Positions 1 through 60,302 of a DNA stretch of 60,302 bases are shown here, in pieces; within the stretch, counting starts at the first letter, position 1; each line of letters starts with the position of its first letter. The notes beneath the pieces were generated by a model, which was given only the letters and a program-made list of their open reading frames with translations, searched no databases and was not told the DNA's origin. Position numbers and translations under genes: made by a program. Source of the stretch: Sphaerochaeta sp. Phil3 (GTDB lineage: Bacteria; Spirochaetota; Spirochaetia; Sphaerochaetales; Sphaerochaetaceae); assembly GCA_001940825.1 (NCBI GenBank), contig MSGT01000059.1:1-60302 (forward strand), given 5' to 3'.

Positions 1-123
1 AACAAAAACTCGGAAGAGCCTAAAGAATCAAAAATTGGACAACGGCAGCGGCTGCAACCGCAACCGCCTGTAAAACATCAAACAAAATGAAAACAGCCAA
101 GACAATTTGTCTTAGACAAAGGA

Positions 124-168
124 AAAAAGCGTTCTAGATTTATTTTGTCTAAAACTCGAACGCTTTTT
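124..168 (-). terminator. Rho-independent terminator of the first nucleoside transporter cassette
   Basis: An 11-bp stem (124-134 with 158-168, AAAAAGCGTTC pairing GAACGCTTTTT) lies just past the stop of the last permease gene. It is A-rich on one side and T-rich on the other, so it can stop transcription in both directions. Bases 1-123 show no gene. Confidence 0.8.
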
Positions 169-174
169 GACGCT

Positions 175-1077
175 TTAGCTTGCACCCTTCTCGTATGGGG
201 TTCCAGAGGCTTTTGGAGCATATTCCCTTCCTGAAAAAATGATGAGGGCTATCAACGTCACAAGATATGGAATGATGTTGAAGACCTGGGAAGGAACGAC
301 CTTGAGTGAAGGAATCATGGATGAAATCGTAGCCAAAGCAAGGGAAGCACCAAAAAGCATTGATGCACCAAACACTCCAAGTGGAGTCCAACGCCCAAAT
401 GCAACTGCGGCCAAGGCAATGAAGCCTCTACCGTTGGTGAATGTATCGGTGTATTGGATTGTCTGAGTAAGGACTGCACACCCTCCCGCAAGGCCACCAA
501 GAAGACCAGAGGCAAGAACACCAATATAGCGGGTTCTACGGACATTTATACCAACGCTGTCAGCAGCCGCAGGATGTTCTCCGCAGGCCCTTAGGTGCAT
601 CCCAAACGGAGTCTTGTACAAAACGAACCAAGCAAGAACAATCACAGCCAAGGAAACGTAGAGGGTTGGATAGAAACCCAAAGCATCCTTTGTCATTCCA
701 AGCATGAATTCCTTCGAACGATCCGTACCATAGAACCTTTGGCAAACGAAAACCGTAAGACCTCCTGCAAGGAGGTTTATACCAGTGCCGGAGATCGTCT
801 GGTCAGCCTTCATGTCAATTGAAGCCACACCATGAATGAGAGAAATCAAACCAGAGACAATTGCACCAGCAATGACGGCTATAAGAAGAGAAATCCTTCC
901 ACAACCGGCAATCTCAAGCTGCTGATGTACGATGGCGGCGGTGCAGGCACCAATGGACATAAGACCGTCCAAACCAACGTTTACAACGCCGGATCTTTCA
1001 CATATCATTCCACCTGTTGCAGTTATAAGGATTGGAGCGACTAGCATCATTATCAAGGAGAGATATCCAATGATCAT
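175..1077 (-). CDS. Nucleoside ABC transporter permease (BMP-type system, second permease)
   Basis: A 300-residue inner-membrane permease of the BMP/YufQ (NupQ-like) family, thought to form half of the channel for purine or pyrimidine nucleosides delivered by a BMP-family binding protein. It has 8 or more hydrophobic segments, an early loop with the family pattern SGVVNVGLDGLM, and the cytoplasmic loop RACGEHPAAADSVGIN (about residues 168-183) that contacts the ATPase. It is the last gene of a four-gene cassette; its start overlaps the stop of the preceding permease by 4 nt (ATGA), so translation is probably coupled. A clear paralogue sits in the same place in the upstream cassette (4974-5915). 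The exact substrate cannot be read from sequence. Confidence 0.93.
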   Translation of the reverse strand: MIIGYLSLIMMLVAPILITATGGMICERSGVVNVGLDGLMSIGACTAAIVHQQLEIAGCGRISLLIAVIAGAIVSGLISLIHGVASIDMKADQTISGTGINLLAGGLTVFVCQRFYGTDRSKEFMLGMTKDALGFYPTLYVSLAVIVLAWFVLYKTPFGMHLRACGEHPAAADSVGINVRRTRYIGVLASGLLGGLAGGCAVLTQTIQYTDTFTNGRGFIALAAVAFGRWTPLGVFGASMLFGASLALATISSMIPSLKVVPSQVFNIIPYLVTLIALIIFSGREYAPKASGTPYEKGAS

Positions 1078-2186
1078 TTCGAAACCTCCTTTCTGACCTT
1101 GGCCTTCGCCCTATAGTCCTTGACTAGTGACAGACCCGAACGGAGGGCTATAAAAATGACGATGAGACCTTCTATGACGGTGACGACCTCTTTTGGAATC
1201 CCCATTCCCTGCATGATGGAATACGCCTGTTTGAGTATTCCAAATAGAAGGCCTGCAAGGAATATGCCCAAAGCCCTGCTGTTTCCAACAAGGGCAACAG
1301 CTATTCCCATGAACCCGTAGTTGTCCTGAGAAGTGAGGATCTTCGAGTATCTGACGAGTCCAAGTATCACACAAGCTCCAGCAAGACCAGCGAAAGCTCC
1401 GGAGATCGCCATTGAAAGGGAAATGGCCTTGGTGTCGTTTATACCTGAACAACGAGCTGCATCCTTGTTGAAACCGGTGGCTCTAAGACTGAATCCCAAT
1501 CTCGTCTTCTCCATGATGAACCAATACACGACAACTGCGATCAACATGAGAAAAAACCCTATGTTAAGGTTGGAGCTCTTGATCAGGAAGTTGTCCAAGA
1601 GGGCTGTAGAAGCAAGGTCAGCGGTTCTTCCTGTCTTGTTGAAAGTTCCCTGAGGAAGCATGTTGAGACAAACCAAAGGATAGAGATACAGGGCAATATA
1701 GTTGAGCATGATGGTTGCAACTACTTCAGAGACCTTGTACTTCGCTTTGAGAATTCCAACGACACCGCCCCATATTGCACCAACGACCAAGGCAGCAAGG
1801 ACGCAGAGCATCCATTGTCCAGGGAATGCAGGTATGCAAACAGCTACTATGTGAGCTGCAAGCATACCCATCGTGTATTGTCCCTCAGCACCAATGTTGA
1901 ACAGTCCTACACGGGCGGCAAACCCCATCGAAAGGCCGCACAATATATATGGAATGGAGAATGCAAGGGTCTCCCCCACATTCCTGAAGTTCCATCCACC
2001 ACCCTTAGCGGCTTTTCCTATTATGGATTGCTTTATGGCGGTGAAAAGACCAACAGGGTTCTTTCCAATGCAGAGCAACAGAACAATACCAGCGAGGAAT
2101 CCCAATATGACGACCGCCACGGAAGTTGCACCGTTGCTGTCAAGGAACCAATCGATGAAAGGTTGTTTTTCCTTCTTTGACATCAC
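1074..2186 (-). CDS. Nucleoside ABC transporter permease (BMP-type system, first permease)
   Basis: A 370-residue permease of the YufP/NupP-like family, partner of the 300-residue permease that follows. It has a charged N-terminus, about 9-10 hydrophobic segments, the pattern GLFNIGAEGQYTMG (about residues 90-105) and the loop RATGFNKDAARCSGIN (about 236-251), the coupling region typical of this family. The start overlaps the end of the ATPase gene by 4 nt and the end overlaps the next permease by 4 nt, marking one operon. The equivalent gene in the second cassette lies at 5912-7042. Substrate is inferred to be nucleosides from family membership only. Confidence 0.93.
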   Translation of the reverse strand: MMSKKEKQPFIDWFLDSNGATSVAVVILGFLAGIVLLLCIGKNPVGLFTAIKQSIIGKAAKGGGWNFRNVGETLAFSIPYILCGLSMGFAARVGLFNIGAEGQYTMGMLAAHIVAVCIPAFPGQWMLCVLAALVVGAIWGGVVGILKAKYKVSEVVATIMLNYIALYLYPLVCLNMLPQGTFNKTGRTADLASTALLDNFLIKSSNLNIGFFLMLIAVVVYWFIMEKTRLGFSLRATGFNKDAARCSGINDTKAISLSMAISGAFAGLAGACVILGLVRYSKILTSQDNYGFMGIAVALVGNSRALGIFLAGLLFGILKQAYSIMQGMGIPKEVVTVIEGLIVIFIALRSGLSLVKDYRAKAKVRKEVSK

Positions 2187-3718
2187 TTGTCCTCCTTTGA
2201 CTTCACGCCGGCCATCATAAGGCCAATCTCCGATGCGGTCTTCTCTCCTTCATTGAACATTCCAACTATGCTGCCCTTTGAGATTGCAGCGATTCGGTCG
2301 CAAAGGTTCATTATCTCATCAAGTTCAAAACTTACAAGAAGAATCGCCCTTCCCTTGTCACGTTCTGCAACAATGCGCTTTCTAATATACTCAATGGCTC
2401 CTACATCAAGGCCCCTCGTTGGCTGCGCTACAAGAAGAACATCAGGAGAAAGCGAAATCTCGCGAGCGACGATGACCTTCTGCTGGTTCCCGCCTGACAA
2501 TGCACCACATGGAGTTATTGAACCCTGGCCGGAACGAATGTCGAACTGCTCAATGAGCATGTCGGAGTTCTTCGTTATGGCATCATAGTCCAGAACACCC
2601 ATTTTCCCTGTGTACTTTGGCGTATAGAAATCCTTGAGTACAGTGTTCTCTGCCACAGTGAACCCAGCAATTAGACCATGCTTTTGCCTGTCTTCAGGGA
2701 TATGTCCAAGGCCTTTCTCAACCCTTTCTCGTATCGAGCACTTGGTTATATCCTCTCCATTAAGGAGAATCTGACCTTTTTCAATGGGAGAAAGTCCTGA
2801 AAGGGCGTACAAGAGTTCCGTCTGGCCGTTTCCATCGACACCTGCGATTCCAACAATCTCTCCGGCATGTACATCAAGGCTCAGATCCTTTACCTTCTCC
2901 ACTCCAATTGCATCCTTGACGGTGATGTCCTTGATTTCAAGAACCTTCTTGCCCGGTTTGCATGTGGACTTCTCTATTTCGAATTTAACAGGTCTTCCAA
3001 CCATGAGGGATGCAAGTTGCTGTTCGCTCGTCTCTGGTGTTATATCTATGCAGTCAATGTACTTTCCACGTCTAAGGACAGTACAGCGATCGGCAACGGC
3101 CTTTATCTCCTTGAGCTTGTGGGTTATAAGCACAATGGTCTTTCCCTCTGATTTGAGCTTGAGGATTATCTCCATGAGCTCATCTATCTCCTGAGGAGTA
3201 AGCACGGCGGTAGGTTCGTCAAGGATGATTATATCCGAGTCCGAATACAAGGTCTTGAGGATTTCCACTCTTTGCTGCTGTCCAACGGTTATGTCGTCTA
3301 TGATAGCCTTTGGATCTACATAAAGACCATATCGTTCGCTCAGATCCTTGACCTTCTTCTCAGCTGCACCCAACGAAAGGATTCCAAATCTGTTCCTTGG
3401 TTCACGACCAAGGACTATGTTCTCCGTAACTGTGTAGTTATGGACCAACTTGAAGTGTTGATGCACCATTCCAATGCCCAATGACGTAGCTACGTTTGGG
3501 TCAGTGATCTTCACTTCCTTCCCATTGATAAGAATCTTTCCAGCATCAGCTGAATAGGCACCGAACAGAACAGACATGAGAGTGCTTTTACCGGCCCCAT
3601 TCTCGCCTAGGATTGCATGAACTTCGTTCTTCTTTACAATGAGGTCAACGTTGTCGTTTGCAACGATGCCTGGAAACGTTTTGGTTATTCCAAGCATTTG
3701 GATTGCATATTCGCTCAC
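2183..3718 (-). CDS. Nucleoside ABC transporter ATP-binding protein (two ATPase domains)
   Basis: A 511-residue tandem ATPase of the sugar/nucleoside-type (NupO/YufO-like) family that powers the two permeases. The first domain carries Walker A GENGAGKST at residues 38-46, signature TVGQQQR at about 144-150 and Walker B with LDEPT at 166-170. The second domain has a degenerate Walker A (GVDGNGQTE, no lysine) and signature SGGNQQK, as is normal for this family, so ATP turnover is probably asymmetric. It starts MSEYAIQMLGITK next to a good ribosome site. It lies 84 nt after the binding-protein gene, separated by a hairpin, and overlaps the next gene by 4 nt. Confidence 0.95.
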   Translation of the reverse strand: MSEYAIQMLGITKTFPGIVANDNVDLIVKKNEVHAILGENGAGKSTLMSVLFGAYSADAGKILINGKEVKITDPNVATSLGIGMVHQHFKLVHNYTVTENIVLGREPRNRFGILSLGAAEKKVKDLSERYGLYVDPKAIIDDITVGQQQRVEILKTLYSDSDIIILDEPTAVLTPQEIDELMEIILKLKSEGKTIVLITHKLKEIKAVADRCTVLRRGKYIDCIDITPETSEQQLASLMVGRPVKFEIEKSTCKPGKKVLEIKDITVKDAIGVEKVKDLSLDVHAGEIVGIAGVDGNGQTELLYALSGLSPIEKGQILLNGEDITKCSIRERVEKGLGHIPEDRQKHGLIAGFTVAENTVLKDFYTPKYTGKMGVLDYDAITKNSDMLIEQFDIRSGQGSITPCGALSGGNQQKVIVAREISLSPDVLLVAQPTRGLDVGAIEYIRKRIVAERDKGRAILLVSFELDEIMNLCDRIAAISKGSIVGMFNEGEKTASEIGLMMAGVKSKEDK

Positions 3719-3753
3719 CTTTGCCTCCTTTTGCTGTCTCCAACAATTACAAA

Positions 3754-3781
3754 GACACGCCTCATAGACGTGAGGCGTGTC
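3754..3781 (-). terminator. Intercistronic hairpin / partial terminator after the binding protein gene
   Basis: A perfect 11-bp stem (GACACGCCTCA with TGAGGCGTGTC, 6-nt loop) sits between the binding-protein stop and the ATPase start. On the minus strand only TTTG follows, so it is a weak terminator. It more likely protects the upstream mRNA or lets some polymerase through, giving more binding protein than transporter. The sister cassette has a stronger version at 8695-8725. Confidence 0.75.
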
Positions 3782-3802
3782 CGGTAATGGTTGGAAAGAC
3801 CA

Positions 3803-4891
3803 TCAGTCGTCGATTGCACCAAGACCTGCAGGTGCAATTCCCTTTGCCTGGGCTGCTTTGTATGTCTTGTCAACAACAATTGTGCCAGCAAGGATGCCTT
3901 CAGCGGCTTTGTCTGCTGCAGCTGCTGCAGATGCCTTGAGTTCGGAATTGGTCTTTGCATAGCCCACACCGCCGTTGGCCATATTCTGAGTAACGACTCC
4001 ACCTTTCCAGATGTTCTCGGAAACCTTCTTAAGAGCATCTATGGTTGAATTCTCAACCATCTTGAGCATGGATGTAAGGACTGCGGACTTGCCATCGGCA
4101 TAGATACCGTCTGCATACTGGTCTGAGTCAACACCAATTGCCCAAACGTTCTTGCCTGCAAGTCTTTCTTCCTTTGCCTGTGCAATTACACCAAGACCGC
4201 TTCCACCTGCTGCTGCGAAGATGCAATAGACACCCTGGTCGTACATGGACTTTGCAGCTGTCTTTGCAAGAGCCGGGTTGCCCCAATCGTTTACGTAGAA
4301 ATCAACGATCTCCGCCTCAGGATATATGGATTTGACACCCTCGATATATCCAATCTCGAACTTTGTTATCGTTGCACCAGCGACACCACCAACAAAACCA
4401 AACTTTGGATTCGCAATGCCATCGGCCTTGGCCTGCTCAGCAGCTGCGACACCAACGAGGTATGAGCCCTGCTCTTCCTCATAGATGTACTGGATGAGGT
4501 TGTCCCTCTGTGTGAGGTAGTCAACGTCTACGATGATGAACTTCTGGTCTGGATAGAGACCTGCGACCTGTTCAACGGCATCGGCCCATGTGAAACCTGT
4601 TGTGATGATGAGATCCCAGTCTGCCTCAGCTGCGTTCTTGAGGTTTGGAACGTAGTCGTCTGATGACTGAGCAGTGATGTTCTCATAGAGGACACCTCTT
4701 CCCGTGCCGTTGTCACCGTAGAAGTCAAGGATTCCACGCCATGCAGCGGCGTTGAACGACTTGTCGTCGATACCTGTTGCATCTGTAAGAAGAACAGCCT
4801 TGATCTGTTCCTGCTGTGCTTCCTGAGCGCCCTGTGCAAACACTGCGAAGGACATGCAAAGGACGAGAAGAGCCAATAAAGCTTTTTTCAT
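3803..4891 (-). CDS. BMP-family nucleoside-binding protein (cassette B)
   Basis: A 362-residue periplasmic solute-binding protein of the BMP/PnrA (Bmp, Med) family, which captures nucleosides for the ABC importer encoded next to it. The signal peptide MKKALLALLVLCMSFAVFAQ ends in a signal-peptidase-I type site (VFA-QGAQEA); the cysteine at residue 12 does not sit in a convincing lipobox, so attachment as a lipoprotein is doubtful. Family patterns include DDKSFNAAAWRG near the N-terminus, FIIVDVDY, and GVDSDQYADG before the C-terminus. It has its own promoter (4939-4967) and heads cassette B. Confidence 0.93.
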   Translation of the reverse strand: MKKALLALLVLCMSFAVFAQGAQEAQQEQIKAVLLTDATGIDDKSFNAAAWRGILDFYGDNGTGRGVLYENITAQSSDDYVPNLKNAAEADWDLIITTGFTWADAVEQVAGLYPDQKFIIVDVDYLTQRDNLIQYIYEEEQGSYLVGVAAAEQAKADGIANPKFGFVGGVAGATITKFEIGYIEGVKSIYPEAEIVDFYVNDWGNPALAKTAAKSMYDQGVYCIFAAAGGSGLGVIAQAKEERLAGKNVWAIGVDSDQYADGIYADGKSAVLTSMLKMVENSTIDALKKVSENIWKGGVVTQNMANGGVGYAKTNSELKASAAAAADKAAEGILAGTIVVDKTYKAAQAKGIAPAGLGAIDD

Positions 4892-4938
4892 GTAAAACCT
4901 CCAAATCTAAACCTGGCATACACCAAGCGAACAAATCA

Positions 4939-4967
4939 ATTATAAAGGCGCTTGCAACAAAACGCAA
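4939..4967 (-). promoter_or_regulatory. Sigma-70 promoter for nucleoside cassette B
   Basis: On the minus strand TTGCGT (4962-4967), a 17-nt spacer, then a perfect TATAAT (4939-4944). It lies between the end of cassette A (4974) and the binding-protein start (4891), so cassette B can be transcribed on its own, with a leader of about 40 nt. Confidence 0.75.
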
Positions 4968-4973
4968 CGAAAA

Positions 4974-5915
4974 TTATCTCTGTGATTTGTCGTATGGGAT
5001 TCCCTCCGCCTTTGGAGCCCTTGAATGGCTTGATGTAAGGGCAAGTACAATCAGGGAAATGATATACGGCATCATGTTGTAGACAGTGCTTGGAAGTTTC
5101 ATGTTCACGAGGAACTCAAAGACCGTGTATGTATTTCCAAGTGCACGGAAGAATCCAAACAGCAATGCCGACAACGCGATTCTATGAGGTTTCCACTGTC
5201 CAAAGATCATGACCGCCAATGCAAGGAATCCAAAACCTGCGACGCCGTACTCGAATTTCCATATGGATACACCTGCAAGGATGTAGCATATTCCACCAAG
5301 TCCACCGTATGCACCGGAGATGAGAACTCCAGCCCACCTCATCTTGTAAACGTTGATTCCAACGCTGTCTGCAGCCTGAGGATGCTCACCACATGCCATG
5401 AGCCTAAGGCCAAAACGGGTCTTGTAGAGCACAACGTATGCAACCACAAGGGCTATGATGGTTATGACCATGAACCAGTTGAACTCGAACTCACCCAGAT
5501 AGGCTATGAACTTCTTCTTAGGTTCTATGTATGAAATCTCAGATGACACGTTGTTGACGTTCTCAGCTGTGTTGATGGCCTTGACAAGAACAGTTGCAGC
5601 AGCTGTTCCAAGCATGTTGAGAGCCGTTCCAACTATGGTCTGGTCAGCCTTGTAGTTGATACATGCAACCGCGAGCAAAGACGAATAAACGACACCAAAA
5701 AGTATAGCCGCAAGCAGCACCAACAGGACATAGAAGAATCCTGGAATGGCTATTGGCAGGTACTTCATTGCAAGGGCGCCACCCAAAGCACCCATGACCA
5801 TTATGCCTTCAAGTCCAAGGTTTATGACCCCAGAGTGCTCTGAGAAACAACCGCCCAAAGCGACAAGGATGAGTACAGATGAGAATATGAGTGTATATTG
5901 AATAAGCAGAATCAT
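4974..5915 (-). CDS. Nucleoside ABC transporter permease (cassette A, second permease)
   Basis: A 313-residue permease of the YufQ/NupQ-like family, paralogue of the gene at 175-1077. It shares the patterns SGVINLGLEGIMVMG near the N-terminus and ACGEHPQAADSVGIN in the coupling loop (about residues 176-190), and its C-terminus (APKAEGIPYDKS) resembles that of the other copy (APKASGTPYEKG). It overlaps the upstream permease by 4 nt (ATGA). It ends cassette A; no strong terminator separates it from the cassette B promoter, so read-through into cassette B is possible. Substrate: nucleosides by family, not proven. Confidence 0.92.
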   Translation of the reverse strand: MILLIQYTLIFSSVLILVALGGCFSEHSGVINLGLEGIMVMGALGGALAMKYLPIAIPGFFYVLLVLLAAILFGVVYSSLLAVACINYKADQTIVGTALNMLGTAAATVLVKAINTAENVNNVSSEISYIEPKKKFIAYLGEFEFNWFMVITIIALVVAYVVLYKTRFGLRLMACGEHPQAADSVGINVYKMRWAGVLISGAYGGLGGICYILAGVSIWKFEYGVAGFGFLALAVMIFGQWKPHRIALSALLFGFFRALGNTYTVFEFLVNMKLPSTVYNMMPYIISLIVLALTSSHSRAPKAEGIPYDKSQR

Positions 5916-7042
5916 TTGGCGCTACCCTCCTTGGAGACTTCGTTTTTCAAAGCCTTCTTCTCTTCAATCCTGTCGATGGCCTTGTTCATCATTATCTTGA
6001 GGAAAAGGACGAAACCGCACAGGTAGATGATGATGGCGGAAATCAAGTCCGATATCTGCGAGCAGTACATGGTCTTGTCTACGTATGCACCGCCAAGCGT
6101 TATATGCTGGATGAAATACGAAGCCAAGATCGTTCCAATTGGATTGAGACCTCCAAGGAACGTTGCAGCTATGCCGTTGAATCCCATTCCTGGAACGCTG
6201 GCCGTTGTACACTCCCACTGCTGGATGCCTGTCTGGTAGTACAAAGCGGCACCAAGGCCCGCAATGGCTCCAGATATGACAAGCGACAGGATTATGTTCC
6301 TGTTCTCCTTCATTCCGCAGTACTTTGCAGCGTTCTTGTTGTAGCCGGTAGCCTTTAGCTCATACCCGAACTTGGTTTTGTTCAGAACAACCATTATTAC
6401 AATTGCAATCAGAATTGAGATAGGAACGGCCATCGTTACGTTTGCATTGTTGTTGAAAAGCTTGTCCAAACCCAAGGTTGGAAGAAGTGCGTTCTTTCCA
6501 TACTGTGAAAGCTGGTACGTATACGGAGATGTAGGCTCCTTCACATTTGACAGAATTGTGTTCGTCAAATATAGGATTATCCAGTTTAGCATTATACCGG
6601 ATATGACTTCATTGACGTTGCAGTACGATTTGAGGACTCCAACGATTGCACCGGCGACGGCTCCAGCCATAATTGCAAACAGAATGCATGGGAACCATCC
6701 CCAACCCCACTTGAGAGCAGCGTACAGGGCTGCACAGCAACCTGCAGTGTACTGACCGGAGCATCCAATGTTGAAAAGACCAACCTTATAACTGAAAAGT
6801 ATGCTCAAAGCACAAAGCAGAAGAGGTACGGTCTTGACCAACGTGGTCCCAAAGTACTTGAGTCTAAGAGAGGCCTTGCCGTATATCATGAAGTTCTTCA
6901 AAAGCGTTCCAATGGCACCAAAGGCTCCCTTTGGGTTTATGAAAAGCAGAACCACAAGACCTATGAGAAGTCCCAGTATTATGCAGATCAACGATGCAAT
7001 GAGGGACTGCATTCCATTCGTCTTCCAAATGTTCTTCCTCAT
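5912..7042 (-). CDS. Nucleoside ABC transporter permease (cassette A, first permease)
   Basis: A 376-residue permease of the YufP/NupP-like family, paralogue of 1074-2186. It has about ten hydrophobic segments, the family pattern GLFNIGCSGQYTAG (about residues 89-102) and coupling loop KATGYNKNAAKYCGM (about 231-245). The C-terminal tail is charged and cytoplasmic (RIEEKKALKNEVSKEG), again matching the paralogue (KVRKEVSK). Start and stop both overlap neighbours by 4 nt. The two copies have diverged well beyond a recent duplication, so they may prefer different nucleosides. Confidence 0.92.
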   Translation of the reverse strand: MRKNIWKTNGMQSLIASLICIILGLLIGLVVLLFINPKGAFGAIGTLLKNFMIYGKASLRLKYFGTTLVKTVPLLLCALSILFSYKVGLFNIGCSGQYTAGCCAALYAALKWGWGWFPCILFAIMAGAVAGAIVGVLKSYCNVNEVISGIMLNWIILYLTNTILSNVKEPTSPYTYQLSQYGKNALLPTLGLDKLFNNNANVTMAVPISILIAIVIMVVLNKTKFGYELKATGYNKNAAKYCGMKENRNIILSLVISGAIAGLGAALYYQTGIQQWECTTASVPGMGFNGIAATFLGGLNPIGTILASYFIQHITLGGAYVDKTMYCSQISDLISAIIIYLCGFVLFLKIMMNKAIDRIEEKKALKNEVSKEGSAK

Positions 7043-8577
7043 GCCTTCACCTCCATTCTCTTTGCACCTGCCATGTAGAGACCAAGTTCCTCCTGAGTGG
7101 TCTTCTTTGGATCGAACTCTCCAACGATTTCACCCTCGTACATGACAAGAATGCGGTCTGAAACGTCCAGAACCTCATCAAGTTCAAGCGATACGAGAAG
7201 AACGGCCTTGCCGGCATCGCGCTGAGCGACAAGCTGCTTGTGGATATACTCTATTGCACCTACATCCAAACCTCTCGTAGGCTGGACAGCTATTAGTAGC
7301 TCAGGAGCCTTCTCTATCTCACGTCCTACGATTGCCTTCTGCTGGTTTCCGCCGCTCATGGAACGGGCTATTGTTATTGGACCCTGGCCGCTACGGACAT
7401 CGTACTCTTCAATGATCTTCTCAGCATAGTTTCTTATCGCATCACGCTTCAGGAAGCCCAATTTATCCGTAAACTCATCCGTGAAATAGGTTTGGAGGAC
7501 AAGGTTGTCCTCAAGTGTGTAGTCAAGGACAAGCCCATGCTTATGTCTGTCCTCAGGAATGTGGCTCATTCCAAGGATACTCTTCTGACGGATCGATGCC
7601 TTTGAGACATCCTTTCCCTCTAGGAATATCTTTCCAGATACGAGAGGATCAAGACCTGCAAGGCCATGGACGAACTCAGTCTGGCCATTGCCGTCTATGC
7701 CGGCTATGCACACGATCTCACCCTGCCTTACTTTAAGGGATACGTTCTTTACAGCGTTGTTCTTGTGAATCTTGGAAGCAACTGTCATGTTGTCTATCTC
7801 AAGGACGACATTCCCAGGTGTCATTGGTTTCTTCTCAACATGGAAGTTGACGTTGCGGCCGACCATCATTGCAGATAGCTCCTCTATGTTGGTCTTTGCA
7901 GTCTCCACCGTTCCAATGCACTTTCCTTTCCTAAGAACCGTGCAGCGGTCGGATACCGCCATGATCTCAGCAAGTTTGTGCGATATGAATAGTATTGACT
8001 TTCCCTCTGCTGCAAGGTTCTTCATGATTTGCATGAGTTCTGTGATTTCCTGGGGGGTCAGAACTGCAGTTGGCTCGTCGAAGATGAGGATTTCGTTGTC
8101 GCGGTACAACATCTTGAGGATTTCAGTCCTCTGCTGCATTCCAACGGTTATGTCCTCTATCTTTGCATCAGGCTCGACCTTGAGGCCATACTTCTCTGAA
8201 AGAGCAAGGACCTTCTTTCGTGCAATGTCCTTTTGAAGGAAACCGTGGTTCGTGGGTTCCACTCCAAGGATTATGTTGTCAAGAACGCTGAAGCATTCGA
8301 CGAGTTTGAAGTGCTGGTGCACCATTCCAATACCAAGGGCGTTGGCATCGTTTGGATCCTTGATCTGGACTTCGACGCCATCCTTCTTGATAACCCCTTC
8401 CTCAGGCTGATAAAGACCGAACAGGACACTCATGAGTGTGGACTTACCTGCTCCGTTCTCGCCTAGGAGTGCATGAATCTCACCTTTTCTGAGCTGCAGG
8501 GTTATATTGTCGTTTGCGACTATACCCGGAAAGCGCTTGGTGATGTTCAGCATTTCAATTGCATACTGCTCTGCCAA
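7039..8577 (-). CDS. Nucleoside ABC transporter ATP-binding protein (cassette A)
   Basis: A 512-residue two-domain ATPase paralogous to 2183-3718. Walker A GENGAGKST is at residues 39-47; the second domain again has a lysine-less Walker A (IDGNGQTE) and signature SGGNQQK. The start is taken as TTG at 8577, not the in-frame ATG 42 nt upstream. The reason is AGGAGG at 8584-8589, six bases before the TTG and after the alternative start, and because the protein then begins (L)AEQYAIEMLNITK, matching MSEYAIQMLGITK of the sister protein. It overlaps the permease gene by 4 nt. It powers the cassette A importer. Confidence 0.93.
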   Translation of the reverse strand: MAEQYAIEMLNITKRFPGIVANDNITLQLRKGEIHALLGENGAGKSTLMSVLFGLYQPEEGVIKKDGVEVQIKDPNDANALGIGMVHQHFKLVECFSVLDNIILGVEPTNHGFLQKDIARKKVLALSEKYGLKVEPDAKIEDITVGMQQRTEILKMLYRDNEILIFDEPTAVLTPQEITELMQIMKNLAAEGKSILFISHKLAEIMAVSDRCTVLRKGKCIGTVETAKTNIEELSAMMVGRNVNFHVEKKPMTPGNVVLEIDNMTVASKIHKNNAVKNVSLKVRQGEIVCIAGIDGNGQTEFVHGLAGLDPLVSGKIFLEGKDVSKASIRQKSILGMSHIPEDRHKHGLVLDYTLEDNLVLQTYFTDEFTDKLGFLKRDAIRNYAEKIIEEYDVRSGQGPITIARSMSGGNQQKAIVGREIEKAPELLIAVQPTRGLDVGAIEYIHKQLVAQRDAGKAVLLVSLELDEVLDVSDRILVMYEGEIVGEFDPKKTTQEELGLYMAGAKRMEVKA

Positions 8578-8694
8578 TGTATGCCTCCTTTTATTTAGTT
8601 CTTCATGACAAGTGGACATCCCACTCCCAAAGAAGAACTCAAGCCATTCCAGTCAATTCTAAAACACATCACCTTCAATCACAATAAGAAAACG

Positions 8695-8725
8695 AAAAAA
8701 AACGGACCGCCTTTCGACGGTCCGT
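8695..8725 (-). terminator. Terminator/attenuating hairpin after the cassette A binding protein
   Basis: On the minus strand an 8-bp stem (ACGGACCG with CGGTCCGT, 8-nt loop) is followed directly by eight T residues: a canonical intrinsic terminator placed between the binding-protein gene and the rest of its operon. Partial read-through would give excess binding protein. Confidence 0.88.
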
Positions 8726-8744
8726 GGAATGATTCCAAGCAGAA

Positions 8745-9917
8745 TTACTTTATGTTGCCAAGATCCTTGACTGCAAGAGCACCTGCAAATGTGTCAACTG
8801 AAACGGTTGTATCGTTGGAGATGACGATCTTGCCTGTGTAGATGTCGTTCACGAGAGCCGTGTAGTCGGCCTTTGTGAAGGAGTCCGACCACTCCGTGCC
8901 TTCCATTGGGATGCCAACGAAGTTGGACTCGACGTCCGTACCGGAGACAAGGCCGAGGTTTCCAATCTTTCCAGCGACGGTATCCCATGCGTTGTCCTCG
9001 ACGATGAGCTTGAGTGTCGCCTGTGTCGAAGCATAAAGGCCCTTCATTGCAGATGTGACCGTGAGGTCTGCACCATAGAGGCCATCGATGATAGGCTTCT
9101 GGTCTACGTCAACACCAACGACCTTTCCGTTGACCTTGACTGCTGCCTCTGAGACGGATGTGAAGACACCGCCGCCACATGCGAACACGACCTGAGCACC
9201 GTTCTTGTACATGGCATCCATTGCTGCAGTGATGTCAGCATCACCGAAGAACTGGTTTGCATACGCATACTGGATTGTTCCAGTCTTGCCAAGCTTTGCA
9301 GCTGCAGCTTCAGCACCCTGTACGAAGCCATAGCCGTAGCGGACGACAGCAGGAACTGCCATACCGCCGCAGAAACCAAGCTCTGTGTAGCCAAGGGAGA
9401 CCGTTGCATAGCCTGCGAGGTAGCCGGCGATCTCTTCCTGGTATACGATGCAGTATGCGTTGCTGAGGTCAACGTAGTCGGCGAGGTTCCAGTTCGCTGG
9501 ATTGTAGTCGTATGCAGCACCGACTGCAGCGCCAAGGAGATCGCCAAGAGCAACGTCCAGAGCGACGAACTTTACGTCCTTGTTCTGAGGAGCAGCCTGT
9601 ACGACTGTCTCTGCGAATGCGTAGCCTGGCATAACGATGATGTTGTAGCCTTCGCCAACAGCCTGGTCAACCATTGCGACACGGTCTGCTGTGTTGTCAC
9701 CAGCTGGCTTGTAGTACTTGAACTGAAGACCATGGGCCTCAGCATAAGCCTTACATGCTTCGTATGTAGTCTGGTTGAAAGACTGGTCTGTGATATCACC
9801 GTAGTCAGTGATCATAGCGATTGCGTAGGTTTCCTGAGCCTGTGCTTCCTGAGCGCCCTGTGCAAAGACAGAGAAGGAAAGGCAGAGAACCATAAGAACG
9901 AACAATGCTTTCTTCAT
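8745..9917 (-). CDS. BMP-family nucleoside-binding protein (cassette A)
   Basis: A 390-residue periplasmic binding protein of the BMP/PnrA family, first gene of cassette A. The signal peptide MKKALFVLMVLCLSFSVFAQ is nearly the same as that of the cassette B protein and ends at VFA-QGAQEA. Family patterns seen: MITDYGDITDQSFNQ near the mature N-terminus (about residues 35-49), a glycine-rich CGGGVF and VGVDVDQKPIIDG towards the C-terminus. The mature part is only distantly like the cassette B protein, so ligands may differ. A promoter lies at 9969-9996. Confidence 0.93.
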   Translation of the reverse strand: MKKALFVLMVLCLSFSVFAQGAQEAQAQETYAIAMITDYGDITDQSFNQTTYEACKAYAEAHGLQFKYYKPAGDNTADRVAMVDQAVGEGYNIIVMPGYAFAETVVQAAPQNKDVKFVALDVALGDLLGAAVGAAYDYNPANWNLADYVDLSNAYCIVYQEEIAGYLAGYATVSLGYTELGFCGGMAVPAVVRYGYGFVQGAEAAAAKLGKTGTIQYAYANQFFGDADITAAMDAMYKNGAQVVFACGGGVFTSVSEAAVKVNGKVVGVDVDQKPIIDGLYGADLTVTSAMKGLYASTQATLKLIVEDNAWDTVAGKIGNLGLVSGTDVESNFVGIPMEGTEWSDSFTKADYTALVNDIYTGKIVISNDTTVSVDTFAGALAVKDLGNIK

Positions 9918-9968
9918 TTTCTATCCTCCAAGATTATTCCCCCAAAACAGGAGTAAAATACAAGACAA

Positions 9969-9996
9969 AGTATAACAGAAAAATCCCGGTTTGCAA
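9969..9996 (-). promoter_or_regulatory. Sigma-70 promoter for nucleoside cassette A
   Basis: Minus strand TTGCAA (9991-9996), 16-nt spacer, TATACT (9969-9974). The -35 box lies in the loop of the terminator that ends the V-ATPase operon, so terminator and promoter are stacked. The leader is about 45 nt. Confidence 0.6.
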
Positions 9997-10012
9997 CAGC
10001 AAAACCGGGATT
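9979..10012 (-). terminator. Terminator of the V-ATPase operon
   Basis: An 11-bp stem (AATCCCGGTTT at 9982-9992 with AAACCGGGATT at 10002-10012) followed on the minus strand by TTTTTC. It lies 15 nt past the atpK stop. Confidence 0.85.
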
Positions 10013-10026
10013 CATATCAAACTAAA

Positions 10027-10476
10027 TCAGAATGCAGCCACGGAGTTCAGCAGCAGGAGGTTGAACACGAGAGTGAACAGAGCGACCGTCTCTATGATAC
10101 CAATGACGATGAGGTAGTTGGCAGTACCCTTTCCAGTCTCTGCAAGAGCATCACAAGCGGATGCCGAACATCTTCCCTGAAGGTATGCGGAAAGTCCAAT
10201 TACAAGACCACCAAAGATACCAACGCACAGTGCGAAGACATCTGGGATTCCAGCCTTCATGGCGTTCGTGATGAAGTTCATGAGAAGGAAGCCATAGATC
10301 GTCTGCGTAAGAGGAGCGCCTGCAAAACCAACCATCATGAATGCAGCAGGCTTGCCGTTTGCATAGCACTTCTTCCATCCACCAACTGCAGCAAGGGCTG
10401 CACAGCCTACGCCAAATGCCGATCCAAGTGCGGAAAGTGCAAAAGCCAAAACCAAACCAATTGATCCAATACCCAT
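10027..10476 (-). CDS. atpK: V-type ATPase subunit K (membrane rotor ring)
   Basis: A 149-residue proteolipid with four membrane helices, that is two fused hairpins, forming the ion-carrying ring of the V-ATPase. The ion-site residues known from Enterococcus hirae NtpK are all recognisable: Thr57-Gln58 in GAPLTQTIYGF, Tyr61, Gln100 in YLQGR, and the essential carboxylate Glu129 in GIIETVALF. The first hairpin has Gln instead of a carboxylate, so each subunit carries one ion. The threonine and two glutamines are typical of Na+-binding rings, so the enzyme may be Na+-coupled (inference). Last gene of the operon, 32 nt after atpI, followed by a terminator. Confidence 0.95.
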   Translation of the reverse strand: MGIGSIGLVLAFALSALGSAFGVGCAALAAVGGWKKCYANGKPAAFMMVGFAGAPLTQTIYGFLLMNFITNAMKAGIPDVFALCVGIFGGLVIGLSAYLQGRCSASACDALAETGKGTANYLIVIGIIETVALFTLVFNLLLLNSVAAF

Positions 10477-10508
10477 TTCAATAATCTCCTATTATTGCAA
10501 TTTGAAAT

Positions 10509-12317
10509 TCAAACGTTCTTCTTGAACGGTTCGTATGGAACGCCGGCCCATTCCATTCCAAGCTGGCCCGAGAATTCCAGAAGATTCAGACGCATGCCGT
10601 GGACGACCACACTAAGCATACCCATGACCAAATTGAGACCATGTCCAATCACGAGAATGAGTATTCCCGCTGGCAAGGCCCATCCCTGAAGCATAGAAGA
10701 AGCCATTCCGTTGAAGCTCTGGGCTATCGCAAGGCTGGCCATTCCAACTGCAAACAGACGAATATAGCTCATGACGTTTCCAAAAGCACTTATAGTGTTG
10801 AGGAACGTCGTGAAAGCACCACCAAGACCGGCCTTTATACCGGCTCCAAAACTCTGTCCCGGCTCCTGTGAGCCAAAGAGGACTACAAGAACCAGACCAC
10901 CAAGGATGATTGCGAATACCGTGGACACATTGACGTTTGCACCTACAACCAGCATGAGAATGAGATAGTAGATGCTGTTTATCATTGCAAGCCATGCAAA
11001 GTCCGCAACCAAAGCAAGGTTCTTCTCCTGCCATTTCCTTACTGCGTTCATAAGGCATGCAAGTGAGAGCTGAATGGTCCCAACCATGAAGCAGAACTTC
11101 ATGACGGTGTTCTGTGCGGCTGTGGCATCGACCCCAAAGTACTCGGGGTAGTTGGCAATCTGAGGGATGACAAGCATTCTCAGGAAAGGAATCTCCATTG
11201 CCTTCTCGCTGCCAAGCCAGGTTCCAGTCAAGGCACCCCATATCACGGTGGCTATGCTCATGACATATATGAGCATGTTCATGTTTGTAAGCTTCTTGGT
11301 CTTCACGTTGAGACCAATCGCAATGCCAAGGAACACAAGACCGTATGCAGCATCCCCTATTATCATTGCAAAGAACAACGAAAGGAACAGCAGGAACCAC
11401 ATGCTTATGTCGTACTCCTTATAGCCTGGAGTCGTTCCAAGCATCGTGAATACAGGCTCCATCATCGCCGTGACCTTGTTGTACCTTATCTTTGTGGGTA
11501 CTGGGTCGTCGTCGCTTGGATCGTCGAATGCATACGCCCAAGTATTCTCCTTTGCAATTTCACGAAAACCCTTCGTATCGACCTCAGGAATGAAACCGCA
11601 AAGACAGCAAAGACCTTCCTGCTCACCAACGGCACCACTTACGGAAGAGTAGATGACATCATCAGTCGCCTTCTTTATGAAGTGGTCGTAGCTTGTGATG
11701 AACGCCGCTGAAGAGGATATGAGGACGTTGCTCTCATGAAGAGCAAGGTTCAGTCTGGAAATCTCTGCATCAAGTTCATCCATGCCGCGCAAAGGCAGCT
11801 CGAACGGCGTTGCAGAGAAATCCTGAGCCAAAGGCTGTCCAATGACGGCAACGGTCTTCATCTTATCGACATCGGCAAGGCCTATGTACCTTACATCTTC
11901 AGGTATGAGGAAAAGCTCACGTTTCCCCATTTGGTAGAAATGGAGGGGAACTCCAAGAGAGGCCAATTCCTTGACATCGCTAGGATTGAACCTACCCCAC
12001 TTCTCGATCTTTGACCTTTCGTTCGACAGCTCGAAGAGTTCGCCCTCAATGCTCTTGGAATCGACGACGGCTTTGCACAACCTCTCGTGAAGGTCATCGA
12101 ACTCACGCTTCCCAAGGACGGGCTTCTGCTCAACCTTTGGCTGCTCGACAAGGACGGAACGCATCTTGTCCAATGAAGAGAGCCTTTCCGAATACTTTGA
12201 TTCGGGGGCGGCGGTCTCCGATATATGGACGACTCCAAAGTCCCTTATGGCGTTGAGCATCTCGCGCTTGCGGTCCAAAGGAGCCACGACTATGACTTTC
12301 TTCATTTTCTCTATCAT
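10509..12317 (-). CDS. atpI: V-type ATPase subunit I (membrane stator)
   Basis: A 602-residue subunit I (a/NtpI family). The N-terminal half (about 1-310) is soluble and partly coiled coil. The C-terminal half has 7-8 membrane segments that form the ion half-channels beside the K ring; a conserved arginine is expected in the penultimate helices, where NVMSYIRLFAVGMASLAIAQ is visible. The start overlaps the atpD stop by 4 nt (ATGA), with GGAGGAGA upstream. It links the peripheral stalk (subunit E) to the membrane part. Length fits the bacterial family. Confidence 0.95.
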   Translation of the reverse strand: MIEKMKKVIVVAPLDRKREMLNAIRDFGVVHISETAAPESKYSERLSSLDKMRSVLVEQPKVEQKPVLGKREFDDLHERLCKAVVDSKSIEGELFELSNERSKIEKWGRFNPSDVKELASLGVPLHFYQMGKRELFLIPEDVRYIGLADVDKMKTVAVIGQPLAQDFSATPFELPLRGMDELDAEISRLNLALHESNVLISSSAAFITSYDHFIKKATDDVIYSSVSGAVGEQEGLCCLCGFIPEVDTKGFREIAKENTWAYAFDDPSDDDPVPTKIRYNKVTAMMEPVFTMLGTTPGYKEYDISMWFLLFLSLFFAMIIGDAAYGLVFLGIAIGLNVKTKKLTNMNMLIYVMSIATVIWGALTGTWLGSEKAMEIPFLRMLVIPQIANYPEYFGVDATAAQNTVMKFCFMVGTIQLSLACLMNAVRKWQEKNLALVADFAWLAMINSIYYLILMLVVGANVNVSTVFAIILGGLVLVVLFGSQEPGQSFGAGIKAGLGGAFTTFLNTISAFGNVMSYIRLFAVGMASLAIAQSFNGMASSMLQGWALPAGILILVIGHGLNLVMGMLSVVVHGMRLNLLEFSGQLGMEWAGVPYEPFKKNV

Positions 12318-12934
12318 GCGGTCTCCTCCTTGTCAGCAAGCTTCTTCTTCGCTATCTTGCCGCGCACGACAGCCGCGGTCTGCTGGTCTCCAATATAGAT
12401 TCCAATCCTGCGGATGTTCTCCTTGGTCTCTGGAATCTTGACTTTCTCAAAAAGGTTCACTCTTTGGCTGGTGGTTCTAAGCTCCTTCTCTAGAAGGGTC
12501 ACCTGAACCTTGAGCGTGGCCATAAGCGCATCTATCCTTGCGCTATCGCGCAGAAGGAGGACGGCTCTGTCCACCCAAAGCGGATACTGCTCCACATCGT
12601 AGTCTATATCCTGAAACGTCAGGTCCTGGAACACGGGGATCACTACACCTGCAATGTTCCCCTCTCCTCTTACGACCTTGTCCGGCCGCACAAGGCTGTC
12701 CAACTGTCTTGATGCATCGAACGTACTGTTCTCACCAAACACACCAATCCAGTCCTGGGCGCTTCTTATGAGCTCGTTCTGTTTCTCCCTGTATTGGGAG
12801 AGGTCCGACTCGATCTGACGTATGACCATTTGGAGCTGCTGCTTTTTGAGCTGAAGAGTCGGAAGGTAGCGCTCATACTGCTTGAGCTGGTCCTTCTGTT
12901 TCTTCTGTTCGTTCTTAGTCAGCTTAACCGCCAC
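12314..12934 (-). CDS. atpD: V-type ATPase subunit D (central rotor shaft)
   Basis: A 206-residue subunit D, the long coiled-coil shaft that turns inside the A3B3 head. The N-terminus (MAVKLTKNEQKKQKDQLKQY) and the C-terminal helix ending in RRIGIYIGDQQTAAVVRGKI fit the family; both ends are rich in heptad-like K/Q/L patterns. It starts 1 nt after the atpB stop and overlaps atpI by 4 nt. No separate subunit F gene, the usual partner of D, is in this operon, as in other spirochaete and chlamydial clusters. Confidence 0.93.
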   Translation of the reverse strand: MAVKLTKNEQKKQKDQLKQYERYLPTLQLKKQQLQMVIRQIESDLSQYREKQNELIRSAQDWIGVFGENSTFDASRQLDSLVRPDKVVRGEGNIAGVVIPVFQDLTFQDIDYDVEQYPLWVDRAVLLLRDSARIDALMATLKVQVTLLEKELRTTSQRVNLFEKVKIPETKENIRRIGIYIGDQQTAAVVRGKIAKKKLADKEETA

Positions 12935-12935
12935 T

Positions 12936-14234
12936 TCAAGCCTCCGTCTTCTTTGGCCATCTCTGGGCTATGAGTTCGCTTCTCAGTCCTGTCTCGTTTG
13001 GCTCGAAGCATTCTGCAAGTATCTCCCAACCAAGGTCGAGGGCTTCTTCAAGAGGGATGTTCACGGAAAGGTCCATGAGTCTTGTCTCGAAGAGATGGCC
13101 GTACTTTAGAAGCTTCTCGTCCCACTCGCTCATCATGAAGCCCATGGATTTCTTCTCAAGGGACTCCTTGTATGCACTGTACAGCTTGATGAGACCATCC
13201 ATGAGAGCTCTATGGTCGTTTCTCGTTTCGCTGTTGACGTTCTGCTTGAGACGACTGAGACTTCCGAACGGTTCGATATGCCCGTTCTTGAGATAGTACT
13301 GCCCCTCTGTGATGTAGCCGGTGTTGTCCGGAACCGGATGGGTTACGTCGTCGCCAGGCATCGTCGTCACGGCAAGTATTGTCAAAGAACCTGCGCCCTC
13401 AAAGTCAACAGCCTTCTCGTAGCGGCTTGCAAGCGAGCTGTAGAGGTCACCAGGGTAGCCTCTGTTGGAAGGGACCTGATCCATTGTTATGGCCATTTCC
13501 TTGAGGGAGTCGGCAAAGTTCGTCATGTCCGTAAGAAGGACAAGGACCTTTTTGCCTTCGATTGCAAAGCGCTCAGCAACTGCAAGCGCCATGTCTGGAA
13601 TCATCATGCATTCGACCGTTGGGTCGCTTGCGGTGTGTATGAACATTATGGTTCTGCTCATTGCACCGCTCTTCTCAAGGGTGTCCTTGAAGAAGAGGTA
13701 GTCGTCGTACTTGAGACCCATGCCACCAAGGATTATAAGGTCTACCTCTGCCTGCATGGCTATGCGGGCAAGAAGTTCGTTGTACGGCTCTCCGCTTACG
13801 GAGAATATAGGAAGCTTCTGGGATTCCACCAATGTGTTGAACACATCGATCATTGGAATACCGGTCCTTATCATGTTCTTTGGAACGATTCTCTTTGCAG
13901 GGTTAACCGATGGACCGCCAATCTCAATCATGTTGTCTTCGAGAGCGGGACCGTTGTCACGTGGACGGCCGGAGCCATCGAACACCCTACCAAGGAGGTC
14001 ATCTGAGAAGCTGACCTTCATTGGGACACCAAGGAACCTGACCTCATCGTTTGTGGAAATTCCCTTTGCACCCGCGAACACCTGAAGGCTCACAAGGTCG
14101 CCGTCAAGCTTGATTACGTTTGCAAAGCTTTTTCCAACAACTGCAAGATCGTTGTATCTTACACCCTGAGCCCTAACGGTGATGACGTCACCAACGATGG
14201 ACTCTATCTTCGTATAGACCTTGTTCATACTCAC
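12936..14234 (-). CDS. atpB: V-type ATPase subunit B (non-catalytic)
   Basis: A 432-residue regulatory subunit of the A3B3 head. In place of a P-loop it has the B-type sequence [14 protein letters not shown] (residues 145-158), lacking the Lys-Thr pair of a catalytic site. The block [15 protein letters not shown] (82-96) and the C-terminal lid region fit the family. It overlaps the atpA stop by 4 nt, so A and B are made in step, as needed for a 3:3 complex. Confidence 0.96.
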
Positions 14235-15973
14235 ATCTCCTCACAGCAGTTGGACTTGGAAGCATACAAATCCCTTATTTCATTCTCATACTGGCTGTAG
14301 CGTGGATCAGTTGTGGCAACGCTGTTCCAGTCCAGGAACTTCTGGCGCATCTGGTTGAAGAACGCTCTTACATCCTTCTTGCTGTCAAGCGCAAAGTCCG
14401 CCGTAAGCACTTCGTACAGGAGGTTGAACTCCTCGCGCTGTCTGTCAGGAAGAACTGCACTGTCAACGGGATCGAAGGAGTTCTGCTGTAGATACACGCT
14501 GTCAAGAAGCTCACCCTTCTGGTAGACGATGTAGTCCGCAACTGATGTACCCTCTTCGCCAACGACCTTCATCATCTGGTTTATCTCATTGCTCCTGAAA
14601 AGGATGTCCCTGGCCTGCTCGACACGGGCCTTGTCTATGATGCCGTTGTATTTCGACCACGAATCAAGAGGATGGATTGCAGGGTATTTCCTTGCATCAG
14701 ACCTTTCACGGCTAAGACCATGGAATGCACCAACGACCTTGAGAGTAGCCTGGGTCACAGGTTCCTCGAAGTTTCCACCGGCAGGGCTTACCGTACCGCC
14801 AATCGTAACGGAGCCAGTGGATCCGTCATGAAGCCTTACCTTTCCAGCCCTTTCATAGAAGGCGGCGATAACGCTTTCAAGGTATGCAGGGAAGGCCTCT
14901 TCACCAGGAATCTCCTCAAGCCTACCGCTCATCTCTCTCATGGCCTGAGCCCAACGGCTCGTGGAATCGGCAAGAAGGAGCACGTTGAGGCCCATTTGCC
15001 TGTAGTACTCGGCCATCGTGATAGCCGTATAGACCGATGCTTCTCTGGCTGCGACCGGCATGGAGGACGTATTGCATATTATGATGGTTCTCTCCATAAG
15101 AGAGCGACCCGTCTTTGGGTCAACCAGTTCAGGGAATTCCTTGAGGACTTCGACGACTTCACCGGCACGCTCTCCACATGCAGCTATGATTACGATATCC
15201 ACCTCTGCATTGCGGCTTGTAAGATGCTGAAGGACGGTCTTCCCTGCACCAAAAGGTCCTGGCACGCAGTACGTACCACCCTTTGCTATTGGCAGGAACG
15301 TATCAATTATCCTAATCTTCGTGACAAGGGTCTCATCTGGTCTAAGGCGCTCTTCATAGCATCCAACAGCCTTCTTCACAGGCCAGCTGAACACCATTGT
15401 GAGATCCTTCTCTTCGCCCTTTGGACTCTGGAGCCTTGCAACGGTGGACCTTACATTGTAGACACCCTTTGAGACTATGGAAACGACCTTCCAGTCAACA
15501 TCGTCGAAACCGAACGGAACCATTATCTTGTGCGTGAAGATACCTTCAGGAACGGTTCCAATCGCATCGCCAGGTCTGACGACGTCTCCAACAGCCACGA
15601 CAGGGGTGAACTCCCAGTCCTTGTTTGGGATTGGATCCATGTAGACCCCTCTCTGAAGGAAGAATCCGCACTTCTCAGCAAGCGCTGGAAGTGGATTCTG
15701 AAGACCATCGTAGATTTGGGTGAGAAGACCAGGCCCAAGCTCAACGCTCATCATTTCGCCTGTGAAATCAACCTTGTCACCTACCTGTATGCCATTGGTC
15801 ATCTCATAGACCTGCATGCTGGCCTTGTTTCCGTTTATCCTTATGACCTCTCCCTTGAGACTAGTGTCGCCTACATGGACGTATGCGACCTCATTCTTGG
15901 AAATGGCCCCTTCGAACGCTACGGTAACGAGGTTTCCGTTCACGCCGGCCACATATCCTGTGCTTTTTGTCAT
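14231..15973 (-). CDS. atpA: V-type ATPase subunit A (catalytic)
   Basis: A 580-residue catalytic subunit with the P-loop GPFGAGKT at residues 239-246, the A-type bulge domain inserted before it (about 110-190) and the pattern [15 protein letters not shown] around residue 335. It binds and hydrolyses ATP (or makes it) at the A/B interface. GGAG lies about 11 nt before the ATG, a rather long spacing. It follows the DUF2764 gene by 30 nt and overlaps atpB by 4 nt. Confidence 0.97.
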
Positions 15974-16003
15974 AATATCTATATCTCCAATATATCCACT
16001 TCT

Positions 16004-16537
16004 TTATTTTTCAACGTTGATCTCTTCACGAACCTTGTCGAAGAGCTTCTGATACTGGGCGTTGCCAAAGTCCACATCGAACAGATCCTTCCTTATGAGG
16101 ATCCTGAGCTGCAGTGCGTAGCCAAGGACCACATCCTGATTGAAGGCCTTGAACGCCGTGGCCTTCTCCAGATAATCGAACCTGAACTTCATTATGAGAA
16201 GCTCCGCATCCAAAGGATTCTTGGCAGACATGACTGCATTTCCAAATTTGGAGATCTCATAGTCCTCCTCGTTTGAGAACACATCGTCCTTTCCAAGAGC
16301 CACCCTACGCCTAGCATTCACAGCGGAGGTGGTCTTGTCGCAGAACCGTTTCCACTCCTTGAGGAAATGGCACCCACTGTAGTCCCCCTGCTCTATGCGG
16401 GAAAGGAGTTTCATGTCGGATGCGCCAACACAGCTCTGTGCGGTCTGCATGAACTCTTCCCATGTCAGAGGGGCCTTGTCGCCAAAGCGCAGCATTGGAA
16501 GGCTTGAAAGAAAATAATACCTAGAATCGACAGGCAT
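16004..16537 (-). CDS. V-type ATPase-associated protein, DUF2764 family
   Basis: A 177-residue protein in the position between atpE and atpA where spirochaetes and chlamydiae carry a DUF2764 gene. It begins MPVDSRYYFLSSLPMLRFGD, typical of the family, and is mostly helical. The start at 16537 is preferred over an in-frame start 90 nt upstream inside atpE, because TGAGGA overlaps the atpE stop 7 nt before this ATG. It probably takes the role of subunit C (the cap joining the shaft to the K ring), which is otherwise absent; that role is inferred from position. Confidence 0.85.
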   Translation of the reverse strand: MPVDSRYYFLSSLPMLRFGDKAPLTWEEFMQTAQSCVGASDMKLLSRIEQGDYSGCHFLKEWKRFCDKTTSAVNARRRVALGKDDVFSNEEDYEISKFGNAVMSAKNPLDAELLIMKFRFDYLEKATAFKAFNQDVVLGYALQLRILIRKDLFDVDFGNAQYQKLFDKVREEINVEK

Positions 16538-16547
16538 CTGCGTTTCC

Positions 16548-17090
16548 TCAGAACTTGAGTCCACCAAGGAATGGCTTGAGAAGGTTTGCAATCTCTTCAT
16601 CCGAGAAATCATAGAATCCGGATCCATCCTTGAGGCAGAGCCTGACCGATGCGTTCTTGACGGGCTTTATCTCAAGACCCTTCTCCAACTCCTTTGCAAG
16701 ACCGCTCTTGAGTGAATCGTTCACATCCTTGACTTCAAGGACGTACTTGGAAGGGTCCTCTCCATTGATGGCGGCAACAATCACCTTTGAAAGCTGTTCG
16801 CCTGTCATTGCCTTGGAGACTTCAGAGGAAAGGATTCCGTCAAGCTGAGCCTCAAGCTCCTTCTTCACGGAAAGCACAGCATCCCTCTGGGCCTGCTTGA
16901 CCAAAGCCTTGGCGCTTTCGATCTCGCGGTTCGCGTCGTCGATCATCCTAGAAGCTTCCTTCCTTGCATCTTCGATGATCTCCTGAGCCTGGACCTTTGC
17001 AGCGTCTACGACGGCGGCGGCTTCCTTCTTGGCTTCCTCTATTCCATCATGCTTGATGGACTGGACCAAATCTTGAATCTGTATCTCCAT
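16548..17090 (-). CDS. atpE: V-type ATPase subunit E (peripheral stalk)
   Basis: A 180-residue subunit E. The first 90 residues form a long alanine/glutamate/lysine-rich helix (EEAKKEAAAVVDAAKVQAQE) of the peripheral stalk; the C-terminal globular part binds the head. It is the first gene of the operon, ending 11 nt before the DUF2764 start. No subunit G/H gene is seen beside it, so the stalk partner is either encoded elsewhere or replaced. Confidence 0.92.
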   Translation of the reverse strand: MEIQIQDLVQSIKHDGIEEAKKEAAAVVDAAKVQAQEIIEDARKEASRMIDDANREIESAKALVKQAQRDAVLSVKKELEAQLDGILSSEVSKAMTGEQLSKVIVAAINGEDPSKYVLEVKDVNDSLKSGLAKELEKGLEIKPVKNASVRLCLKDGSGFYDFSDEEIANLLKPFLGGLKF

Positions 17091-17171
17091 TCTGTTCCAT
17101 CCTTGAACTTGGTTTTATGTACCTTTCGCTTGGAGCTTTCCTGGAATTTCATCCAATTGCTCCGATTGTGG

Positions 17172-17177
17172 ATTATA
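17172..17177 (-). promoter_or_regulatory. atpE: Probable -10 box upstream of the V-ATPase operon
   Basis: A perfect TATAAT on the minus strand about 80 nt before the atpE start. No good -35 box is seen at the right spacing (TGCACA at 17 nt), so an activator or a weak promoter is possible. Confidence 0.45.
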
Positions 17178-17296
17178 TAATAGAAATTTAAGTGTGTGCA
17201 CTCCAAAAAATCCACTTCTTAACCAATTTTAAACTTTGAAATTGAGGATAAAGGCAGAAATGACCAAATAATCTGCCATTTTCGAAGATTCAGGTG

Positions 17297-17863
17297 CTAT
17301 GCAACCGAAGTAAACGCCAGTTGCAGGAGCCTGATTGGATGAATTTCATAGCATTCGATTGCAATGTTTAGTGTATCGCACCTTGGAATGCTCGTAGGAC
17401 AGCATCCACGTTCAAGGGAGGCAACATCCCCTCTTTCCATTCCAAGACGAAACGCCATCTCTCCAAGCGACAATCCAAGGCGTCTCCTCTGGCTTTTCAG
17501 AGCGGTTCTGAGATTTGGTACCATGCCTTTCCTTGCAAGAAGGGATGCGACATTCTCCATAGCCGGGAAATCGGTTCCAGAGAGTTTTCCCTCCACATAG
17601 GACACGGTGACGGCTTTCCAACTGTATGCATCCAGGTCCTGGAATGGAAAATCAGTGCACATCCATGCCCATACGAACGGAATTTGAATCCCACATCTGT
17701 AGCACACGAAGTTAATTATGTCCCTTATGCGGGGACAATCCTCCTTCGCCGTCCTTTTGTCAAAGAACGCATGGATTCCACTCGCATAGGGATGGGAAAT
17801 GGCATCAGCCGCAACTATGATTCCGTTTGGGTCAAGACCCACGAATCTTCTCTCTGTTTCCAC
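17297..17863 (-). CDS. Uncharacterised protein with C-terminal XRE-like helix-turn-helix
   Basis: A protein of about 188 residues with no family I can name. The last 75 residues look like an XRE-type DNA-binding domain (LRTALKSQRRRLGLSLGEMAF then GMERGDVASLERG), followed by PRCDTLNIAIECYEIHP. The N-terminal 110 residues are Trp/Cys-rich and unlike known domains. The start is taken as GTG at 17863, with GGAG 7 nt upstream, inside the end of the preceding gene (32-nt overlap), so the two are coupled. The same C-terminal pattern occurs in that gene, so they look like diverged tandem paralogues. Possibly a regulator pair; function unknown. Confidence 0.6.
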   Translation of the reverse strand: METERRFVGLDPNGIIVAADAISHPYASGIHAFFDKRTAKEDCPRIRDIINFVCYRCGIQIPFVWAWMCTDFPFQDLDAYSWKAVTVSYVEGKLSGTDFPAMENVASLLARKGMVPNLRTALKSQRRRLGLSLGEMAFRLGMERGDVASLERGCCPTSIPRCDTLNIAIECYEIHPIRLLQLAFTSVA

Positions 17864-18557
17864 GAGCAATCTCCAGAACCTCCGAATCAGACATTCCCAT
17901 ATACAAGTAGATGTCAACGATGAAATCCAGCGGATGGTATTCGCCGCAGCACTTGAGGTACAGGTTGACTGAATCTATTCTGGGATAGGAATACCTGTTG
18001 ACCCTCCAGTTCTCGAACCTAAGGTACGCCTCCCTGCTGCGTCCAGCCCTCTTGGCTACGGTTCCATAGCCTGCAGGCATGTTGTCCCGCCCTTGGACCA
18101 TTGATCTGTGGATGTAGAAGCACTTTCGTATATCGGCTGCCTTTGGAACCGTAGAGTTGTCAGAAAGCGCCTTCTCTATGCACCTCCTTCGCTTTTCGTC
18201 CGCCGCGCATCTTTCAAGAAGAGGCTTGGCAATCAAATCCTTCCAATCGCCATGGTTGGCCAATGCTATGGAATAGTACTTCCTTTGCTTCCCGTTGCGT
18301 TCAATGGTATCCACACTTACCTTGGCATCGTTTGGGAGCCCACTGTACATGGAGCAAAGCACAAGCGCAGGTGATATGGAGGCATCCTCCACTGCGAACT
18401 TCATTATGTCCTCAAGACTTGGATTCCAGCCTTCTGGCTCCTTCCCCAACCTGCCGTTCCTGAAAGTCTTGAGATCTGGACTGTCGATGAGACCCAACCA
18501 ACCGGCCAAATTCGCGAACTGCCTTGCGTCAAAGTACTCCATCTCAACTACATCCAT
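17832..18557 (-). CDS. Uncharacterised protein with degenerate XRE-like C-terminus
   Basis: About 241 residues. The C-terminal 90 residues resemble those of the downstream gene: IRKCFYIHRSMVQG, then RAGRSREAYLRFENWR, then PRIDSVNLYLKCCGEYHPLDF. This suggests a distant XRE-type fold that has drifted. The start is uncertain. The longest frame begins at 18659, upstream of a good promoter (18606-18634), so an internal ATG at 18581, 18557 or 18542 is more likely; none has a well-spaced ribosome site. Four or more cysteines and many tryptophans are notable. No function can be assigned. Confidence 0.55.
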   Translation of the reverse strand: MDVVEMEYFDARQFANLAGWLGLIDSPDLKTFRNGRLGKEPEGWNPSLEDIMKFAVEDASISPALVLCSMYSGLPNDAKVSVDTIERNGKQRKYYSIALANHGDWKDLIAKPLLERCAADEKRRRCIEKALSDNSTVPKAADIRKCFYIHRSMVQGRDNMPAGYGTVAKRAGRSREAYLRFENWRVNRYSYPRIDSVNLYLKCCGEYHPLDFIVDIYLYMGMSDSEVLEIARGNREKIRGS

Positions 18558-18605
18558 GCTCCATTTTTTCGAATGCATCATAGAGCATTGGACAGTGCCA
18601 AAGGA

Positions 18606-18634
18606 GTTATAGCGTGGCACTTTAACATTATCAA
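18606..18634 (-). promoter_or_regulatory. Sigma-70 promoter for the XRE-like gene pair
   Basis: Minus strand TTGATA (18629-18634), 17-nt spacer, TATAAC (18606-18611). It argues that translation of the pair begins downstream of about 18599. Confidence 0.6.
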
Positions 18635-18717
18635 ACACTAAGCCTATAAAGGCCAGCATCTTGCGTCAAATGGAATTACCACAGAACCCACAGAACGATC
18701 CATATGAAACTTTACTG

Positions 18718-18746
18718 TTTCAAGTACACGGTTTTAATGATATAAT
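18718..18746 (+). promoter_or_regulatory. udp: Extended -10 promoter of uridine phosphorylase
   Basis: TTTCAA (18718-18723), 17-nt spacer ending in TGA, then perfect TATAAT (18741-18746): an extended -10 promoter. The leader is about 60 nt. Confidence 0.7.
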
Positions 18747-18812
18747 GTGTTCCTCAAAATGAAGAAATGAGACAACAAGAGGTTTTTGGAAAAACCAACA
18801 AGGAGAAAAAGC

Positions 18813-19601
18813 ATGTCTGACTACATGAACGGAACAGGAATACAGTACCACCTCAGGACGAAGAAAGGGGATGTTGGAAAATACGTGATTCTACCGGGGG
18901 ATCCAAAGCGCGTACCACTCATAGCGCAGTTTCTGGACGACGCACACGAAGTTGCGGACAGCCGTGAATTCCTCACCTATACAGGAAGCCTAAACGGAGT
19001 GCCTGTAAGCGTGACATCCACAGGAATTGGAGGACCATCCGCCTCTATAGCAATGGAAGAGCTCGTCAAATGCGGTGCCGACACATTCCTAAGGATGGGA
19101 ACATGCGGAGGCATAGCGCTTCCTGTCATGGGAGGGGATGCCGTGATTGCAACAGGTGCCATAAGGATGGAAGGCACCAGTCGAGAATACGCACCAATAG
19201 AATTCCCTGCTGTTGCAGACTACGAAGTGGTCACAGCACTGAAGAAGACCGCCGAGAGCATGGGAATAAAACACCACCTTGGAATCGTCCAGTGCAAAGA
19301 CTCGTTCTACGGACAGCACGACCCTTCCATAATGCCGGTAAGCTATGAACTAGAAAACAAATGGGAGGCATGGAAGCGTCTTGGAGTGTTGGCTTCCGAA
19401 ATGGAGAGCGCAGCATTATTCACTGTGGCCAGCTTCCTGCACGTAAGATGCGGCTCCGTGTTCTTCGTAGTTGGCAACCAAGAGCGGGAAGCCCTTGGCA
19501 TGGACAACCCAAAGCTCCACGACACCACACAGGTATGCCACGTTGCAGTCAATGCAATCAAAAACCTCATTGAAATGGACAAGGCATCAGGAAGGCTCTG
19601 A
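18813..19601 (+). CDS. udp: Uridine phosphorylase
   Basis: A 262-residue cytoplasmic enzyme of the PNP/UDP family that splits uridine with phosphate into uracil and ribose-1-phosphate. Family marks: the N-terminal [15 protein letters not shown], the phosphate loop [23 protein letters not shown], and the ribose-binding SEMESAALF. The start at 18813 is chosen because AAGGAG lies 7 nt upstream; an earlier in-frame ATG (18786) precedes that site. Single gene with its own promoter and terminator, between minus-strand operons. It would use nucleosides brought in by the importers at 0-10 kb. Confidence 0.93.
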
Positions 19602-19633
19602 TTCCAAGACCGATTTCCCTGAGCATTCCACTG

Positions 19634-19674
19634 AACGGTTCCAATCATTCGTATTGGTTGGAGACCGTTTTCTT
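19634..19674 (+). terminator. udp: Terminator of udp
   Basis: Stem AACGGT-TCCAA with TTGGA-(G)-ACCGTT (11 bp, one bulge), then TTTTC. It overlaps the last codons of the convergent small gene at 19645-19902. Confidence 0.65.
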
Positions 19675-19902
19675 TATAGCGGACAACCTTTCCGGGTTGT
19701 CCGTCTCTTCCATTACATCGAACCTGAAAACCTCAAGGCCTGTATTGGTATAGTCCTCCTGCAGAGACCTGCAGCTGTGCATACCCAAATCAAGTTGGAA
19801 GCGGCTTTTCACGCAGTCTCCCTTTATGTCGTTTGAATAGAAAAGATAGACTCTGTCTGTCTTGAGGTTCCTGATTGCAACCACCCCGCAGTTTTCATTC
19901 AT
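19645..19902 (-). CDS. Small GIY-YIG-fold protein with eroded active site
   Basis: An 85-residue protein resembling the N-terminal part of GIY-YIG nucleases: CGVVAIRNLKTDRVYLFYS (residues 5-23), then SRFQLDLGMHSCRSLQEDY, then FRFDVMEET. The usual GIY and YIG triads read GVV and YLF here, and the arginine that should follow YIG is not in place; only the late glutamate remains. It is therefore probably not a nuclease, but may keep a binding role. AGGAGG lies 5 nt before the ATG, and it starts 9 nt after the mutS2 stop, so it is the last gene of that operon. Confidence 0.7.
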   Translation of the reverse strand: MNENCGVVAIRNLKTDRVYLFYSNDIKGDCVKSRFQLDLGMHSCRSLQEDYTNTGLEVFRFDVMEETDNPERLSAIKKTVSNQYE

Positions 19903-19911
19903 AAAAGCCTC

Positions 19912-22341
19912 CTACTTGAGCGAAACATACGTTTTGCCCTGTCCTCCGTCATCCGGATGGGCGAATTTGAACGATTCCACAAGAGGACTTGCGTTCAAGT
20001 GCCTGTGTATCCCCGCTGACAGTATGCCGTCCCCATAGCCGTGTATGATGGAAAAGCTCTTTATGCCATGGATGCAGCAGGCTTCAAGCTGGCTGTCTAT
20101 GGCATCAAGCGCCGCCTCAAGTCTGTAGCCCCTGAGATCCAACGACATCTTTGGAGCCGGTGCCTTTGAACCGGAATCGAAGGAGTATGCCTTGACCGTT
20201 GGGGCTCTGCGAGGAACGGTGAGTTCGCTTTCCTTGAATGTGAACTTCATAGGACCAATTGCAACCACCCATTTGCCATCACCGGCCTTTCGAATCACGG
20301 AACCCTCCCTCTTGTTTGGACCGCAAAGTACGTCCATGCCAGGTTCAAGGTCTACATGAAGCTCACTTGAGATGTCCTCTTTTGCATCGTACTCATCTAT
20401 TTCGCCGTCGATCTTGGCAATCTGGGCTTCCATCTCGTTCTTTTTGCTTTCCATATCAGAAATGAAGGACTTGACCTTCTGGGTCTTCTCCTTGTTCATC
20501 TCACCAACTCTGATCTCAGCTACAAGGTTCTCAAGTCGTTTTCTAGAATCCTTCAAAGCCTTGTCGTATTCGCTAAGGGAGCCTTTTCTAAGACGGTTCT
20601 CCAAGGCCTTGAGACGGCGGTTCTCGTTCGCGATGTGACGCTCTTCGTTCTCCACCGCACGAAGCCTTCTTGAAAGCTCCGCAGCCTTTGAGTCCGCCTC
20701 CCTGCGTTTTTGTTCAAGGCCCATTATGATGAAGGAAATCTTTACAGCCTCCTCTCCAAGGTACTTCTGGGCTGACGCCACAACGCTCTTTGGAAGATGC
20801 ATCCTCTTTGCCGTGTCTATGGCATGGCTCTCACCTGGAAGGCCTGCGATGACTTTGAAGGTAGGCTCCAGGGTCTGTTCGTTGAACTCCATGGAGGCGT
20901 TGAGAACGTTCTTCGAGGAATAAGCATACTGCTTGAGAACTCCGTGGTGGGATGTCGTAAGCGTAAGCGCAGCCCTGCCTGTACAGTATTCCAATATGGA
21001 ACGGGCAAGGGCCGCACCTTCCTGAGGGTCAGTTCCGCTTCCAAGCTCATCCAAGATGACAAGCGAATCAGGTGTCATTGAGCGCAGTATGAAACCAATG
21101 CCCTTCATGTGGCCGCTGAACGTGGACAGGTTGTTCTCTATGCTCTGATCGTCTCCAATGTCAGTGAAGACATTGTCGAACAATGCAAGGGAGCTTCCAT
21201 CCTGGGCCGGTATGAAGCCGCATATCTGGTTGAGTATGGAGAAAAGCCCAACCGTCTTCATTGTGACGGTCTTTCCACCGGCGTTTGGACCAGTAAGGAC
21301 GACCGCCTTGTATCCGGCTGGAACCCTAAGGTCTATTGGAACGCACTTTGAACCCAAAAGAGGGTGTCGTGCATGTATAAGATTGCAAAGCCCGTTCTCT
21401 TCACCTTCCCCTCCGGCAGCCGATGCATGGCCTCCTTCTACAAGCATGGTCCTGCAGCACCCGTTCAGACGAGCCCATGACGCAAAGGCATAGAGAAAGT
21501 CCGCCTGCATGATTTGGGACGCCAACGTCCTCAACTGAATTTCAACGGCCTTGACCATGTCCGAAAGACCGCCTATAAGCCTTGCAATCTCTATGTCTAT
21601 GGCCTGTTGGGACATCACTACGGCATTGTTCATATCAACAAGTCTGAATGGCTCCATGAACACGGTACCGCCGCTTGAAGAGTAGCTTTGCACATAGCCT
21701 TCAACTGCACCCTTGGACTCGCTTCTTACAGGAAGAACTATCCTTCCGTCACGCATGACGGCGGTGTTGGACTGCATGATGGAGGAATTGTTCCTCATCA
21801 TGTCCAAAGCCATGCGGCTTCGTTCCGCGCGTCTGGCATCGGCCTTGTCCCTAAGGGCCTTTACGGTTGGGTAGTTCTCCTTCACCTGCCCTGGGGATTC
21901 CAGGATGTCGAAGACCTCTCGCTCAAGGTCAATAAGTTCACACGGGATATCATCTATGATGCAATCCACGCCGCTTTCCCTGTCAGCGCAATCGGGCTCG
22001 CAGGAAAGAGAAAGCAACGACCTAAGAAAACCTGCGCTGCGGACGAAAAGCCCAACGTCGTACACCTGTTCGCCGGTAAGGGATGCAACGGGGTTGGCCT
22101 CAATGGAGGCGAACACGCTTGATATGTCCGGAAACGACTCTACGAATACGTTTCTCTTGGATGCTTCGCCTATTGCGTAGGATACAGCCGCAACCTGGCT
22201 TTGGCGGGTCAGATACGCATCTTTGTCGAATATTGGCTTTGCGCGCCTTACTCCAGCCCCACCTTGGGAGCTCAACGCAAAGTGCGCTACACTGTCAAGG
22301 ACTTGGTCCAAGCCAAGGTCCATCACTGTCCTTTTGAACAT
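19912..22341 (-). CDS. mutS2: MutS2 family ATPase/endonuclease
   Basis: An 809-residue MutS2. The core and clamp region (about 1-330) is followed by the MutS-type ATPase with Walker A TGPNAGGKT (350-358) and Walker B VILDELGSGTDPQEGA. A long coiled coil follows (about 520-640), then a KOW-like part, then a C-terminal Smr nuclease domain with LDLRG (734-738) and HGYG (767-770). In other bacteria MutS2 suppresses recombination or splits collided ribosomes. The start overlaps the rsgA stop by 19 nt, with GGAG 8 nt upstream; an ATG at 22323 overlapping the stop (TGATG) is the alternative. Sharing an operon with rsgA and rluD fits a ribosome role. Confidence 0.95.
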   Translation of the reverse strand: MFKRTVMDLGLDQVLDSVAHFALSSQGGAGVRRAKPIFDKDAYLTRQSQVAAVSYAIGEASKRNVFVESFPDISSVFASIEANPVASLTGEQVYDVGLFVRSAGFLRSLLSLSCEPDCADRESGVDCIIDDIPCELIDLEREVFDILESPGQVKENYPTVKALRDKADARRAERSRMALDMMRNNSSIMQSNTAVMRDGRIVLPVRSESKGAVEGYVQSYSSSGGTVFMEPFRLVDMNNAVVMSQQAIDIEIARLIGGLSDMVKAVEIQLRTLASQIMQADFLYAFASWARLNGCCRTMLVEGGHASAAGGEGEENGLCNLIHARHPLLGSKCVPIDLRVPAGYKAVVLTGPNAGGKTVTMKTVGLFSILNQICGFIPAQDGSSLALFDNVFTDIGDDQSIENNLSTFSGHMKGIGFILRSMTPDSLVILDELGSGTDPQEGAALARSILEYCTGRAALTLTTSHHGVLKQYAYSSKNVLNASMEFNEQTLEPTFKVIAGLPGESHAIDTAKRMHLPKSVVASAQKYLGEEAVKISFIIMGLEQKRREADSKAAELSRRLRAVENEERHIANENRRLKALENRLRKGSLSEYDKALKDSRKRLENLVAEIRVGEMNKEKTQKVKSFISDMESKKNEMEAQIAKIDGEIDEYDAKEDISSELHVDLEPGMDVLCGPNKREGSVIRKAGDGKWVVAIGPMKFTFKESELTVPRRAPTVKAYSFDSGSKAPAPKMSLDLRGYRLEAALDAIDSQLEACCIHGIKSFSIIHGYGDGILSAGIHRHLNASPLVESFKFAHPDDGGQGKTYVSLK

Positions 22342-23261
22342 TTCCTACTCCAAACTGGAAGCCTTTCGTCCAGAGACTCAAGCATTCGCACATAGCTTTC
22401 ATACCTGTCCGGGTCTATGCCACCATCCTCCAAGCGTCTCAGAACCTCGCAGTCCGGCTCATTTACATGAAGGCACGATGCAAAGGCGCACTTGCCTGAA
22501 GCCTCCACGAACTCTGGAAAGGCCTGCGCAATGAGATGTGGGTCGTCATGCGGCACCGATATCTCCCTGAAACCCGGCGTATCAATGAGCGTGAAGCCCG
22601 GGCCGTCCAACATGAGGGCGTAGTTGGTCGTATGCCTTCCCCTATTGTACTTCTCGCTAACCTCCCCCACGCGCTGACTTGCACCAAGAAGCCTATTCAC
22701 AAGGGAGCTCTTTCCAACACCGCTCTGCCCCACGAAGGCCGCGACCTTACCCTGCAGGGCCTCAATGAGACCTTCTATGTTCTCACCGCTTTGGGCCGAT
22801 ACCGCTGTGGTCTCGTACCCCAATTCCCTATACAGCTGAAAGCGCTCCTTCTCCCACTGGGTAAGAAGGATGTCGCACTTGTTGAGCACTATCATGACAG
22901 GCACGTTGCGACAGCACGCAAGGACCCTATCCACGAAACGAGGCCTGAACGGAGGGCTCTCTATGCTGCATACGCACACCACAATGTCCATATTGGCGCA
23001 TATTGTCTGGTTGAGCTGTCTCTTGTCGTTCCAACGTGCAAAGACTCCCTTTCTATCATGACGACTGGTGACAAGACCCTCGTTCGTACCGCTTTGGGTG
23101 AAATCCACAATATCCCCTACGACTATTGGGTTGTATTCGCCGCTGGCCTGGGCAAGATGCTTGCCCTTTATCCTACAGCTGAAGACCTCGCCTTGAGAGG
23201 TGCGCACCGAGTATATGTTGTTTATGGATCTAAGGACTATGCCTTCCATGCTGTTTTCCAT
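22323..23261 (-). CDS. rsgA: Small-subunit ribosome biogenesis GTPase RsgA
   Basis: A 312-residue circularly permuted GTPase. It has an N-terminal OB domain (about 1-85), G4 NKCD (127-130) ahead of G1 GQSGVGKSSL (178-187), G3 DTPGF, and a C-terminal zinc knuckle (Cys-x5-Cys-His, then Cys). It tests late 30S assembly. It starts 10 nt after rluD ends, with AAAGGA about 15 nt upstream of the ATG, a weak spacing. Length is normal. Confidence 0.95.
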   Translation of the reverse strand: MENSMEGIVLRSINNIYSVRTSQGEVFSCRIKGKHLAQASGEYNPIVVGDIVDFTQSGTNEGLVTSRHDRKGVFARWNDKRQLNQTICANMDIVVCVCSIESPPFRPRFVDRVLACCRNVPVMIVLNKCDILLTQWEKERFQLYRELGYETTAVSAQSGENIEGLIEALQGKVAAFVGQSGVGKSSLVNRLLGASQRVGEVSEKYNRGRHTTNYALMLDGPGFTLIDTPGFREISVPHDDPHLIAQAFPEFVEASGKCAFASCLHVNEPDCEVLRRLEDGGIDPDRYESYVRMLESLDERLPVWSRKCSKGQ

Positions 23262-23271
23262 GTACTTTTCG

Positions 23272-24315
23272 TCATTCCTTTCTCAAGGCCTCTTCCAAGT
23301 CAACGAACCTTTGAGGAAGAGGAGCCTCGAAGCGCATCATCTCACCGGTATCGGGATGGCTTATCTCAAGGATGGAACTGTGAAGCATGAGGGACCATCC
23401 TGGAAAGCGTGATAGGCGATTGTTGTACATCACATCCCCAATGACGGGATGACCTATGCTCTTCATGTGGACCCTTATCTGATGGGTTCGTCCGGTGAAT
23501 ATCCTCACCTTCACAAGGGCCGCCCTTGGCAGCTGCTTCACGACCTCATAGTGGCTCTTGCTGTACTTGCCTTCCGAGAACCTGTCAACGGAGCCTCCAA
23601 CCTTGTACTTGGGATCAATATAGACCTCATCCATTATCTCCTGCGTCCTCTTTTTGGAAAGGCCTCCTTGGATTATGTACTTCTTCTCCTTGACTGGCAC
23701 GAACAGCTTGCGGTTGTTTTTGTCCCTTGCAAGGAGGCACTCTATGTCATCCTCATGCTTTGGAATGATGCCGTCGCAGAACGCATAGTAGTACTTTTCT
23801 ATCTCTCTGTTCTGGAACTGGGCGCTCAAAGAAGCATGGGCCTTGGCGTTGAGGGCTATGACCATCACACCGCTTGTATCCTTGTCCAGTCTATGGACGA
23901 TACCCGGTCGCGTTACATCGCACTCGTCGGCCATGGCGTCTATAAAATCCTGTCCGTAGCGGTATGCCAGTGCATTCACGATGGTTCCATCTATGTTTCC
24001 AGCACCTGGATGAACCACCATCCCCTGAGCCTTGTTTATCACAAGCATCGAGCTGTCCTCGTATAGGATGTCAAGAGGTATGTCCTGAGGCTCGACCTTC
24101 TCAAAGACATCGGCTACATAGGAAAGGGACACGATGTCGCCTTCCTTTACAGCGTCGCTCTTCTTGGAGGGCCTGCCGTTTATGGTCATGGAGCTCATTG
24201 GGTTGGACAAGGCGGATCTGGAAAGACCTTCTATGCGGGAAGCGAGGTAGGCGTCCACACGCTGCTTCTGGACCCCCTCCTCCACTGTGAATTCGTAGTT
24301 TCGTTCAATTCGCAC
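23272..24315 (-). CDS. rluD: RluD-family 23S rRNA pseudouridine synthase
   Basis: A 347-residue pseudouridine synthase with an N-terminal S4 RNA-binding domain (about 15-75) and a catalytic domain with HRLDKDTSG at 141-149, catalytic Asp144. It probably modifies helix 69 of 23S rRNA, though RluA/RluC-type targets cannot be excluded. A lysine/aspartate-rich insertion (about 190-240, LLARDKNNRKLFVPVKEKKY) is longer than in E. coli RluD. The start codon is GTG with AGGAG 6 nt upstream, overlapping the previous gene by 11 nt. Confidence 0.92.
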   Translation of the reverse strand: MRIERNYEFTVEEGVQKQRVDAYLASRIEGLSRSALSNPMSSMTINGRPSKKSDAVKEGDIVSLSYVADVFEKVEPQDIPLDILYEDSSMLVINKAQGMVVHPGAGNIDGTIVNALAYRYGQDFIDAMADECDVTRPGIVHRLDKDTSGVMVIALNAKAHASLSAQFQNREIEKYYYAFCDGIIPKHEDDIECLLARDKNNRKLFVPVKEKKYIIQGGLSKKRTQEIMDEVYIDPKYKVGGSVDRFSEGKYSKSHYEVVKQLPRAALVKVRIFTGRTHQIRVHMKSIGHPVIGDVMYNNRLSRFPGWSLMLHSSILEISHPDTGEMMRFEAPLPQRFVDLEEALRKE

Positions 24316-24613
24316 TTACAACTCCTATTATGTAGTCTATGAGCGTTATGGCTGCGGATACGGCACAGGCGATGCCAAGGGTCTGTAGGAACTCGGGGTT
24401 TTGTCCCGCTATGGAATACGCTGCACCTACAAGCGGGAAAGCTATTGGTATGCCTCCGAAGAAGATCGTCTCAGCCCTTCTAAGATCCAAGGACCACTTT
24501 GGGAACTCGGCCTTAGTGTATGGTTCGTATCCATCCATGCTCAGTGCAAAGACAGGACTTGCAACGCCAAAGAGAAGCACTGCAATCATTGCTACCGTTA
24601 TGGCTTTCTTCAT
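24305..24613 (-). CDS. Small exported/membrane protein between yggS and rluD
   Basis: A 102-residue protein: signal peptide (1-23, MKKAITVAMIAVLLFGVASPVFA), a short conserved-looking stretch YTKAEFPKWSLDLRRAETI (about 32-50), then two membrane segments (about 51-70 and 77-98). It overlaps yggS by 4 nt and rluD by 11 nt, so it is translationally tied to both. I cannot name a family. It is probably an inner-membrane protein of the spirochaete envelope; the WSxDLRRxE pattern would be the feature to search with. Confidence 0.75.
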   Translation of the reverse strand: MKKAITVAMIAVLLFGVASPVFALSMDGYEPYTKAEFPKWSLDLRRAETIFFGGIPIAFPLVGAAYSIAGQNPEFLQTLGIACAVSAAITLIDYIIGVVSAN

Positions 24614-25419
24614 TTGGGCTCCTTTTGGGTTCCGGCTGTAGTTGCAGTTGGATCTGCATTATGGTTTTGGCCTCCACCTGCCTGTCCGTAGTCCCGTGCT
24701 CCAAAGATGGCCGTTCCAATGCGAACCTCTGTTGATCCGTTCGCAACACCTATCATATAGTCCCCGCTCATACCCATGGAAAGGACGGCCATGTCGATGT
24801 ATGGATACTTTCCAGACTGCATCTCGTTCTTTATTGAATCGAAGAGCCTTTTCAAGTACGAGAAGGCCTCGTCCGTAAGCCTATCCTTGTCCTGTGGTCT
24901 GCATGCCACTGGGCCAACCGTCATAAGGCCCTTTATATGAATGTTGCGAAGCTCTTTGGCTCTGTCAATGCAGTCGAAGAGCTCCTTTTCGCTTCCAAAC
25001 CCGCTCTTCGCCACCTCTCCGCTTGTGTTGACTTCAAGAAGCACGTCCATGGTCTTATTCGCCTTTTGGGCGGCCCTGTCAACCTTTTCAAGAAGCTCAA
25101 GCGAATCTATGCTTTCTATCATGTCCACAAGAGGCACGACCTTGTTGACCTTGTTGCTCTGAAGGTGCCCTATCATATGAAGCTCAAGGTCCTGCGGCTT
25201 CTGCGGCATGCCGTCCTTCGAGAACTTCTCAACGATCTCCTGTACGTGGTTCTCACCAAACAGCCTTGCCCCTGCGCTGTAGGCGTCCATTATCTCCTCA
25301 AGGCTGCGTGTCTTGCTCACTGCCATGAGACGGGCATCGCCTATCTTTGATTCTATGGATTTGAGAATGCGTTCGTATTCTTCTATCTTCTCCATCCTTG
25401 GAGCGTTTTCCTCGTTCAT
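24610..25419 (-). CDS. yggS: YggS/PLPBP family PLP-homeostasis protein
   Basis: A 269-residue single-domain alanine-racemase-like barrel that binds pyridoxal phosphate and balances PLP and amino-acid pools without known catalysis. The PLP lysine is Lys36 in LMAVSKTRS; HMIGHLQSNKV, LEVNTSGEVAKSGF and LSMGMSGDYMIG are classic. The C-terminus has a non-conserved tail (QAGGGQNHNADPTATTAG). The start is the ATG at 25419; the frame also reads from a TTG 21 nt earlier, but GAGGG lies between them (14 nt from the ATG). First gene of the rluD-rsgA-mutS2 operon. Confidence 0.93.
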   Translation of the reverse strand: MNEENAPRMEKIEEYERILKSIESKIGDARLMAVSKTRSLEEIMDAYSAGARLFGENHVQEIVEKFSKDGMPQKPQDLELHMIGHLQSNKVNKVVPLVDMIESIDSLELLEKVDRAAQKANKTMDVLLEVNTSGEVAKSGFGSEKELFDCIDRAKELRNIHIKGLMTVGPVACRPQDKDRLTDEAFSYLKRLFDSIKNEMQSGKYPYIDMAVLSMGMSGDYMIGVANGSTEVRIGTAIFGARDYGQAGGGQNHNADPTATTAGTQKEPK

Positions 25420-25449
25420 ATTGATTGATTCTACCCTCAAAACGCAATG

Positions 25450-25478
25450 ATATCAAATGGTATGTCAGGGTATGTCAA
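25450..25478 (-). promoter_or_regulatory. yggS: Possible promoter of the yggS-mutS2 operon
   Basis: Perfect TTGACA on the minus strand (25473-25478), 17-nt spacer, weak -10 TGATAT (25450-25455). Confidence 0.4.
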
Positions 25479-25563
25479 ATGATACGGCCCTCATTATGCC
25501 GGTTGGCATCAATATGCAGTTGGTTGACACTTTTGGCTCAAGATGCTAGATTCTCCCTTACAA

Positions 25564-25635
25564 GGCGATGTAGCTCAGCGGGAGAGCCCCAGTCTTACAC
25601 ACTGGTTGTCGTAGGTTCAAATCCTACCGTCGTCA
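25564..25635 (+). tRNA. tRNA-Val (anticodon TAC)
   Basis: Complete 72-nt cloverleaf: acceptor GGCGATG with CGTCGTC, D-arm GCTC/GAGC, anticodon stem CCAGT/ACTGG with loop CTTACAC (anticodon TAC), T-arm GTAGG-TTCAAAT-CCTAC, discriminator A. CCA is not encoded. A terminator follows 5 nt later, so it is a single-gene unit. Confidence 0.95.
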
Positions 25636-25639
25636 AATC

Positions 25640-25666
25640 AAGGAGTCTGTGATGGCTCCTTTTTTT
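25640..25666 (+). terminator. Terminator of tRNA-Val
   Basis: Stem AAGGAGTC / GGCTCCTT with a 6-nt loop, running into eight T residues. Confidence 0.85.
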
Positions 25667-25688
25667 GTACCTTTTTGGGGAGTGAACT

Positions 25689-26336
25689 GTGGAAGAGGCC
25701 TATATGGATGACATCAGATGGATATTCTTCGATGTAGGCTCCACACTTGTGGACGAAACGGTTGCATATGACAACCATGCACGCTCCATGCTAGAGAAGG
25801 CCTCTTTGGTTGGAAACGATGTTTCATTCGAAGAGTTCGATGCCGCCCGCAGGAGGTTCGCCCTAGAGGGTCTTGACGGAAACTCAGCAGCACGAAGGCA
25901 TTTTGGACTTGAAAAGACGCCATGGCCGTCCTGCGACGAAGTTTTGTTTCCAGATGCATTCGACACCCTCTCGTATTTGAAATCCAAAGGCTACGGGCTT
26001 GGTGTAATAGCAAACCAGCCGATTGGAACCAAAGACCGCCTCGAGGCATGGGGTATCCTAGGATTCTTCGACAACGTGACGGCATCAGCAGAGGCAGGTG
26101 TTTCAAAGCCATCGCCAGAGATTTTCCTCATGGCAATCGAGGCATCAGGCTGCCATGCAAGCCAATGCGTGATGGTTGGAGACCGCTTGGACAACGACAT
26201 CAAGCCAGCCAAAGCCCTTGGAATGAAGACCGTTTGGATGCGAACCGGCCTTGCCTCCATCCAAGACCCCTCATTTGGCAACGACATAGCAGACTGCATG
26301 ATAGAAAGGCTTTGTGAACTAAAAGACATCTTCTAA
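25689..26336 (+). CDS. HAD-family hydrolase
   Basis: A 215-residue HAD-superfamily phosphatase-like enzyme. Motif I is FFDVGSTLVDE, with the nucleophile Asp and Gly where phosphatases often have a second Asp. A helical cap (about 25-90) follows, then motif II (VIANQP), a motif III lysine near VSKPSPEIFL, and motif IV VGDRLDNDIKPAKALG. Substrate unknown; the class includes phosphoglycolate- and nucleotidase-like enzymes. The start is GTG at 25689 (GGGGAG 6 nt upstream); ATG at 25704 with AGAGG is also possible. It follows the tRNA-Val terminator by 23 nt. Confidence 0.88.
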   Translation: MEEAYMDDIRWIFFDVGSTLVDETVAYDNHARSMLEKASLVGNDVSFEEFDAARRRFALEGLDGNSAARRHFGLEKTPWPSCDEVLFPDAFDTLSYLKSKGYGLGVIANQPIGTKDRLEAWGILGFFDNVTASAEAGVSKPSPEIFLMAIEASGCHASQCVMVGDRLDNDIKPAKALGMKTVWMRTGLASIQDPSFGNDIADCMIERLCELKDIF

Positions 26337-26369
26337 CGAGATGTCAATGTAAATAATATTGCGGTGAAT

Positions 26370-26577
26370 CAAAAGCTTTGATGGGCGTTGATGGACGCTG
26401 TAGGGCGTTGTGGAACGCTGTAGGATACTATGGGATAACCTAGAGATGGTTAGAGAGTACCTAAGCGCACCTGACAGTACCTGATAGTCCCAACTGTTTG
26501 CAATCCAGACCGTTTCAGAGTGGCTAGAATGTCCAGAGTGGCTAGAATGGCTAGAATGCCCAGAACGGCTAGACATC
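26370..26577. repeat. Degenerate 9-10 bp tandem repeats in a gene-free gap
   Basis: The 316-base gap after the HAD gene holds two runs of imperfect short repeats. About 26378-26460 repeats a 10-bp unit like TGGGCGTTGA/TGGACGCTGT/TAGGGCGTTG. About 26515-26575 repeats a 9-bp unit, clearest on the minus strand as TCTAGCCAT, TCTAGCCAC, TCTGGACAT. An open frame encoding His/Ser repeats crosses it, but its composition comes from the repeat. Confidence 0.75.
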
Positions 26578-26583
26578 GCAGCA

Positions 26584-26614
26584 AAAAACCCCGGCGAGAG
26601 AACCCACCGGGGTT
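26584..26614 (-). terminator. Terminator of the 5'-nucleotidase/phosphatase gene
   Basis: Stem AACCCCGG (26587-26594) with CCGGGGTT (26607-26614), 12-nt loop, then TTTTTT on the minus strand. The T-run is weaker on the plus strand. Confidence 0.85.
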
Positions 26615-26652
26615 GAAATTCAAAAACCGAACTTCAAAACTCGAGACTCAGC

Positions 26653-29382
26653 TTACTTGGCAAGATTGGACTTGAGAGCTGAAATCTCGGAGTCTGTGAG
26701 GCCAATGGCCTTGAGGTAGCCTTCAGCACCGTACTGAAGGTCTGCGGAAGTTGCGTTTGCAATGTCGTAGTCTGCAAGAACGCCAAATGCGTTCTTGAGA
26801 GTCTTGACGATGTTGCTGTTTGCAATAGCCTCGTACTTGGCCGTTCCCTTCTCAACGCCGTAGTAGTTGTAGTAGGTTGTCATGTAGTCTTCGATGACTT
26901 CCTCTGGAGTTGCACCCATGAGGCATTCAAGGAGAGCAGAAACGAAACCGGCTCTGTCCTTGCCCTCTGTGCAGTGCACGGCGTAGACGCCAGGATTGTT
27001 TGCGAAGAACCTCATGCCCTCTGCAAGACCGCTGCGGAAGCTTGGATCGTTGAAGTCAACACCAAGGTTCAGGTAGATGACGTTCTGCTGTGAGTAGTAG
27101 GAACCTGCGAAGCACTCCCTTGCCTCTGCTGTAGCCTTGTCGTCGGAAAGGTTCATGATGACCGTGATTCCGGCTTCCTTTGCAGCGGCATCGGCATACT
27201 CGTTGCGGCCAAGCTCAGGGTTGACAGGGTTGCTTGTCCTGTAGAGGACGTTGCCCATGCCGGTCGTCTTGATCTGGCGGAAGTTTGCGAACTCTGCGTC
27301 GGTGAGGTTAGGATAGTCCTCTCTGTTGTTGGTTCTGTTGAGGTCGTGGAGGATGTACTCTGCAAGGTAGCCGCCCTGCTCGTACATCTCGAACTCGACT
27401 GTGATTGGGAACGTCACACCTTCGTTTGGAACCCAGTACCATGTCTTTTCTTCGTTGGTGACCTTCGTTCCAATGCCGTATGTGGTCGTGAAGTTGCCCA
27501 TGTTGATGGCCATTGAGAGATAGCCCTTAGCCGTTCCGTCCTCACCCTTCTCTATGATGATCGCAGGCTTGCCTGTATCAACGTAGGAGTATGTAGGAAC
27601 GACTGGAAGCACGAGCTCCTGGTCCAGGAACTTCACGGTTACGAGGTCGCCCCATGTGAAACCAAGCGTTCCAAAGAAATCGGAAGCCTTACAGGTCGTA
27701 TAGAGGTTGCCGTACTTTGTGGTGAAGATGTTAGCATCAAGGTTGGAGACCTCGATGACAAGTTCATCGGATGCAGCCTCTGTGATGATGTGCATTCTGC
27801 CCTGTGGCTCGGCGTACCTTTCGTCTATGACACCGCCAAGAACCTGAACGATGTAGTCCATGACAACTTCGTCAAGAGGCATGCCTGTGTCGAACTGTGA
27901 GGATGCGCTTGCGAATGCATAGTATGTGTCTCCACCGGCTGCAACGAAGTTGTTGGTTATGACCGCGTATGTTGCATCTGGATCGAAAGCCTTGCCGTTG
28001 ACGCTGTTGATGGTCACACGGTTGATGGACTTTGGTCCATAGTATGTGGAGGCTGGGTATGTCTCATCGGCCTTGTCGTATGCCTTTGTGGTATCGACAG
28101 TGATGTCCATTCCAGCTGTCTGAGGGAATCCGCCAAGGGAGATTGGAGTGCAGAACGTGGAGGCTTCAAGGGCTTCGAGAAGCTCGCTTCCCTTCACGTA
28201 GACGACTGCAACCGTGTTGCCGAATGGAAGAACGGTATTGATGTCCTTCTTCGTGACGTCGCCAGCCTTGACCCAAGCTCTGATTCCACCGCCGTTTGTG
28301 ATTGCAACGACGTTCTCGGATGGGACGCTTACGCTACCCTCGTCCTTGAGGATGGCCCACATCATGGCGTCTGTTATGAGGTCGCCGTTGTTGGTCTCTT
28401 CAGTTCTGTTGCCCGGCTCCTTGTCACCGTTGAGGGATACGAAGGACTCAGCAAACTTGATGTTGAACTCTGCATTGACCCTGTCGATGATCTCCTGTGC
28501 AACGGAAAGCACATAGGCATCGGACTCGAGTTCGGATGTATCCTGAAGGTAGTGGTCCTCGATTGCGCCGGTTGCATCGTCGATGACGATTACACCAATG
28601 TTTGCAAATGCCGTACCGGTCGACTGGATTGGAGCGCCGTCGTAGTTGGTGATGACGGAGTGCGAATGGCCATCGATGATGAAATCAAGACCTGTCACGT
28701 TGTTCCAAAGGTCATACGACGTATTTGGCTCGGAGGACTCGTCGATTCCAAGGTGGGCGATTGCAATGATGGTGCTGCAGCCGTTGGCCCTTAGAAGATC
28801 CACGTTGTTCTGAGTCTCTGCATAGAGGTCTTCACCGGCGATGAAGTCAAGTCCCTTGATGAGGGCTGGGTTTGCCTTCGTCTGTGCTTCAGGGGTCTCA
28901 AGACCAATGAAACCAATCCTTTCGCCACTTGACAGTGTAAGGATTGCACATGGATTGAAGACATACTGGCCGTCTGCAAAGATGTCTGCGCACAGAACCA
29001 TGAAGTTGGCCTGCATGAGATTGCTGACAAGCTGCTCGAAGCCGTAGTCGAACTCATGGTTTCCAAGAGTTATGACATGGTAGCCGGCAGCATTCATCAT
29101 GGTGATTGCATCAAGGCCCTTTGTACTGCTGACGTATGTCGTGCCTTGGCTGAAGTCTCCAGCATCCACAAGGAAGACGGAAGCCTCGCGCTCTATGAAG
29201 GAATCCCTGAGGGCTGCGATCTTCGCATATCCTTCGATGGCACCATGGACATCGTTCGAATGGAGGATGACGGTCTTCCCGTACATGTCTCCATGTTTGA
29301 TTTCATTGATAGACTGCGCGAAAAGGCATGAAACAGCCAGAACCGCAACCAGCATCAAAGCAAAAAACTTCTTTGTTTTCAC
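26653..29382 (-). CDS. Exported 5'-nucleotidase fused to a tyrosine-phosphatase-like domain
   Basis: A 909-residue exported two-enzyme fusion. Signal peptide 1-23 (cleavage near FAQ-S; Cys19 in AVSC could be a loose lipobox). Residues 36-270: calcineurin-like metallophosphatase with HSNDVHG (41-47), GNHEFD (107-112) and GHSHS. About 300-520: 5'-nucleotidase C-terminal substrate domain (NGGGIRA, TVLPFGN, NNFVAAGGD). About 530-640: a beta-rich domain with LSMAINMGNF. About 650-909: tyrosine/dual-specificity-type phosphatase with Cys804-x5-Arg810 (HCTEGKDRAG). It should strip phosphate from nucleotides in the periplasm for the nucleoside importers; the second phosphatase target is unknown. Start codon GTG with GGGAGG 6 nt upstream. 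Single gene with terminator. Confidence 0.92.
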   Translation of the reverse strand: MKTKKFFALMLVAVLAVSCLFAQSINEIKHGDMYGKTVILHSNDVHGAIEGYAKIAALRDSFIEREASVFLVDAGDFSQGTTYVSSTKGLDAITMMNAAGYHVITLGNHEFDYGFEQLVSNLMQANFMVLCADIFADGQYVFNPCAILTLSSGERIGFIGLETPEAQTKANPALIKGLDFIAGEDLYAETQNNVDLLRANGCSTIIAIAHLGIDESSEPNTSYDLWNNVTGLDFIIDGHSHSVITNYDGAPIQSTGTAFANIGVIVIDDATGAIEDHYLQDTSELESDAYVLSVAQEIIDRVNAEFNIKFAESFVSLNGDKEPGNRTEETNNGDLITDAMMWAILKDEGSVSVPSENVVAITNGGGIRAWVKAGDVTKKDINTVLPFGNTVAVVYVKGSELLEALEASTFCTPISLGGFPQTAGMDITVDTTKAYDKADETYPASTYYGPKSINRVTINSVNGKAFDPDATYAVITNNFVAAGGDTYYAFASASSQFDTGMPLDEVVMDYIVQVLGGVIDERYAEPQGRMHIITEAASDELVIEVSNLDANIFTTKYGNLYTTCKASDFFGTLGFTWGDLVTVKFLDQELVLPVVPTYSYVDTGKPAIIIEKGEDGTAKGYLSMAINMGNFTTTYGIGTKVTNEEKTWYWVPNEGVTFPITVEFEMYEQGGYLAEYILHDLNRTNNREDYPNLTDAEFANFRQIKTTGMGNVLYRTSNPVNPELGRNEYADAAAKEAGITVIMNLSDDKATAEARECFAGSYYSQQNVIYLNLGVDFNDPSFRSGLAEGMRFFANNPGVYAVHCTEGKDRAGFVSALLECLMGATPEEVIEDYMTTYYNYYGVEKGTAKYEAIANSNIVKTLKNAFGVLADYDIANATSADLQYGAEGYLKAIGLTDSEISALKSNLAK

Positions 29383-29468
29383 TTCGACCTCCCATATAGT
29401 TTTATTGTTTTAGAAACTAGCACAGTCAATTCTACACTAGAAAACGCAAACCCGCCACAACAAAATCT

Positions 29469-29489
29469 GTTTGAAAGCAACTTTCAAAC
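29469..29489 (-). terminator. queA: Probable terminator of queA
   Basis: Perfect 9-bp stem GTTTGAAAG / CTTTCAAAC with a 3-nt loop, followed on the minus strand by AGATTTTG. Moderate T-run. Confidence 0.55.
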
Positions 29490-29500
29490 TTTCAAAACTC

Positions 29501-30556
29501 CTACTTGAGGAACGTTGCATCCCCATAGCTGAAGAACCTGTAGCGTTCCTCCACGGCATGCCTGTAGGCTGCAAGAATATGATCCTTTCCTGCAAAGGCG
29601 GACACAAGCACAAGCAACGTGGATTCAGGTGTATGGAAATTGGTAAGCATTTGGTCTACCACCATGAACTTGAAACCAGGGGTTATGAAAAGGTTCGTTG
29701 ATGCCGTCTTGGCCTCAAGTAGACCAGTATCCCTGTTCACGGCGCTTTCAAGGGTCCTTACGCTTGTCGTTCCAACGGCGACGATCCTACGCCCGGAGGC
29801 CTTGGCTTCGTTTATCTTGGAGGCAACCTCCTGCGATACATGGTACGATTCAGTGTGCATGACGTGATCTTCCAAATTCTCTGTTCTCACAGGAAGGAAC
29901 GTACCCATGCCCACATGGAGCGTGATATGCAGGATTTCACAGCCCTTGGCCTCAAGTTGGGCCACCGTTTCAGGAGTAAAGTGAAGCCCTGCCGTAGGAG
30001 ACGCCATTGAGCCGCATTCGTTTGCGAATATGGTCTGGTATCTCTTTTCGTCATTGAAGTCATCCTCCCTCTTTATGTATGGAGGAAGAGGAACGTGGCC
30101 GCAGGAAGCAAAGAAAGACTCATCCACAGGTCTATCGAACTTTATGACCTTAAGCGACGAACCGCTGTCAGAGTCGTCCACATCGCTGTCTATGCAGCCG
30201 TTGCAGAACAAGGATCCGTCCTGGGCAAAGAAGGAATAGGACTTCCCCGGACGCTGCTTCTTGCTCTTCGAGACCATGGCCTGCCAACGGTCAGGTCCAA
30301 CGGCTCCGGTGAAAAGGAACTCAACCTTCCCGCCTGTCTGGGAAACCCCATAGACACGAGCCTTCCTTACACGGGTATCATTGATGACAACGATGCTCCC
30401 AGGTTCCACATACGATGGAAAATCTGCCATCTTTGAGTCTGTATAGGCACCGGTTCTCCTGTCTATGACCAAAAGCCTGTCGTCTCCGCGACGCTCCGCA
30501 GGAGTCTGCGCTATGAGCTCTGGAGGAAGTTCAAATGTAAATTCGCTTATCTTCAT
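29501..30556 (-). CDS. queA: tRNA preQ1 ribosyltransferase-isomerase QueA
   Basis: A 351-residue QueA, which moves the ribosyl part of S-adenosylmethionine onto preQ1 at tRNA position 34 to give epoxyqueuosine. It begins MKISEFTFELPPELIAQTP and carries VVINDTRVRKARVYG and the PTAGLHFTPE block; length is normal. The start at 30556 is chosen because AAGGA lies 7 nt upstream and the family begins there; the frame is open 63 nt further without a ribosome site. Last gene of yebC-ruvCAB-queA, 72 nt after ruvB. Confidence 0.95.
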   Translation of the reverse strand: MKISEFTFELPPELIAQTPAERRGDDRLLVIDRRTGAYTDSKMADFPSYVEPGSIVVINDTRVRKARVYGVSQTGGKVEFLFTGAVGPDRWQAMVSKSKKQRPGKSYSFFAQDGSLFCNGCIDSDVDDSDSGSSLKVIKFDRPVDESFFASCGHVPLPPYIKREDDFNDEKRYQTIFANECGSMASPTAGLHFTPETVAQLEAKGCEILHITLHVGMGTFLPVRTENLEDHVMHTESYHVSQEVASKINEAKASGRRIVAVGTTSVRTLESAVNRDTGLLEAKTASTNLFITPGFKFMVVDQMLTNFHTPESTLLVLVSAFAGKDHILAAYRHAVEERYRFFSYGDATFLK

Positions 30557-30628
30557 CGATCGATCCTTGTAAAACAATCCATACTTGCAAAACGATAAAT
30601 ATCGTATCAGTCGAAGCACCTGAATAGG

Positions 30629-31729
30629 TCAGTCGAACAGCGTACCCTGTGCATCCTGGCCGGCTCCACCAAAACCTGTAAGATAGGAGCTGCCGTTCGC
30701 GCGCATCTGAGCCTCCATTCTGTCTTGAAGTCCAAGGAGTTCATAGGCCTTTGCCGTGACCATACGCCCCCTAGGGGTTCGTTTGAGATATCCTTTCTGG
30801 ATAAGATACGGCTCGTAGAAATCCTCAAGGGATTCAATGGCTTCGCCAACAGAAATGCTCAGGGTGTCGGCACCAACAGGGCCTCCACCGTAGAACTCTA
30901 TTATCGTTCTAAGGATGTTTCTGTCCTGATCTTCAAGACCGTTCAGGTCTATACCAAGGTTCTTGATGCTGCGATGCACGACATCTGCAGTGATGGTGCC
31001 ATCGGCTATGACCTCTGCAAAGTCACGGAAACGCCTTAGGAGCCTGTTGGCGATTCTAGGTGTTCCACGTGAGCATTTTGCAAGAAGGCCAACGGCCTCG
31101 TCGTCTATTGGAACGTTTATGAGACTTGCACTTCTTTTGATGATTTGTCCAAGCTCTCCTTCGTTGTAGAACTCTATGCGGCAGTTTATGCCAAACCTAG
31201 TCTGAAGAGGAGAGCTGACCATGCCGGCCTTGGTAGTGGCTCCAATGAGCGTGAAATGTGGGATTGGAATCCTCATTGTCCTTGCGCTAGGCCCTTGTCC
31301 TATGACCCAGTCTATCTCAAAGTCCTCCATGGCTATGTAAAGCATCTCCTCCAAGGCAGGCTTGAGCCTATGGATCTCGTCTATGAAGAACACCGAGTTC
31401 TCAGTCACATTTGTGAGTATTCCGGCAAGGTCCTTTGGCTTGTCCAAAGCAGGGGCGCTTGTCATGCGGATCTCCGATCCCATTTCGTTTGCGACTATGG
31501 ATGCAAGAGTGGTCTTTCCAAGGCCAGGGGGGCCAATGAGGAAGACATGATCCAAGGCCTCCCCCCTCTCACGGGCCGCCTTGATGAAGACCCCAAGGTT
31601 CTCCTTTATCTTCTTCTGCCCCTGGAAATCGGACAGGAACTTTGGCCTAAGGATGTTCTCCTGGGCATCGGCATCCTGATAGCCGGTTGCCACAACCGAT
31701 GTGCTCTGCAAATAGTCGATGTCTTCCAC
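30629..31729 (-). CDS. ruvB: Holliday junction helicase motor RuvB
   Basis: A 366-residue AAA+ ATPase that drives branch migration with RuvA. Walker [10 protein letters not shown] (66-74), Walker B FIDEIHRL, sensor 1 LIGATTKAG, and a C-terminal winged helix with [11 protein letters not shown] and RTPRGR. GTG start with AGGAGGG 7 nt upstream. It lies 49 nt after ruvA. Confidence 0.97.
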
Positions 31730-31778
31730 GAATCACCCTCCTATGGGATTTCCTTTTTCCATCAGGATTTGAAACCAA

Positions 31779-32408
31779 TTACGACAACGCCACGACAGCG
31801 GATCTGAACAGCCACTCCTCCACGGCGCTCTGTCCATGGGATGAGACATACTCTTCATTGTCCTTGAGCAGCTTTGCAACGGTGTCCAGGACCTTTTTCT
31901 TATCATAGCCCATTTCCACAAGGGCATCTATTATGTCCTGGTACTTCTTGGAAGCACCGCTTGCAACGTTCTGAGGCTTTGCATCGTCCTCCGTGAACAC
32001 CAAAGTGTCGCGCAGGGCAAGGATTATCTTCTGAGATGTCTTTGCACCAAGACCTGGAATGCGGGAAAGGAACGATACATCGCCTTGGTCAAGGGCTGTG
32101 ATGAAGTCGCGGACCCTAACGCCGGAGAGTATCTTCATGGCCTGTTTAGGCCCTATTCCATTGACCTTTATCAACTCCAGAAAGAGTCTTCTCTCGTCCT
32201 CGTCGCAGAAACCAAAGAGCGTCATGCCGTCCTCTTTGTGCTGAAGCCAAGCAAGAAGCCTGACATTGCTGCGCTCCGCACCCTGAAGGGACGACAGCTT
32301 TGTGGCTGTCTGGGAGGAGACCACGAACTCGTACTCCACGTTGCCACCAAGTATTATCACGGTCTGTGCGCCTGCATAGACAAGCTGACCTATAACTGCG
32401 TTTATCAT
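31779..32408 (-). CDS. ruvA: Holliday junction DNA-binding subunit RuvA
   Basis: A 209-residue RuvA: N-terminal OB domain, helix-hairpin-helix motifs (LIKVNGIGPKQAMKIL and FLSRIPGLGAKTSQKII), and a C-terminal three-helix RuvB-binding domain (about 150-195). Its ATG overlaps the ruvC stop by 4 nt. Confidence 0.95.
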   Translation of the reverse strand: MINAVIGQLVYAGAQTVIILGGNVEYEFVVSSQTATKLSSLQGAERSNVRLLAWLQHKEDGMTLFGFCDEDERRLFLELIKVNGIGPKQAMKILSGVRVRDFITALDQGDVSFLSRIPGLGAKTSQKIILALRDTLVFTEDDAKPQNVASGASKKYQDIIDALVEMGYDKKKVLDTVAKLLKDNEEYVSSHGQSAVEEWLFRSAVVALS

Positions 32409-32902
32409 CTAAGGATTCCAAGCCTCCCCTGCGTAGAACTCGTGTTGCCCCAGCACACGGCGGCGGCCAAGGCATCTGCGGCGTGGTCAGGACGTGGTAT
32501 CTTGTCCAGCCCAAGGAGTATGCGGCACATCTCCTGGACCTGCTTCTTCTCAGCCCTGCCGTAGCCAGTTATCGCAATCTTGATCTGAAGCGGTGTGAAC
32601 ATGCTCACAGGAACACCCTGTTGGTGCATTCTGTAAGAAACTGCACCAATGACCTTTGCAACGCCAATTGCGGACACTTCGTTCTTTGCAAAGAAGATGT
32701 CCTCTATGGAGACGTGCTGCGGGTGGTACTTGTCAACGACATCCCCCAAGGAGTCAGCGATGGATGCAATCCTATCCTCAAGGTTGGACTTGGGCTCTGT
32801 GTTTATCACACCAAAACAAACAGGCCGGAACTTCTGGCCAACGAAATCGACCACGCCCCAGCCTGTATTGGCAAGTCCTGGATCAACGCCCAGTATCACC
32901 AT
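32405..32902 (-). CDS. ruvC: Holliday junction resolvase RuvC
   Basis: A 165-residue nuclease that cuts Holliday junctions. The acidic residues are recognisable: Asp7 in GVDPGLANTGWG, the Glu of SIEDIFFAKN, and the C-terminal Asp pair in RPDHAADALAAA. It lies between yebC (3-nt gap) and ruvA (4-nt overlap). Confidence 0.96.
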   Translation of the reverse strand: MVILGVDPGLANTGWGVVDFVGQKFRPVCFGVINTEPKSNLEDRIASIADSLGDVVDKYHPQHVSIEDIFFAKNEVSAIGVAKVIGAVSYRMHQQGVPVSMFTPLQIKIAITGYGRAEKKQVQEMCRILLGLDKIPRPDHAADALAAAVCWGNTSSTQGRLGILR

Positions 32903-32905
32903 AGC

Positions 32906-33646
32906 TTACTCTTCGTAGAAATCATCTGGAAGATCAAGGTTCGTGGAAACCTGCTGGACATCGTCCAGATCTTCAAGGCGCTCCACTATGTTCATGACCT
33001 TCTGGGCCTTTTCCTTGTCAAGGGAAACGGTGGTGTCTGCAATCTTGTTGATGTCAGCGCTGTCCTGCTCGAAACCTGCAGCCTGCATGGCCTCAAGAAC
33101 TGCACCAAAGTCCGCCGGGGAAGTGGTGACCTCAATGGTTCCGTCTTCGTTTACGACATCCTCTGCACCGTTCTCAAGAGCGGCAGTGAAGATCTCGTCC
33201 TCAGTGTACTTGCTTGCATCGTATGTGATGACACCCTTTGTCTGGAACATATAGGAGACGCATCCTGTGGAACCAAGAGATCCGCCAAGCTTTGTGAGTG
33301 TGCTTCTCACATCGGCAGCGGTTCTGTTCTTGTTGTCCGTGAGGGTATCGATGATGATTGCGACTCCGCCTGGTGCATAGCCTTCGTATGTAAGCTCCAT
33401 GAACACAGTGTTGCCCATTTCGCCGGAACCCTTCTTGATGGCTCTCTCGATGTTGTCCTTTGGCATGTTCTCCGCACGGGCCTTGAGAATGGCGGTCCTA
33501 AGCGCTGCGTTGGTGTCCGGATCGGCTCCACCCATCTTTGCAGCTACACTGATCTCCTTGATCAGCTTCGTGAACTTTTGACCACGCTTCTGGTCGGCAA
33601 TGCCCTTCTTGTGCTTGATAGTAGCCCATTTGCTATGACCTGACAT
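32906..33646 (-). CDS. yebC: YebC/PmpR family protein
   Basis: A 246-residue YebC-family protein. The N-terminal block MSGHSKWATIKHKKGIADQK and KMGGADPDTNAALR are diagnostic. Family members act as transcription regulators or, for some, as factors that help ribosomes through proline stretches. AAAGAGG lies 5 nt before the ATG. First gene of the ruvCAB-queA operon, with a near-consensus promoter. Confidence 0.95.
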   Translation of the reverse strand: MSGHSKWATIKHKKGIADQKRGQKFTKLIKEISVAAKMGGADPDTNAALRTAILKARAENMPKDNIERAIKKGSGEMGNTVFMELTYEGYAPGGVAIIIDTLTDNKNRTAADVRSTLTKLGGSLGSTGCVSYMFQTKGVITYDASKYTEDEIFTAALENGAEDVVNEDGTIEVTTSPADFGAVLEAMQAAGFEQDSADINKIADTTVSLDKEKAQKVMNIVERLEDLDDVQQVSTNLDLPDDFYEE

Positions 33647-33684
33647 ATAAACCTCTTTAGTAACGAGTTAAGAATAACTCTGAA

Positions 33685-33713
33685 ATTCTACATACAGCGA
33701 TTTGCGCTGTCAA
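33685..33713 (-). promoter_or_regulatory. yebC: Strong sigma-70 promoter of yebC-ruvCAB-queA
   Basis: Minus strand TTGACA (33708-33713), 17-nt spacer, TAGAAT (33685-33690). The -35 box overlaps the stop codon of the upstream hemW gene; a small inverted repeat (ACAGCG/CGCTGT) lies in the spacer. Confidence 0.8.
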
Positions 33714-34897
33714 GACTGTTGGGACAGTCTGCGAGATAGTCTGTTGATGACTTCAAGGGCGGCATGGTCGGCGACAAGAAGCCCCTCGTTGGAAGGGACA
33801 AGGCATCCGTTTTCCACGGAATACCCATCCAGGCCGTCCAACATGGAAGGCGTCACCTTGCAGCCGAACTCACTCTCCAGTCTTCCAAGGTCAAGGCCAC
33901 CTTTATACCTAAGGCCCATTAGCACGAACTCCTCAAGAGCCTCCTCCTTGCCAAGGACCTCGCATGCGACACCTCCAAAACAAGGACCATTTATATAATC
34001 ATGGACCGATTTTTTCGAGTCGAACCTCTTTACCAGACCATCCTTGAACGCTGTGGACGCCGCCCCAGGCCCTAGACCCACATAGGGCCTATAGTCCCAA
34101 TAGCGACAGTTGTGAAGGCCTCTCCTTCCGTTTTTCGCAAAATTGGAGACCTCGTAGTGCTCAAAGCCACGCTCCTCCAAAGCGTTCCATACGGAGCAAA
34201 GCATTGAGGCCTGGGTGTCATCGTCTGGCAAAGGCGGACGTCTTTTGAAAAGAGGAGTCCCCTCCTCCAAAGTCAAGGCATAGACGCTCAGGTGATTGGA
34301 AGGAAATCCATTGCACAAAGTTTGTACATCCTTCAAAGGGTCGTGCCAAGGCCCAAGGCACGTCATGAGGTCGTAGCTGAGCTCGCAGCCTGTACTTGCG
34401 CCAATATCCTGTGACAGCTCCAACCCACGATATGTCTGCTCAAGCGTTGCATTGCGGCCAAGGAACTCCAAAGCCCTTTCGTAAAGGCTCTGGACCCCAA
34501 GCGAAAGGCGTGTGAAAAGACCATCGAATAGACATTTCATGTTAGGAGAAAGGTTGTCTGGATTCATCTCAACCGTGAATTCCTTGGGTCTGCCGTTGCG
34601 ACATACAAGACCTGCTATCTCGTACAGGCTGCGCACATCAAGGCAGCCGGGACTTCCCCCTCCAATGTATGCAGTCTCGAAAGGACGTCCCTTCATCCTT
34701 TCAACGAGCTCCCCAAGCTCACCGACAAGCCTTGAGACATAACGAGACTTTACATCATCACGATAGCCTGAAACGGAAAAGAATGCACAATAACTGCACT
34801 TCGAGTCGCAGAATGGGACATGGATGTACAAAGAAAGAGGTTCTTCGTAGTCAAACGAATCCAGAAAATCACACATCAGCGGAATAGAGACCGCCAA
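33710..34897 (-). CDS. hemW: HemW-like radical SAM protein
   Basis: A 395-residue radical SAM protein of the HemW/HemN branch. The iron-sulfur cysteines are Cys30, Cys34 and Cys37 (CDSKCSYC), followed by GGGSPG and the HemN C-terminal domain. HemW is a haem chaperone; with no haem pathway in view, the substrate here is open. The start is uncertain: TTG at 34897 (AGGA upstream) or ATG at 34876. Both lie inside the end of lepB, so the genes overlap and are coupled. Confidence 0.85.
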   Translation of the reverse strand: MAVSIPLMCDFLDSFDYEEPLSLYIHVPFCDSKCSYCAFFSVSGYRDDVKSRYVSRLVGELGELVERMKGRPFETAYIGGGSPGCLDVRSLYEIAGLVCRNGRPKEFTVEMNPDNLSPNMKCLFDGLFTRLSLGVQSLYERALEFLGRNATLEQTYRGLELSQDIGASTGCELSYDLMTCLGPWHDPLKDVQTLCNGFPSNHLSVYALTLEEGTPLFKRRPPLPDDDTQASMLCSVWNALEERGFEHYEVSNFAKNGRRGLHNCRYWDYRPYVGLGPGAASTAFKDGLVKRFDSKKSVHDYINGPCFGGVACEVLGKEEALEEFVLMGLRYKGGLDLGRLESEFGCKVTPSMLDGLDGYSVENGCLVPSNEGLLVADHAALEVINRLSRRLSQQS

Positions 34898-35873
34898 TGC
34901 GTCCTAGAGGCCATATCCTCGTGGCTACGTATCCGTTTATGCTCTTTGCAGACACTGGACCAAAGTAGCGACCGTCTCCTGAATTGTCGCGGTTGTCTCC
35001 AAGAGGAAGGACATAGCCTGCAGGTACATACATACCAACGTTCAGTCTAGCCCAGTCGCTTCGTGCATCGTCGCTTGCAGGGTTTGCAATCAAGCGCCCA
35101 ATGGCAACGTTCTTGTCGTAGCCGTACTGATCCGTAAACGACACGCTCCTATCCAACGACTGCTGGTCCTCGACAAGATGCCGTGGAAGCTGGCTTGAAG
35201 GAACGCCCTCGCTGTACAGGCCATCCAACCTAGCCAAAGCGTTGTACCACACGTATGTGGACTTCTCTATGCTTCTATGAGGAGCAGTGGAGAGGCCGTT
35301 CTGTGCTCTGAAATCCTCTTCAAGGACGTACTCGCCGGTGCCTGAAGCCTTTATGTAGGCATCGCCGTCCACAAAGGTTATCGTATCCCCTCCTACTCCG
35401 GCAGCACGTTTTACAAGAAGCTTCTCCCTCATGTTTCCGTTCTCGTCAACGTCTATGTTCACCAACGAAAAGGTCCCCATGTACAGAATGGTGCTGACAA
35501 GATTGAACAGAGTTCCTTTGCTTTCGTACTGCGGATTGTAGAAGGTGATTATCTCGTCCCTGTCAGGAAGTCTTGAGTCAAGGATCTTTGGACCTTCAGG
35601 GAAAACCTCAAGGCCGTATGTAAGCTTGGAGACCATGACTCTGTCGCCTACAAGTAGGGTATTCTGCATGGATGGGGACGGGATTATGAAGAACTGGAAC
35701 AGGAACTGGTTTATGAGAAGAACGACGAAGACGGCGAACACTATGGCGTCCAGCCACTCCAAGGCCTCTGACAGCACAGTCCTCTTCTTGTTCTTCTTGG
35801 CCACCTTCATGGCCTTTCTCTTTGTAAGCCAGCGCTCCGTGAACGCCTGTACACCATCGAAAAAAGCATCCAT
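34869..35873 (-). CDS. lepB: Signal peptidase I
   Basis: A 334-residue type I signal peptidase that releases exported proteins such as the FAQ-type precursors in this window. Cytoplasmic basic head (1-33), one membrane anchor (about 42-64), nucleophile Ser68 in IIPSPSMQ, catalytic Lys in KRAAGVGGD, and C-terminal box GDNRDNSGDGR. A stretch of about 70 residues after GGDTITF is longer than in E. coli. The start is the ATG at 35873. No ribosome site precedes it and TATAAT ends only 7 nt before it, so the mRNA may be leaderless. Confidence 0.93.
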   Translation of the reverse strand: MDAFFDGVQAFTERWLTKRKAMKVAKKNKKRTVLSEALEWLDAIVFAVFVVLLINQFLFQFFIIPSPSMQNTLLVGDRVMVSKLTYGLEVFPEGPKILDSRLPDRDEIITFYNPQYESKGTLFNLVSTILYMGTFSLVNIDVDENGNMREKLLVKRAAGVGGDTITFVDGDAYIKASGTGEYVLEEDFRAQNGLSTAPHRSIEKSTYVWYNALARLDGLYSEGVPSSQLPRHLVEDQQSLDRSVSFTDQYGYDKNVAIGRLIANPASDDARSDWARLNVGMYVPAGYVLPLGDNRDNSGDGRYFGPVSAKSINGYVATRIWPLGRIGGLYSADV

Positions 35874-35880
35874 AACTAAA

Positions 35881-35909
35881 ATTATATTGACAAAGACAAA
35901 CGTTGACAA
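35881..35909 (-). promoter_or_regulatory. lepB: Promoter of lepB, probably giving a leaderless mRNA
   Basis: Minus strand TTGTCA (35904-35909), 17-nt spacer, perfect TATAAT (35881-35886). Transcription should begin at or next to the lepB ATG (35873). It shares its -35 bases with the divergent plus-strand promoter. Confidence 0.75.
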
Positions 35910-35931
35910 TCACGTGCAATAAAGTTAGGTT
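35903..35931 (+). promoter_or_regulatory. Divergent promoter of the PEGA/SUMF1 gene
   Basis: TTGACA (35903-35908), 17-nt spacer, TAGGTT (35926-35931), 6 nt before the ATG at 35938. The -35 is read from the same TTGACAA bases that give TTGTCA on the other strand. Confidence 0.55.
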
Positions 35932-35937
35932 TAGGGC

Positions 35938-37353
35938 ATGAAAAAGAAGAAGGAACTTCCGCAGGTAGAACCTGTCAAGATACAACCACTGTTCGGACTC
36001 AAACCTGGAGTATGGCTAACAATAGCCTATCTTCTAGCAATTGCCGTGATTCTATTTGTCGTTGGCATAGTTCCGGACATCATCAATGGCTCAAAACGTG
36101 TAGAGTTCACAAGCGACGCATACAACGCAGCGGTCTACGTGGATGGCACATACGAAGGTGGAACGCCGTTTACACGAAGGATTTCAAGCGGCACCCACGA
36201 AGTCGTCTACAAGGTCAACGGCAACGAAATAGACAGCTTCACCGTCAAGGTAGGACATCCTGTGTTCTTCAACTGGCTTTTCCCTAGAACCCAAAGGGTC
36301 TCAAGCGATGCAACGATCACAAAGCAGGCCTTCGCAGCCCTCTCGAAGGAGCTTTTGGAAGACGCCAATTCGTACGGTGCAATCCTTGAATACGATGATG
36401 TGCACCGCTATGCAGACATCTTCACTACATACGCAAGGACAATAAAGGGTTCGGCCTACGAGAAGGACACGACAGCCTTGGAGACGGCGTTTCTATTCAT
36501 CACCACAAAGGAGATGTACGAAGACGCCCTCAACGCAATTGCAACCCTTGGCCTTGAAACCTCACTTGACGCTGCAAAGGTCTTTGGCAATGAATCCTCC
36601 TCAACGCTGGGAACGACGATCGAAAACCCAACTCTCCAAGCCGTCCCCACCACACTCAAGACCGATGTCTTTGAGATAGCCGGCTTTGAAATCCCCTCTG
36701 CAACGTTCTCAAACGGCAAAGTAGTCGAGAGCTCCTATCCTGCGGTCAAGGAAGCTGGAAAAGTCGTTTCAACGAAGGCCTTCAACCTGGCTGCAGTGTG
36801 CATAACGGAGAACCAGTGGGCATACTTCGTCAACGAAAACCCTCAGTGGAGTGCTTCCAACAAGGAGAATCTCATAGCTCAGGGTCTTGTGGACGATTAC
36901 TACCTTGATGGCGTAACGCTTTCCATGACGGTGGCATCGAACAGACCCGTTAGAAACATAAGCTGGTACGCTGCAAAGGCCTTCTGCAATTGGCTTTCTG
37001 AAAAATCTGGAAGAAACGTAGACCTTCCAACTGAAGACCAATGGATTGCAGCCACCCTGACAGGTGCCGGCGAAGGCTATCAGAAATCGCTCATGCCAAG
37101 CGTTGAGTCCTCCACTCCAAGTGCCATGCTTGGCGGAGTATGGGAGTTTACGGATACATCGTATGTACCCCTTTCAAGGATATCGGACTATGATGTGCAG
37201 ACCTGCATCGCCAATCTGGAGGCCAATGTGGATGTGGTCGTCAAGGGTGGCTCATACGTGAACAGTGCAAGCGAGGTGGATGTCTTCACGGTGGGTACAG
37301 CCTACAGGAACATGTGCAGCGACTTCATGGGACTGCGCATTGTGTGGAATTGA
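35938..37353 (+). CDS. Membrane-anchored PEGA plus SUMF1-domain protein
   Basis: A 471-residue protein. Basic N-terminus, one membrane segment (about 25-47), a PEGA-type beta domain (about 52-105, VYVDGTYEGGTPF then SGTHEVVYKVNG), a helical linker, and a C-terminal SUMF1/formylglycine-generating-like domain (about 255-471: ENQWAYFVNENPQW, PVRNISWYAAKAFCNWLS, LPTEDQW, ending GLRIVWN). The family can oxidise cysteine or act as a ligand-binding C-lectin-like fold; I see no clear pair of catalytic cysteines, so a structural or envelope role is likelier. Such PEGA/SUMF1 pairs are common in spirochaetes. smpB follows 22 nt later. Confidence 0.85.
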   Translation: MKKKKELPQVEPVKIQPLFGLKPGVWLTIAYLLAIAVILFVVGIVPDIINGSKRVEFTSDAYNAAVYVDGTYEGGTPFTRRISSGTHEVVYKVNGNEIDSFTVKVGHPVFFNWLFPRTQRVSSDATITKQAFAALSKELLEDANSYGAILEYDDVHRYADIFTTYARTIKGSAYEKDTTALETAFLFITTKEMYEDALNAIATLGLETSLDAAKVFGNESSSTLGTTIENPTLQAVPTTLKTDVFEIAGFEIPSATFSNGKVVESSYPAVKEAGKVVSTKAFNLAAVCITENQWAYFVNENPQWSASNKENLIAQGLVDDYYLDGVTLSMTVASNRPVRNISWYAAKAFCNWLSEKSGRNVDLPTEDQWIAATLTGAGEGYQKSLMPSVESSTPSAMLGGVWEFTDTSYVPLSRISDYDVQTCIANLEANVDVVVKGGSYVNSASEVDVFTVGTAYRNMCSDFMGLRIVWN

Positions 37354-37375
37354 CAATTTGTTTTAGGCAAACGAA

Positions 37376-37849
37376 ATGGAAACCAGTGTAAAAAAAGAGA
37401 TAAAGACCCTTCAGGTCAACAAAAAGGCATATTTCAACTACTCGGTGCTCGAGGACTTGGAAGCGGGGATATCGCTTGCAGGCACAGAGGTCAAGTCGCT
37501 CAGAGCCGGAAAGTTCTCGTTTGTGGATTCATACATAAAGATAGACAACGGCGAGCTTTGGCTTGTAGGGTTCACGATCCAGCCATACGAAAAGGGCTCC
37601 ATCTTCAACCACCAGAGCGACCGCAACCGTCGTCTCCTTGTACATAGGCAGGAGATAAAGAGACTCAAAAGAAAGGTCGAGGAAAAGGGGCTTACACTCA
37701 TACCAACCAAGGTCTATCTCAAAGGGAACCTGGTGAAGGTTCAGGTGTCGCTCTGTAGAGGAAAAGCCCTGCATGACAAGCGCGATGCAATCAAGGAACG
37801 TGATCTTGACCGCCAGTCCAAGCGTGAGGCGAAGGAATACCGATTTTAG
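37376..37849 (+). CDS. smpB: tmRNA-binding protein SmpB
   Basis: A 157-residue SmpB, partner of tmRNA (the ssrA gene is at 43080-43453) in freeing stalled ribosomes. It contains KAYFNYSVLEDLEAGISLAGTEVKSLRAGK and a basic C-terminal tail (RDAIKERDLDRQSKREAKEY) that fills the empty mRNA channel. The 165 bases between it and the convergent kinase gene hold no clear feature. Confidence 0.96.
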   Translation: METSVKKEIKTLQVNKKAYFNYSVLEDLEAGISLAGTEVKSLRAGKFSFVDSYIKIDNGELWLVGFTIQPYEKGSIFNHQSDRNRRLLVHRQEIKRLKRKVEEKGLTLIPTKVYLKGNLVKVQVSLCRGKALHDKRDAIKERDLDRQSKREAKEYRF

Positions 37850-38014
37850 TTTTCTTGGGCTTTGAGGTCATAACTTCGTCATGAAAACAATGCCGTACAC
37901 CAAGTACTGTCTTTGTTTCCATTCCTTGTTCTGAGCCTCAAATACCTGCGAAAAAGGGATTCAAGGCTTGGTTCTGATATGCCCTGACTGCAAGCAGGAA
38001 CTCAGAGGGTCTTC

Positions 38015-39577
38015 CTAGTGAGACTTTGAAATCTTCCTTATCCTCTTGAACAGCCAAGTATTGCTGTCCTCGATGTGTCTGTAGACACTGTTGTAGATTG
38101 CCATGTATTTTTTATGGTTCTCTTCGTTTGGAAGGAAAGTGTCCTTGTCGTGCACCATACTTGAGACGGCTTCATCAAAATCCTTGAATTCTCCAATTGC
38201 CACGAAGGCCGCCAAGGAAGAGCCAATGCCGGATGCTTCGTGCGTCTGGATGCGTTTGACAGGCAGTCCAAAGACATCGGCGCATATCTGTACTACGGTG
38301 TCGTTGACGGATCCGCCACCTGCGATGTAGAGCTCCTTTATGCGCTGGCCAGAGCGTTTCTGCATCCTTAGCATTGCATGATAGAGCTCAAAATCAATGC
38401 CCTCTATTATGGCCCTGTAGATATGGAACTTGTTGTGGTGGTCGCTGAGCCCCATGACGACACCCTTGGCGAAGGGGTTGCCGTTGCCGGGCGCAAGATG
38501 AGGTGTAAGGACTAGACCGTTGCAGCCAACAGGTATCTCATCAAGTTTGGAGTCAAGTATCTGCTCTACGCGCACACCCTTCCTGTGAGCCTCCATGACC
38601 TCTTCCTGAGCAAAGTTTCGTATGAACCAAGTGACTATCCAATAGCCACGATACAGCTGATACTCTCCATTGTAGAACCCCGGCATGACGGCAGGATACG
38701 AAGGAAGGAAAGGTTGCGGTTCAAAGTAGTGCGCCGAGCAGAACTGAATCGTTGAAGCCGTACCCAAGGAGATTGCGGCCTTGTCCTCTGTCGTCACAGA
38801 AAGGCCAAGGGACTCACAGGCCTTGTCGGTACCCGTGGAGATTAGAGGAAGATCCTTTGGTATACCGCTTCTTATGCTTGTCTCTTCGTTTATGTATCCA
38901 ACGATGCCAGGGGACTCGATAATGTCGACGAGCTTGTCCATTGGAATGTCTGCAATGCAACGCGAAAGGCCTTTCTTCATCCAGGTCCTTCGTCTATTGT
39001 CGAACGGAATGTGCCCCACTTGGTTAGCGGCTCCGTCTTTGAGCACTCCAGTGAGCTTGTAGTTCATATATGATGGAAGCAGCACGAACTTGTACGTTCT
39101 CTCCCATAGTTCAGGCTCGTTCTCCCTAATCCAGTTGACGAAGGCATCCTTGTATAGCATACGTACAGTCTCCGTCATCCCAACCGATGCAAAGAGAACC
39201 TTCTGCCACCATACAGGATTGACCTCACCGTCAGTGCGCCTCTCGTCAAGCCAAAGGATTATGTTTCTAAGCGGCTTGCAGTCCTTGTCAAGAATCATGA
39301 CGGTGTCGCGTATGCAAGTGATGGTGACGGCTTTGATTCGTTCGAAAAATCTTTTTCCAGGGTCTTTGTCCGCCATGCGTCTGAGGGCAAGGCATGCTTC
39401 ACAAAGCCTGTCATAGTAGAAATCAGGCTCCTGTTCCGCGCGGCCTGGCACACTTGATGGAAGCTTTATTCTTTCATACCTAAGCTGGCTGCAAAGAACC
39501 GTATCCCCTTTCTTGTCCACAAGCAAAGCTCTTATGCTTTGCGTGCCAATGTCGAACGTAAGAACAAGGGGATCCAT
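38015..39577 (-). CDS. FGGY-family carbohydrate kinase
   Basis: A 520-residue sugar kinase of the FGGY family (xylulokinase/glycerol-kinase-like). First ATPase-type block LTFDIGTQSIRALLVD (5-20), ILWLDERR, the second-domain phosphate loop ISLGTASTIQF, and YIAGGGSVNDTVVQICADVFG near the C-terminus. It phosphorylates a sugar or polyol; which one cannot be told. ATG at 39577 has GAGG 6 nt upstream (the frame also opens at a GTG 12 nt earlier). It stands alone behind its own promoter with an overlapping inverted repeat. Confidence 0.88.
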   Translation of the reverse strand: MDPLVLTFDIGTQSIRALLVDKKGDTVLCSQLRYERIKLPSSVPGRAEQEPDFYYDRLCEACLALRRMADKDPGKRFFERIKAVTITCIRDTVMILDKDCKPLRNIILWLDERRTDGEVNPVWWQKVLFASVGMTETVRMLYKDAFVNWIRENEPELWERTYKFVLLPSYMNYKLTGVLKDGAANQVGHIPFDNRRRTWMKKGLSRCIADIPMDKLVDIIESPGIVGYINEETSIRSGIPKDLPLISTGTDKACESLGLSVTTEDKAAISLGTASTIQFCSAHYFEPQPFLPSYPAVMPGFYNGEYQLYRGYWIVTWFIRNFAQEEVMEAHRKGVRVEQILDSKLDEIPVGCNGLVLTPHLAPGNGNPFAKGVVMGLSDHHNKFHIYRAIIEGIDFELYHAMLRMQKRSGQRIKELYIAGGGSVNDTVVQICADVFGLPVKRIQTHEASGIGSSLAAFVAIGEFKDFDEAVSSMVHDKDTFLPNEENHKKYMAIYNSVYRHIEDSNTWLFKRIRKISKSH

Positions 39578-39608
39578 CCAAAACCTCACTTCATGCCAGA
39601 TGATGTCT

Positions 39609-39643
39609 TGTGCGATTATAGCACACTAAGCCATGTAGGTCGA
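39609..39643 (-). promoter_or_regulatory. Promoter and overlapping operator of the FGGY kinase
   Basis: Minus strand TCGACC (39638-39643), 17-nt spacer ending TGC, then perfect TATAAT (39615-39620): an extended -10 promoter. The inverted repeat TGTGC-N7-GCACA (39609-39625) encloses the -10 box, as expected for a repressor site. Confidence 0.6.
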
Positions 39644-39645
39644 TA

Positions 39646-41019
39646 TTATTGAACTTTGGGAAGAAGAGCCACGGAACGGGCTATGTCCTCATCCGTAGGG
39701 ATTATGTCGTTCATCTCTCCATCGTTGAACTTCTGGTAGGCCGTGAGGTCAAAGTACCCGGTTCCGGTAAGACCAAACAGGATGTTCTTCTCCTCACCGG
39801 TCTCCTTGCACTTGAGGGCCTCGTCTATGGCGCAGCGTATCGCATGGCTGCTTTCAGGCGCAGGAAGGATTCCTTCAGTCCTGCAGAAGAGCTCAGCAGC
39901 TTCGAAGACCTTGGTCTGCTCCACAGAGACAGCCTCCATGAGACCATCATGGTACAACTGGCTCAGTACAGGCGACATACCGTGGAACCTGAGACCTCCG
40001 GCATGGTTCGCACTTGGAATGAACTGGCTTCCCAATGTGTACATCTTTGCAAGAGGACAGACACGCCCTGTATCGCAGAAGTCGTAGGCATATACACCAC
40101 GAGTGAACGAAGGACAGGAAGCAGGCTCCACCGCAATGATTCTGTAATCCTTCTCCCCTCTTATCTTCTCACCCATGAACGGAGCTATAAGACCGCCAAG
40201 GTTGCTGCCGCCGCCTGCGCATCCAATGATTACATCTGGAACTACACTATACTTGTCCAATGCGCTCTTTGCCTCAAGTCCTATTATGGACTGATGCAGC
40301 ATGACCTGGTTGAGGACCGACCCCAAAGCATATCTATAGCCGTCATGATGGGAAACGAAGTCAACCGCCTCCGATATGGCGCATCCAAGGGAACCTGTAG
40401 TACCAGGATGTTCCTTGTTTATTTTTATTCCTATCTCGGTTGTATTTGATGGTGAAGGTATTACAGTTGCGCCATAGGTACGCATCACTTCCTTTCTTGC
40501 AGGCTTTTGTTCATAGCTGACCTTTACCATATAGACTCTGCAATCAAGCCCAAGATAGGCGCAGCTCATCGAAAGCGCCGTGCCCCATTGACCTGCTCCA
40601 GTCTCCGTCGCAAGGCCCTTGAGCCCCTGCTTTTTGGCATAGAAGGCCTGTGCTATTGCCGAGTTTAGCTTGTGGCTGCCGCTTGTATTGTTGCCCTCGA
40701 ACTTGTAGTAGATATGAGCCGGTGTATCCAAAGCCTTTTCAAGGCAGTATGCCCGCACAGTTGGAGAAGGCCTATACATCTTGTAGAAGTCCCTTATCTC
40801 CTGAGGGATCTCAACCTGAGGTGTATCGTTGTCGAGTTCCTGCTTTACAAGCTCGCTGCAGAAGATGTGTTCAAGATCCTGTTGTTTAAGTTTTTCGCCT
40901 GTCTGAGGATTGAGAAGCGGTGCGGGTTTGTTTTTCATGTCGGCTCTGACATTGTACCAATACCTTGGAATTTCGTTCTCTGAAAGATAGATCTTGTAAG
41001 GTATTTCAGTGTGTGCCAT
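39646..41019 (-). CDS. trpB2: TrpB2-type tryptophan synthase beta chain
   Basis: A 457-residue PLP enzyme of the TrpB2 branch, longer than the TrpB1 that pairs with TrpA. The PLP lysine is Lys117 in TSGSHKLNSA; ATETGAGQWG, the phosphate-binding GCAGGGSNLGG and the C-terminal GLTGTGYFDL are clear. It condenses indole (or acts on phosphoserine in some lineages) to make tryptophan. No trpA or other trp gene is near, so it may salvage indole. AAGGAGGAGC precedes the ATG. Promoter and an inverted repeat lie upstream (41047-41094). Confidence 0.93.
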   Translation of the reverse strand: MAHTEIPYKIYLSENEIPRYWYNVRADMKNKPAPLLNPQTGEKLKQQDLEHIFCSELVKQELDNDTPQVEIPQEIRDFYKMYRPSPTVRAYCLEKALDTPAHIYYKFEGNNTSGSHKLNSAIAQAFYAKKQGLKGLATETGAGQWGTALSMSCAYLGLDCRVYMVKVSYEQKPARKEVMRTYGATVIPSPSNTTEIGIKINKEHPGTTGSLGCAISEAVDFVSHHDGYRYALGSVLNQVMLHQSIIGLEAKSALDKYSVVPDVIIGCAGGGSNLGGLIAPFMGEKIRGEKDYRIIAVEPASCPSFTRGVYAYDFCDTGRVCPLAKMYTLGSQFIPSANHAGGLRFHGMSPVLSQLYHDGLMEAVSVEQTKVFEAAELFCRTEGILPAPESSHAIRCAIDEALKCKETGEEKNILFGLTGTGYFDLTAYQKFNDGEMNDIIPTDEDIARSVALLPKVQ

Positions 41020-41046
41020 GTTTTGCTCCTCCTTGGAACTTCATTT

Positions 41047-41064
41047 GTTACTATTTACAGTAAC
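41047..41064 (-). promoter_or_regulatory. trpB2: Operator-like inverted repeat in the trpB2 leader
   Basis: GTTACT-N6-AGTAAC lies just after the -10 box, covering the likely transcription start. Its core, read as ACTGTAAATAGT, resembles ACTGTATCCAGT in the operator of the adjacent XRE-Fic gene. Confidence 0.6.
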
Positions 41065-41065
41065 A

Positions 41066-41094
41066 ATATTATCAAGCATTCATGTTTTTGTCAA
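41066..41094 (-). promoter_or_regulatory. trpB2: Strong promoter of trpB2
   Basis: Minus strand TTGACA (41089-41094), 17-nt spacer, TAATAT (41066-41071). Confidence 0.78.
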
Positions 41095-41142
41095 TAGAAA
41101 CACACGGACACATATTTCCATCCATCTCTTGCAATGCAAGGC

Positions 41143-42012
41143 TCAAAGACATCGGTCTAAATCAAGGCCGATTATAGCGTTATCGTATAGATATCGTTTC
41201 AACGAGGCCTTGTCTCCCGTCTGGTACATGTTCAAAAGCCTTTCATTGAATCCAAGCATGTAGTCGTCCTTTATGGTCATCATGCCGCAACCGTGGTCAA
41301 GAAGGACCTTATTCGCAGCGGCCAATGCGGTTCGTTTGTTCCCATCCCAGAACAATTGGTTGTATGTGATGAAACAGAACAGGTCAAGAGACTTCTCAGT
41401 TGCCGAAACATACGAAGAAAGGATTCTTTTGATGCTTCCTTCGGTTTTTTCCTTCTCAGGAATTGGAGGTTTGTAATCACACCCCGATATTCCAACGTTG
41501 CCGGTTCTAAGTACTCCCCTCTCAATGGATTCGTCCCGTGCAATGTAACCGTTCAGTTTGCAAATGAAGTCGAGATTAAGTTTGTCATTGGAATTGAGTA
41601 TATAGTTCCATGCATCACGCATGTTCCTGATTGCAAGGATATCGTCAAGAGAAACATTTGGAACGTTTACACCTTCAAGAATCGTTTTGGTCTGCGGAAA
41701 AGTAACGGCACGTGCTTCCATCTGCATTCCACAATAGACGTTTTCATCCCATTTCTTCTTTGCAAGAAAAAAACTTTGCGTCCTATCGAGTTCATATTTA
41801 TTCGGATAGGGATTATCGTTCTCAGAGACCAAAAGCTCCTCCATGGTTATGTTGAGATAATGAGCCAAATTGTAGACCGTTTCAGCATTGCATTTGCCTA
41901 TCTTCTTCTTCCCGTTTGCAAGCTCTGACAAGGTGGAATATGGAATGCCAGATTCCTTGGATATTTCAGAGATTTTTTTGTTGTTCTCTTTGATGTACTG
42001 TTTCAACGTCAT
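41143..42012 (-). CDS. XRE helix-turn-helix plus Fic-domain protein lacking the catalytic histidine
   Basis: A 289-residue protein. An N-terminal XRE DNA-binding domain (about 1-60: IKENNKKISEISKESGIPYS, then LANGKKK) is joined to a C-terminal Fic domain. The flap (VLRTGNVGIS) and Fic core are clear, but the motif HPFx[D/E]GN[G/K]R reads QLFWDGNKR, so the histidine that deprotonates the target is Gln. AMP transfer is doubtful; it may be a regulator or an antitoxin-like Fic relative. The start at 42012 fits the XRE family; TATAAT ends 6 nt before it with no ribosome site, so the mRNA is probably leaderless. A palindrome in the promoter suggests self-repression. Confidence 0.85.
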   Translation of the reverse strand: MTLKQYIKENNKKISEISKESGIPYSTLSELANGKKKIGKCNAETVYNLAHYLNITMEELLVSENDNPYPNKYELDRTQSFFLAKKKWDENVYCGMQMEARAVTFPQTKTILEGVNVPNVSLDDILAIRNMRDAWNYILNSNDKLNLDFICKLNGYIARDESIERGVLRTGNVGISGCDYKPPIPEKEKTEGSIKRILSSYVSATEKSLDLFCFITYNQLFWDGNKRTALAAANKVLLDHGCGMMTIKDDYMLGFNERLLNMYQTGDKASLKRYLYDNAIIGLDLDRCL

Positions 42013-42018
42013 GGGTTC

Positions 42019-42047
42019 ATTATAACTGGATACAGTTAAAATTTCAA
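42019..42047 (-). promoter_or_regulatory. Promoter and operator of the XRE-Fic gene
   Basis: Minus strand TTGAAA (42042-42047), 17-nt spacer, perfect TATAAT (42019-42024). The inverted repeat TAACTG-N4-CAGTTA (42023-42038) lies in the spacer and touches the -10 box, fitting autorepression by the XRE domain. Confidence 0.72.
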
Positions 42048-42090
42048 ATACAAGCAACTGCAAAGAACCATATTAATTTGTTGTTTTTAT

Positions 42091-42327
42091 ATGTATATTT
42101 TATTTAAATGCACTTATGACTCGGACGATACAACATCTTCAGACTCCATAATCAAATCGTTTGGCATTACGACTGTTTTATATACAGCATTGAACTTTCC
42201 TTATAGTTCTTTGGTGGATTTTCTATTGTTTCCGGTTTTCAAATTGGCCGTCCTCGTTGGATTTGCAACCTACCCTACTATTGCATTCCCTGCACTCTGC
42301 ATTTGGTTCTCAAAGGTTTTGGGTTAA
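42091..42327 (+). other. Possible small membrane protein or fragment (YceK-like region)
   Basis: An open frame of 78 residues. Its middle part (LNFPYSSLVDFLLFPVFKLA) resembles the Pro-Phe-Ser...Asp...Leu-Pro segment of small YceK-type envelope proteins. No ribosome site or export signal is seen, so it may be a decayed gene. It lies in a 750-base stretch with no other protein gene before the small toxin. Confidence 0.3.
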
Positions 42328-42359
42328 ATCAGACATTCGAGCGTTGTCGGCTCATGTTG

Positions 42360-42616
42360 GCTAAATACAACACACCACGATTCATCAGATTTGTTTTGGG
42401 CCATCAACAACAACCTTCACATCACACACATCACGGACTACCTGCACATCACGCACGGAAACGCACTGTTTTCATTTGTATTCAGAAATTGTGAGCAAAT
42501 TGTAGCGATGGTGAGTGTGGTGAGTTGGTAAGCGTGGTGAGTGATGTGAGCTTGGTTGAATCTGTAGCCAATCTGTAGAGGCTGTAGCGGTTGTGGCAGT
42601 TGTAGCACCTGTAGAA
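42360..42616. repeat. Degenerate 9-bp minisatellite with an inverted flank
   Basis: From about 42500 to 42616 runs a degenerate 9-bp array, first GTGGTGAGT-like, then CTGTAG-like units (AATCTGTAG, AGGCTGTAG, CAGTTGTAG, CACCTGTAG). About 42410-42460 carries the reverse pattern (CACATCACACACATCAC), so the two parts could fold back on each other. It resembles the repeats at 26370-26577. Stop-free frames crossing it look repeat-driven. Confidence 0.65.
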
Positions 42617-42759
42617 CCCGAGGCGCTTGTGGCAGGTATCGGAAATGTAAAATCAAACAAGCTAAACTCTGGATAAGTTGCAATATATGTGCAATGATGT
42701 AAGAGGCACTGCCGTGAAACGGTGGACGGTTCGGCCTCTCATTTATTCATTTATTGAAT

Positions 42760-42782
42760 ATCGGAGAGGGTTCCTCTCCGAT
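42760..42782 (+). promoter_or_regulatory. Perfect hairpin in the leader of the small toxin
   Basis: ATCGGAGAGG and CCTCTCCGAT form a perfect 10-bp stem with a 3-nt loop, 31 nt before the toxin start. The following bases are not T-rich, so it is more likely a stabilising or translation-limiting leader structure than a terminator. Confidence 0.6.
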
Positions 42783-42813
42783 TCTTCGAAAGACGAATGG
42801 GGAGGTGATGCTC

Positions 42814-42891
42814 ATGAGTGACTACGAGATGCTTATGGTTGTGATTGCAATCATCGGCTTGGTTATAGCAACACGCAACAGCAAAAACTAA
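42814..42891 (+). CDS. Small hydrophobic toxin-like peptide (holin-like type I toxin)
   Basis: A 25-residue peptide beginning MSDYEMLMVVIAIIGLV and ending in a polar RNSKN tail: one membrane helix with charged ends. The pattern MxxYExLxxxI...LVIA is that of the putative holin-like toxins (Hol-Tox), which damage the membrane when not silenced. The start at 42814 has GGAGG 8 nt upstream. The 3' end lies under an antisense RNA (42883-42977). A related peptide is at 57325-57405. Confidence 0.75.
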   Translation: MSDYEMLMVVIAIIGLVIATRNSKN

Positions 42892-42977
42892 CCGCCCAGC
42901 GTCCTTTCCAACATCGCTGAGCGGTTTTCGCAAGTAGTGAAGGAGGTCGTTTCCGTCCACTGGCGGTGCCTCTCTCC
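42883..42977 (-). ncRNA. Predicted antisense antitoxin RNA
   Basis: A predicted RNA of about 95 nt on the minus strand. It has a strong promoter (42984-43012) and ends in a canonical terminator: CCGC(T)CAGCG pairing with CGCTG(G)GCGG at 42892-42924, then TTAGTTTTT. It overlaps the last codons and 3' end of the toxin mRNA, the layout of txpA/RatA-type type I systems. The same hairpin also has a T-run on the plus strand and can end the toxin mRNA. Confidence 0.72.
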
Positions 42978-42983
42978 GTTTGA

Positions 42984-43012
42984 AGTATCGCAAAAGAAAA
43001 CTCACCTGTCAA
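42984..43012 (-). promoter_or_regulatory. Promoter of the antitoxin RNA
   Basis: Minus strand TTGACA (43007-43012), 17-nt spacer, GATACT (42984-42989). The boxes and the 17-nt spacing are kept in a second copy at 59464-59492, although much of the spacer differs. Confidence 0.75.
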
Positions 43013-43043
43013 GTTTTGGAAAACCTTTTATGTTCCAAGAACC

Positions 43044-43075
43044 AGTGAAGACCACCAAATGCGGTGATCTTCACT
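43044..43075 (-). terminator. ssrA: Hairpin after tmRNA
   Basis: A 13-bp stem with one mismatch (43044-43056 with 43063-43075, AGTGAAGACCACC against GGTGATCTTCACT) lies 5 nt past the tmRNA 3' end. The T-run is poor, so it may guide 3' processing as well as termination. Confidence 0.6.
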
Positions 43076-43079
43076 ACTT

Positions 43080-43453
43080 TGGAGGTGGGGGGAGTCGAAC
43101 CCCCGTCCTAACGGCCCATCCACAGGCGTCTACAGGCTTAGATCCGGCTGGAAGGTCTCAATTGGAATCGACAGTCGGTCAGTTCTCATCCAATCCAGAT
43201 TGAAAGTGTCCCTATGGTCTACAACCATCAACCAAAGGCAAGCCCAAGGGATTTACAGGGTTCAGGGCCATGGGCACGGCATCCGTCACCTTGTCCGTTC
43301 TGGCTACGATTAAGCAGCGAGAGCGAATTCTGCTTCGTCGAGGACGAAATCGTCTTCTTTCTTTGCAGTTAATTTTTTTTGCTAGTTTTACAAGTTGGCG
43401 CTTGGCCTGCAACCGGTGGGCTGAACTCCGCCAGTCGAAACCAATACACCCCC
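43080..43453 (-). ncRNA. ssrA: Transfer-messenger RNA (tmRNA)
   Basis: A 374-nt one-piece tmRNA. The 5' end GGGGGTG pairs with CACCTCC at the 3' end, followed by discriminator A; CCA is not encoded. The D-loop-like GGTTTCGAC and T-arm GGGGG-TTCGACT-CCCCC are standard. The tag frame (43310-43366) reads from GCA to TAA as AKKEDDFVLDEAEFALAA: 18 residues, acidic, with the usual ALAA end for protease recognition. It works with SmpB (37376-37849) to rescue stalled ribosomes. Confidence 0.96.
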
Positions 43454-43539
43454 TCTTGGATTTGTATTGGTACTAACAAAATACAAAGTTCTATGAAAAA
43501 AAGCAAGGGGTACACTTTACGTATTATGCACTTTACGTA

Positions 43540-44142
43540 TCACATATTCTTCATCTCTTCTATAACTTCATCCAACGTTGTACAAACCTTGTTTCCAACA
43601 AGACCACCAACGAAGTTGTTTACCTTGAAGGTTTCATTGTAGTAGTTGCGTACATCGCTCTTGTAGAGAACAGTCCTTTTTCCCCATCCATATCCAAGGC
43701 CAATCTCAGCTGCAGTTCCAGAGTCGATCTCTATTCCATTGCAGTTGGCAACGATGAAATCACAAAGCCCAATGGCCTTCAAATCCATGTAGAAGCACGA
43801 TGCCTTCACCAATTCGCTGCTATCGTTGTTGATGACGACCTCTTGGGGAAGAAACGTAGTATAGCCCAAAGACCTTAAGGCATCGGAATTGGTTTTATTC
43901 GTGTACCTATCGCCTTCATTGAACAAAGGCCCCGCCATGTAGACCTTGGGCTTGCCCTCCTCGTATGGCATCATGTACTTGTCCAAGGCGACAACAGTCT
44001 CCTTATCTTGGATTTTCGTCATTTCATTTGAAAACGGAATCTCCAAATCACCATACTTCTCCTTGAACACAGCGCGATAAACGCCTTCGACAACATAAAC
44101 AGCAAGAAGAGGATCTTCTTTTCCAACAAGATAGTAATCCAT
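43540..44142 (-). CDS. Nucleoside 2-deoxyribosyltransferase family protein
   Basis: A 200-residue protein of the nucleoside deoxyribosyltransferase family, which swaps the base on deoxynucleosides or hydrolyses them. The core starts at residue 66 with KVYMAGPLF, then DFIVANCNGIEIDSGTAAEIGLGYGWGK, holding the catalytic Glu and the substrate Asp. The N-terminal 60 residues (MDYYLVGKEDPLLAVYVVEG) are an added region whose function I cannot name. GGAGGG lies 5 nt before the ATG, and TGCTACAAT at 44163-44171 is a possible extended -10 box. It fits the nucleoside-scavenging theme. Confidence 0.88.
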   Translation of the reverse strand: MDYYLVGKEDPLLAVYVVEGVYRAVFKEKYGDLEIPFSNEMTKIQDKETVVALDKYMMPYEEGKPKVYMAGPLFNEGDRYTNKTNSDALRSLGYTTFLPQEVVINNDSSELVKASCFYMDLKAIGLCDFIVANCNGIEIDSGTAAEIGLGYGWGKRTVLYKSDVRNYYNETFKVNNFVGGLVGNKVCTTLDEVIEEMKNM

Positions 44143-44347
44143 TAGGCCCTCCAGATTGCCTCATTGTAGCACGTATTGATTCAGCAATGTACAAAAAAGG
44201 CAAGCTCTGTGTCATTGGAAACCCTCATGGATAATCCCCATAGTAAAACCCTTACAATAAAACCATTTGTCTCTCCATGAAAATAAAAGGGACCACAATC
44301 GTGCCCCAGGCGACAAGCACCATGCGAAGACACACAAGAAAACTACA

Positions 44348-44383
44348 GTAGCAAATAAAGTAGCAAATAAAGTAGCAAATAAA
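44348..44383 (+). repeat. Three perfect copies of a 12-bp direct repeat
   Basis: GTAGCAAATAAA occurs three times head to tail, ending just before the operator-like palindrome of the AlbA_2 gene. Iterated sites at this place suggest a regulator binding site or slippage-driven change of promoter spacing. Confidence 0.85.
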
Positions 44384-44385
44384 AT

Positions 44386-44402
44386 CATTCTATGTTAGAA
44401 TG
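44386..44402 (+). promoter_or_regulatory. Palindromic operator-like site before the AlbA_2 gene
   Basis: Perfect inverted repeat CATTCTA-TGT-TAGAATG. It contains TAGAAT, which with TAGCAA 17 nt upstream could act as a promoter, so a bound repressor would block it. Confidence 0.5.
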
Positions 44403-44423
44403 AATCTGAAGGGAGTTTTCGAC

Positions 44424-45755
44424 ATGAGAATGGGTCCGGAAACCGAGAGCATGGAGTATAAGAAATCCACTGGAGAACTTAAAAACGCCATAGTATCTTT
44501 GGCATCAATGTTGAACAAGAATGGGTATGGAACCGTATTCTTTGGGGTGGGCAACAATGGCGAAGCCATAGGACAGCTTATAGGAGATGCAACATTAAGG
44601 GATGTGTCTCAAGCGATTGCAAACTTCATAAAACCCCAAGTCATACCAACAATCACTCTTGAACTTATAGACGAAAAGAACATAGTCAAAGTATACGTAG
44701 AAGGAACGGACAAACCGTATAGTGCCTATGGAAGATACTATATGCGCTCTGCTGATGAAGACAGAGAACTGTCTCCCTCTCAATTGAAGAACATTATGGA
44801 AAAGAAGGTTGAAGCAGATCCCATCGTCAGGATTCCAGCCATATCACAACGTCTTTCATTTGGGCAGCTAAGGACATTATATGCAATAAAAGGTCTCTCC
44901 GTGAATGACTCGGAATTCGAATGGAATACAGGCCTAAGAATGGAAAATGGAAACTACAACTACCTTGCAGAGCTCATGTCAGACATCAATGATGTATCAA
45001 TTAAGGTCGTCACTTTTGCAGGTAGGGACAAAAGCGTTGTAAAGAAAAGAAACGAATATGGATTCAAATGTCTTGTCTTGGCAATGGAGCAGGTGCTTTC
45101 CTATGTTGAAAGCATCAACGAAACGCTTGTAGACATAGGCTCGAAACAACGAGAGGAATCAAAGCTGTTCGACATGGAAAGCTTCAGAGAAGCGTGGACG
45201 AATGCCTGTCTCCATACAAGATGGGACATGCAGATACCTCCTGCAGTGTATGTTTTCAAAGACAGAATCGAAGTGATATCAACAGGCGGTCTGCCACAAG
45301 GAATGACGAAAGAAGAATTCTTCAAAGGCATCAGCTACCCAGTGAACCTGAAGCTACAGAAAATCTTCGGACAACTTGGATATGTGGAGCAAACAGGGCA
45401 CGGAATACCTTTGATCACGAAGAACTACGGAACACATGCATTCGAACTTACAAGGAACCATGTCAATGTTGTGATCCCCTTCAACAAAGAGAATGAAAAA
45501 GAACCAAAGGAACCTGTTACATTCCAAAATCACTACTCGGACAACATGAACAGATCTCAGTCACTTCTCTACTCCATCGTAAGTGAAAATCCAAACTACA
45601 CCATAAAGGATATGGTGAAGGAATCGGGCATGAGCGATGGCTACGTAAGGAAAGTGCTGCAGTTTTTGAAGACAAACGGGTATGTAGAAAGAGAAGGCTC
45701 AAACAAAACGGGCCATTGGAAAACCAACGTTCCCACACACAACGAAGATGCTTGA
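44424..45755 (+). CDS. AlbA_2 (Schlafen-type) domain ATP-binding regulator
   Basis: About 443 residues. N-terminal AlbA_2 domain (about 1-125: ESMEYKKSTGELKNAIVSLA, then GTVFFGVGNNGEAIG), a helical middle, a HATPase_c_4-type domain (about 250-355: SFREAWTNACLHTRW, then STGGLPQGMTKEEFFKG, GHGIPLI), and a C-terminal winged helix (about 385-435: DMVKESGMSDGYVRKVLQFL). The family (COG2865) is usually called a transcriptional regulator or helicase-related protein and is frequent in defence-rich regions. The start at 44424 has AAGGGAG 8 nt upstream; an in-frame ATG at 44400 lies within the palindrome. The wHTH and upstream palindrome suggest self-control. Confidence 0.85.
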   Translation: MRMGPETESMEYKKSTGELKNAIVSLASMLNKNGYGTVFFGVGNNGEAIGQLIGDATLRDVSQAIANFIKPQVIPTITLELIDEKNIVKVYVEGTDKPYSAYGRYYMRSADEDRELSPSQLKNIMEKKVEADPIVRIPAISQRLSFGQLRTLYAIKGLSVNDSEFEWNTGLRMENGNYNYLAELMSDINDVSIKVVTFAGRDKSVVKKRNEYGFKCLVLAMEQVLSYVESINETLVDIGSKQREESKLFDMESFREAWTNACLHTRWDMQIPPAVYVFKDRIEVISTGGLPQGMTKEEFFKGISYPVNLKLQKIFGQLGYVEQTGHGIPLITKNYGTHAFELTRNHVNVVIPFNKENEKEPKEPVTFQNHYSDNMNRSQSLLYSIVSENPNYTIKDMVKESGMSDGYVRKVLQFLKTNGYVEREGSNKTGHWKTNVPTHNEDA

Positions 45756-45803
45756 TAAGCGAAAACGTTTGAAAGTTGCCACAAACAATGCAAATCTGGA
45801 GCA

Positions 45804-46592
45804 TCACCCAAGCGCAACATCCAGGACCATCATGAGGGCAAAGCCAACGACAGCACCCATAGTACCAATGTTTGTATGTTCACCGGCTTGAGACTCTGGA
45901 ATAAGCTCCTCCACAACCACATAGAACATTGCACCTGCAGCGAACGACAGAATGTATGGAAGGATTGGAGTAAAAATCTGCGTAAGGAGAATCGTCAACA
46001 ATGCACCAACCGGTTCGACGACACCTGAAAGGAATCCATAACCAAATGCCTTTCTCTTTGAAAGACCCGTACCTACAAGCGGCATGGATATGATTGCACC
46101 CTCCGGGAAGTTCTGAATTGCAATTCCAACAGAAAGTGCAAATGCTCCCGCCGTCGTTATCACGTTGCCACCTGACAGCATACCTGCAAGCACTACGCCA
46201 ACGGCCATGCCTTCTGGAAGGTTGTGTATGGTGACGGCAAGAAAAAGCATGAGAGACTTCCCAAGCCCGCTTGGCCTGCCCTCAGGCTTGTCGGAATCCA
46301 AATGCAAGTGGGGAACAACCGAATCAAGCACCAAAAGCAGTAGGGTTCCTGTTAAAAAACCAACCAAAGCAGGAATCCAAGCTATCGTTCCGGCATTCTC
46401 AGCCATATCTATGGCAGGCATGATAAGGGACCATATAGAGGCTGCTATCATGACACCCGATGCAAAACCAAGCAAAGCTTTTTGCACACTCGCCTTCATG
46501 TCCTTCTTTAGAAAGAACACCATAGCCGCACCCAAAGTAGTACCAAGAAACGGAATCAGAACCCCAATCGCAACCTTGCCGTAGTCACTCAT
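45804..46592 (-). CDS. ZIP-family metal transporter
   Basis: A 262-residue ZIP transporter with eight membrane helices. Metal-site motifs HNLPEGMAVG (helix 4) and QNFPEGAIIS (helix 5, Gln replacing the usual His) are visible, and a His-containing loop (VPHLHLDSDKPEG) follows helix 3. It imports zinc, iron or manganese. The ATG at 46592 with GGGGA 7 nt upstream is preferred; the open frame extends 81 nt further without a ribosome site. Convergent with the AlbA_2 gene. Confidence 0.92.
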   Translation of the reverse strand: MSDYGKVAIGVLIPFLGTTLGAAMVFFLKKDMKASVQKALLGFASGVMIAASIWSLIMPAIDMAENAGTIAWIPALVGFLTGTLLLLVLDSVVPHLHLDSDKPEGRPSGLGKSLMLFLAVTIHNLPEGMAVGVVLAGMLSGGNVITTAGAFALSVGIAIQNFPEGAIISMPLVGTGLSKRKAFGYGFLSGVVEPVGALLTILLTQIFTPILPYILSFAAGAMFYVVVEELIPESQAGEHTNIGTMGAVVGFALMMVLDVALG

Positions 46593-46788
46593 TTGCCATC
46601 CCCTTTTGAAGTCCAATCTAGGCTCAATCCCCAATGCGGGAAACAGAGCCCACAACAAAGTTAACAGAACCACCCGCCTATTTCAAGGACGACAACGCAA
46701 CTACTACAACCAAGAAGTACACCTAAAACAGCAGGCTTTGGTTCACCACCAAGTCAATTACCAATTCTATCACCAAGTTTATTGATGA

Positions 46789-46935
46789 GTGAATGACAAA
46801 ACCCACGAAATCGAAGGGACGACTTTCGATTTCGACATGGATGCCTTTAGGGAGGCAACTATAAACGCCTTTCTTCACAACGATTGGACAAACGGGAAAC
46901 TAGCCAATGTTCACAGCCTATTCGAACCGCATCGA
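46789..46935 (+). pseudogene. Fragment of an AlbA_2/HATPase_c_4-type regulator
   Basis: The translated stretch FDFDMDAFREATINAFLHNDWTNG matches the ATPase part of the AlbA_2 gene (LFDMESFREAWTNACLHTRW), including the asparagine of the ATP site. Nothing resembling the AlbA domain precedes it, and the frame soon runs antisense into the ribokinase gene. It is a remnant of a second gene of this family. The rest of the 384-base gap (46593-46976) shows only A/C-rich sequence. Confidence 0.6.
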
Positions 46936-46976
46936 AATACCATCGAGGGGTTCTATTCCTCAGAACCTGATGTCTT

Positions 46977-47882
46977 TTACCTTAGGACCCCTACTTCATT
47001 CCCAAATGGAATCGAGTCCATGGCACCTGGACGCGAGACAGTAATCGAACTTGCAAGACCAGCACGCTTGAGGGAATCCTCTGCATTCATGCCGTTGAGT
47101 CGTGATGCAATGAAATAACCCATGAACGTATCACCGGCGGCGGTCGTATCCACCACGCACGTCTTCACCGCAGAGATCTTCAAAGTCTGCCACTGGAACG
47201 AATAGTATGCACCATCTCCACCAACGGTCATGACGACTTCACACGAAGGCCACCGCAAGGACAAAGCCTCAATCAAATCCTCGTAGGCAGCGCCACCCTC
47301 AAGCCCGGCAAGGGCCGCCCCTTCAACTTCGTTCACCACCAAGACCGATACTTTTGAGAAATCGATCTGAGAAAGAACCTCGTTCACAGGTGAAGGATTC
47401 AAGAAAATGCGCATACCCTTCTCGTATGCGCTGTCTATCACATATCCAAGGTCGTTTATCTCGCAGTTCACGCAAAGAACATCATCCTTTGAAAAGAAAG
47501 ACAATGTCTCGTCCACCTCTTCCCTTTCGATGCGCTGGTTGCCTCCCCCGTAGAGTATGATGGAGTTCTGCCCATCCTTGTCCACCTGAATTATAGCCTG
47601 ACCCGTCCCGCACGAGGCACGCCTCATATATGAAACATCCACACCAAAACCAGAAAGTTTATCCAGAATGAACTTCCCATCGTCTCCGCATTTTCCTGCA
47701 AGATAAACAGTTGGGCCATCCGCACAGTTCAAAGCCTTTGCAAGTGCGGCAGCCTGGTTGGCACCCTTTCCACCTGCACCTACCGACACGCCAAACGATG
47801 ATTGAGTCTCCCCAGGCGCAACTATATGATCAACATGGAACACCATATCAATGTTTACAGAACTGTAGAATAGAACTTTCAT
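46977..47882 (-). CDS. rbsK: PfkB-family ribokinase
   Basis: A 301-residue sugar kinase that phosphorylates ribose (or a close relative such as deoxyribose). Substrate signature GAGGKGANQAAALAKAL (about 32-48), NPSPVNEV, and the ATP/anion-hole signature DTTAAGDTFMGYF (about 245-257) with the catalytic Asp. The start at 47882 is chosen for AAGGAG 6 nt upstream; the open frame runs 144 nt further through the promoter. It could use ribose freed by nucleoside breakdown. No ribose transporter is next to it. Confidence 0.92.
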   Translation of the reverse strand: MKVLFYSSVNIDMVFHVDHIVAPGETQSSFGVSVGAGGKGANQAAALAKALNCADGPTVYLAGKCGDDGKFILDKLSGFGVDVSYMRRASCGTGQAIIQVDKDGQNSIILYGGGNQRIEREEVDETLSFFSKDDVLCVNCEINDLGYVIDSAYEKGMRIFLNPSPVNEVLSQIDFSKVSVLVVNEVEGAALAGLEGGAAYEDLIEALSLRWPSCEVVMTVGGDGAYYSFQWQTLKISAVKTCVVDTTAAGDTFMGYFIASRLNGMNAEDSLKRAGLASSITVSRPGAMDSIPFGNEVGVLR

Positions 47883-47908
47883 GGAAAACTCCTTGGTACA
47901 CAATCCAA

Positions 47909-47937
47909 AGTATACAAGCATCAGAACTTTTTTGAAA
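47909..47937 (-). promoter_or_regulatory. rbsK: Promoter of ribokinase
   Basis: Minus strand TTTCAA (47932-47937), 17-nt spacer, TATACT (47909-47914); about 20-nt leader. Divergent from the attenuator-controlled transporter promoter. Confidence 0.65.
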
Positions 47938-47956
47938 CAATCATTTTGAAACATAG

Positions 47957-47985
47957 TTGACATAAAACATCGAAAGCTGTATATA
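47957..47985 (+). promoter_or_regulatory. Strong promoter of the attenuated aromatic amino acid transporter
   Basis: TTGACA (47957-47962), 17-nt spacer, TATATA (47980-47985). It begins a leader of about 245 nt holding the Phe/Tyr leader peptide and terminator. Confidence 0.8.
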
Positions 47986-48039
47986 GGATGCAAGTTTATG
48001 CAGGAAACTGCAAAAACGGAAACCAAGATGGAGGGTTAT

Positions 48040-48138
48040 ATGAAGACATTGGTTCTTAAGTCAGACTCAGCAATGAACACAGCCCTCTTTTCGTCCTATT
48101 TCTACTTTTACTTTAGAAGTCCTCACCAATACGCCTGA
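48040..48138 (+). CDS. Phe/Tyr-rich leader peptide (attenuation control)
   Basis: A 32-residue open frame with GGAGGG 4 nt before its ATG and a TGA stop at 48136-48138. Residues 17-25 read FSSYFYFYF, and Tyr31 is next to the end: four Phe and four Tyr in 15 residues, six of them consecutive. This is the hallmark of a leader peptide whose translation senses charged tRNA-Phe and tRNA-Tyr. It ends 30 nt before an intrinsic terminator and precedes a transporter of the aromatic amino acid family. The peptide itself probably has no other function. Confidence 0.85.
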   Translation: MKTLVLKSDSAMNTALFSSYFYFYFRSPHQYA

Positions 48139-48196
48139 GCGTTGGAAACCATAGAAAAGAATGTGATGGGTCCTCCTCAGACGGAGGACCTTTTTT
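48126..48196 (+). promoter_or_regulatory. Transcription attenuator with three competing hairpins
   Basis: Hairpin 1:2 is 48126-48134 with 48139-48145 (CCAA..CGC/GCGTTGG), with the leader stop codon in its loop. Antiterminator 2:3 is 48144-48152 with 48166-48173 (GGA..CCAT/ATGG.TCC). Terminator 3:4 is 48169-48176 with 48183-48190 (GGTCCTCC/GGAGGACC, 8 bp) followed by six T residues. 1:2 excludes 2:3, and 2:3 excludes 3:4, as in trp/phe attenuators. A ribosome stalled at the Phe/Tyr codons would favour 2:3 and read-through. Confidence 0.8.
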
Positions 48197-48238
48197 ATTG
48201 CAATTACAATCCGCAGAGACGGATGAAGGAGAATGGAG

Positions 48239-49210
48239 ATGAAGAAAGTCGTTAGAATCGGTTTGGTACTGACAATGATGGCCTTGTGTGTGGCAAGTGC
48301 CTTCGCAGGTGGAAGCAACGAGAGTGCGGGAAGCCCAGGCAAGACCTATACCGTGGGGATATGCCAGCTCGTGCAGCACAACGCCCTTGACGCAGCTACC
48401 AAGGGCTTTGAGGATGCTCTCAAGGACAAGCTTGGAGACAGCGTGAAGATAATCGAACAGAACGCATCTGGCGACGTTGCCACATGCATAACCATAGTCA
48501 ATGGCTTCGTGTCATCCAACGTGGATCTCATAATGGCCAATGCAACCCCAGCCCTTCAGGCAGCGCAGGCCGCAACAGGTGACATCCCAATCCTTGGAAC
48601 AAGCGTCACGGACTATGGCACAGCCCTTGGAATGGAGAACTTCACAGGAACCACAGGTGTCAACATCTCAGGAACGAGCGATTTGGCACCGCTTGATCAG
48701 CAGGCCAACATGATAATGGAGCTTTTCCCAAGCGCAAAGAAGGTTGGAATGCTCTACTGTTCGGCAGAGGCCAATTCAGTTTACCAAGTGAACATTATAA
48801 AGGCAGCTCTTGAGAGCCACGGAATAAAGTGTCAGGACTTTGCATTCTCCGATTCCAACGATGTGTCGGCAGTAACGGCAAATGCCTGCAGTTGGAGCGA
48901 TGTAATCTACATCCCAACCGACAACACCGCTGCATCCTGCACTGAAACGATTCGCAACGTTGTGGAACCTGCGAAGATTCCTGTTGTTGCAGGAGAGGAA
49001 GGAATCTGCAAGGGCTGCGGAGTCGCAACGCTTTCGATAAGCTACTACGACCTTGGATACAGGACAGGCGAAATGGCGGCTGAAATCCTAAGAGGTGCAG
49101 ACGTATCGACCATGCCAATCCAGTACGCTCCAAAGTTCACAAAGGAATACAACGCAGAGCTCTGCTCCATACTTGGAGTCGAGGTTCCTGAAGACTACGT
49201 TGCAATCTAA
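48239..49210 (+). CDS. ABC transporter substrate-binding protein (COG2984, TrpX-like)
   Basis: A 323-residue periplasmic binding protein of the ABC_sub_bind/COG2984 family, annotated elsewhere as putative tryptophan/tyrosine transport. Signal peptide about 1-25 (cleavage near SAFA-GGSNES), then QLVQHNALDAATKGFEDAL, and the C-terminal pair CGVATLSISYYDLGYRTGEMAAEILRG split by the usual hinge. The start at 48239 (AAGGAG 7 nt upstream) is preferred to the ATG 6 nt earlier. The upstream Phe/Tyr attenuator suggests tyrosine and/or phenylalanine as cargo, an inference. Confidence 0.9.
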   Translation: MKKVVRIGLVLTMMALCVASAFAGGSNESAGSPGKTYTVGICQLVQHNALDAATKGFEDALKDKLGDSVKIIEQNASGDVATCITIVNGFVSSNVDLIMANATPALQAAQAATGDIPILGTSVTDYGTALGMENFTGTTGVNISGTSDLAPLDQQANMIMELFPSAKKVGMLYCSAEANSVYQVNIIKAALESHGIKCQDFAFSDSNDVSAVTANACSWSDVIYIPTDNTAASCTETIRNVVEPAKIPVVAGEEGICKGCGVATLSISYYDLGYRTGEMAAEILRGADVSTMPIQYAPKFTKEYNAELCSILGVEVPEDYVAI

Positions 49211-49316
49211 TGTTTGAACAAACAAGCCGGCTATACTGCCATACAACGCAGAAGTCGGCTTGCTCATGTATATGAAAGGATGCGCGATATGGGCGCACCA
49301 TTAGGAGGAAAGGAAC

Positions 49317-50240
49317 TTGAATATATCATCTTTGATAAGTGCGCTCCCAGGCGCAACAGCACAAGGCCTGATCTGGGGCATAATGGCCATAGGAGTATAC
49401 CTTACATACAAGGTCCTTGACTTTTCTGACCTCACGGTGGATGGGACAATGGCCACAGGCGGTGCTGTATGCGTAATGCTCATGATAAACGGCACGAACC
49501 TTTGGGTGGCCCTTCTATGTTCAGTCCTCGCAGGCATGGCTGCAGGACTTGTGACTGGAATCTTCCACACAAAAATGGGAATCCCTCCAATCCTTTCCGG
49601 AATCCTTACGCAGCTTGCCCTGTACTCCATAAACCTATGGATCATGGGGTTCAAGGCGAACCAGGGTATAAACGTAACGAAGTACGACCTACTTGTAAGT
49701 GCAAGGAACGTAAGGCACCTTGGAATGGACAATCCAATATTCATAATGCTGGCAGTCACAGCCATTCTTATAGTCGTCCTCTACTGGTTCTTTGGAACGG
49801 AGCTTGGAAGTTCACTTAGGGCCACCGGATGCAACGAGCAAATGGCGAAAGCTCAGGGGATAAACGTAGACAGATGCAAACGCATAGGACTAATGATCTC
49901 AAACGGAATCGTTGCGCTCTCGTCTGCACTGTTTGCACAGTACCAAGGCTCGGTAGACGTTAACATGGGCCGTGGGGCAATTGTCATAGGGCTTGCAGCT
50001 GTGATAATCAGCACCGTCATCTTTGGAAAGCTCTTCCACAACTTTGGACTCAAGCTCATGGCAGTGTCCATAGGAGCTGTACTCTACTACATAGTCATCC
50101 AAGTTGTGCTGTGGCTTGGACTCAATACCAACCTTCTTAAGCTGTTGTCTGCACTGGTGGTCGCATTCTTCCTTGCAATCCCCTACTGGACAAAGAACGC
50201 CAAGAACATGAAGAGAAGCAAAGGAGCCAAACATGCTTGA
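49317..50240 (+). CDS. ABC transporter permease (COG4120, TrpY-like)
   Basis: A 307-residue permease of the COG4120 family with about 8-9 membrane helices. Conserved stretches: DFSDLTVDGTMATGGAV (about 36-52) and the coupling loop SLRATGCNEQMAKAQGIN (about 167-184). The start is TTG at 49317, supported by AGGAGG 8 nt upstream; the gap of 106 nt after the binding protein shows no strong terminator. It overlaps the ATPase gene by 8 nt. Confidence 0.9.
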   Translation: MNISSLISALPGATAQGLIWGIMAIGVYLTYKVLDFSDLTVDGTMATGGAVCVMLMINGTNLWVALLCSVLAGMAAGLVTGIFHTKMGIPPILSGILTQLALYSINLWIMGFKANQGINVTKYDLLVSARNVRHLGMDNPIFIMLAVTAILIVVLYWFFGTELGSSLRATGCNEQMAKAQGINVDRCKRIGLMISNGIVALSSALFAQYQGSVDVNMGRGAIVIGLAAVIISTVIFGKLFHNFGLKLMAVSIGAVLYYIVIQVVLWLGLNTNLLKLLSALVVAFFLAIPYWTKNAKNMKRSKGAKHA

Positions 50241-51027
50241 CCTGATCAACATAAGAAAGACATTCAATCCCCATACTATAAATGAAAAGGTAGCTCTGAA
50301 CGGAGTGAACCTGCACATGGAATCGGGAGACTTCGTGACCGTCATAGGAGGAAACGGAGCTGGAAAATCCACTATATTGAACGCAATCGCAGGACTTTGG
50401 CCACTCGATGAAGGACGAATCGTCATAGATGGTCAGGATGTGACAGGCCTTTGCGAATACAAGCGTGCAGCGTTCATAGGAAGAGTGTTCCAGGATCCAA
50501 TGATGGGTACCGCCGGCAACATGCAAATAGAAGAGAACCTGGCAATTGCAAAACGCCGTGGACAAAAACGAGGACTTTGCATAGGAATAACGAAGGAGGA
50601 ACGCCAACAGTACAAGGAAATGCTTGCAACGCTTGGACTTGGACTTGAAGACAGACTGACCACAAAAGTCAAACTCCTCTCAGGCGGACAAAGGCAGGCC
50701 CTCACTCTCCTCATGGCCACACTTACAAAGCCAAAGCTGCTTCTTCTCGACGAGCACACCGCCGCGCTCGACCCAAGGACCGCCGGCAAAGTGCTTGAAC
50801 TGTCCAATAGAATCGTCAAAGAGCACAGACTTATGACACTGATGGTCACGCACAACATGAAAGACGCCATCGCATACGGCAATCGCCTCATCATGATGCA
50901 TCAAGGAAGGATAATCCTTGACATCTCCGGAGACGAAAAACGGTGCCTCACCGTACCCGTACTCATGAACGAATTCGCAAAGGCAAGCGGGGACGAACTG
51001 GCCACAGACAGGGCGCTTCTCTCATAG
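50233..51027 (+). CDS. ABC transporter ATP-binding protein (COG1101, TrpZ-like)
   Basis: A 264-residue ATPase partner of the permease. Walker A GGNGAGKS (39-46), signature LLSGGQRQALTLLMA, Walker B LLLLDEHTAALDPRTAGK with His after the glutamate (DEHTAALDP, typical of this family), and switch His in VTHNMKDA. Its start overlaps the permease end by 8 nt. Last gene of the attenuated operon, followed by a strong hairpin. Confidence 0.92.
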   Translation: MLDLINIRKTFNPHTINEKVALNGVNLHMESGDFVTVIGGNGAGKSTILNAIAGLWPLDEGRIVIDGQDVTGLCEYKRAAFIGRVFQDPMMGTAGNMQIEENLAIAKRRGQKRGLCIGITKEERQQYKEMLATLGLGLEDRLTTKVKLLSGGQRQALTLLMATLTKPKLLLLDEHTAALDPRTAGKVLELSNRIVKEHRLMTLMVTHNMKDAIAYGNRLIMMHQGRIILDISGDEKRCLTVPVLMNEFAKASGDELATDRALLS

Positions 51028-51066
51028 CCCGGCTCAGCCCGATGCCATTGAGCCTACGCAAAAGCA

Positions 51067-51115
51067 AAAGGCTGCATCAGAGGTGGATTACACCTGACGA
51101 TGCAGCCTTTCTTTT
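51067..51115 (+). terminator. Bidirectional terminator between convergent transporter operons
   Basis: Long stem AAAGGCTGCATC (51067-51078) with GATGCAGCCTTT (51099-51110) and an inner GGTG/CACC, followed by CTTTTC on the plus strand and TTGCTTTTG on the minus strand, so it can serve both operons. Confidence 0.82.
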
Positions 51116-51149
51116 CAAGACGAGGGCCAAACGCCCAAACGAACCGAGC

Positions 51150-52745
51150 CTAGAGCTCCGCGAAGATTCTGCAACCCCTACCCTTGAGCCATGAAAGAAG
51201 GACGGCTCCAACACCGGCGGTTACGGCGATGGAGATGCAGAGGTATGCTATGGAGCCCAGGTTCCTTCCGAACAGGATGAACAGAAGCACGAAGGCGGCG
51301 CTGTAGACGAACCCTACGAGAAGGGCGATCATCACGCCAATGCTCTGCTTTATGGCTATGATCTCGCTCGTCCAGTTGAGGATAGGCATCTTGAGGCCAA
51401 CGAACATGCCGAACAGCGCGAACACGAACATGAAGAGCATCGTGAAGACGCATCCCAGCACGAACGTGACGATGCTTGACGGAACGACGAACGCCATGGC
51501 GACCAGGCACAGAGCCGACGGAACGGCGGTCAGCAAGAACTGGACCTTGATCTTCGCCGAGAGAACCTGCCATGGAGAGACAGGAAGGACCTGTAGTATC
51601 CACAGGTTCCTGCCTTCGAGCGAGATGGAGGGGACGACCACGTAGACCATGCTCGCGACACAGCAGACAACCCCACAGAGGGCGACGACGGCGGGATCCC
51701 CCTCACTTCCAAGAAGCTGGAGGCATATGCTCCTCACCATATCGCCCTTCACCACGATGGCGCCTGCGAAGAACATCAGCATGAGGATTCCAAGGCCGCA
51801 GTTGAGCATGTAGTTGGCATTGGAAGTGAAACGTGTAAGCTCCTTGGAGAACAAGGCGCTGGATGCGCTCTTTCCCTCGAAGCTTGCCTTGGCTCCCTTC
51901 ACCCTGGAGTCCGATTTCGTCGTGACGATCTTGATGAAGCTTCTGGAAAGCACAGCCCACATCACGGCGAACAGAGCACCTATCGCAGCTACGTAGACGA
52001 GCGTCGCAAGCCAGTCGCCCTCACCTATGCGTCCGAAGAGATAGAGAGGATAGACGGAGCCCTTCACGTTCATTCCATACATGTATGCGTTCGCTATGAA
52101 CTCCTGGACCAACGATCCGGCCTTGAAGTTTATGAAGTAGTACAGGCCGAAGAAGGCCAACGCAACTATCACCGAGATGAAACTCTTGTTCTTGAGCTTC
52201 TGGCTTATCTTTGCGACGACCCATCCAAGGACGCACGACAGCTCAAGATCGAAGACCGAGATCAGGAACACATACACAAGTCCGCACACGATGGTGGAGA
52301 CGCTAAGCTTTCCGACCACCAGATAGACCACCACGGCGGGTATGGAGATGACGCCGGAGTACATGAGGCCCATGATGTATGTGCCAAGGAGCCTTGAGCC
52401 CATTATGACCGACACCGGTATTGGCATCGACAGCAGAAGGTCGTTGTCCTTTGCAAGGTACAGTCCCGAGAACGTGTTGAACACGCTTCCGAACGCACCG
52501 AAGAAGATGGCGACAAGACCCATCACTGCGAAATAGAGCCAACCTACACCGGCCTGGAGCAGAGGTCCGCAGAGAAGCACGGAGAGGACCGTGAACATCC
52601 CTCCAAGCACACCAACCATGAGTATGATGAAGAACGCAAAGCAGAGGAAGATCGATAGGTTGGATCTCTTCTTGTTCTTCTTCGCATCGTACAGATAGGT
52701 GCGGAAGATCTCCGAAAGCTGCTTTTTTAGAAGGACCTTCACCAT
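51150..52745 (-). CDS. ABC-2 type exporter, membrane subunit
   Basis: A 531-residue protein with about 12 membrane segments, typical of large two-half ABC-2 exporters of the YthQ/EcsB-like sort. The cytoplasmic N-terminus (LLKKQLSEIFRTYLYDAKKN) resembles the coupling helices of such proteins; DNDLLLSMPIPVSVIMGSR (about 99-117) and the parallel NLWILQVLPVSPWQVLSAK in the second half are characteristic. Cargo unknown. Its start meets the ATPase stop (1-nt overlap). The pair is visibly more GC-rich than its neighbours. Confidence 0.85.
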   Translation of the reverse strand: MVKVLLKKQLSEIFRTYLYDAKKNKKRSNLSIFLCFAFFIILMVGVLGGMFTVLSVLLCGPLLQAGVGWLYFAVMGLVAIFFGAFGSVFNTFSGLYLAKDNDLLLSMPIPVSVIMGSRLLGTYIMGLMYSGVISIPAVVVYLVVGKLSVSTIVCGLVYVFLISVFDLELSCVLGWVVAKISQKLKNKSFISVIVALAFFGLYYFINFKAGSLVQEFIANAYMYGMNVKGSVYPLYLFGRIGEGDWLATLVYVAAIGALFAVMWAVLSRSFIKIVTTKSDSRVKGAKASFEGKSASSALFSKELTRFTSNANYMLNCGLGILMLMFFAGAIVVKGDMVRSICLQLLGSEGDPAVVALCGVVCCVASMVYVVVPSISLEGRNLWILQVLPVSPWQVLSAKIKVQFLLTAVPSALCLVAMAFVVPSSIVTFVLGCVFTMLFMFVFALFGMFVGLKMPILNWTSEIIAIKQSIGVMIALLVGFVYSAAFVLLFILFGRNLGSIAYLCISIAVTAGVGAVLLSWLKGRGCRIFAEL

Positions 52746-53458
52746 TACTCTTCTTCCCCCTCGAGTTCAAGGAACACTTCCTCAAGGCTGTCGTCACCCT
52801 TGACCTCGTCCATCGTGCCGCAGCGGATGAGCCTTCCGGCCTTGATGATGGCCACCTTGTCGCAGAGCTTCTCGGCCACCTCAAGCACGTGGGTGGAGAA
52901 GAATATCGCTCCACCGTTGTCGCATACCTCACGCATCATCCCCTTGAGGATGTGGGCGGCCTTTGGGTCCAAACCGACGAACGGCTCGTCCATGATGATG
53001 AGCTTTGGATTGTGTATCCAAGCGGCGATGATAGCCAGTTTCTGCTTCATTCCATGGGAATACGAGGCTATCGGCTGCGACAGGTCATCGGTAAGCGCAA
53101 AGACATCGGCGTATTTCCCTATGCGGGCCTCGCGGTCGGCCTTGGAGACTCCATAGACGTCGGCGATGAAGTTGAGGTACTTCATGCCGGACATGAACTC
53201 GTAGAGATCCGGGTTGTCCGGGATGTAGGCGACCTTGGCCTTGCAGGCGATTGGGTCGTCGACGATGGACGAACCGTCTATGGTTATGCTTCCGCCGTCG
53301 AAGCGAAGTATCCCCACCACGGACTTGAGGGTTGTCGTCTTCCCCGCTCCGTTGTGGCCTATGAAGCCGAATATCTCGCCCGGTGCGATGTACAGGCTGA
53401 GGTCGTCCACGGCTTTCTTCTCACCGTATGTCTTGGTCAGATGTTGGATGTTGAGCAT
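52745..53458 (-). CDS. ABC-2 type exporter, ATP-binding subunit
   Basis: A 237-residue ATPase: Walker A GHNGAGKTTT (34-43), signature YSHGMKQKLAIIAA, Walker B LIIMDEPFVGLDPKAAH, switch His in FFSTHVLEV. Glu-rich C-terminus (EEVFLELEGEEE). It pairs with the membrane subunit directly downstream. Behind a near-consensus promoter. Confidence 0.92.
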   Translation of the reverse strand: MLNIQHLTKTYGEKKAVDDLSLYIAPGEIFGFIGHNGAGKTTTLKSVVGILRFDGGSITIDGSSIVDDPIACKAKVAYIPDNPDLYEFMSGMKYLNFIADVYGVSKADREARIGKYADVFALTDDLSQPIASYSHGMKQKLAIIAAWIHNPKLIIMDEPFVGLDPKAAHILKGMMREVCDNGGAIFFSTHVLEVAEKLCDKVAIIKAGRLIRCGTMDEVKGDDSLEEVFLELEGEEE

Positions 53459-53512
53459 TGCTTCCTCCGAATTGCATCACAAGTTGCAGAACATTTGATT
53501 TAGCGACTTCCA

Positions 53513-53541
53513 GTAATATGGAAAAACTGTTATCCTGTCAA
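53513..53541 (-). promoter_or_regulatory. Promoter of the ABC-2 exporter operon
   Basis: Minus strand TTGACA (53536-53541), 17-nt spacer, TATTAC (53513-53518). Confidence 0.7.
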
Positions 53542-53602
53542 CAAGCTACATGCTGCAATTCGGGACAAAGATGTAAAATCTTCGTCTCCTAGGGGGATGA
53601 GA

Positions 53603-54280
53603 ATGGAGAAGCCGAACGGATACGCCAGGATGGGAAGGATAATCGAAAGCGCATTGGCGCTCTTCATGTGCTTCGTCGCGTTCACACTTCTTGTAAGGTT
53701 CGTCGATGCAAGGCCGATAGGCCCGAATGGAAGCGTCGTAGGGTTCGCAGCCGTAAACGCCGCCGTCAGGGACTTCTTTGGAACGAGCGACACCTGGTAC
53801 ACCATTACGGAATGCATTGGATACGTCGCCATAGCCGTGGCCGCAGCGTTCGCATGCATGGGTGCGGTGCAGGCGATAGGAGGGAGATTCCTCAGTAAGG
53901 TCGACCCCAAGATCTACGCACTTGGCGTCGTCTATGTACTTGTCATAGTCTTCTATGTATTCTTCGAGCTGGTCGTCGTCAACTACAGACCCATACTCGT
54001 CGACGGAGTCCTCGAGGCGTCCTACCCTTCCAGCCACAGTATGCTTGCTTTGACAATCTTTGGAACGACTGCAGTGATGGCCAGCTACTACATCAAGAGC
54101 AAAAAAGCCCAGAACGCTGTTTCCTTCCTGTGTGGATTCCTTGCCAGTGTCATGGTGATTGGACGTTTGGCAAGCGGGGTTCATTGGCTTACTGACATAG
54201 TTGGAGGTGTCATACTCTCAGTGTTCTTCATAGACACGTTCAAGAACATCTGCAAGTACCTACAAGACAATAAAGAATAA
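53603..54280 (+). CDS. PAP2-family membrane phosphatase
   Basis: A 225-residue integral membrane phosphatase of the PAP2 superfamily, acting on lipid phosphates or pyrophosphates. Catalytic motifs: NYRP (motif 1), YPSSHSM (motif 2, His as proton donor), and RLASGVHWLTDIVGG (motif 3, nucleophilic His and Asp). About six membrane helices. The start at 53603 gives a 6-nt spacing from GGGGG; the ATG 6 nt earlier touches it. Possible roles are undecaprenyl pyrophosphate recycling or outer lipid remodelling. Confidence 0.9.
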   Translation: MEKPNGYARMGRIIESALALFMCFVAFTLLVRFVDARPIGPNGSVVGFAAVNAAVRDFFGTSDTWYTITECIGYVAIAVAAAFACMGAVQAIGGRFLSKVDPKIYALGVVYVLVIVFYVFFELVVVNYRPILVDGVLEASYPSSHSMLALTIFGTTAVMASYYIKSKKAQNAVSFLCGFLASVMVIGRLASGVHWLTDIVGGVILSVFFIDTFKNICKYLQDNKE

Positions 54281-54364
54281 GACAACAAGGAATCCTAGAA
54301 CGAGTACTGCAGACCGCCGAATGTCAAAGTGAAATGCTCCGTCAGGCCATTTCGAGAAGACTTG

Positions 54365-54589
54365 ACTACCCTATCCTTCAGCTGAATGTCACTAAAATCC
54401 TTTTTTCTCTCCAAAAAGTGACATCGTTGTCACTTTTTTAAAGAAAACATCGTTTTGTGTGACAACGAATTGTTCTATGATCCTAAAAAAAACTTTTAAA
54501 AAGTGAGAATGGAAAACACAGGTTTCTTGGAATTAGTAATATGAAAGGCTCTTGGGAGCTTTCACCGTTACTTTTCAGGAGATGTTTCC
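54365..54589 (+). promoter_or_regulatory. Conserved leader of the first Rpn gene, with strong hairpin
   Basis: About 225 nt shared with the leader of the second Rpn gene (58123-58335). The perfect hairpin AAAAAGTGACA-TCGT-TGTCACTTTTT (54413-54438) lies 151 nt before the start codon, the same distance as in the other copy; a further GTGTGACAA follows. The hairpin has terminator shape. The last 90 nt (GGTTTCTTGGAATTRGTAAT...) are nearly identical in both. This fills the 309-base gap after the phosphatase gene. Confidence 0.7.
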
Positions 54590-55504
54590 ATGACAAAGAA
54601 GCACGAGGATTACAGCAGAGCAAGAACATTCGGCAGAACCGACAGAAGGGACATACCGCTTGAGAACGATGCCATGTTCTCCACCGTCATGCAGTACGAG
54701 GATGCCTGCAGGGGTCTCATAGAGACCATATTCGAAGGACACAGGGTGAGAAGGCTCCAATACAAGGACATGCCACCCGCATCCCAGAAGAACATCATAT
54801 TCGACCCCGCAAACAAAAGCATAAGGCTGGATGTTTTCTTCGAGGACGGAGACACCGTCTATGACATAGAGATGCAAAAGGTCGATACGGGCAACCTTCC
54901 ATTGAGAGCGCGCATGTACTCTTCCATGATGGATGCGAACATGCTGGACAAAGGGCTGGAATACGAGGCCCTCAGAAGGAGCTATGTCATCTTCGTATGC
55001 ATGTTCGACCTTTTCGAAAGGGGTCGCACGAAATACACGTTCAAATCCATATGCGAAGAGGATAGGGACTTGCCGCTTGGGGACGGCCGTTGTATCATGT
55101 TCCTGAACACCAAGGGCTCCGTTGGAGACCTGAGCAACGATATGGATGCGTTCTTCGACTACCTCAATGGAGGTGTGTCCTCCATAGGCACAGGAAAGGA
55201 AAGCGGAAGCGAGTTCGTGGAGATGGTGGACAACTACGTCCTGGACATAAACGGCGACGAGGACTGGAGGCAGGGCTATATGAAGTACGAACCGTTGAAG
55301 TACGAACTGAACCTCATTGAGAAGTACAAGGAAGGGGAAGCCTCCGGCGAAGCAAAAGGAATCTCCATTGGCAGGGCTGAGGGCGAAGCCAAAGCCACCA
55401 ACCGTATGGTCAAAAGCCTCAAAGAGCAAGGAGTCCCAATTGAGGTCATAGCCAAAGCCGCTTCCATTTCAATCGAAGAAACCAGAAGCCTTTTGAATAG
55501 CTGA
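54590..55504 (+). CDS. Rpn-family PD-(D/E)XK nuclease (copy 1)
   Basis: A 304-residue protein of the Rpn/PDDEXK_2 group (recombination-promoting nuclease, often labelled transposase). Active-site strand: Asp81 in IRLDVFFEDG, then Glu94-Met-Gln96 (YDIEMQ). The C-terminal 65 residues form a Gly/Glu-rich linker (EGEASGEAKGISIGRAEGEA) and a short helical end (EQGVPIEVIAKAASISIEE). AGGAG lies 8 nt before the ATG. An internal GGAGG-N9-ATG (55280) could start a 74-residue C-terminal protein. About 3.7 kb upstream of a paralogue with copied flanks. Proposed roles: DNA cutting, recombination, phage defence. Confidence 0.88.
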   Translation: MTKKHEDYSRARTFGRTDRRDIPLENDAMFSTVMQYEDACRGLIETIFEGHRVRRLQYKDMPPASQKNIIFDPANKSIRLDVFFEDGDTVYDIEMQKVDTGNLPLRARMYSSMMDANMLDKGLEYEALRRSYVIFVCMFDLFERGRTKYTFKSICEEDRDLPLGDGRCIMFLNTKGSVGDLSNDMDAFFDYLNGGVSSIGTGKESGSEFVEMVDNYVLDINGDEDWRQGYMKYEPLKYELNLIEKYKEGEASGEAKGISIGRAEGEAKATNRMVKSLKEQGVPIEVIAKAASISIEETRSLLNS

Positions 55505-55512
55505 CAAGTTGT

Positions 55513-55539
55513 GCCGTAGGCTATAACTTTGCCTACGGC
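55513..55539 (+). terminator. Hairpin after Rpn copy 1
   Basis: GCCGTAGGC / GCCTACGGC, 9-bp perfect stem, 9 nt past the stop. No T-run follows (AACCCCCC). The equivalent stem after copy 2 has different bases but still pairs. Confidence 0.6.
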
Positions 55540-55607
55540 AACCCCCCTTCCCTATTATTCTGAAGAAGAAGGTTGACCGTCCACAGGCTATGCCTCTTTT
55601 AATTTGA

Positions 55608-55636
55608 AGTATAGTAAAAGAAACAGCACCAGTCAT
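55608..55636 (-). promoter_or_regulatory. Orphan copy of the antitoxin-RNA promoter
   Basis: Minus strand ATGACT (55631-55636), 17-nt spacer sharing GTTTCTTTT with the other copies, TATACT (55608-55613), followed by the same GAGGC...CTGTGGACGG start. No toxin frame is left beside it. Confidence 0.5.
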
Positions 55637-55680
55637 GGTTCGCCTCCGTCAAACCATCTCTTCTTTTAATGTTTAAATAA

Positions 55681-55721
55681 TGTCTATATTTATAGACAAA
55701 AGATAAATATTTGATTATATT
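55681..55721 (+). promoter_or_regulatory. hipBA promoter with perfect palindromic operator
   Basis: The 18-bp perfect palindrome TGTCTATATTTATAGACA (55681-55698) overlaps the -35 box TAGACA (55693-55698). A 17-nt spacer and TATATT (55716-55721) follow. This fits autorepression by HipB. Confidence 0.72.
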
Positions 55722-55742
55722 TATATACATTAGGAAAAATTC

Positions 55743-56066
55743 ATGGGTAAGAATGCAGTTGTTTTGTTGCCAAAGGTACAACGAATCCTCACAGAGATGG
55801 GCGAGAACATCAAGCTTGCAAGACTAAGAAGGGATATCCCTGCGGAACTTTTGGCAGAACGTGCGGGAATAAGCCGTGCAACCCTATACAAAGTAGAAAA
55901 AGGATCTCCTTCCGTTGCGGTGGGAATATATGCATCGGTACTGCATTCTCTAAGACTTGAAGAAGACCTTCGAAAAATCGCAAAGGACGATGAACTTGGA
56001 AGGAAGCTCCAGGACATTGGACTTGTAACAGGAAAAAGAGCTTCAAGAAAGGAGAAAACACAGTGA
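55743..56066 (+). CDS. hipB: HipB-type XRE antitoxin
   Basis: A 107-residue DNA-binding antitoxin. XRE helix-turn-helix at about 22-78 (NIKLARLRRDIPAELLAERA, then GISRATLYKVEKGSPSV). It should hold the HipA kinase inactive and repress the operon through the palindrome upstream. AGGA lies 8 nt before the ATG. It overlaps hipA by 4 nt (GTGA). Confidence 0.88.
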   Translation: MGKNAVVLLPKVQRILTEMGENIKLARLRRDIPAELLAERAGISRATLYKVEKGSPSVAVGIYASVLHSLRLEEDLRKIAKDDELGRKLQDIGLVTGKRASRKEKTQ

Positions 56067-57313
56067 TTGGACCAATATACGTCTACGGTGATTGGAACAC
56101 TCTCAAATCACCTACACTGATTGGAAAGCTCAATGTTGAATCATTAAGAGGTAAAGAAGTTTTCTCTTTTGAATATGACGAACGATGGCTTGAGTCAAAA
56201 GAAGCCCCGCTCTTCGACCCTGACTTACAGTTTTTCAAAGGACGACAATATCCTTCCAACGACAAACACTTGTTTGGGATTTTTGCAGATTCGTGTCCGG
56301 ATCGTTGGGGAAGAATGCTTCTGCAAAGAAACGAAGCAATCACAGCAAAAAGAGATAAAAGGCCACCAAGGAAACTTTCTGAAAGCGACTTCCTCATTGG
56401 CATTGAAGACTTTTCCAGAATGGGTGCACTCCGTTTCAAGATAAACATGGAGGGAGAATTCCTTTCGGAATCGAATGAAGATTCAGTACCAATATGGACA
56501 AACATAAGAGAGCTTGAACAGGCAGCAGTTCTTTTGGAATCATCAAATAACATCGATGGACCCTACGCACAAAGGCTTAGGCTTCTCCTCAAACCAGGAT
56601 CCTCACTGGGAGGCGCAAGGCCAAAAGCATCGGTCAGAGACACGGATGGAAATCTTTGGATTGCCAAATTTCCTTCGAAAAACGATGATTTAGACGTTGG
56701 TGCGTGGGAAATGGTAGTTCATGAACTTGCCGCAAGATGCAACTTGAATACTCCAAAAGCCACACATTGCAGGTACTCAAACAATGGAACAACATTTCTT
56801 GTCCAAAGGTTCGATCGAACCAAAGGCAATGCGAGAAAACACTTCATATCCGCAATGACGGCATTGGGAGAGACCGATGGCGCAGGATATGACTCAGAAA
56901 CAAGTTATTTAGATATTGCATCCTACATACAACAGTTTGGATCCTCTCCTACTGGAGATCTAAAAGAGTTATGGAAACGTATAGTCTTCAACATAGCAGT
57001 GACGAATACAGACGACCACTTGCGCAACCATGGGTTCCTTTTTGACTCAAGAGGATTGAGGCTTTCTCCTCTTTATGATGTAAACCCAAATCCAAATGGG
57101 ATAGGTCTTTCTTTAAACATAGACGAGTACGACAATTCTTTGGATTTCGATATCGCAATCGATGCATCAAAATATTATTGTATTCCAAAGGATGATGCAG
57201 CAAGAGAAGTAAAAGAAATGAAACAGATTATCTCGTCCTGGAGTGTCATTGCGGAAAGAATTGGAATTTCCCATTCACAGATATCGGAAATGGAATGCTG
57301 CTTTAAATGCTAG
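56063..57313 (+). CDS. hipA: HipA-type serine/threonine kinase toxin
   Basis: A 416-residue kinase toxin. Phosphate loop SSLGGARPKA (180-189), catalytic loop NTDDHLRNH (315-323, Asp and Asn as in E. coli HipA) and metal motif YDVNP (338-342) are intact, so it looks active. HipA kinases phosphorylate glutamyl-tRNA synthetase or other targets and cause growth arrest. The GTG start overlaps the hipB stop. A toxin-like small peptide gene starts 11 nt after its stop. Confidence 0.9.
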   Translation: MIGPIYVYGDWNTLKSPTLIGKLNVESLRGKEVFSFEYDERWLESKEAPLFDPDLQFFKGRQYPSNDKHLFGIFADSCPDRWGRMLLQRNEAITAKRDKRPPRKLSESDFLIGIEDFSRMGALRFKINMEGEFLSESNEDSVPIWTNIRELEQAAVLLESSNNIDGPYAQRLRLLLKPGSSLGGARPKASVRDTDGNLWIAKFPSKNDDLDVGAWEMVVHELAARCNLNTPKATHCRYSNNGTTFLVQRFDRTKGNARKHFISAMTALGETDGAGYDSETSYLDIASYIQQFGSSPTGDLKELWKRIVFNIAVTNTDDHLRNHGFLFDSRGLRLSPLYDVNPNPNGIGLSLNIDEYDNSLDFDIAIDASKYYCIPKDDAAREVKEMKQIISSWSVIAERIGISHSQISEMECCFKC

Positions 57314-57324
57314 AGGTGACTGAT

Positions 57325-57405
57325 ATGACGGCATACGAGATACTTGGTCTTGTGTTCACGGCGGTACTCGTCAGGGCAACGATCATTGAAGATAACCGCC
57401 ACTAG
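57325..57405 (+). CDS. Second small hydrophobic toxin-like peptide
   Basis: A 26-residue peptide beginning MTAYEILGLVFTAVLVRAT, with AGAGG 8 nt before the ATG. It shares MxxYExL and LVxAT with the toxin at 42814-42891 but has a more charged tail (EDNRH). The antisense promoter that should follow is broken: TTGGCA and a weak TACATC only 13 nt apart, and no terminator hairpin. It is either decayed or an orphan. It directly follows hipA. Confidence 0.55.
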   Translation: MTAYEILGLVFTAVLVRATIIEDNRH

Positions 57406-57559
57406 CTGCAACAAAGTCTACCGACAATGTCTCTTTTCACTTGGGATGTAGCAAAACACCGCCTGCCAAGTTTCAGAGAACCTGTTTTATATCGATATCG
57501 GGACTAACGAGGGCTTGAGACCAACTCTGTACAGAAGCAGACTATGGGTAAAGAAGAGA

Positions 57560-57610
57560 GGCTGTAACCTCTCATCAGGAAAACCTGATTTTTGTTACAG
57601 CCCCTTTTTT
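57560..57610 (+). terminator. Intrinsic terminator downstream of hipBA
   Basis: Stem GGCTGTAAC (57560-57568) with GTTACAGCC (57594-57602), containing an inner ATCAGG/CCTGAT hairpin, then TTTTTT. It overlaps the end of the convergent ABC remnant. Confidence 0.75.
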
Positions 57611-57940
57611 CTTTGCACCACTGGTGGATTCGATAGTCATAGTGTGCCACGAGCTAGGATTGGTGATTTCGACTTTTCCACCCTCAAGGTGCATGATGCC
57701 TGCATCTCCAGAGACTCCACCATTCATCTTTCCAAGATGTGCGCCGTTGAACTCAATGGCCCCTTCCGTTATCGAATCCAAAGTCCCTAGAAGATTGAGC
57801 AGCGTCGTCTTTCCAGAGCCGCTGGAACCTGCAAGGGCAACAAGCTCGCCGTCATTGATGGTGATGTTCACGTCGTCCAATGCGACGACGCTTTCCGCCT
57901 GGGTCTTGTAGACCTTCTTCAAACCAACAGTCTTTATCAT
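57575..57940 (-). pseudogene. Truncated LolD/MacB-type ABC ATPase joined to foreign sequence
   Basis: Residues 1-66 are the start of a MacB/LolD-like ATPase: VALDDVNITINDGELVALAG, Walker A GSSGSGKTT (about 38-46), and LLNLLGTLD. After LDSITEGAIEFNGAHLGKMN the ABC sequence stops, with no signature or Walker B, and about 50 unrelated residues follow (HLEGGKVEITNPSSWHTMTI). The product cannot work as an ABC ATPase. It looks like a deletion scar that fused the 5' end of an efflux ATPase gene to the 3' end of another gene. Promoter and operator remain upstream. Confidence 0.75.
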
Positions 57941-57995
57941 CTATTCCCCTCTGCACCATGCCACACGATTCTTCTGAGTCCTGCCTCCTGCATGG

Positions 57996-58036
57996 TTAGA
58001 AACGTCTAATTAAATTCCTCTAACTATATACTGCAA
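57996..58036 (-). promoter_or_regulatory. Promoter and operator of the broken ABC gene
   Basis: Minus strand TTGCAG (58031-58036), 17-nt spacer, TTAATT (58008-58013). The inverted repeat TTAGA-N4-TCTAA (57996-58009) follows it; another TTAGA lies in the spacer. This is the layout of a TetR/MarR-type repressor site; no such gene is nearby. Confidence 0.5.
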
Positions 58037-58122
58037 CGAAGGCGCAAATGTCAATTGGTTTGCTTTGGATTACGCATATTGCTTGAAGGACAGAAGGATT
58101 CAAGACCTCTCGTTGCTTGAGA

Positions 58123-58335
58123 GACCTATCCAAATTGTCCTGAAATCCATTTCCAGCTCAAAAAGTGACATCACTGTCACTTTTTCTTGTAAAACATCTA
58201 TTTGTGTGACAATGGGTTATCTAGTGTTCTTCAAAAATCTTTCCAAAACCGTGAATGGAAAGTGCAGGTTTCTTGGAATTGGTAATATGAAGGGCTCTTG
58301 GGAGTCTTCAACGTTACTTTTCAGGAGGTGTTTCA
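58123..58335 (+). promoter_or_regulatory. Conserved leader of the second Rpn gene, with strong hairpin
   Basis: Copy of the leader at 54365-54589. Hairpin AAAAAGTGACA-TCAC-TGTCACTTTTT (58160-58185); only loop bases differ from the first copy. It ends 150 nt before the start codon. No other gene is seen between the broken ABC promoter and this Rpn gene. Confidence 0.7.
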
Positions 58336-59220
58336 ATGACGAAGAAGCACAACGGTTCAAGAATGGTTTTCGGAAGAACGAACAGAAGGGACATACCCCT
58401 TGAGAACGACGCCATGTTCGCAGAGGTAATGCGTAGAAAGGATGCATGCATTGGATTACTGGAGACCATATTCGAGGGCCGTAGGATAAGGGACATCGTC
58501 TATGAGGACGACTTCTCCATAGAACCCCAGAAGAACATCATATTCGACCCAGGTAACAAAAGCATACGCCTTGACGTCTACTTCGAGGACGAGGATGCCG
58601 TATACGACATAGAGCTGCAGAAGGTAAAGCGCTGGAACCTTGCCAAGAGGTCAAGGATGTACTCGTCCATGATGGACGCCAACATGCTGGACAAGGGCCT
58701 TGAATACGATGCGCTCAAAAAGAGCTATGTGATATTCGTATGCATGTTCGACGTCTTTGGAAAAGGCATGAAGTCCTACCGTTTCAGGACGATGTGCGAG
58801 AACGTGCAGGGCTTGCCTTTGGACGACGGCAGATATATCATTGTCGTGAACACGAAGGGCTCCGTTGGAGGTTCCACGGAGGACATGGATGCGTTCTTCA
58901 GATACCTGAATGGCGGAATCAAATCCATAGGCACCGGAGAGCACAGCGGAAACAGTTTCGTGAAAAAACTTGACAGGTACGTGCTGGACATAAACGGTGA
59001 CGAGGACTGGAGGCAAGGCTATATGAAATACGAACTGAACCTCATTGAAAAATATAAGGATGGAAAGTCAGAAGGAATCTCAATTGGCAGAGCCGAGGGC
59101 GAAGCCAACGAACGAAACCGAATGGCAAAGAGTCTCAAGGAGCAAGGAGTCCCAATTGAGGTCATAGCCAAAGCGGCTTCCATTTCAATCGAGGAAACCA
59201 AGAATATTCTGAATAGTTGA
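58336..59220 (+). CDS. Rpn-family PD-(D/E)XK nuclease (copy 2)
   Basis: A 294-residue paralogue of 54590-55504 with the same start region (GRTNRRDIPLENDAMF), active-site strands (IRLDVYFEDEDAVYDIELQ; Met of copy 1 is Leu) and C-terminal end. It lacks ten residues of the linker present in copy 1 (around KYEPLKYEL and GEASGEAK), so the difference is in the linker while the last 40 residues are nearly identical. AGGAGG lies 8 nt before the ATG. An internal GGAGG-N9-ATG (59023) would give a 65-residue C-terminal product. Confidence 0.88.
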   Translation: MTKKHNGSRMVFGRTNRRDIPLENDAMFAEVMRRKDACIGLLETIFEGRRIRDIVYEDDFSIEPQKNIIFDPGNKSIRLDVYFEDEDAVYDIELQKVKRWNLAKRSRMYSSMMDANMLDKGLEYDALKKSYVIFVCMFDVFGKGMKSYRFRTMCENVQGLPLDDGRYIIVVNTKGSVGGSTEDMDAFFRYLNGGIKSIGTGEHSGNSFVKKLDRYVLDINGDEDWRQGYMKYELNLIEKYKDGKSEGISIGRAEGEANERNRMAKSLKEQGVPIEVIAKAASISIEETKNILNS

Positions 59221-59228
59221 CCCATTGT

Positions 59229-59251
59229 GCCGTGGACCAATTGTCCACGGC
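59229..59251 (+). terminator. Hairpin after Rpn copy 2
   Basis: GCCGTGGAC / GTCCACGGC, 9-bp perfect stem, 5-nt loop, 8 nt past the stop. Relative to copy 1 two base pairs have switched (A-T to G-C and G-C to A-T), so pairing is conserved. No T-run. Confidence 0.65.
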
Positions 59252-59311
59252 AACTTACTTCTAGATTATTCAGAATAAGAAGGTGCTGTCTACAAGCGAT
59301 TTCAGTTGCTG

Positions 59312-59372
59312 ATGATTATTGTATACACAGTCCTCAGCCTATTGATAACGGCTTATAACAGCTGGAAACAAC
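59312..59372 (+). pseudogene. Decayed copy of the small hydrophobic toxin
   Basis: The translated bases give MIIVYTVLSLLITAYNSWKQ, which matches the toxin at 42814-42891 (YEMLMVV...LVIATRNSKN) with about four residues deleted and its stop codon lost. The following ACCGCCCAGCG is identical to the start of the antitoxin terminator in copy 1. With its 3' repeat it fills most of the 429-base gap after Rpn copy 2. Confidence 0.55.
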
Positions 59373-59457
59373 CGCCCAGCGTCCTTGTTTTCACTGCTGA
59401 GCGTTTTTCGCAAATGCTGAAAGAGGTCTTTTCCGTCCACAGGCGGTGCCTCTTTTC
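59370..59457 (-). ncRNA. Second predicted antisense antitoxin RNA
   Basis: Homologous to 42883-42977 (shared ACCGCCCAGCG, GCTGAGCG, TTTTCGCAA, GAGGT and TTTCCGTCCA blocks). The promoter is intact (59464-59492), but the minus-strand T-run after the hairpin is reduced to TTT, so termination may be weaker. Confidence 0.5.
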
Positions 59458-59463
59458 ATTTGA

Positions 59464-59492
59464 AGTATCGCAAAAGAAACATTGGTTGTCAA
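59464..59492 (-). promoter_or_regulatory. Promoter of the second antitoxin RNA
   Basis: TTGACA (59487-59492), 17-nt spacer, GATACT (59464-59469), the same boxes and spacing as at 42984-43012. Confidence 0.65.
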
Positions 59493-59581
59493 GTTTCAGA
59501 AAGACTTTCCACACTCATAACGGCTGAGACACCAAAGGATTGGCAAGGGCTTTAAACAGGGATAGATTTCAAAAGAATCAC

Positions 59582-59648
59582 TTGCCAAGAAGAATTCTAC
59601 CATTATTATTTCAGTAAATTTAATTTTAAGTATTAAATTTGCTGAAAT
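59582..59648 (+). promoter_or_regulatory. Promoter and long palindromic operator of the AbiEi-like gene
   Basis: TTGCCA (59582-59587), 16-nt spacer, TATTAT (59604-59609). Then an inverted repeat with 17-bp arms (59608-59624 and 59632-59648, 16 of 17 matching; ATTTCAGTAAATTTAAT against ATTAAATTTGCTGAAAT) runs up to the start codon, which has no ribosome site. This is the expected place for AbiEi autorepression. Confidence 0.7.
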
Positions 59649-59649
59649 T

Positions 59650-60267
59650 ATGCTATTTGATTACATTAAGACGAATTACAATGCAGGAGAACCCATCTTG
59701 CTGCAGAATATTAAACTCGATATGAAATATGACAACCTTTGTCAGCAGATAAAAAAACTTGTTGACAAAGGGAGTCTTTGTCGTTACATGGAGGGAGTCT
59801 ACTATCTTCCAAAGAAAACCGTTTCAGGTCTCCCCTACACCATCAGTGCAGATACGATTGCCAAATTGAAATACATAGAAAACAAGACAAGCCGTTATGG
59901 TTGCTACACAGGCCATACACTTGCAAATATGATGGGTCTCTCAGAACAGGTACCGCAAGTCAAGGAAATAGTCAGCAACAAAACAAGTACAGTTACAAGG
60001 ACAGTAAGAATTGGAAAGATTAGTTATATTGTTAGAAAATCGACTGTGACAATAACAGAAGAAAACGCAAAAGCAGTAATGCTACTCGAAATTCTTAAAG
60101 ACATAAACAACCTATCGGACATTCATATCAATGCATCGAAATGTTTGAAAGACTATATTTCAAAAAATAGAATAGCAAAGGCAATGGTAGATACTCTCAT
60201 TCCAAACTATCCCTTGAGAACATACAAGGCGATCTACGATATGGAGCTTACAGGTGTTTTTATATAA
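59650..60267 (+). CDS. AbiEi-like (DUF6088-type) antitoxin/regulator
   Basis: A 205-residue protein of the AbiEi/DUF6088 type. N-terminal winged helix (about 1-55: GEPILLQNIKLDM, then QIKKLVDKGSLCRYMEGVYYLP), then the AbiEi C-terminal domain (SADTIAKLKYI, GCYTGHTLANMMGLSEQVP). In AbiE systems this protein represses the operon and counters a nucleotidyltransferase toxin (AbiEii) encoded just downstream. Only 35 bases remain after the stop, so the toxin would lie outside the window. No ribosome site; the palindrome adjoins the ATG. Confidence 0.8.
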   Translation: MLFDYIKTNYNAGEPILLQNIKLDMKYDNLCQQIKKLVDKGSLCRYMEGVYYLPKKTVSGLPYTISADTIAKLKYIENKTSRYGCYTGHTLANMMGLSEQVPQVKEIVSNKTSTVTRTVRIGKISYIVRKSTVTITEENAKAVMLLEILKDINNLSDIHINASKCLKDYISKNRIAKAMVDTLIPNYPLRTYKAIYDMELTGVFI

Positions 60268-60302
60268 CAACAAGCAAGTTTTGGTTCTTCACGTTTTCCT
60301 CG

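Follow-up and report, generated by a model that had tools for sequence, protein, structure and literature searches.

A candidate Phe/Tyr leader-peptide attenuator upstream of a predicted aromatic amino acid importer in a spirochaete and its relatives

Leader-peptide attenuators are textbook regulators, known mainly from the amino-acid synthesis genes of other bacteria. In Firmicutes, both a His leader of hisZ/hisS (PMC2965389) and a Leu-rich attenuator peptide of S. aureus (PMC5794164) have already been published, which qualifies the view of the original prediction that described cases mainly control biosynthesis in proteobacteria. Tyrosine control has been classed under T-boxes (PMC1262725). 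Within the openly accessible papers, to which our search was confined (the subscription literature, e.g. the 2010 Lopatovskaya survey cited in PMC4833913, lying outside its scope), we found neither an aromatic leader in spirochaetes nor a Tyr leader peptide. For binding proteins of the PF04392 type, Tyr-, Phe- and Trp-bound structures exist (PMC6816091), so the earlier statement that the substrate of this family is usually guessed needs qualifying. In C. difficile CD0873, Glu-263 confers Tyr specificity by binding the Tyr hydroxyl, and Tyr-279 excludes Trp (PMC6816091).

We analysed a window of 60,302 nucleotides (the whole stretch of DNA studied) from Sphaerochaeta sp. Phil3, in which a leader region precedes the genes for a binding protein, a permease and an ATPase (Table 1). 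The three proteins matched the PF04392, PF02653 and PF00005 profiles, as predicted, and are encoded in one operon, identifying a COG2984/PF04392-type ABC importer by Pfam assignment rather than by COG name. The genome containing the window is 2.36 Mb, and its closest named relatives are Sphaerochaetaceae/Spirochaetales MAGs, in agreement with the proposed spirochaete host, taken here to be a gut bacterium. Among the relatives, the locus in G005 seems identical to that of a named Sphaerochaetaceae MAG (L079), and G003 seems to correspond to a Spirochaetales MAG (L053).

Table 1. Features of the leader region and of the importer operon in the window
Feature	Coordinates	Strand	Evidence
Promoter-like site: TTGACA 47957–47962, 17 nt, TATATA 47980–47985	47957–47985	+	Sequence
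Leader ribosome-binding site GGAGGG, before ATG 48040	48030–48035	+	Sequence
Leader peptide frame, 32 codons, MKTLVLKSDSAMNTALFSSYFYFYFRSPHQYA then stop	48040–48138	+	ORF translation; aromatic-rich short frames at orthologous loci
Candidate regulatory codons TAT TTC TAC TTT TAC TTT (Tyr-Phe-Tyr-Phe-Tyr-Phe)	48097–48114	+	Sequence; shuffles
Weak hairpin (segment 1:2) over leader UGA, CCA..ACGC CUGA GCGU UGG	48126–48145	+	Folding
Putative antiterminator segment 2, extending across the leader stop; core CTGAG 48135–48139	48131–48151	+	Duplex energy; swap test
Intrinsic terminator GGTCCTCC-TCAGAC-GGAGGACC: stem 48169–48176/48183–48190, loop TCAGAC, T6 48191–48196	48169–48196	+	Sequence, folding
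Substrate-binding protein, PF04392; alternative start ATG 48239 possible	48233–49210	+	Profile match
Permease, PF02653	49317–50240	+	Profile match; 77–81% identical to same-genus loci
ABC ATPase, PF00005	50233–51027	+	Profile match; same-genus comparison

The promoter had been called strong, which is generous: although the −35 element is a perfect match and the spacing is 17 nt, the −10 element agrees with TATAAT at only four of six positions, and for this reason the site was not listed by a consensus scan. TTGACA lies at a comparable distance 5′ of the leader at four orthologous loci (L006, L007, L009 and L010). The frame with its good ribosome site and Tyr-Phe run, and the GC-rich terminator with its six T residues, were both found as described and both went beyond chance, since in 20,000 dinucleotide shuffles of 47990–48232 neither a frame with six consecutive Phe/Tyr codons nor an 8-bp GC-rich stem followed by T6 occurred once. 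The terminator had a folding energy of −18.4 kcal/mol with an adjoining small hairpin included (z −3.7). Its 5′ arm and loop constitute antiterminator segment 3, in which CTCAG (48176–48180) pairs with the CTGAG core of segment 2 as part of a longer pairing; the 2:3 duplex had an energy of −13.6 kcal/mol, equalled in 3% of shuffles.

Folded to its minimum free energy, the full leader prefers the terminator, in keeping with a constitutive partial terminator behind a meaningless short frame, where the hairpin would merely lower expression and the aromatic run would be due to chance. The shuffles, together with the repeated conservation of aromatic frames and of terminator–antiterminator complementarity described below, make this explanation very improbable. 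Judged from its anatomy and the comparative data, which support the attenuation plan of the original prediction, the element is very probably a ribosome-mediated transcription attenuator.

Among 30 leader loci examined closely, 29 carried a GC-rich terminator with a U-tract 15–41 nt past the leader stop. The leader 3′ end or stop-codon segment was complementary to the terminator 5′ arm and loop, often over 8–14 bp, as in the 2:3 pairings CGTCTGAG/CTCAGACG (L006), GGTTTCAGAC/GTCTGAAAC (L013), GGGTTTGTGC/GCACAAACC (L011) and AGAAGTTTGTGC/GCACAGACTTCT (L101), and the 2:3 pairing was better than 95% of shuffles in 19/29 loci. The terminators were then clustered by sequence into 13 unrelated groups and partners were exchanged between clusters; own segment–terminator pairs were better than foreign pairs (permutation p 5e-5, 13 terminator clusters). 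At the sequence level, this result is covariation among leaders too divergent to align: terminator and antiterminator change together across loci, which upholds the competing pairing predicted for the window. The partner of the antiterminator was the terminator and not the importer ribosome site, and GC-rich U-tract terminators stand at nearly all leader loci. Both observations argue against a mechanism that senses aromatic limitation but acts translationally or through Rho, on the importer start or on Rho access, instead of on intrinsic termination; with the 94 nt between leader stop and importer start in its favour, we consider such control scarcely probable.

A 1:2 protector hairpin is typical of the trp/his type of attenuator, but is not obligatory for every attenuator. 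The predicted hairpin over the stop codon exists in the window sequence, but the segment around it folded no better than its own shuffles and the hairpin was not retained in relatives (29 loci, mean z +0.25). The element thus has the frame with regulatory codons, the intrinsic terminator and the mutually exclusive antiterminator overlapping the leader end that define a ribosome-mediated attenuator, and does not belong to the trp/his subtype with its 1:2 pause/protector hairpin. When a ribosome was placed at the aromatic codons and the terminator 3′ arm was as yet unmade, the window RNA adopted the antiterminator fold (−12.3 kcal/mol), whereas a ribosome placed at the stop codon gave the terminator fold (−16.7 kcal/mol); folding by ribosome position agreed with these two of the proposed states. 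In the window, the antiterminator, whose energy was calculated on the shortened RNA, does not match the terminator in strength and would have to gain kinetic priority as the RNA is being made. Given that relatives do not keep the protecting 1:2 hairpin, the antiterminator probably forms by default, with a terminating ribosome as the off-signal. Taken together with the two folds, this is most simply read as a two-structure switch that would be on by default and would be turned off by a ribosome finishing the leader.

We propose that, when Phe-tRNA or Tyr-tRNA is scarce, the ribosome would stall on the Tyr-Phe codons and leave the segment at about 48131–48151 free to pair with the emerging terminator 5′ arm and loop, so that RNA polymerase would continue into the importer genes. 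With both tRNAs charged, a ribosome reaching the stop codon (48136–48138) would cover segment 2, and the hairpin at 48169–48190 would end transcription. Alternatively, the leader might respond not to tRNA charging but to a ligand, such as a free aromatic compound, through nascent-peptide stalling of the TnaC or ErmCL kind. Arrest peptides normally retain exact residues, which counts against this possibility, as the leader peptides of relatives have no fixed motif in common and keep just Phe/Tyr codons, mixed or Tyr-only, shortly before the antiterminator. Nascent-peptide stalling is thus improbable, although the leaders are short and aromatic-rich and such arrest peptides exist (PMC8429421).

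The leader plan was found well beyond the window. The binding protein has a close ortholog in 30 of 139 genomes of the family, probably the Sphaerochaetaceae, and an aromatic-rich short frame lay 5′ of the importer at 15 loci in 12 Sphaerochaetaceae genomes (L001, L006, L007, L009–L015 and L122–L126), with frames such as MKNFYFYFFFSSSPRTSE, MTKARFYFYFFISPEKGVCA, MFGRTSYYYYYSSNPAVVCAGQA and MARNSYSYYYYYCVSVSSRVSNVL. Orthologs in Clostridia are 58–73% identical, and about 24 of 80 such loci had a leader of this kind, including one recognised by eye (L091). An automatic scan detected a leader in 32 of 109 regions, compared with 1.8% of shuffles. The aromatic codons are kept in 15 plus about 24 loci, but the leader was missing at at least six orthologous loci, five of them in the same genus, so that the importer can have other control. 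The binding protein of the window groups with a Clostridia ortholog (L031, support 84); horizontal transfer of the operon is not claimed, because the permease (Table 1) and the leader/terminator sequence have their matches within the same genus.

Two further arrangements were seen upstream of importers. In leaderless loci of the same genus (L002, L003, L004, L005 and L008), TTTGTN8ACAAA palindromes, mostly two, occur 0–210 nt upstream of the importer; one sits just upstream of the −35 element, and L010 has both a palindrome and a leader. These palindromes are possibly a repressor operator substituting for attenuation. In two other genera (L111, L112, L114–L117 and L120), no leader frame was found, and a terminator-like hairpin, e.g. 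AGTTGTCTTAGGACAACT with a T-rich tail, coincides with the predicted transcription start or lies close to it, about 35–70 nt 5′ of the importer; it could also be an operator.

Within the genome containing the window, Phe/Tyr runs of five codons were not enriched (29 versus 46 in the reversed-pattern control), giving no sign of a second copy of the element, and the window locus was the sole place with a short frame, a ribosome site and a strong terminator together. Two similar copies of a sequence in which GAAGAAAACTTTCTTC comes after a short poly-Phe frame (G000:C35:24284-24298 and G000:C52:56866-56880; L134 and L140) have no strong terminator and look like a repeated element.

The nearest solved structure to the binding protein of the window was CD0873 with Tyr bound (E 3e-52). 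Glu255 and Tyr271 of the window protein align with Glu-263 and Tyr-279 of CD0873, and this Glu and Tyr are present in 111/111 orthologs; the Glu is missing from more distant paralogs (30% identity). Tyr271 occupies the Trp-indole position, where TrpX has Gln, and against the model of TrpX tryptophan-binding proteins (NF041285) the window protein scored 238 bits, below the equivalog cut-off of 390.

The original prediction held that related transporters in Firmicutes use T-boxes, which recognisably applies to only two of about 80 Clostridia orthologs, the leader plan being carried by about 24. In the closest Clostridia ortholog, L031, the T-box (3669–3921, E 1.8e-17, below the gathering score) has a specifier loop GAA-UUC-A, corresponding to Phe in an alignment that is locally uncertain there. 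The other, at L051:3573-3876, also lies upstream of the ortholog and below the Rfam gathering score; its specifier is ambiguous, and we make no claim about its ligand. In the importer leader of the window, neither a T-box nor any other Rfam element reached the gathering score; RF00230 gave no covariance-model match in the window, and no GGUGGUACCGCG antiterminator bulge was found upstream of the importer.

The genome containing the window has chorismate synthase, but we found neither prephenate dehydratase nor, above cut-off, prephenate dehydrogenase in it, and leader-bearing genomes mostly have neither enzyme. Among genomes at least 90% complete, dehydratase was missing in 4/4 with the leader and present in 9/9 without it (13/13 coincide; Fisher p 0.001). 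These genomes are MAGs representing only 4–5 phylogenetically independent pairs, a number insufficient for significance, so that the link between leader and auxotrophy is not usable as proof; three exceptions (G005, G019 and G036) have both the leader and prephenate dehydratase. The coincidence nevertheless makes predicted Phe/Tyr auxotrophy a reasonable, if unproven, context for the importer. The idea that the Phe/Tyr codons are a clue to the cargo was corroborated by the Glu and Tyr residues common with CD0873, the UUC specifier of L031 and the mostly missing dehydratase and dehydrogenase. Thus the importer most likely brings Tyr and Phe into a cell seemingly unable to make them.

Two genomes carry tandem leaders (L013/L126 in G028; L123/L125 in G157). 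The operon order is a Tyr-only leader, binding protein 1, a Phe/Tyr leader, binding protein 2, and then a shared permease and ATPase. In another genome (G034), one binding protein is preceded by a Tyr-only leader and another by a Phe/Tyr leader. Where the leader is Phe-rich, residue 253 of the binding protein (window 48989–48991), two before Glu255, is Ala; where it is Tyr-rich, this residue is mostly Cys, Val or Thr. Because this pattern follows clades, it is a lead and not a test.

The Tyr-only leaders and the tandem Tyr/Phe leaders of relatives are the most novel part of these results. We put the chances at about even that the leaders form a widespread aromatic attenuator family of Clostridia and Spirochaetes, matching no Rfam family at curated threshold, in which a Tyr-only or Phe plus Tyr codon mix would report the ligand of the adjoining binding protein. 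Such a family would include Tyr-sensing leaders that may be the first predicted, operons with two attenuators in series, and switches that are on by default and lack a protector hairpin. Where each binding protein of an operon has a leader of its own, the value of leader codons as a ligand predictor can be tested directly, in a family whose Tyr, Phe and Trp members are difficult to distinguish and where a clue to cargo would come from sequence alone. Orthologs of one importer differ in carrying a leader peptide, a T-box or a putative operator, or in having none of the three, which also makes them a good case for regulator swapping. At the window locus, classical attenuation would be extended to a spirochaete and to importers.

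Compared with known systems, the window leader resembles the Phe_leader of Rfam (RF01859; proteobacteria, pheA and pheST) in its Phe codons in a short frame, its antiterminator over the frame end and its intrinsic terminator. The full length of RF01859 aligned to 48072–48197 (E 0.016), but scored 26.5 bits, below its gathering score of 55; the element appears to work like Phe_leader and is not a member. It differs in also coding for Tyr, in controlling an importer rather than synthesis or synthetase genes, in belonging to a spirochaete and in having no conserved 1:2 hairpin. The His and Leu leaders of Firmicutes are likewise ribosome-mediated and outside proteobacteria, in the phylum that holds most relatives of the importer, but concern different amino acids and target genes. 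The trpX T-box of Streptococcus suis (PMC9382623) also serves an aromatic importer with the same binding-protein family through tRNA-dependent attenuation, whereas the window has no T-box and its binding protein falls under the TrpX cut-off. With the tyrosine-binding lipoprotein CD0873 (PDB 6HNI-6HNK), the window protein has in common the Glu for the Tyr hydroxyl and the Trp-excluding Tyr; sequence identity is low and the ligand of the window protein is a prediction. Finally, uORFC-13-1 upstream of aroF in Acholeplasma (PMC8632094) differs in its biosynthesis gene, Phe-only coding, sequence and organism, but there, too, a Phe-coding frame has been proposed upstream of the gene and ahead of a terminator, in an unusual phylum.
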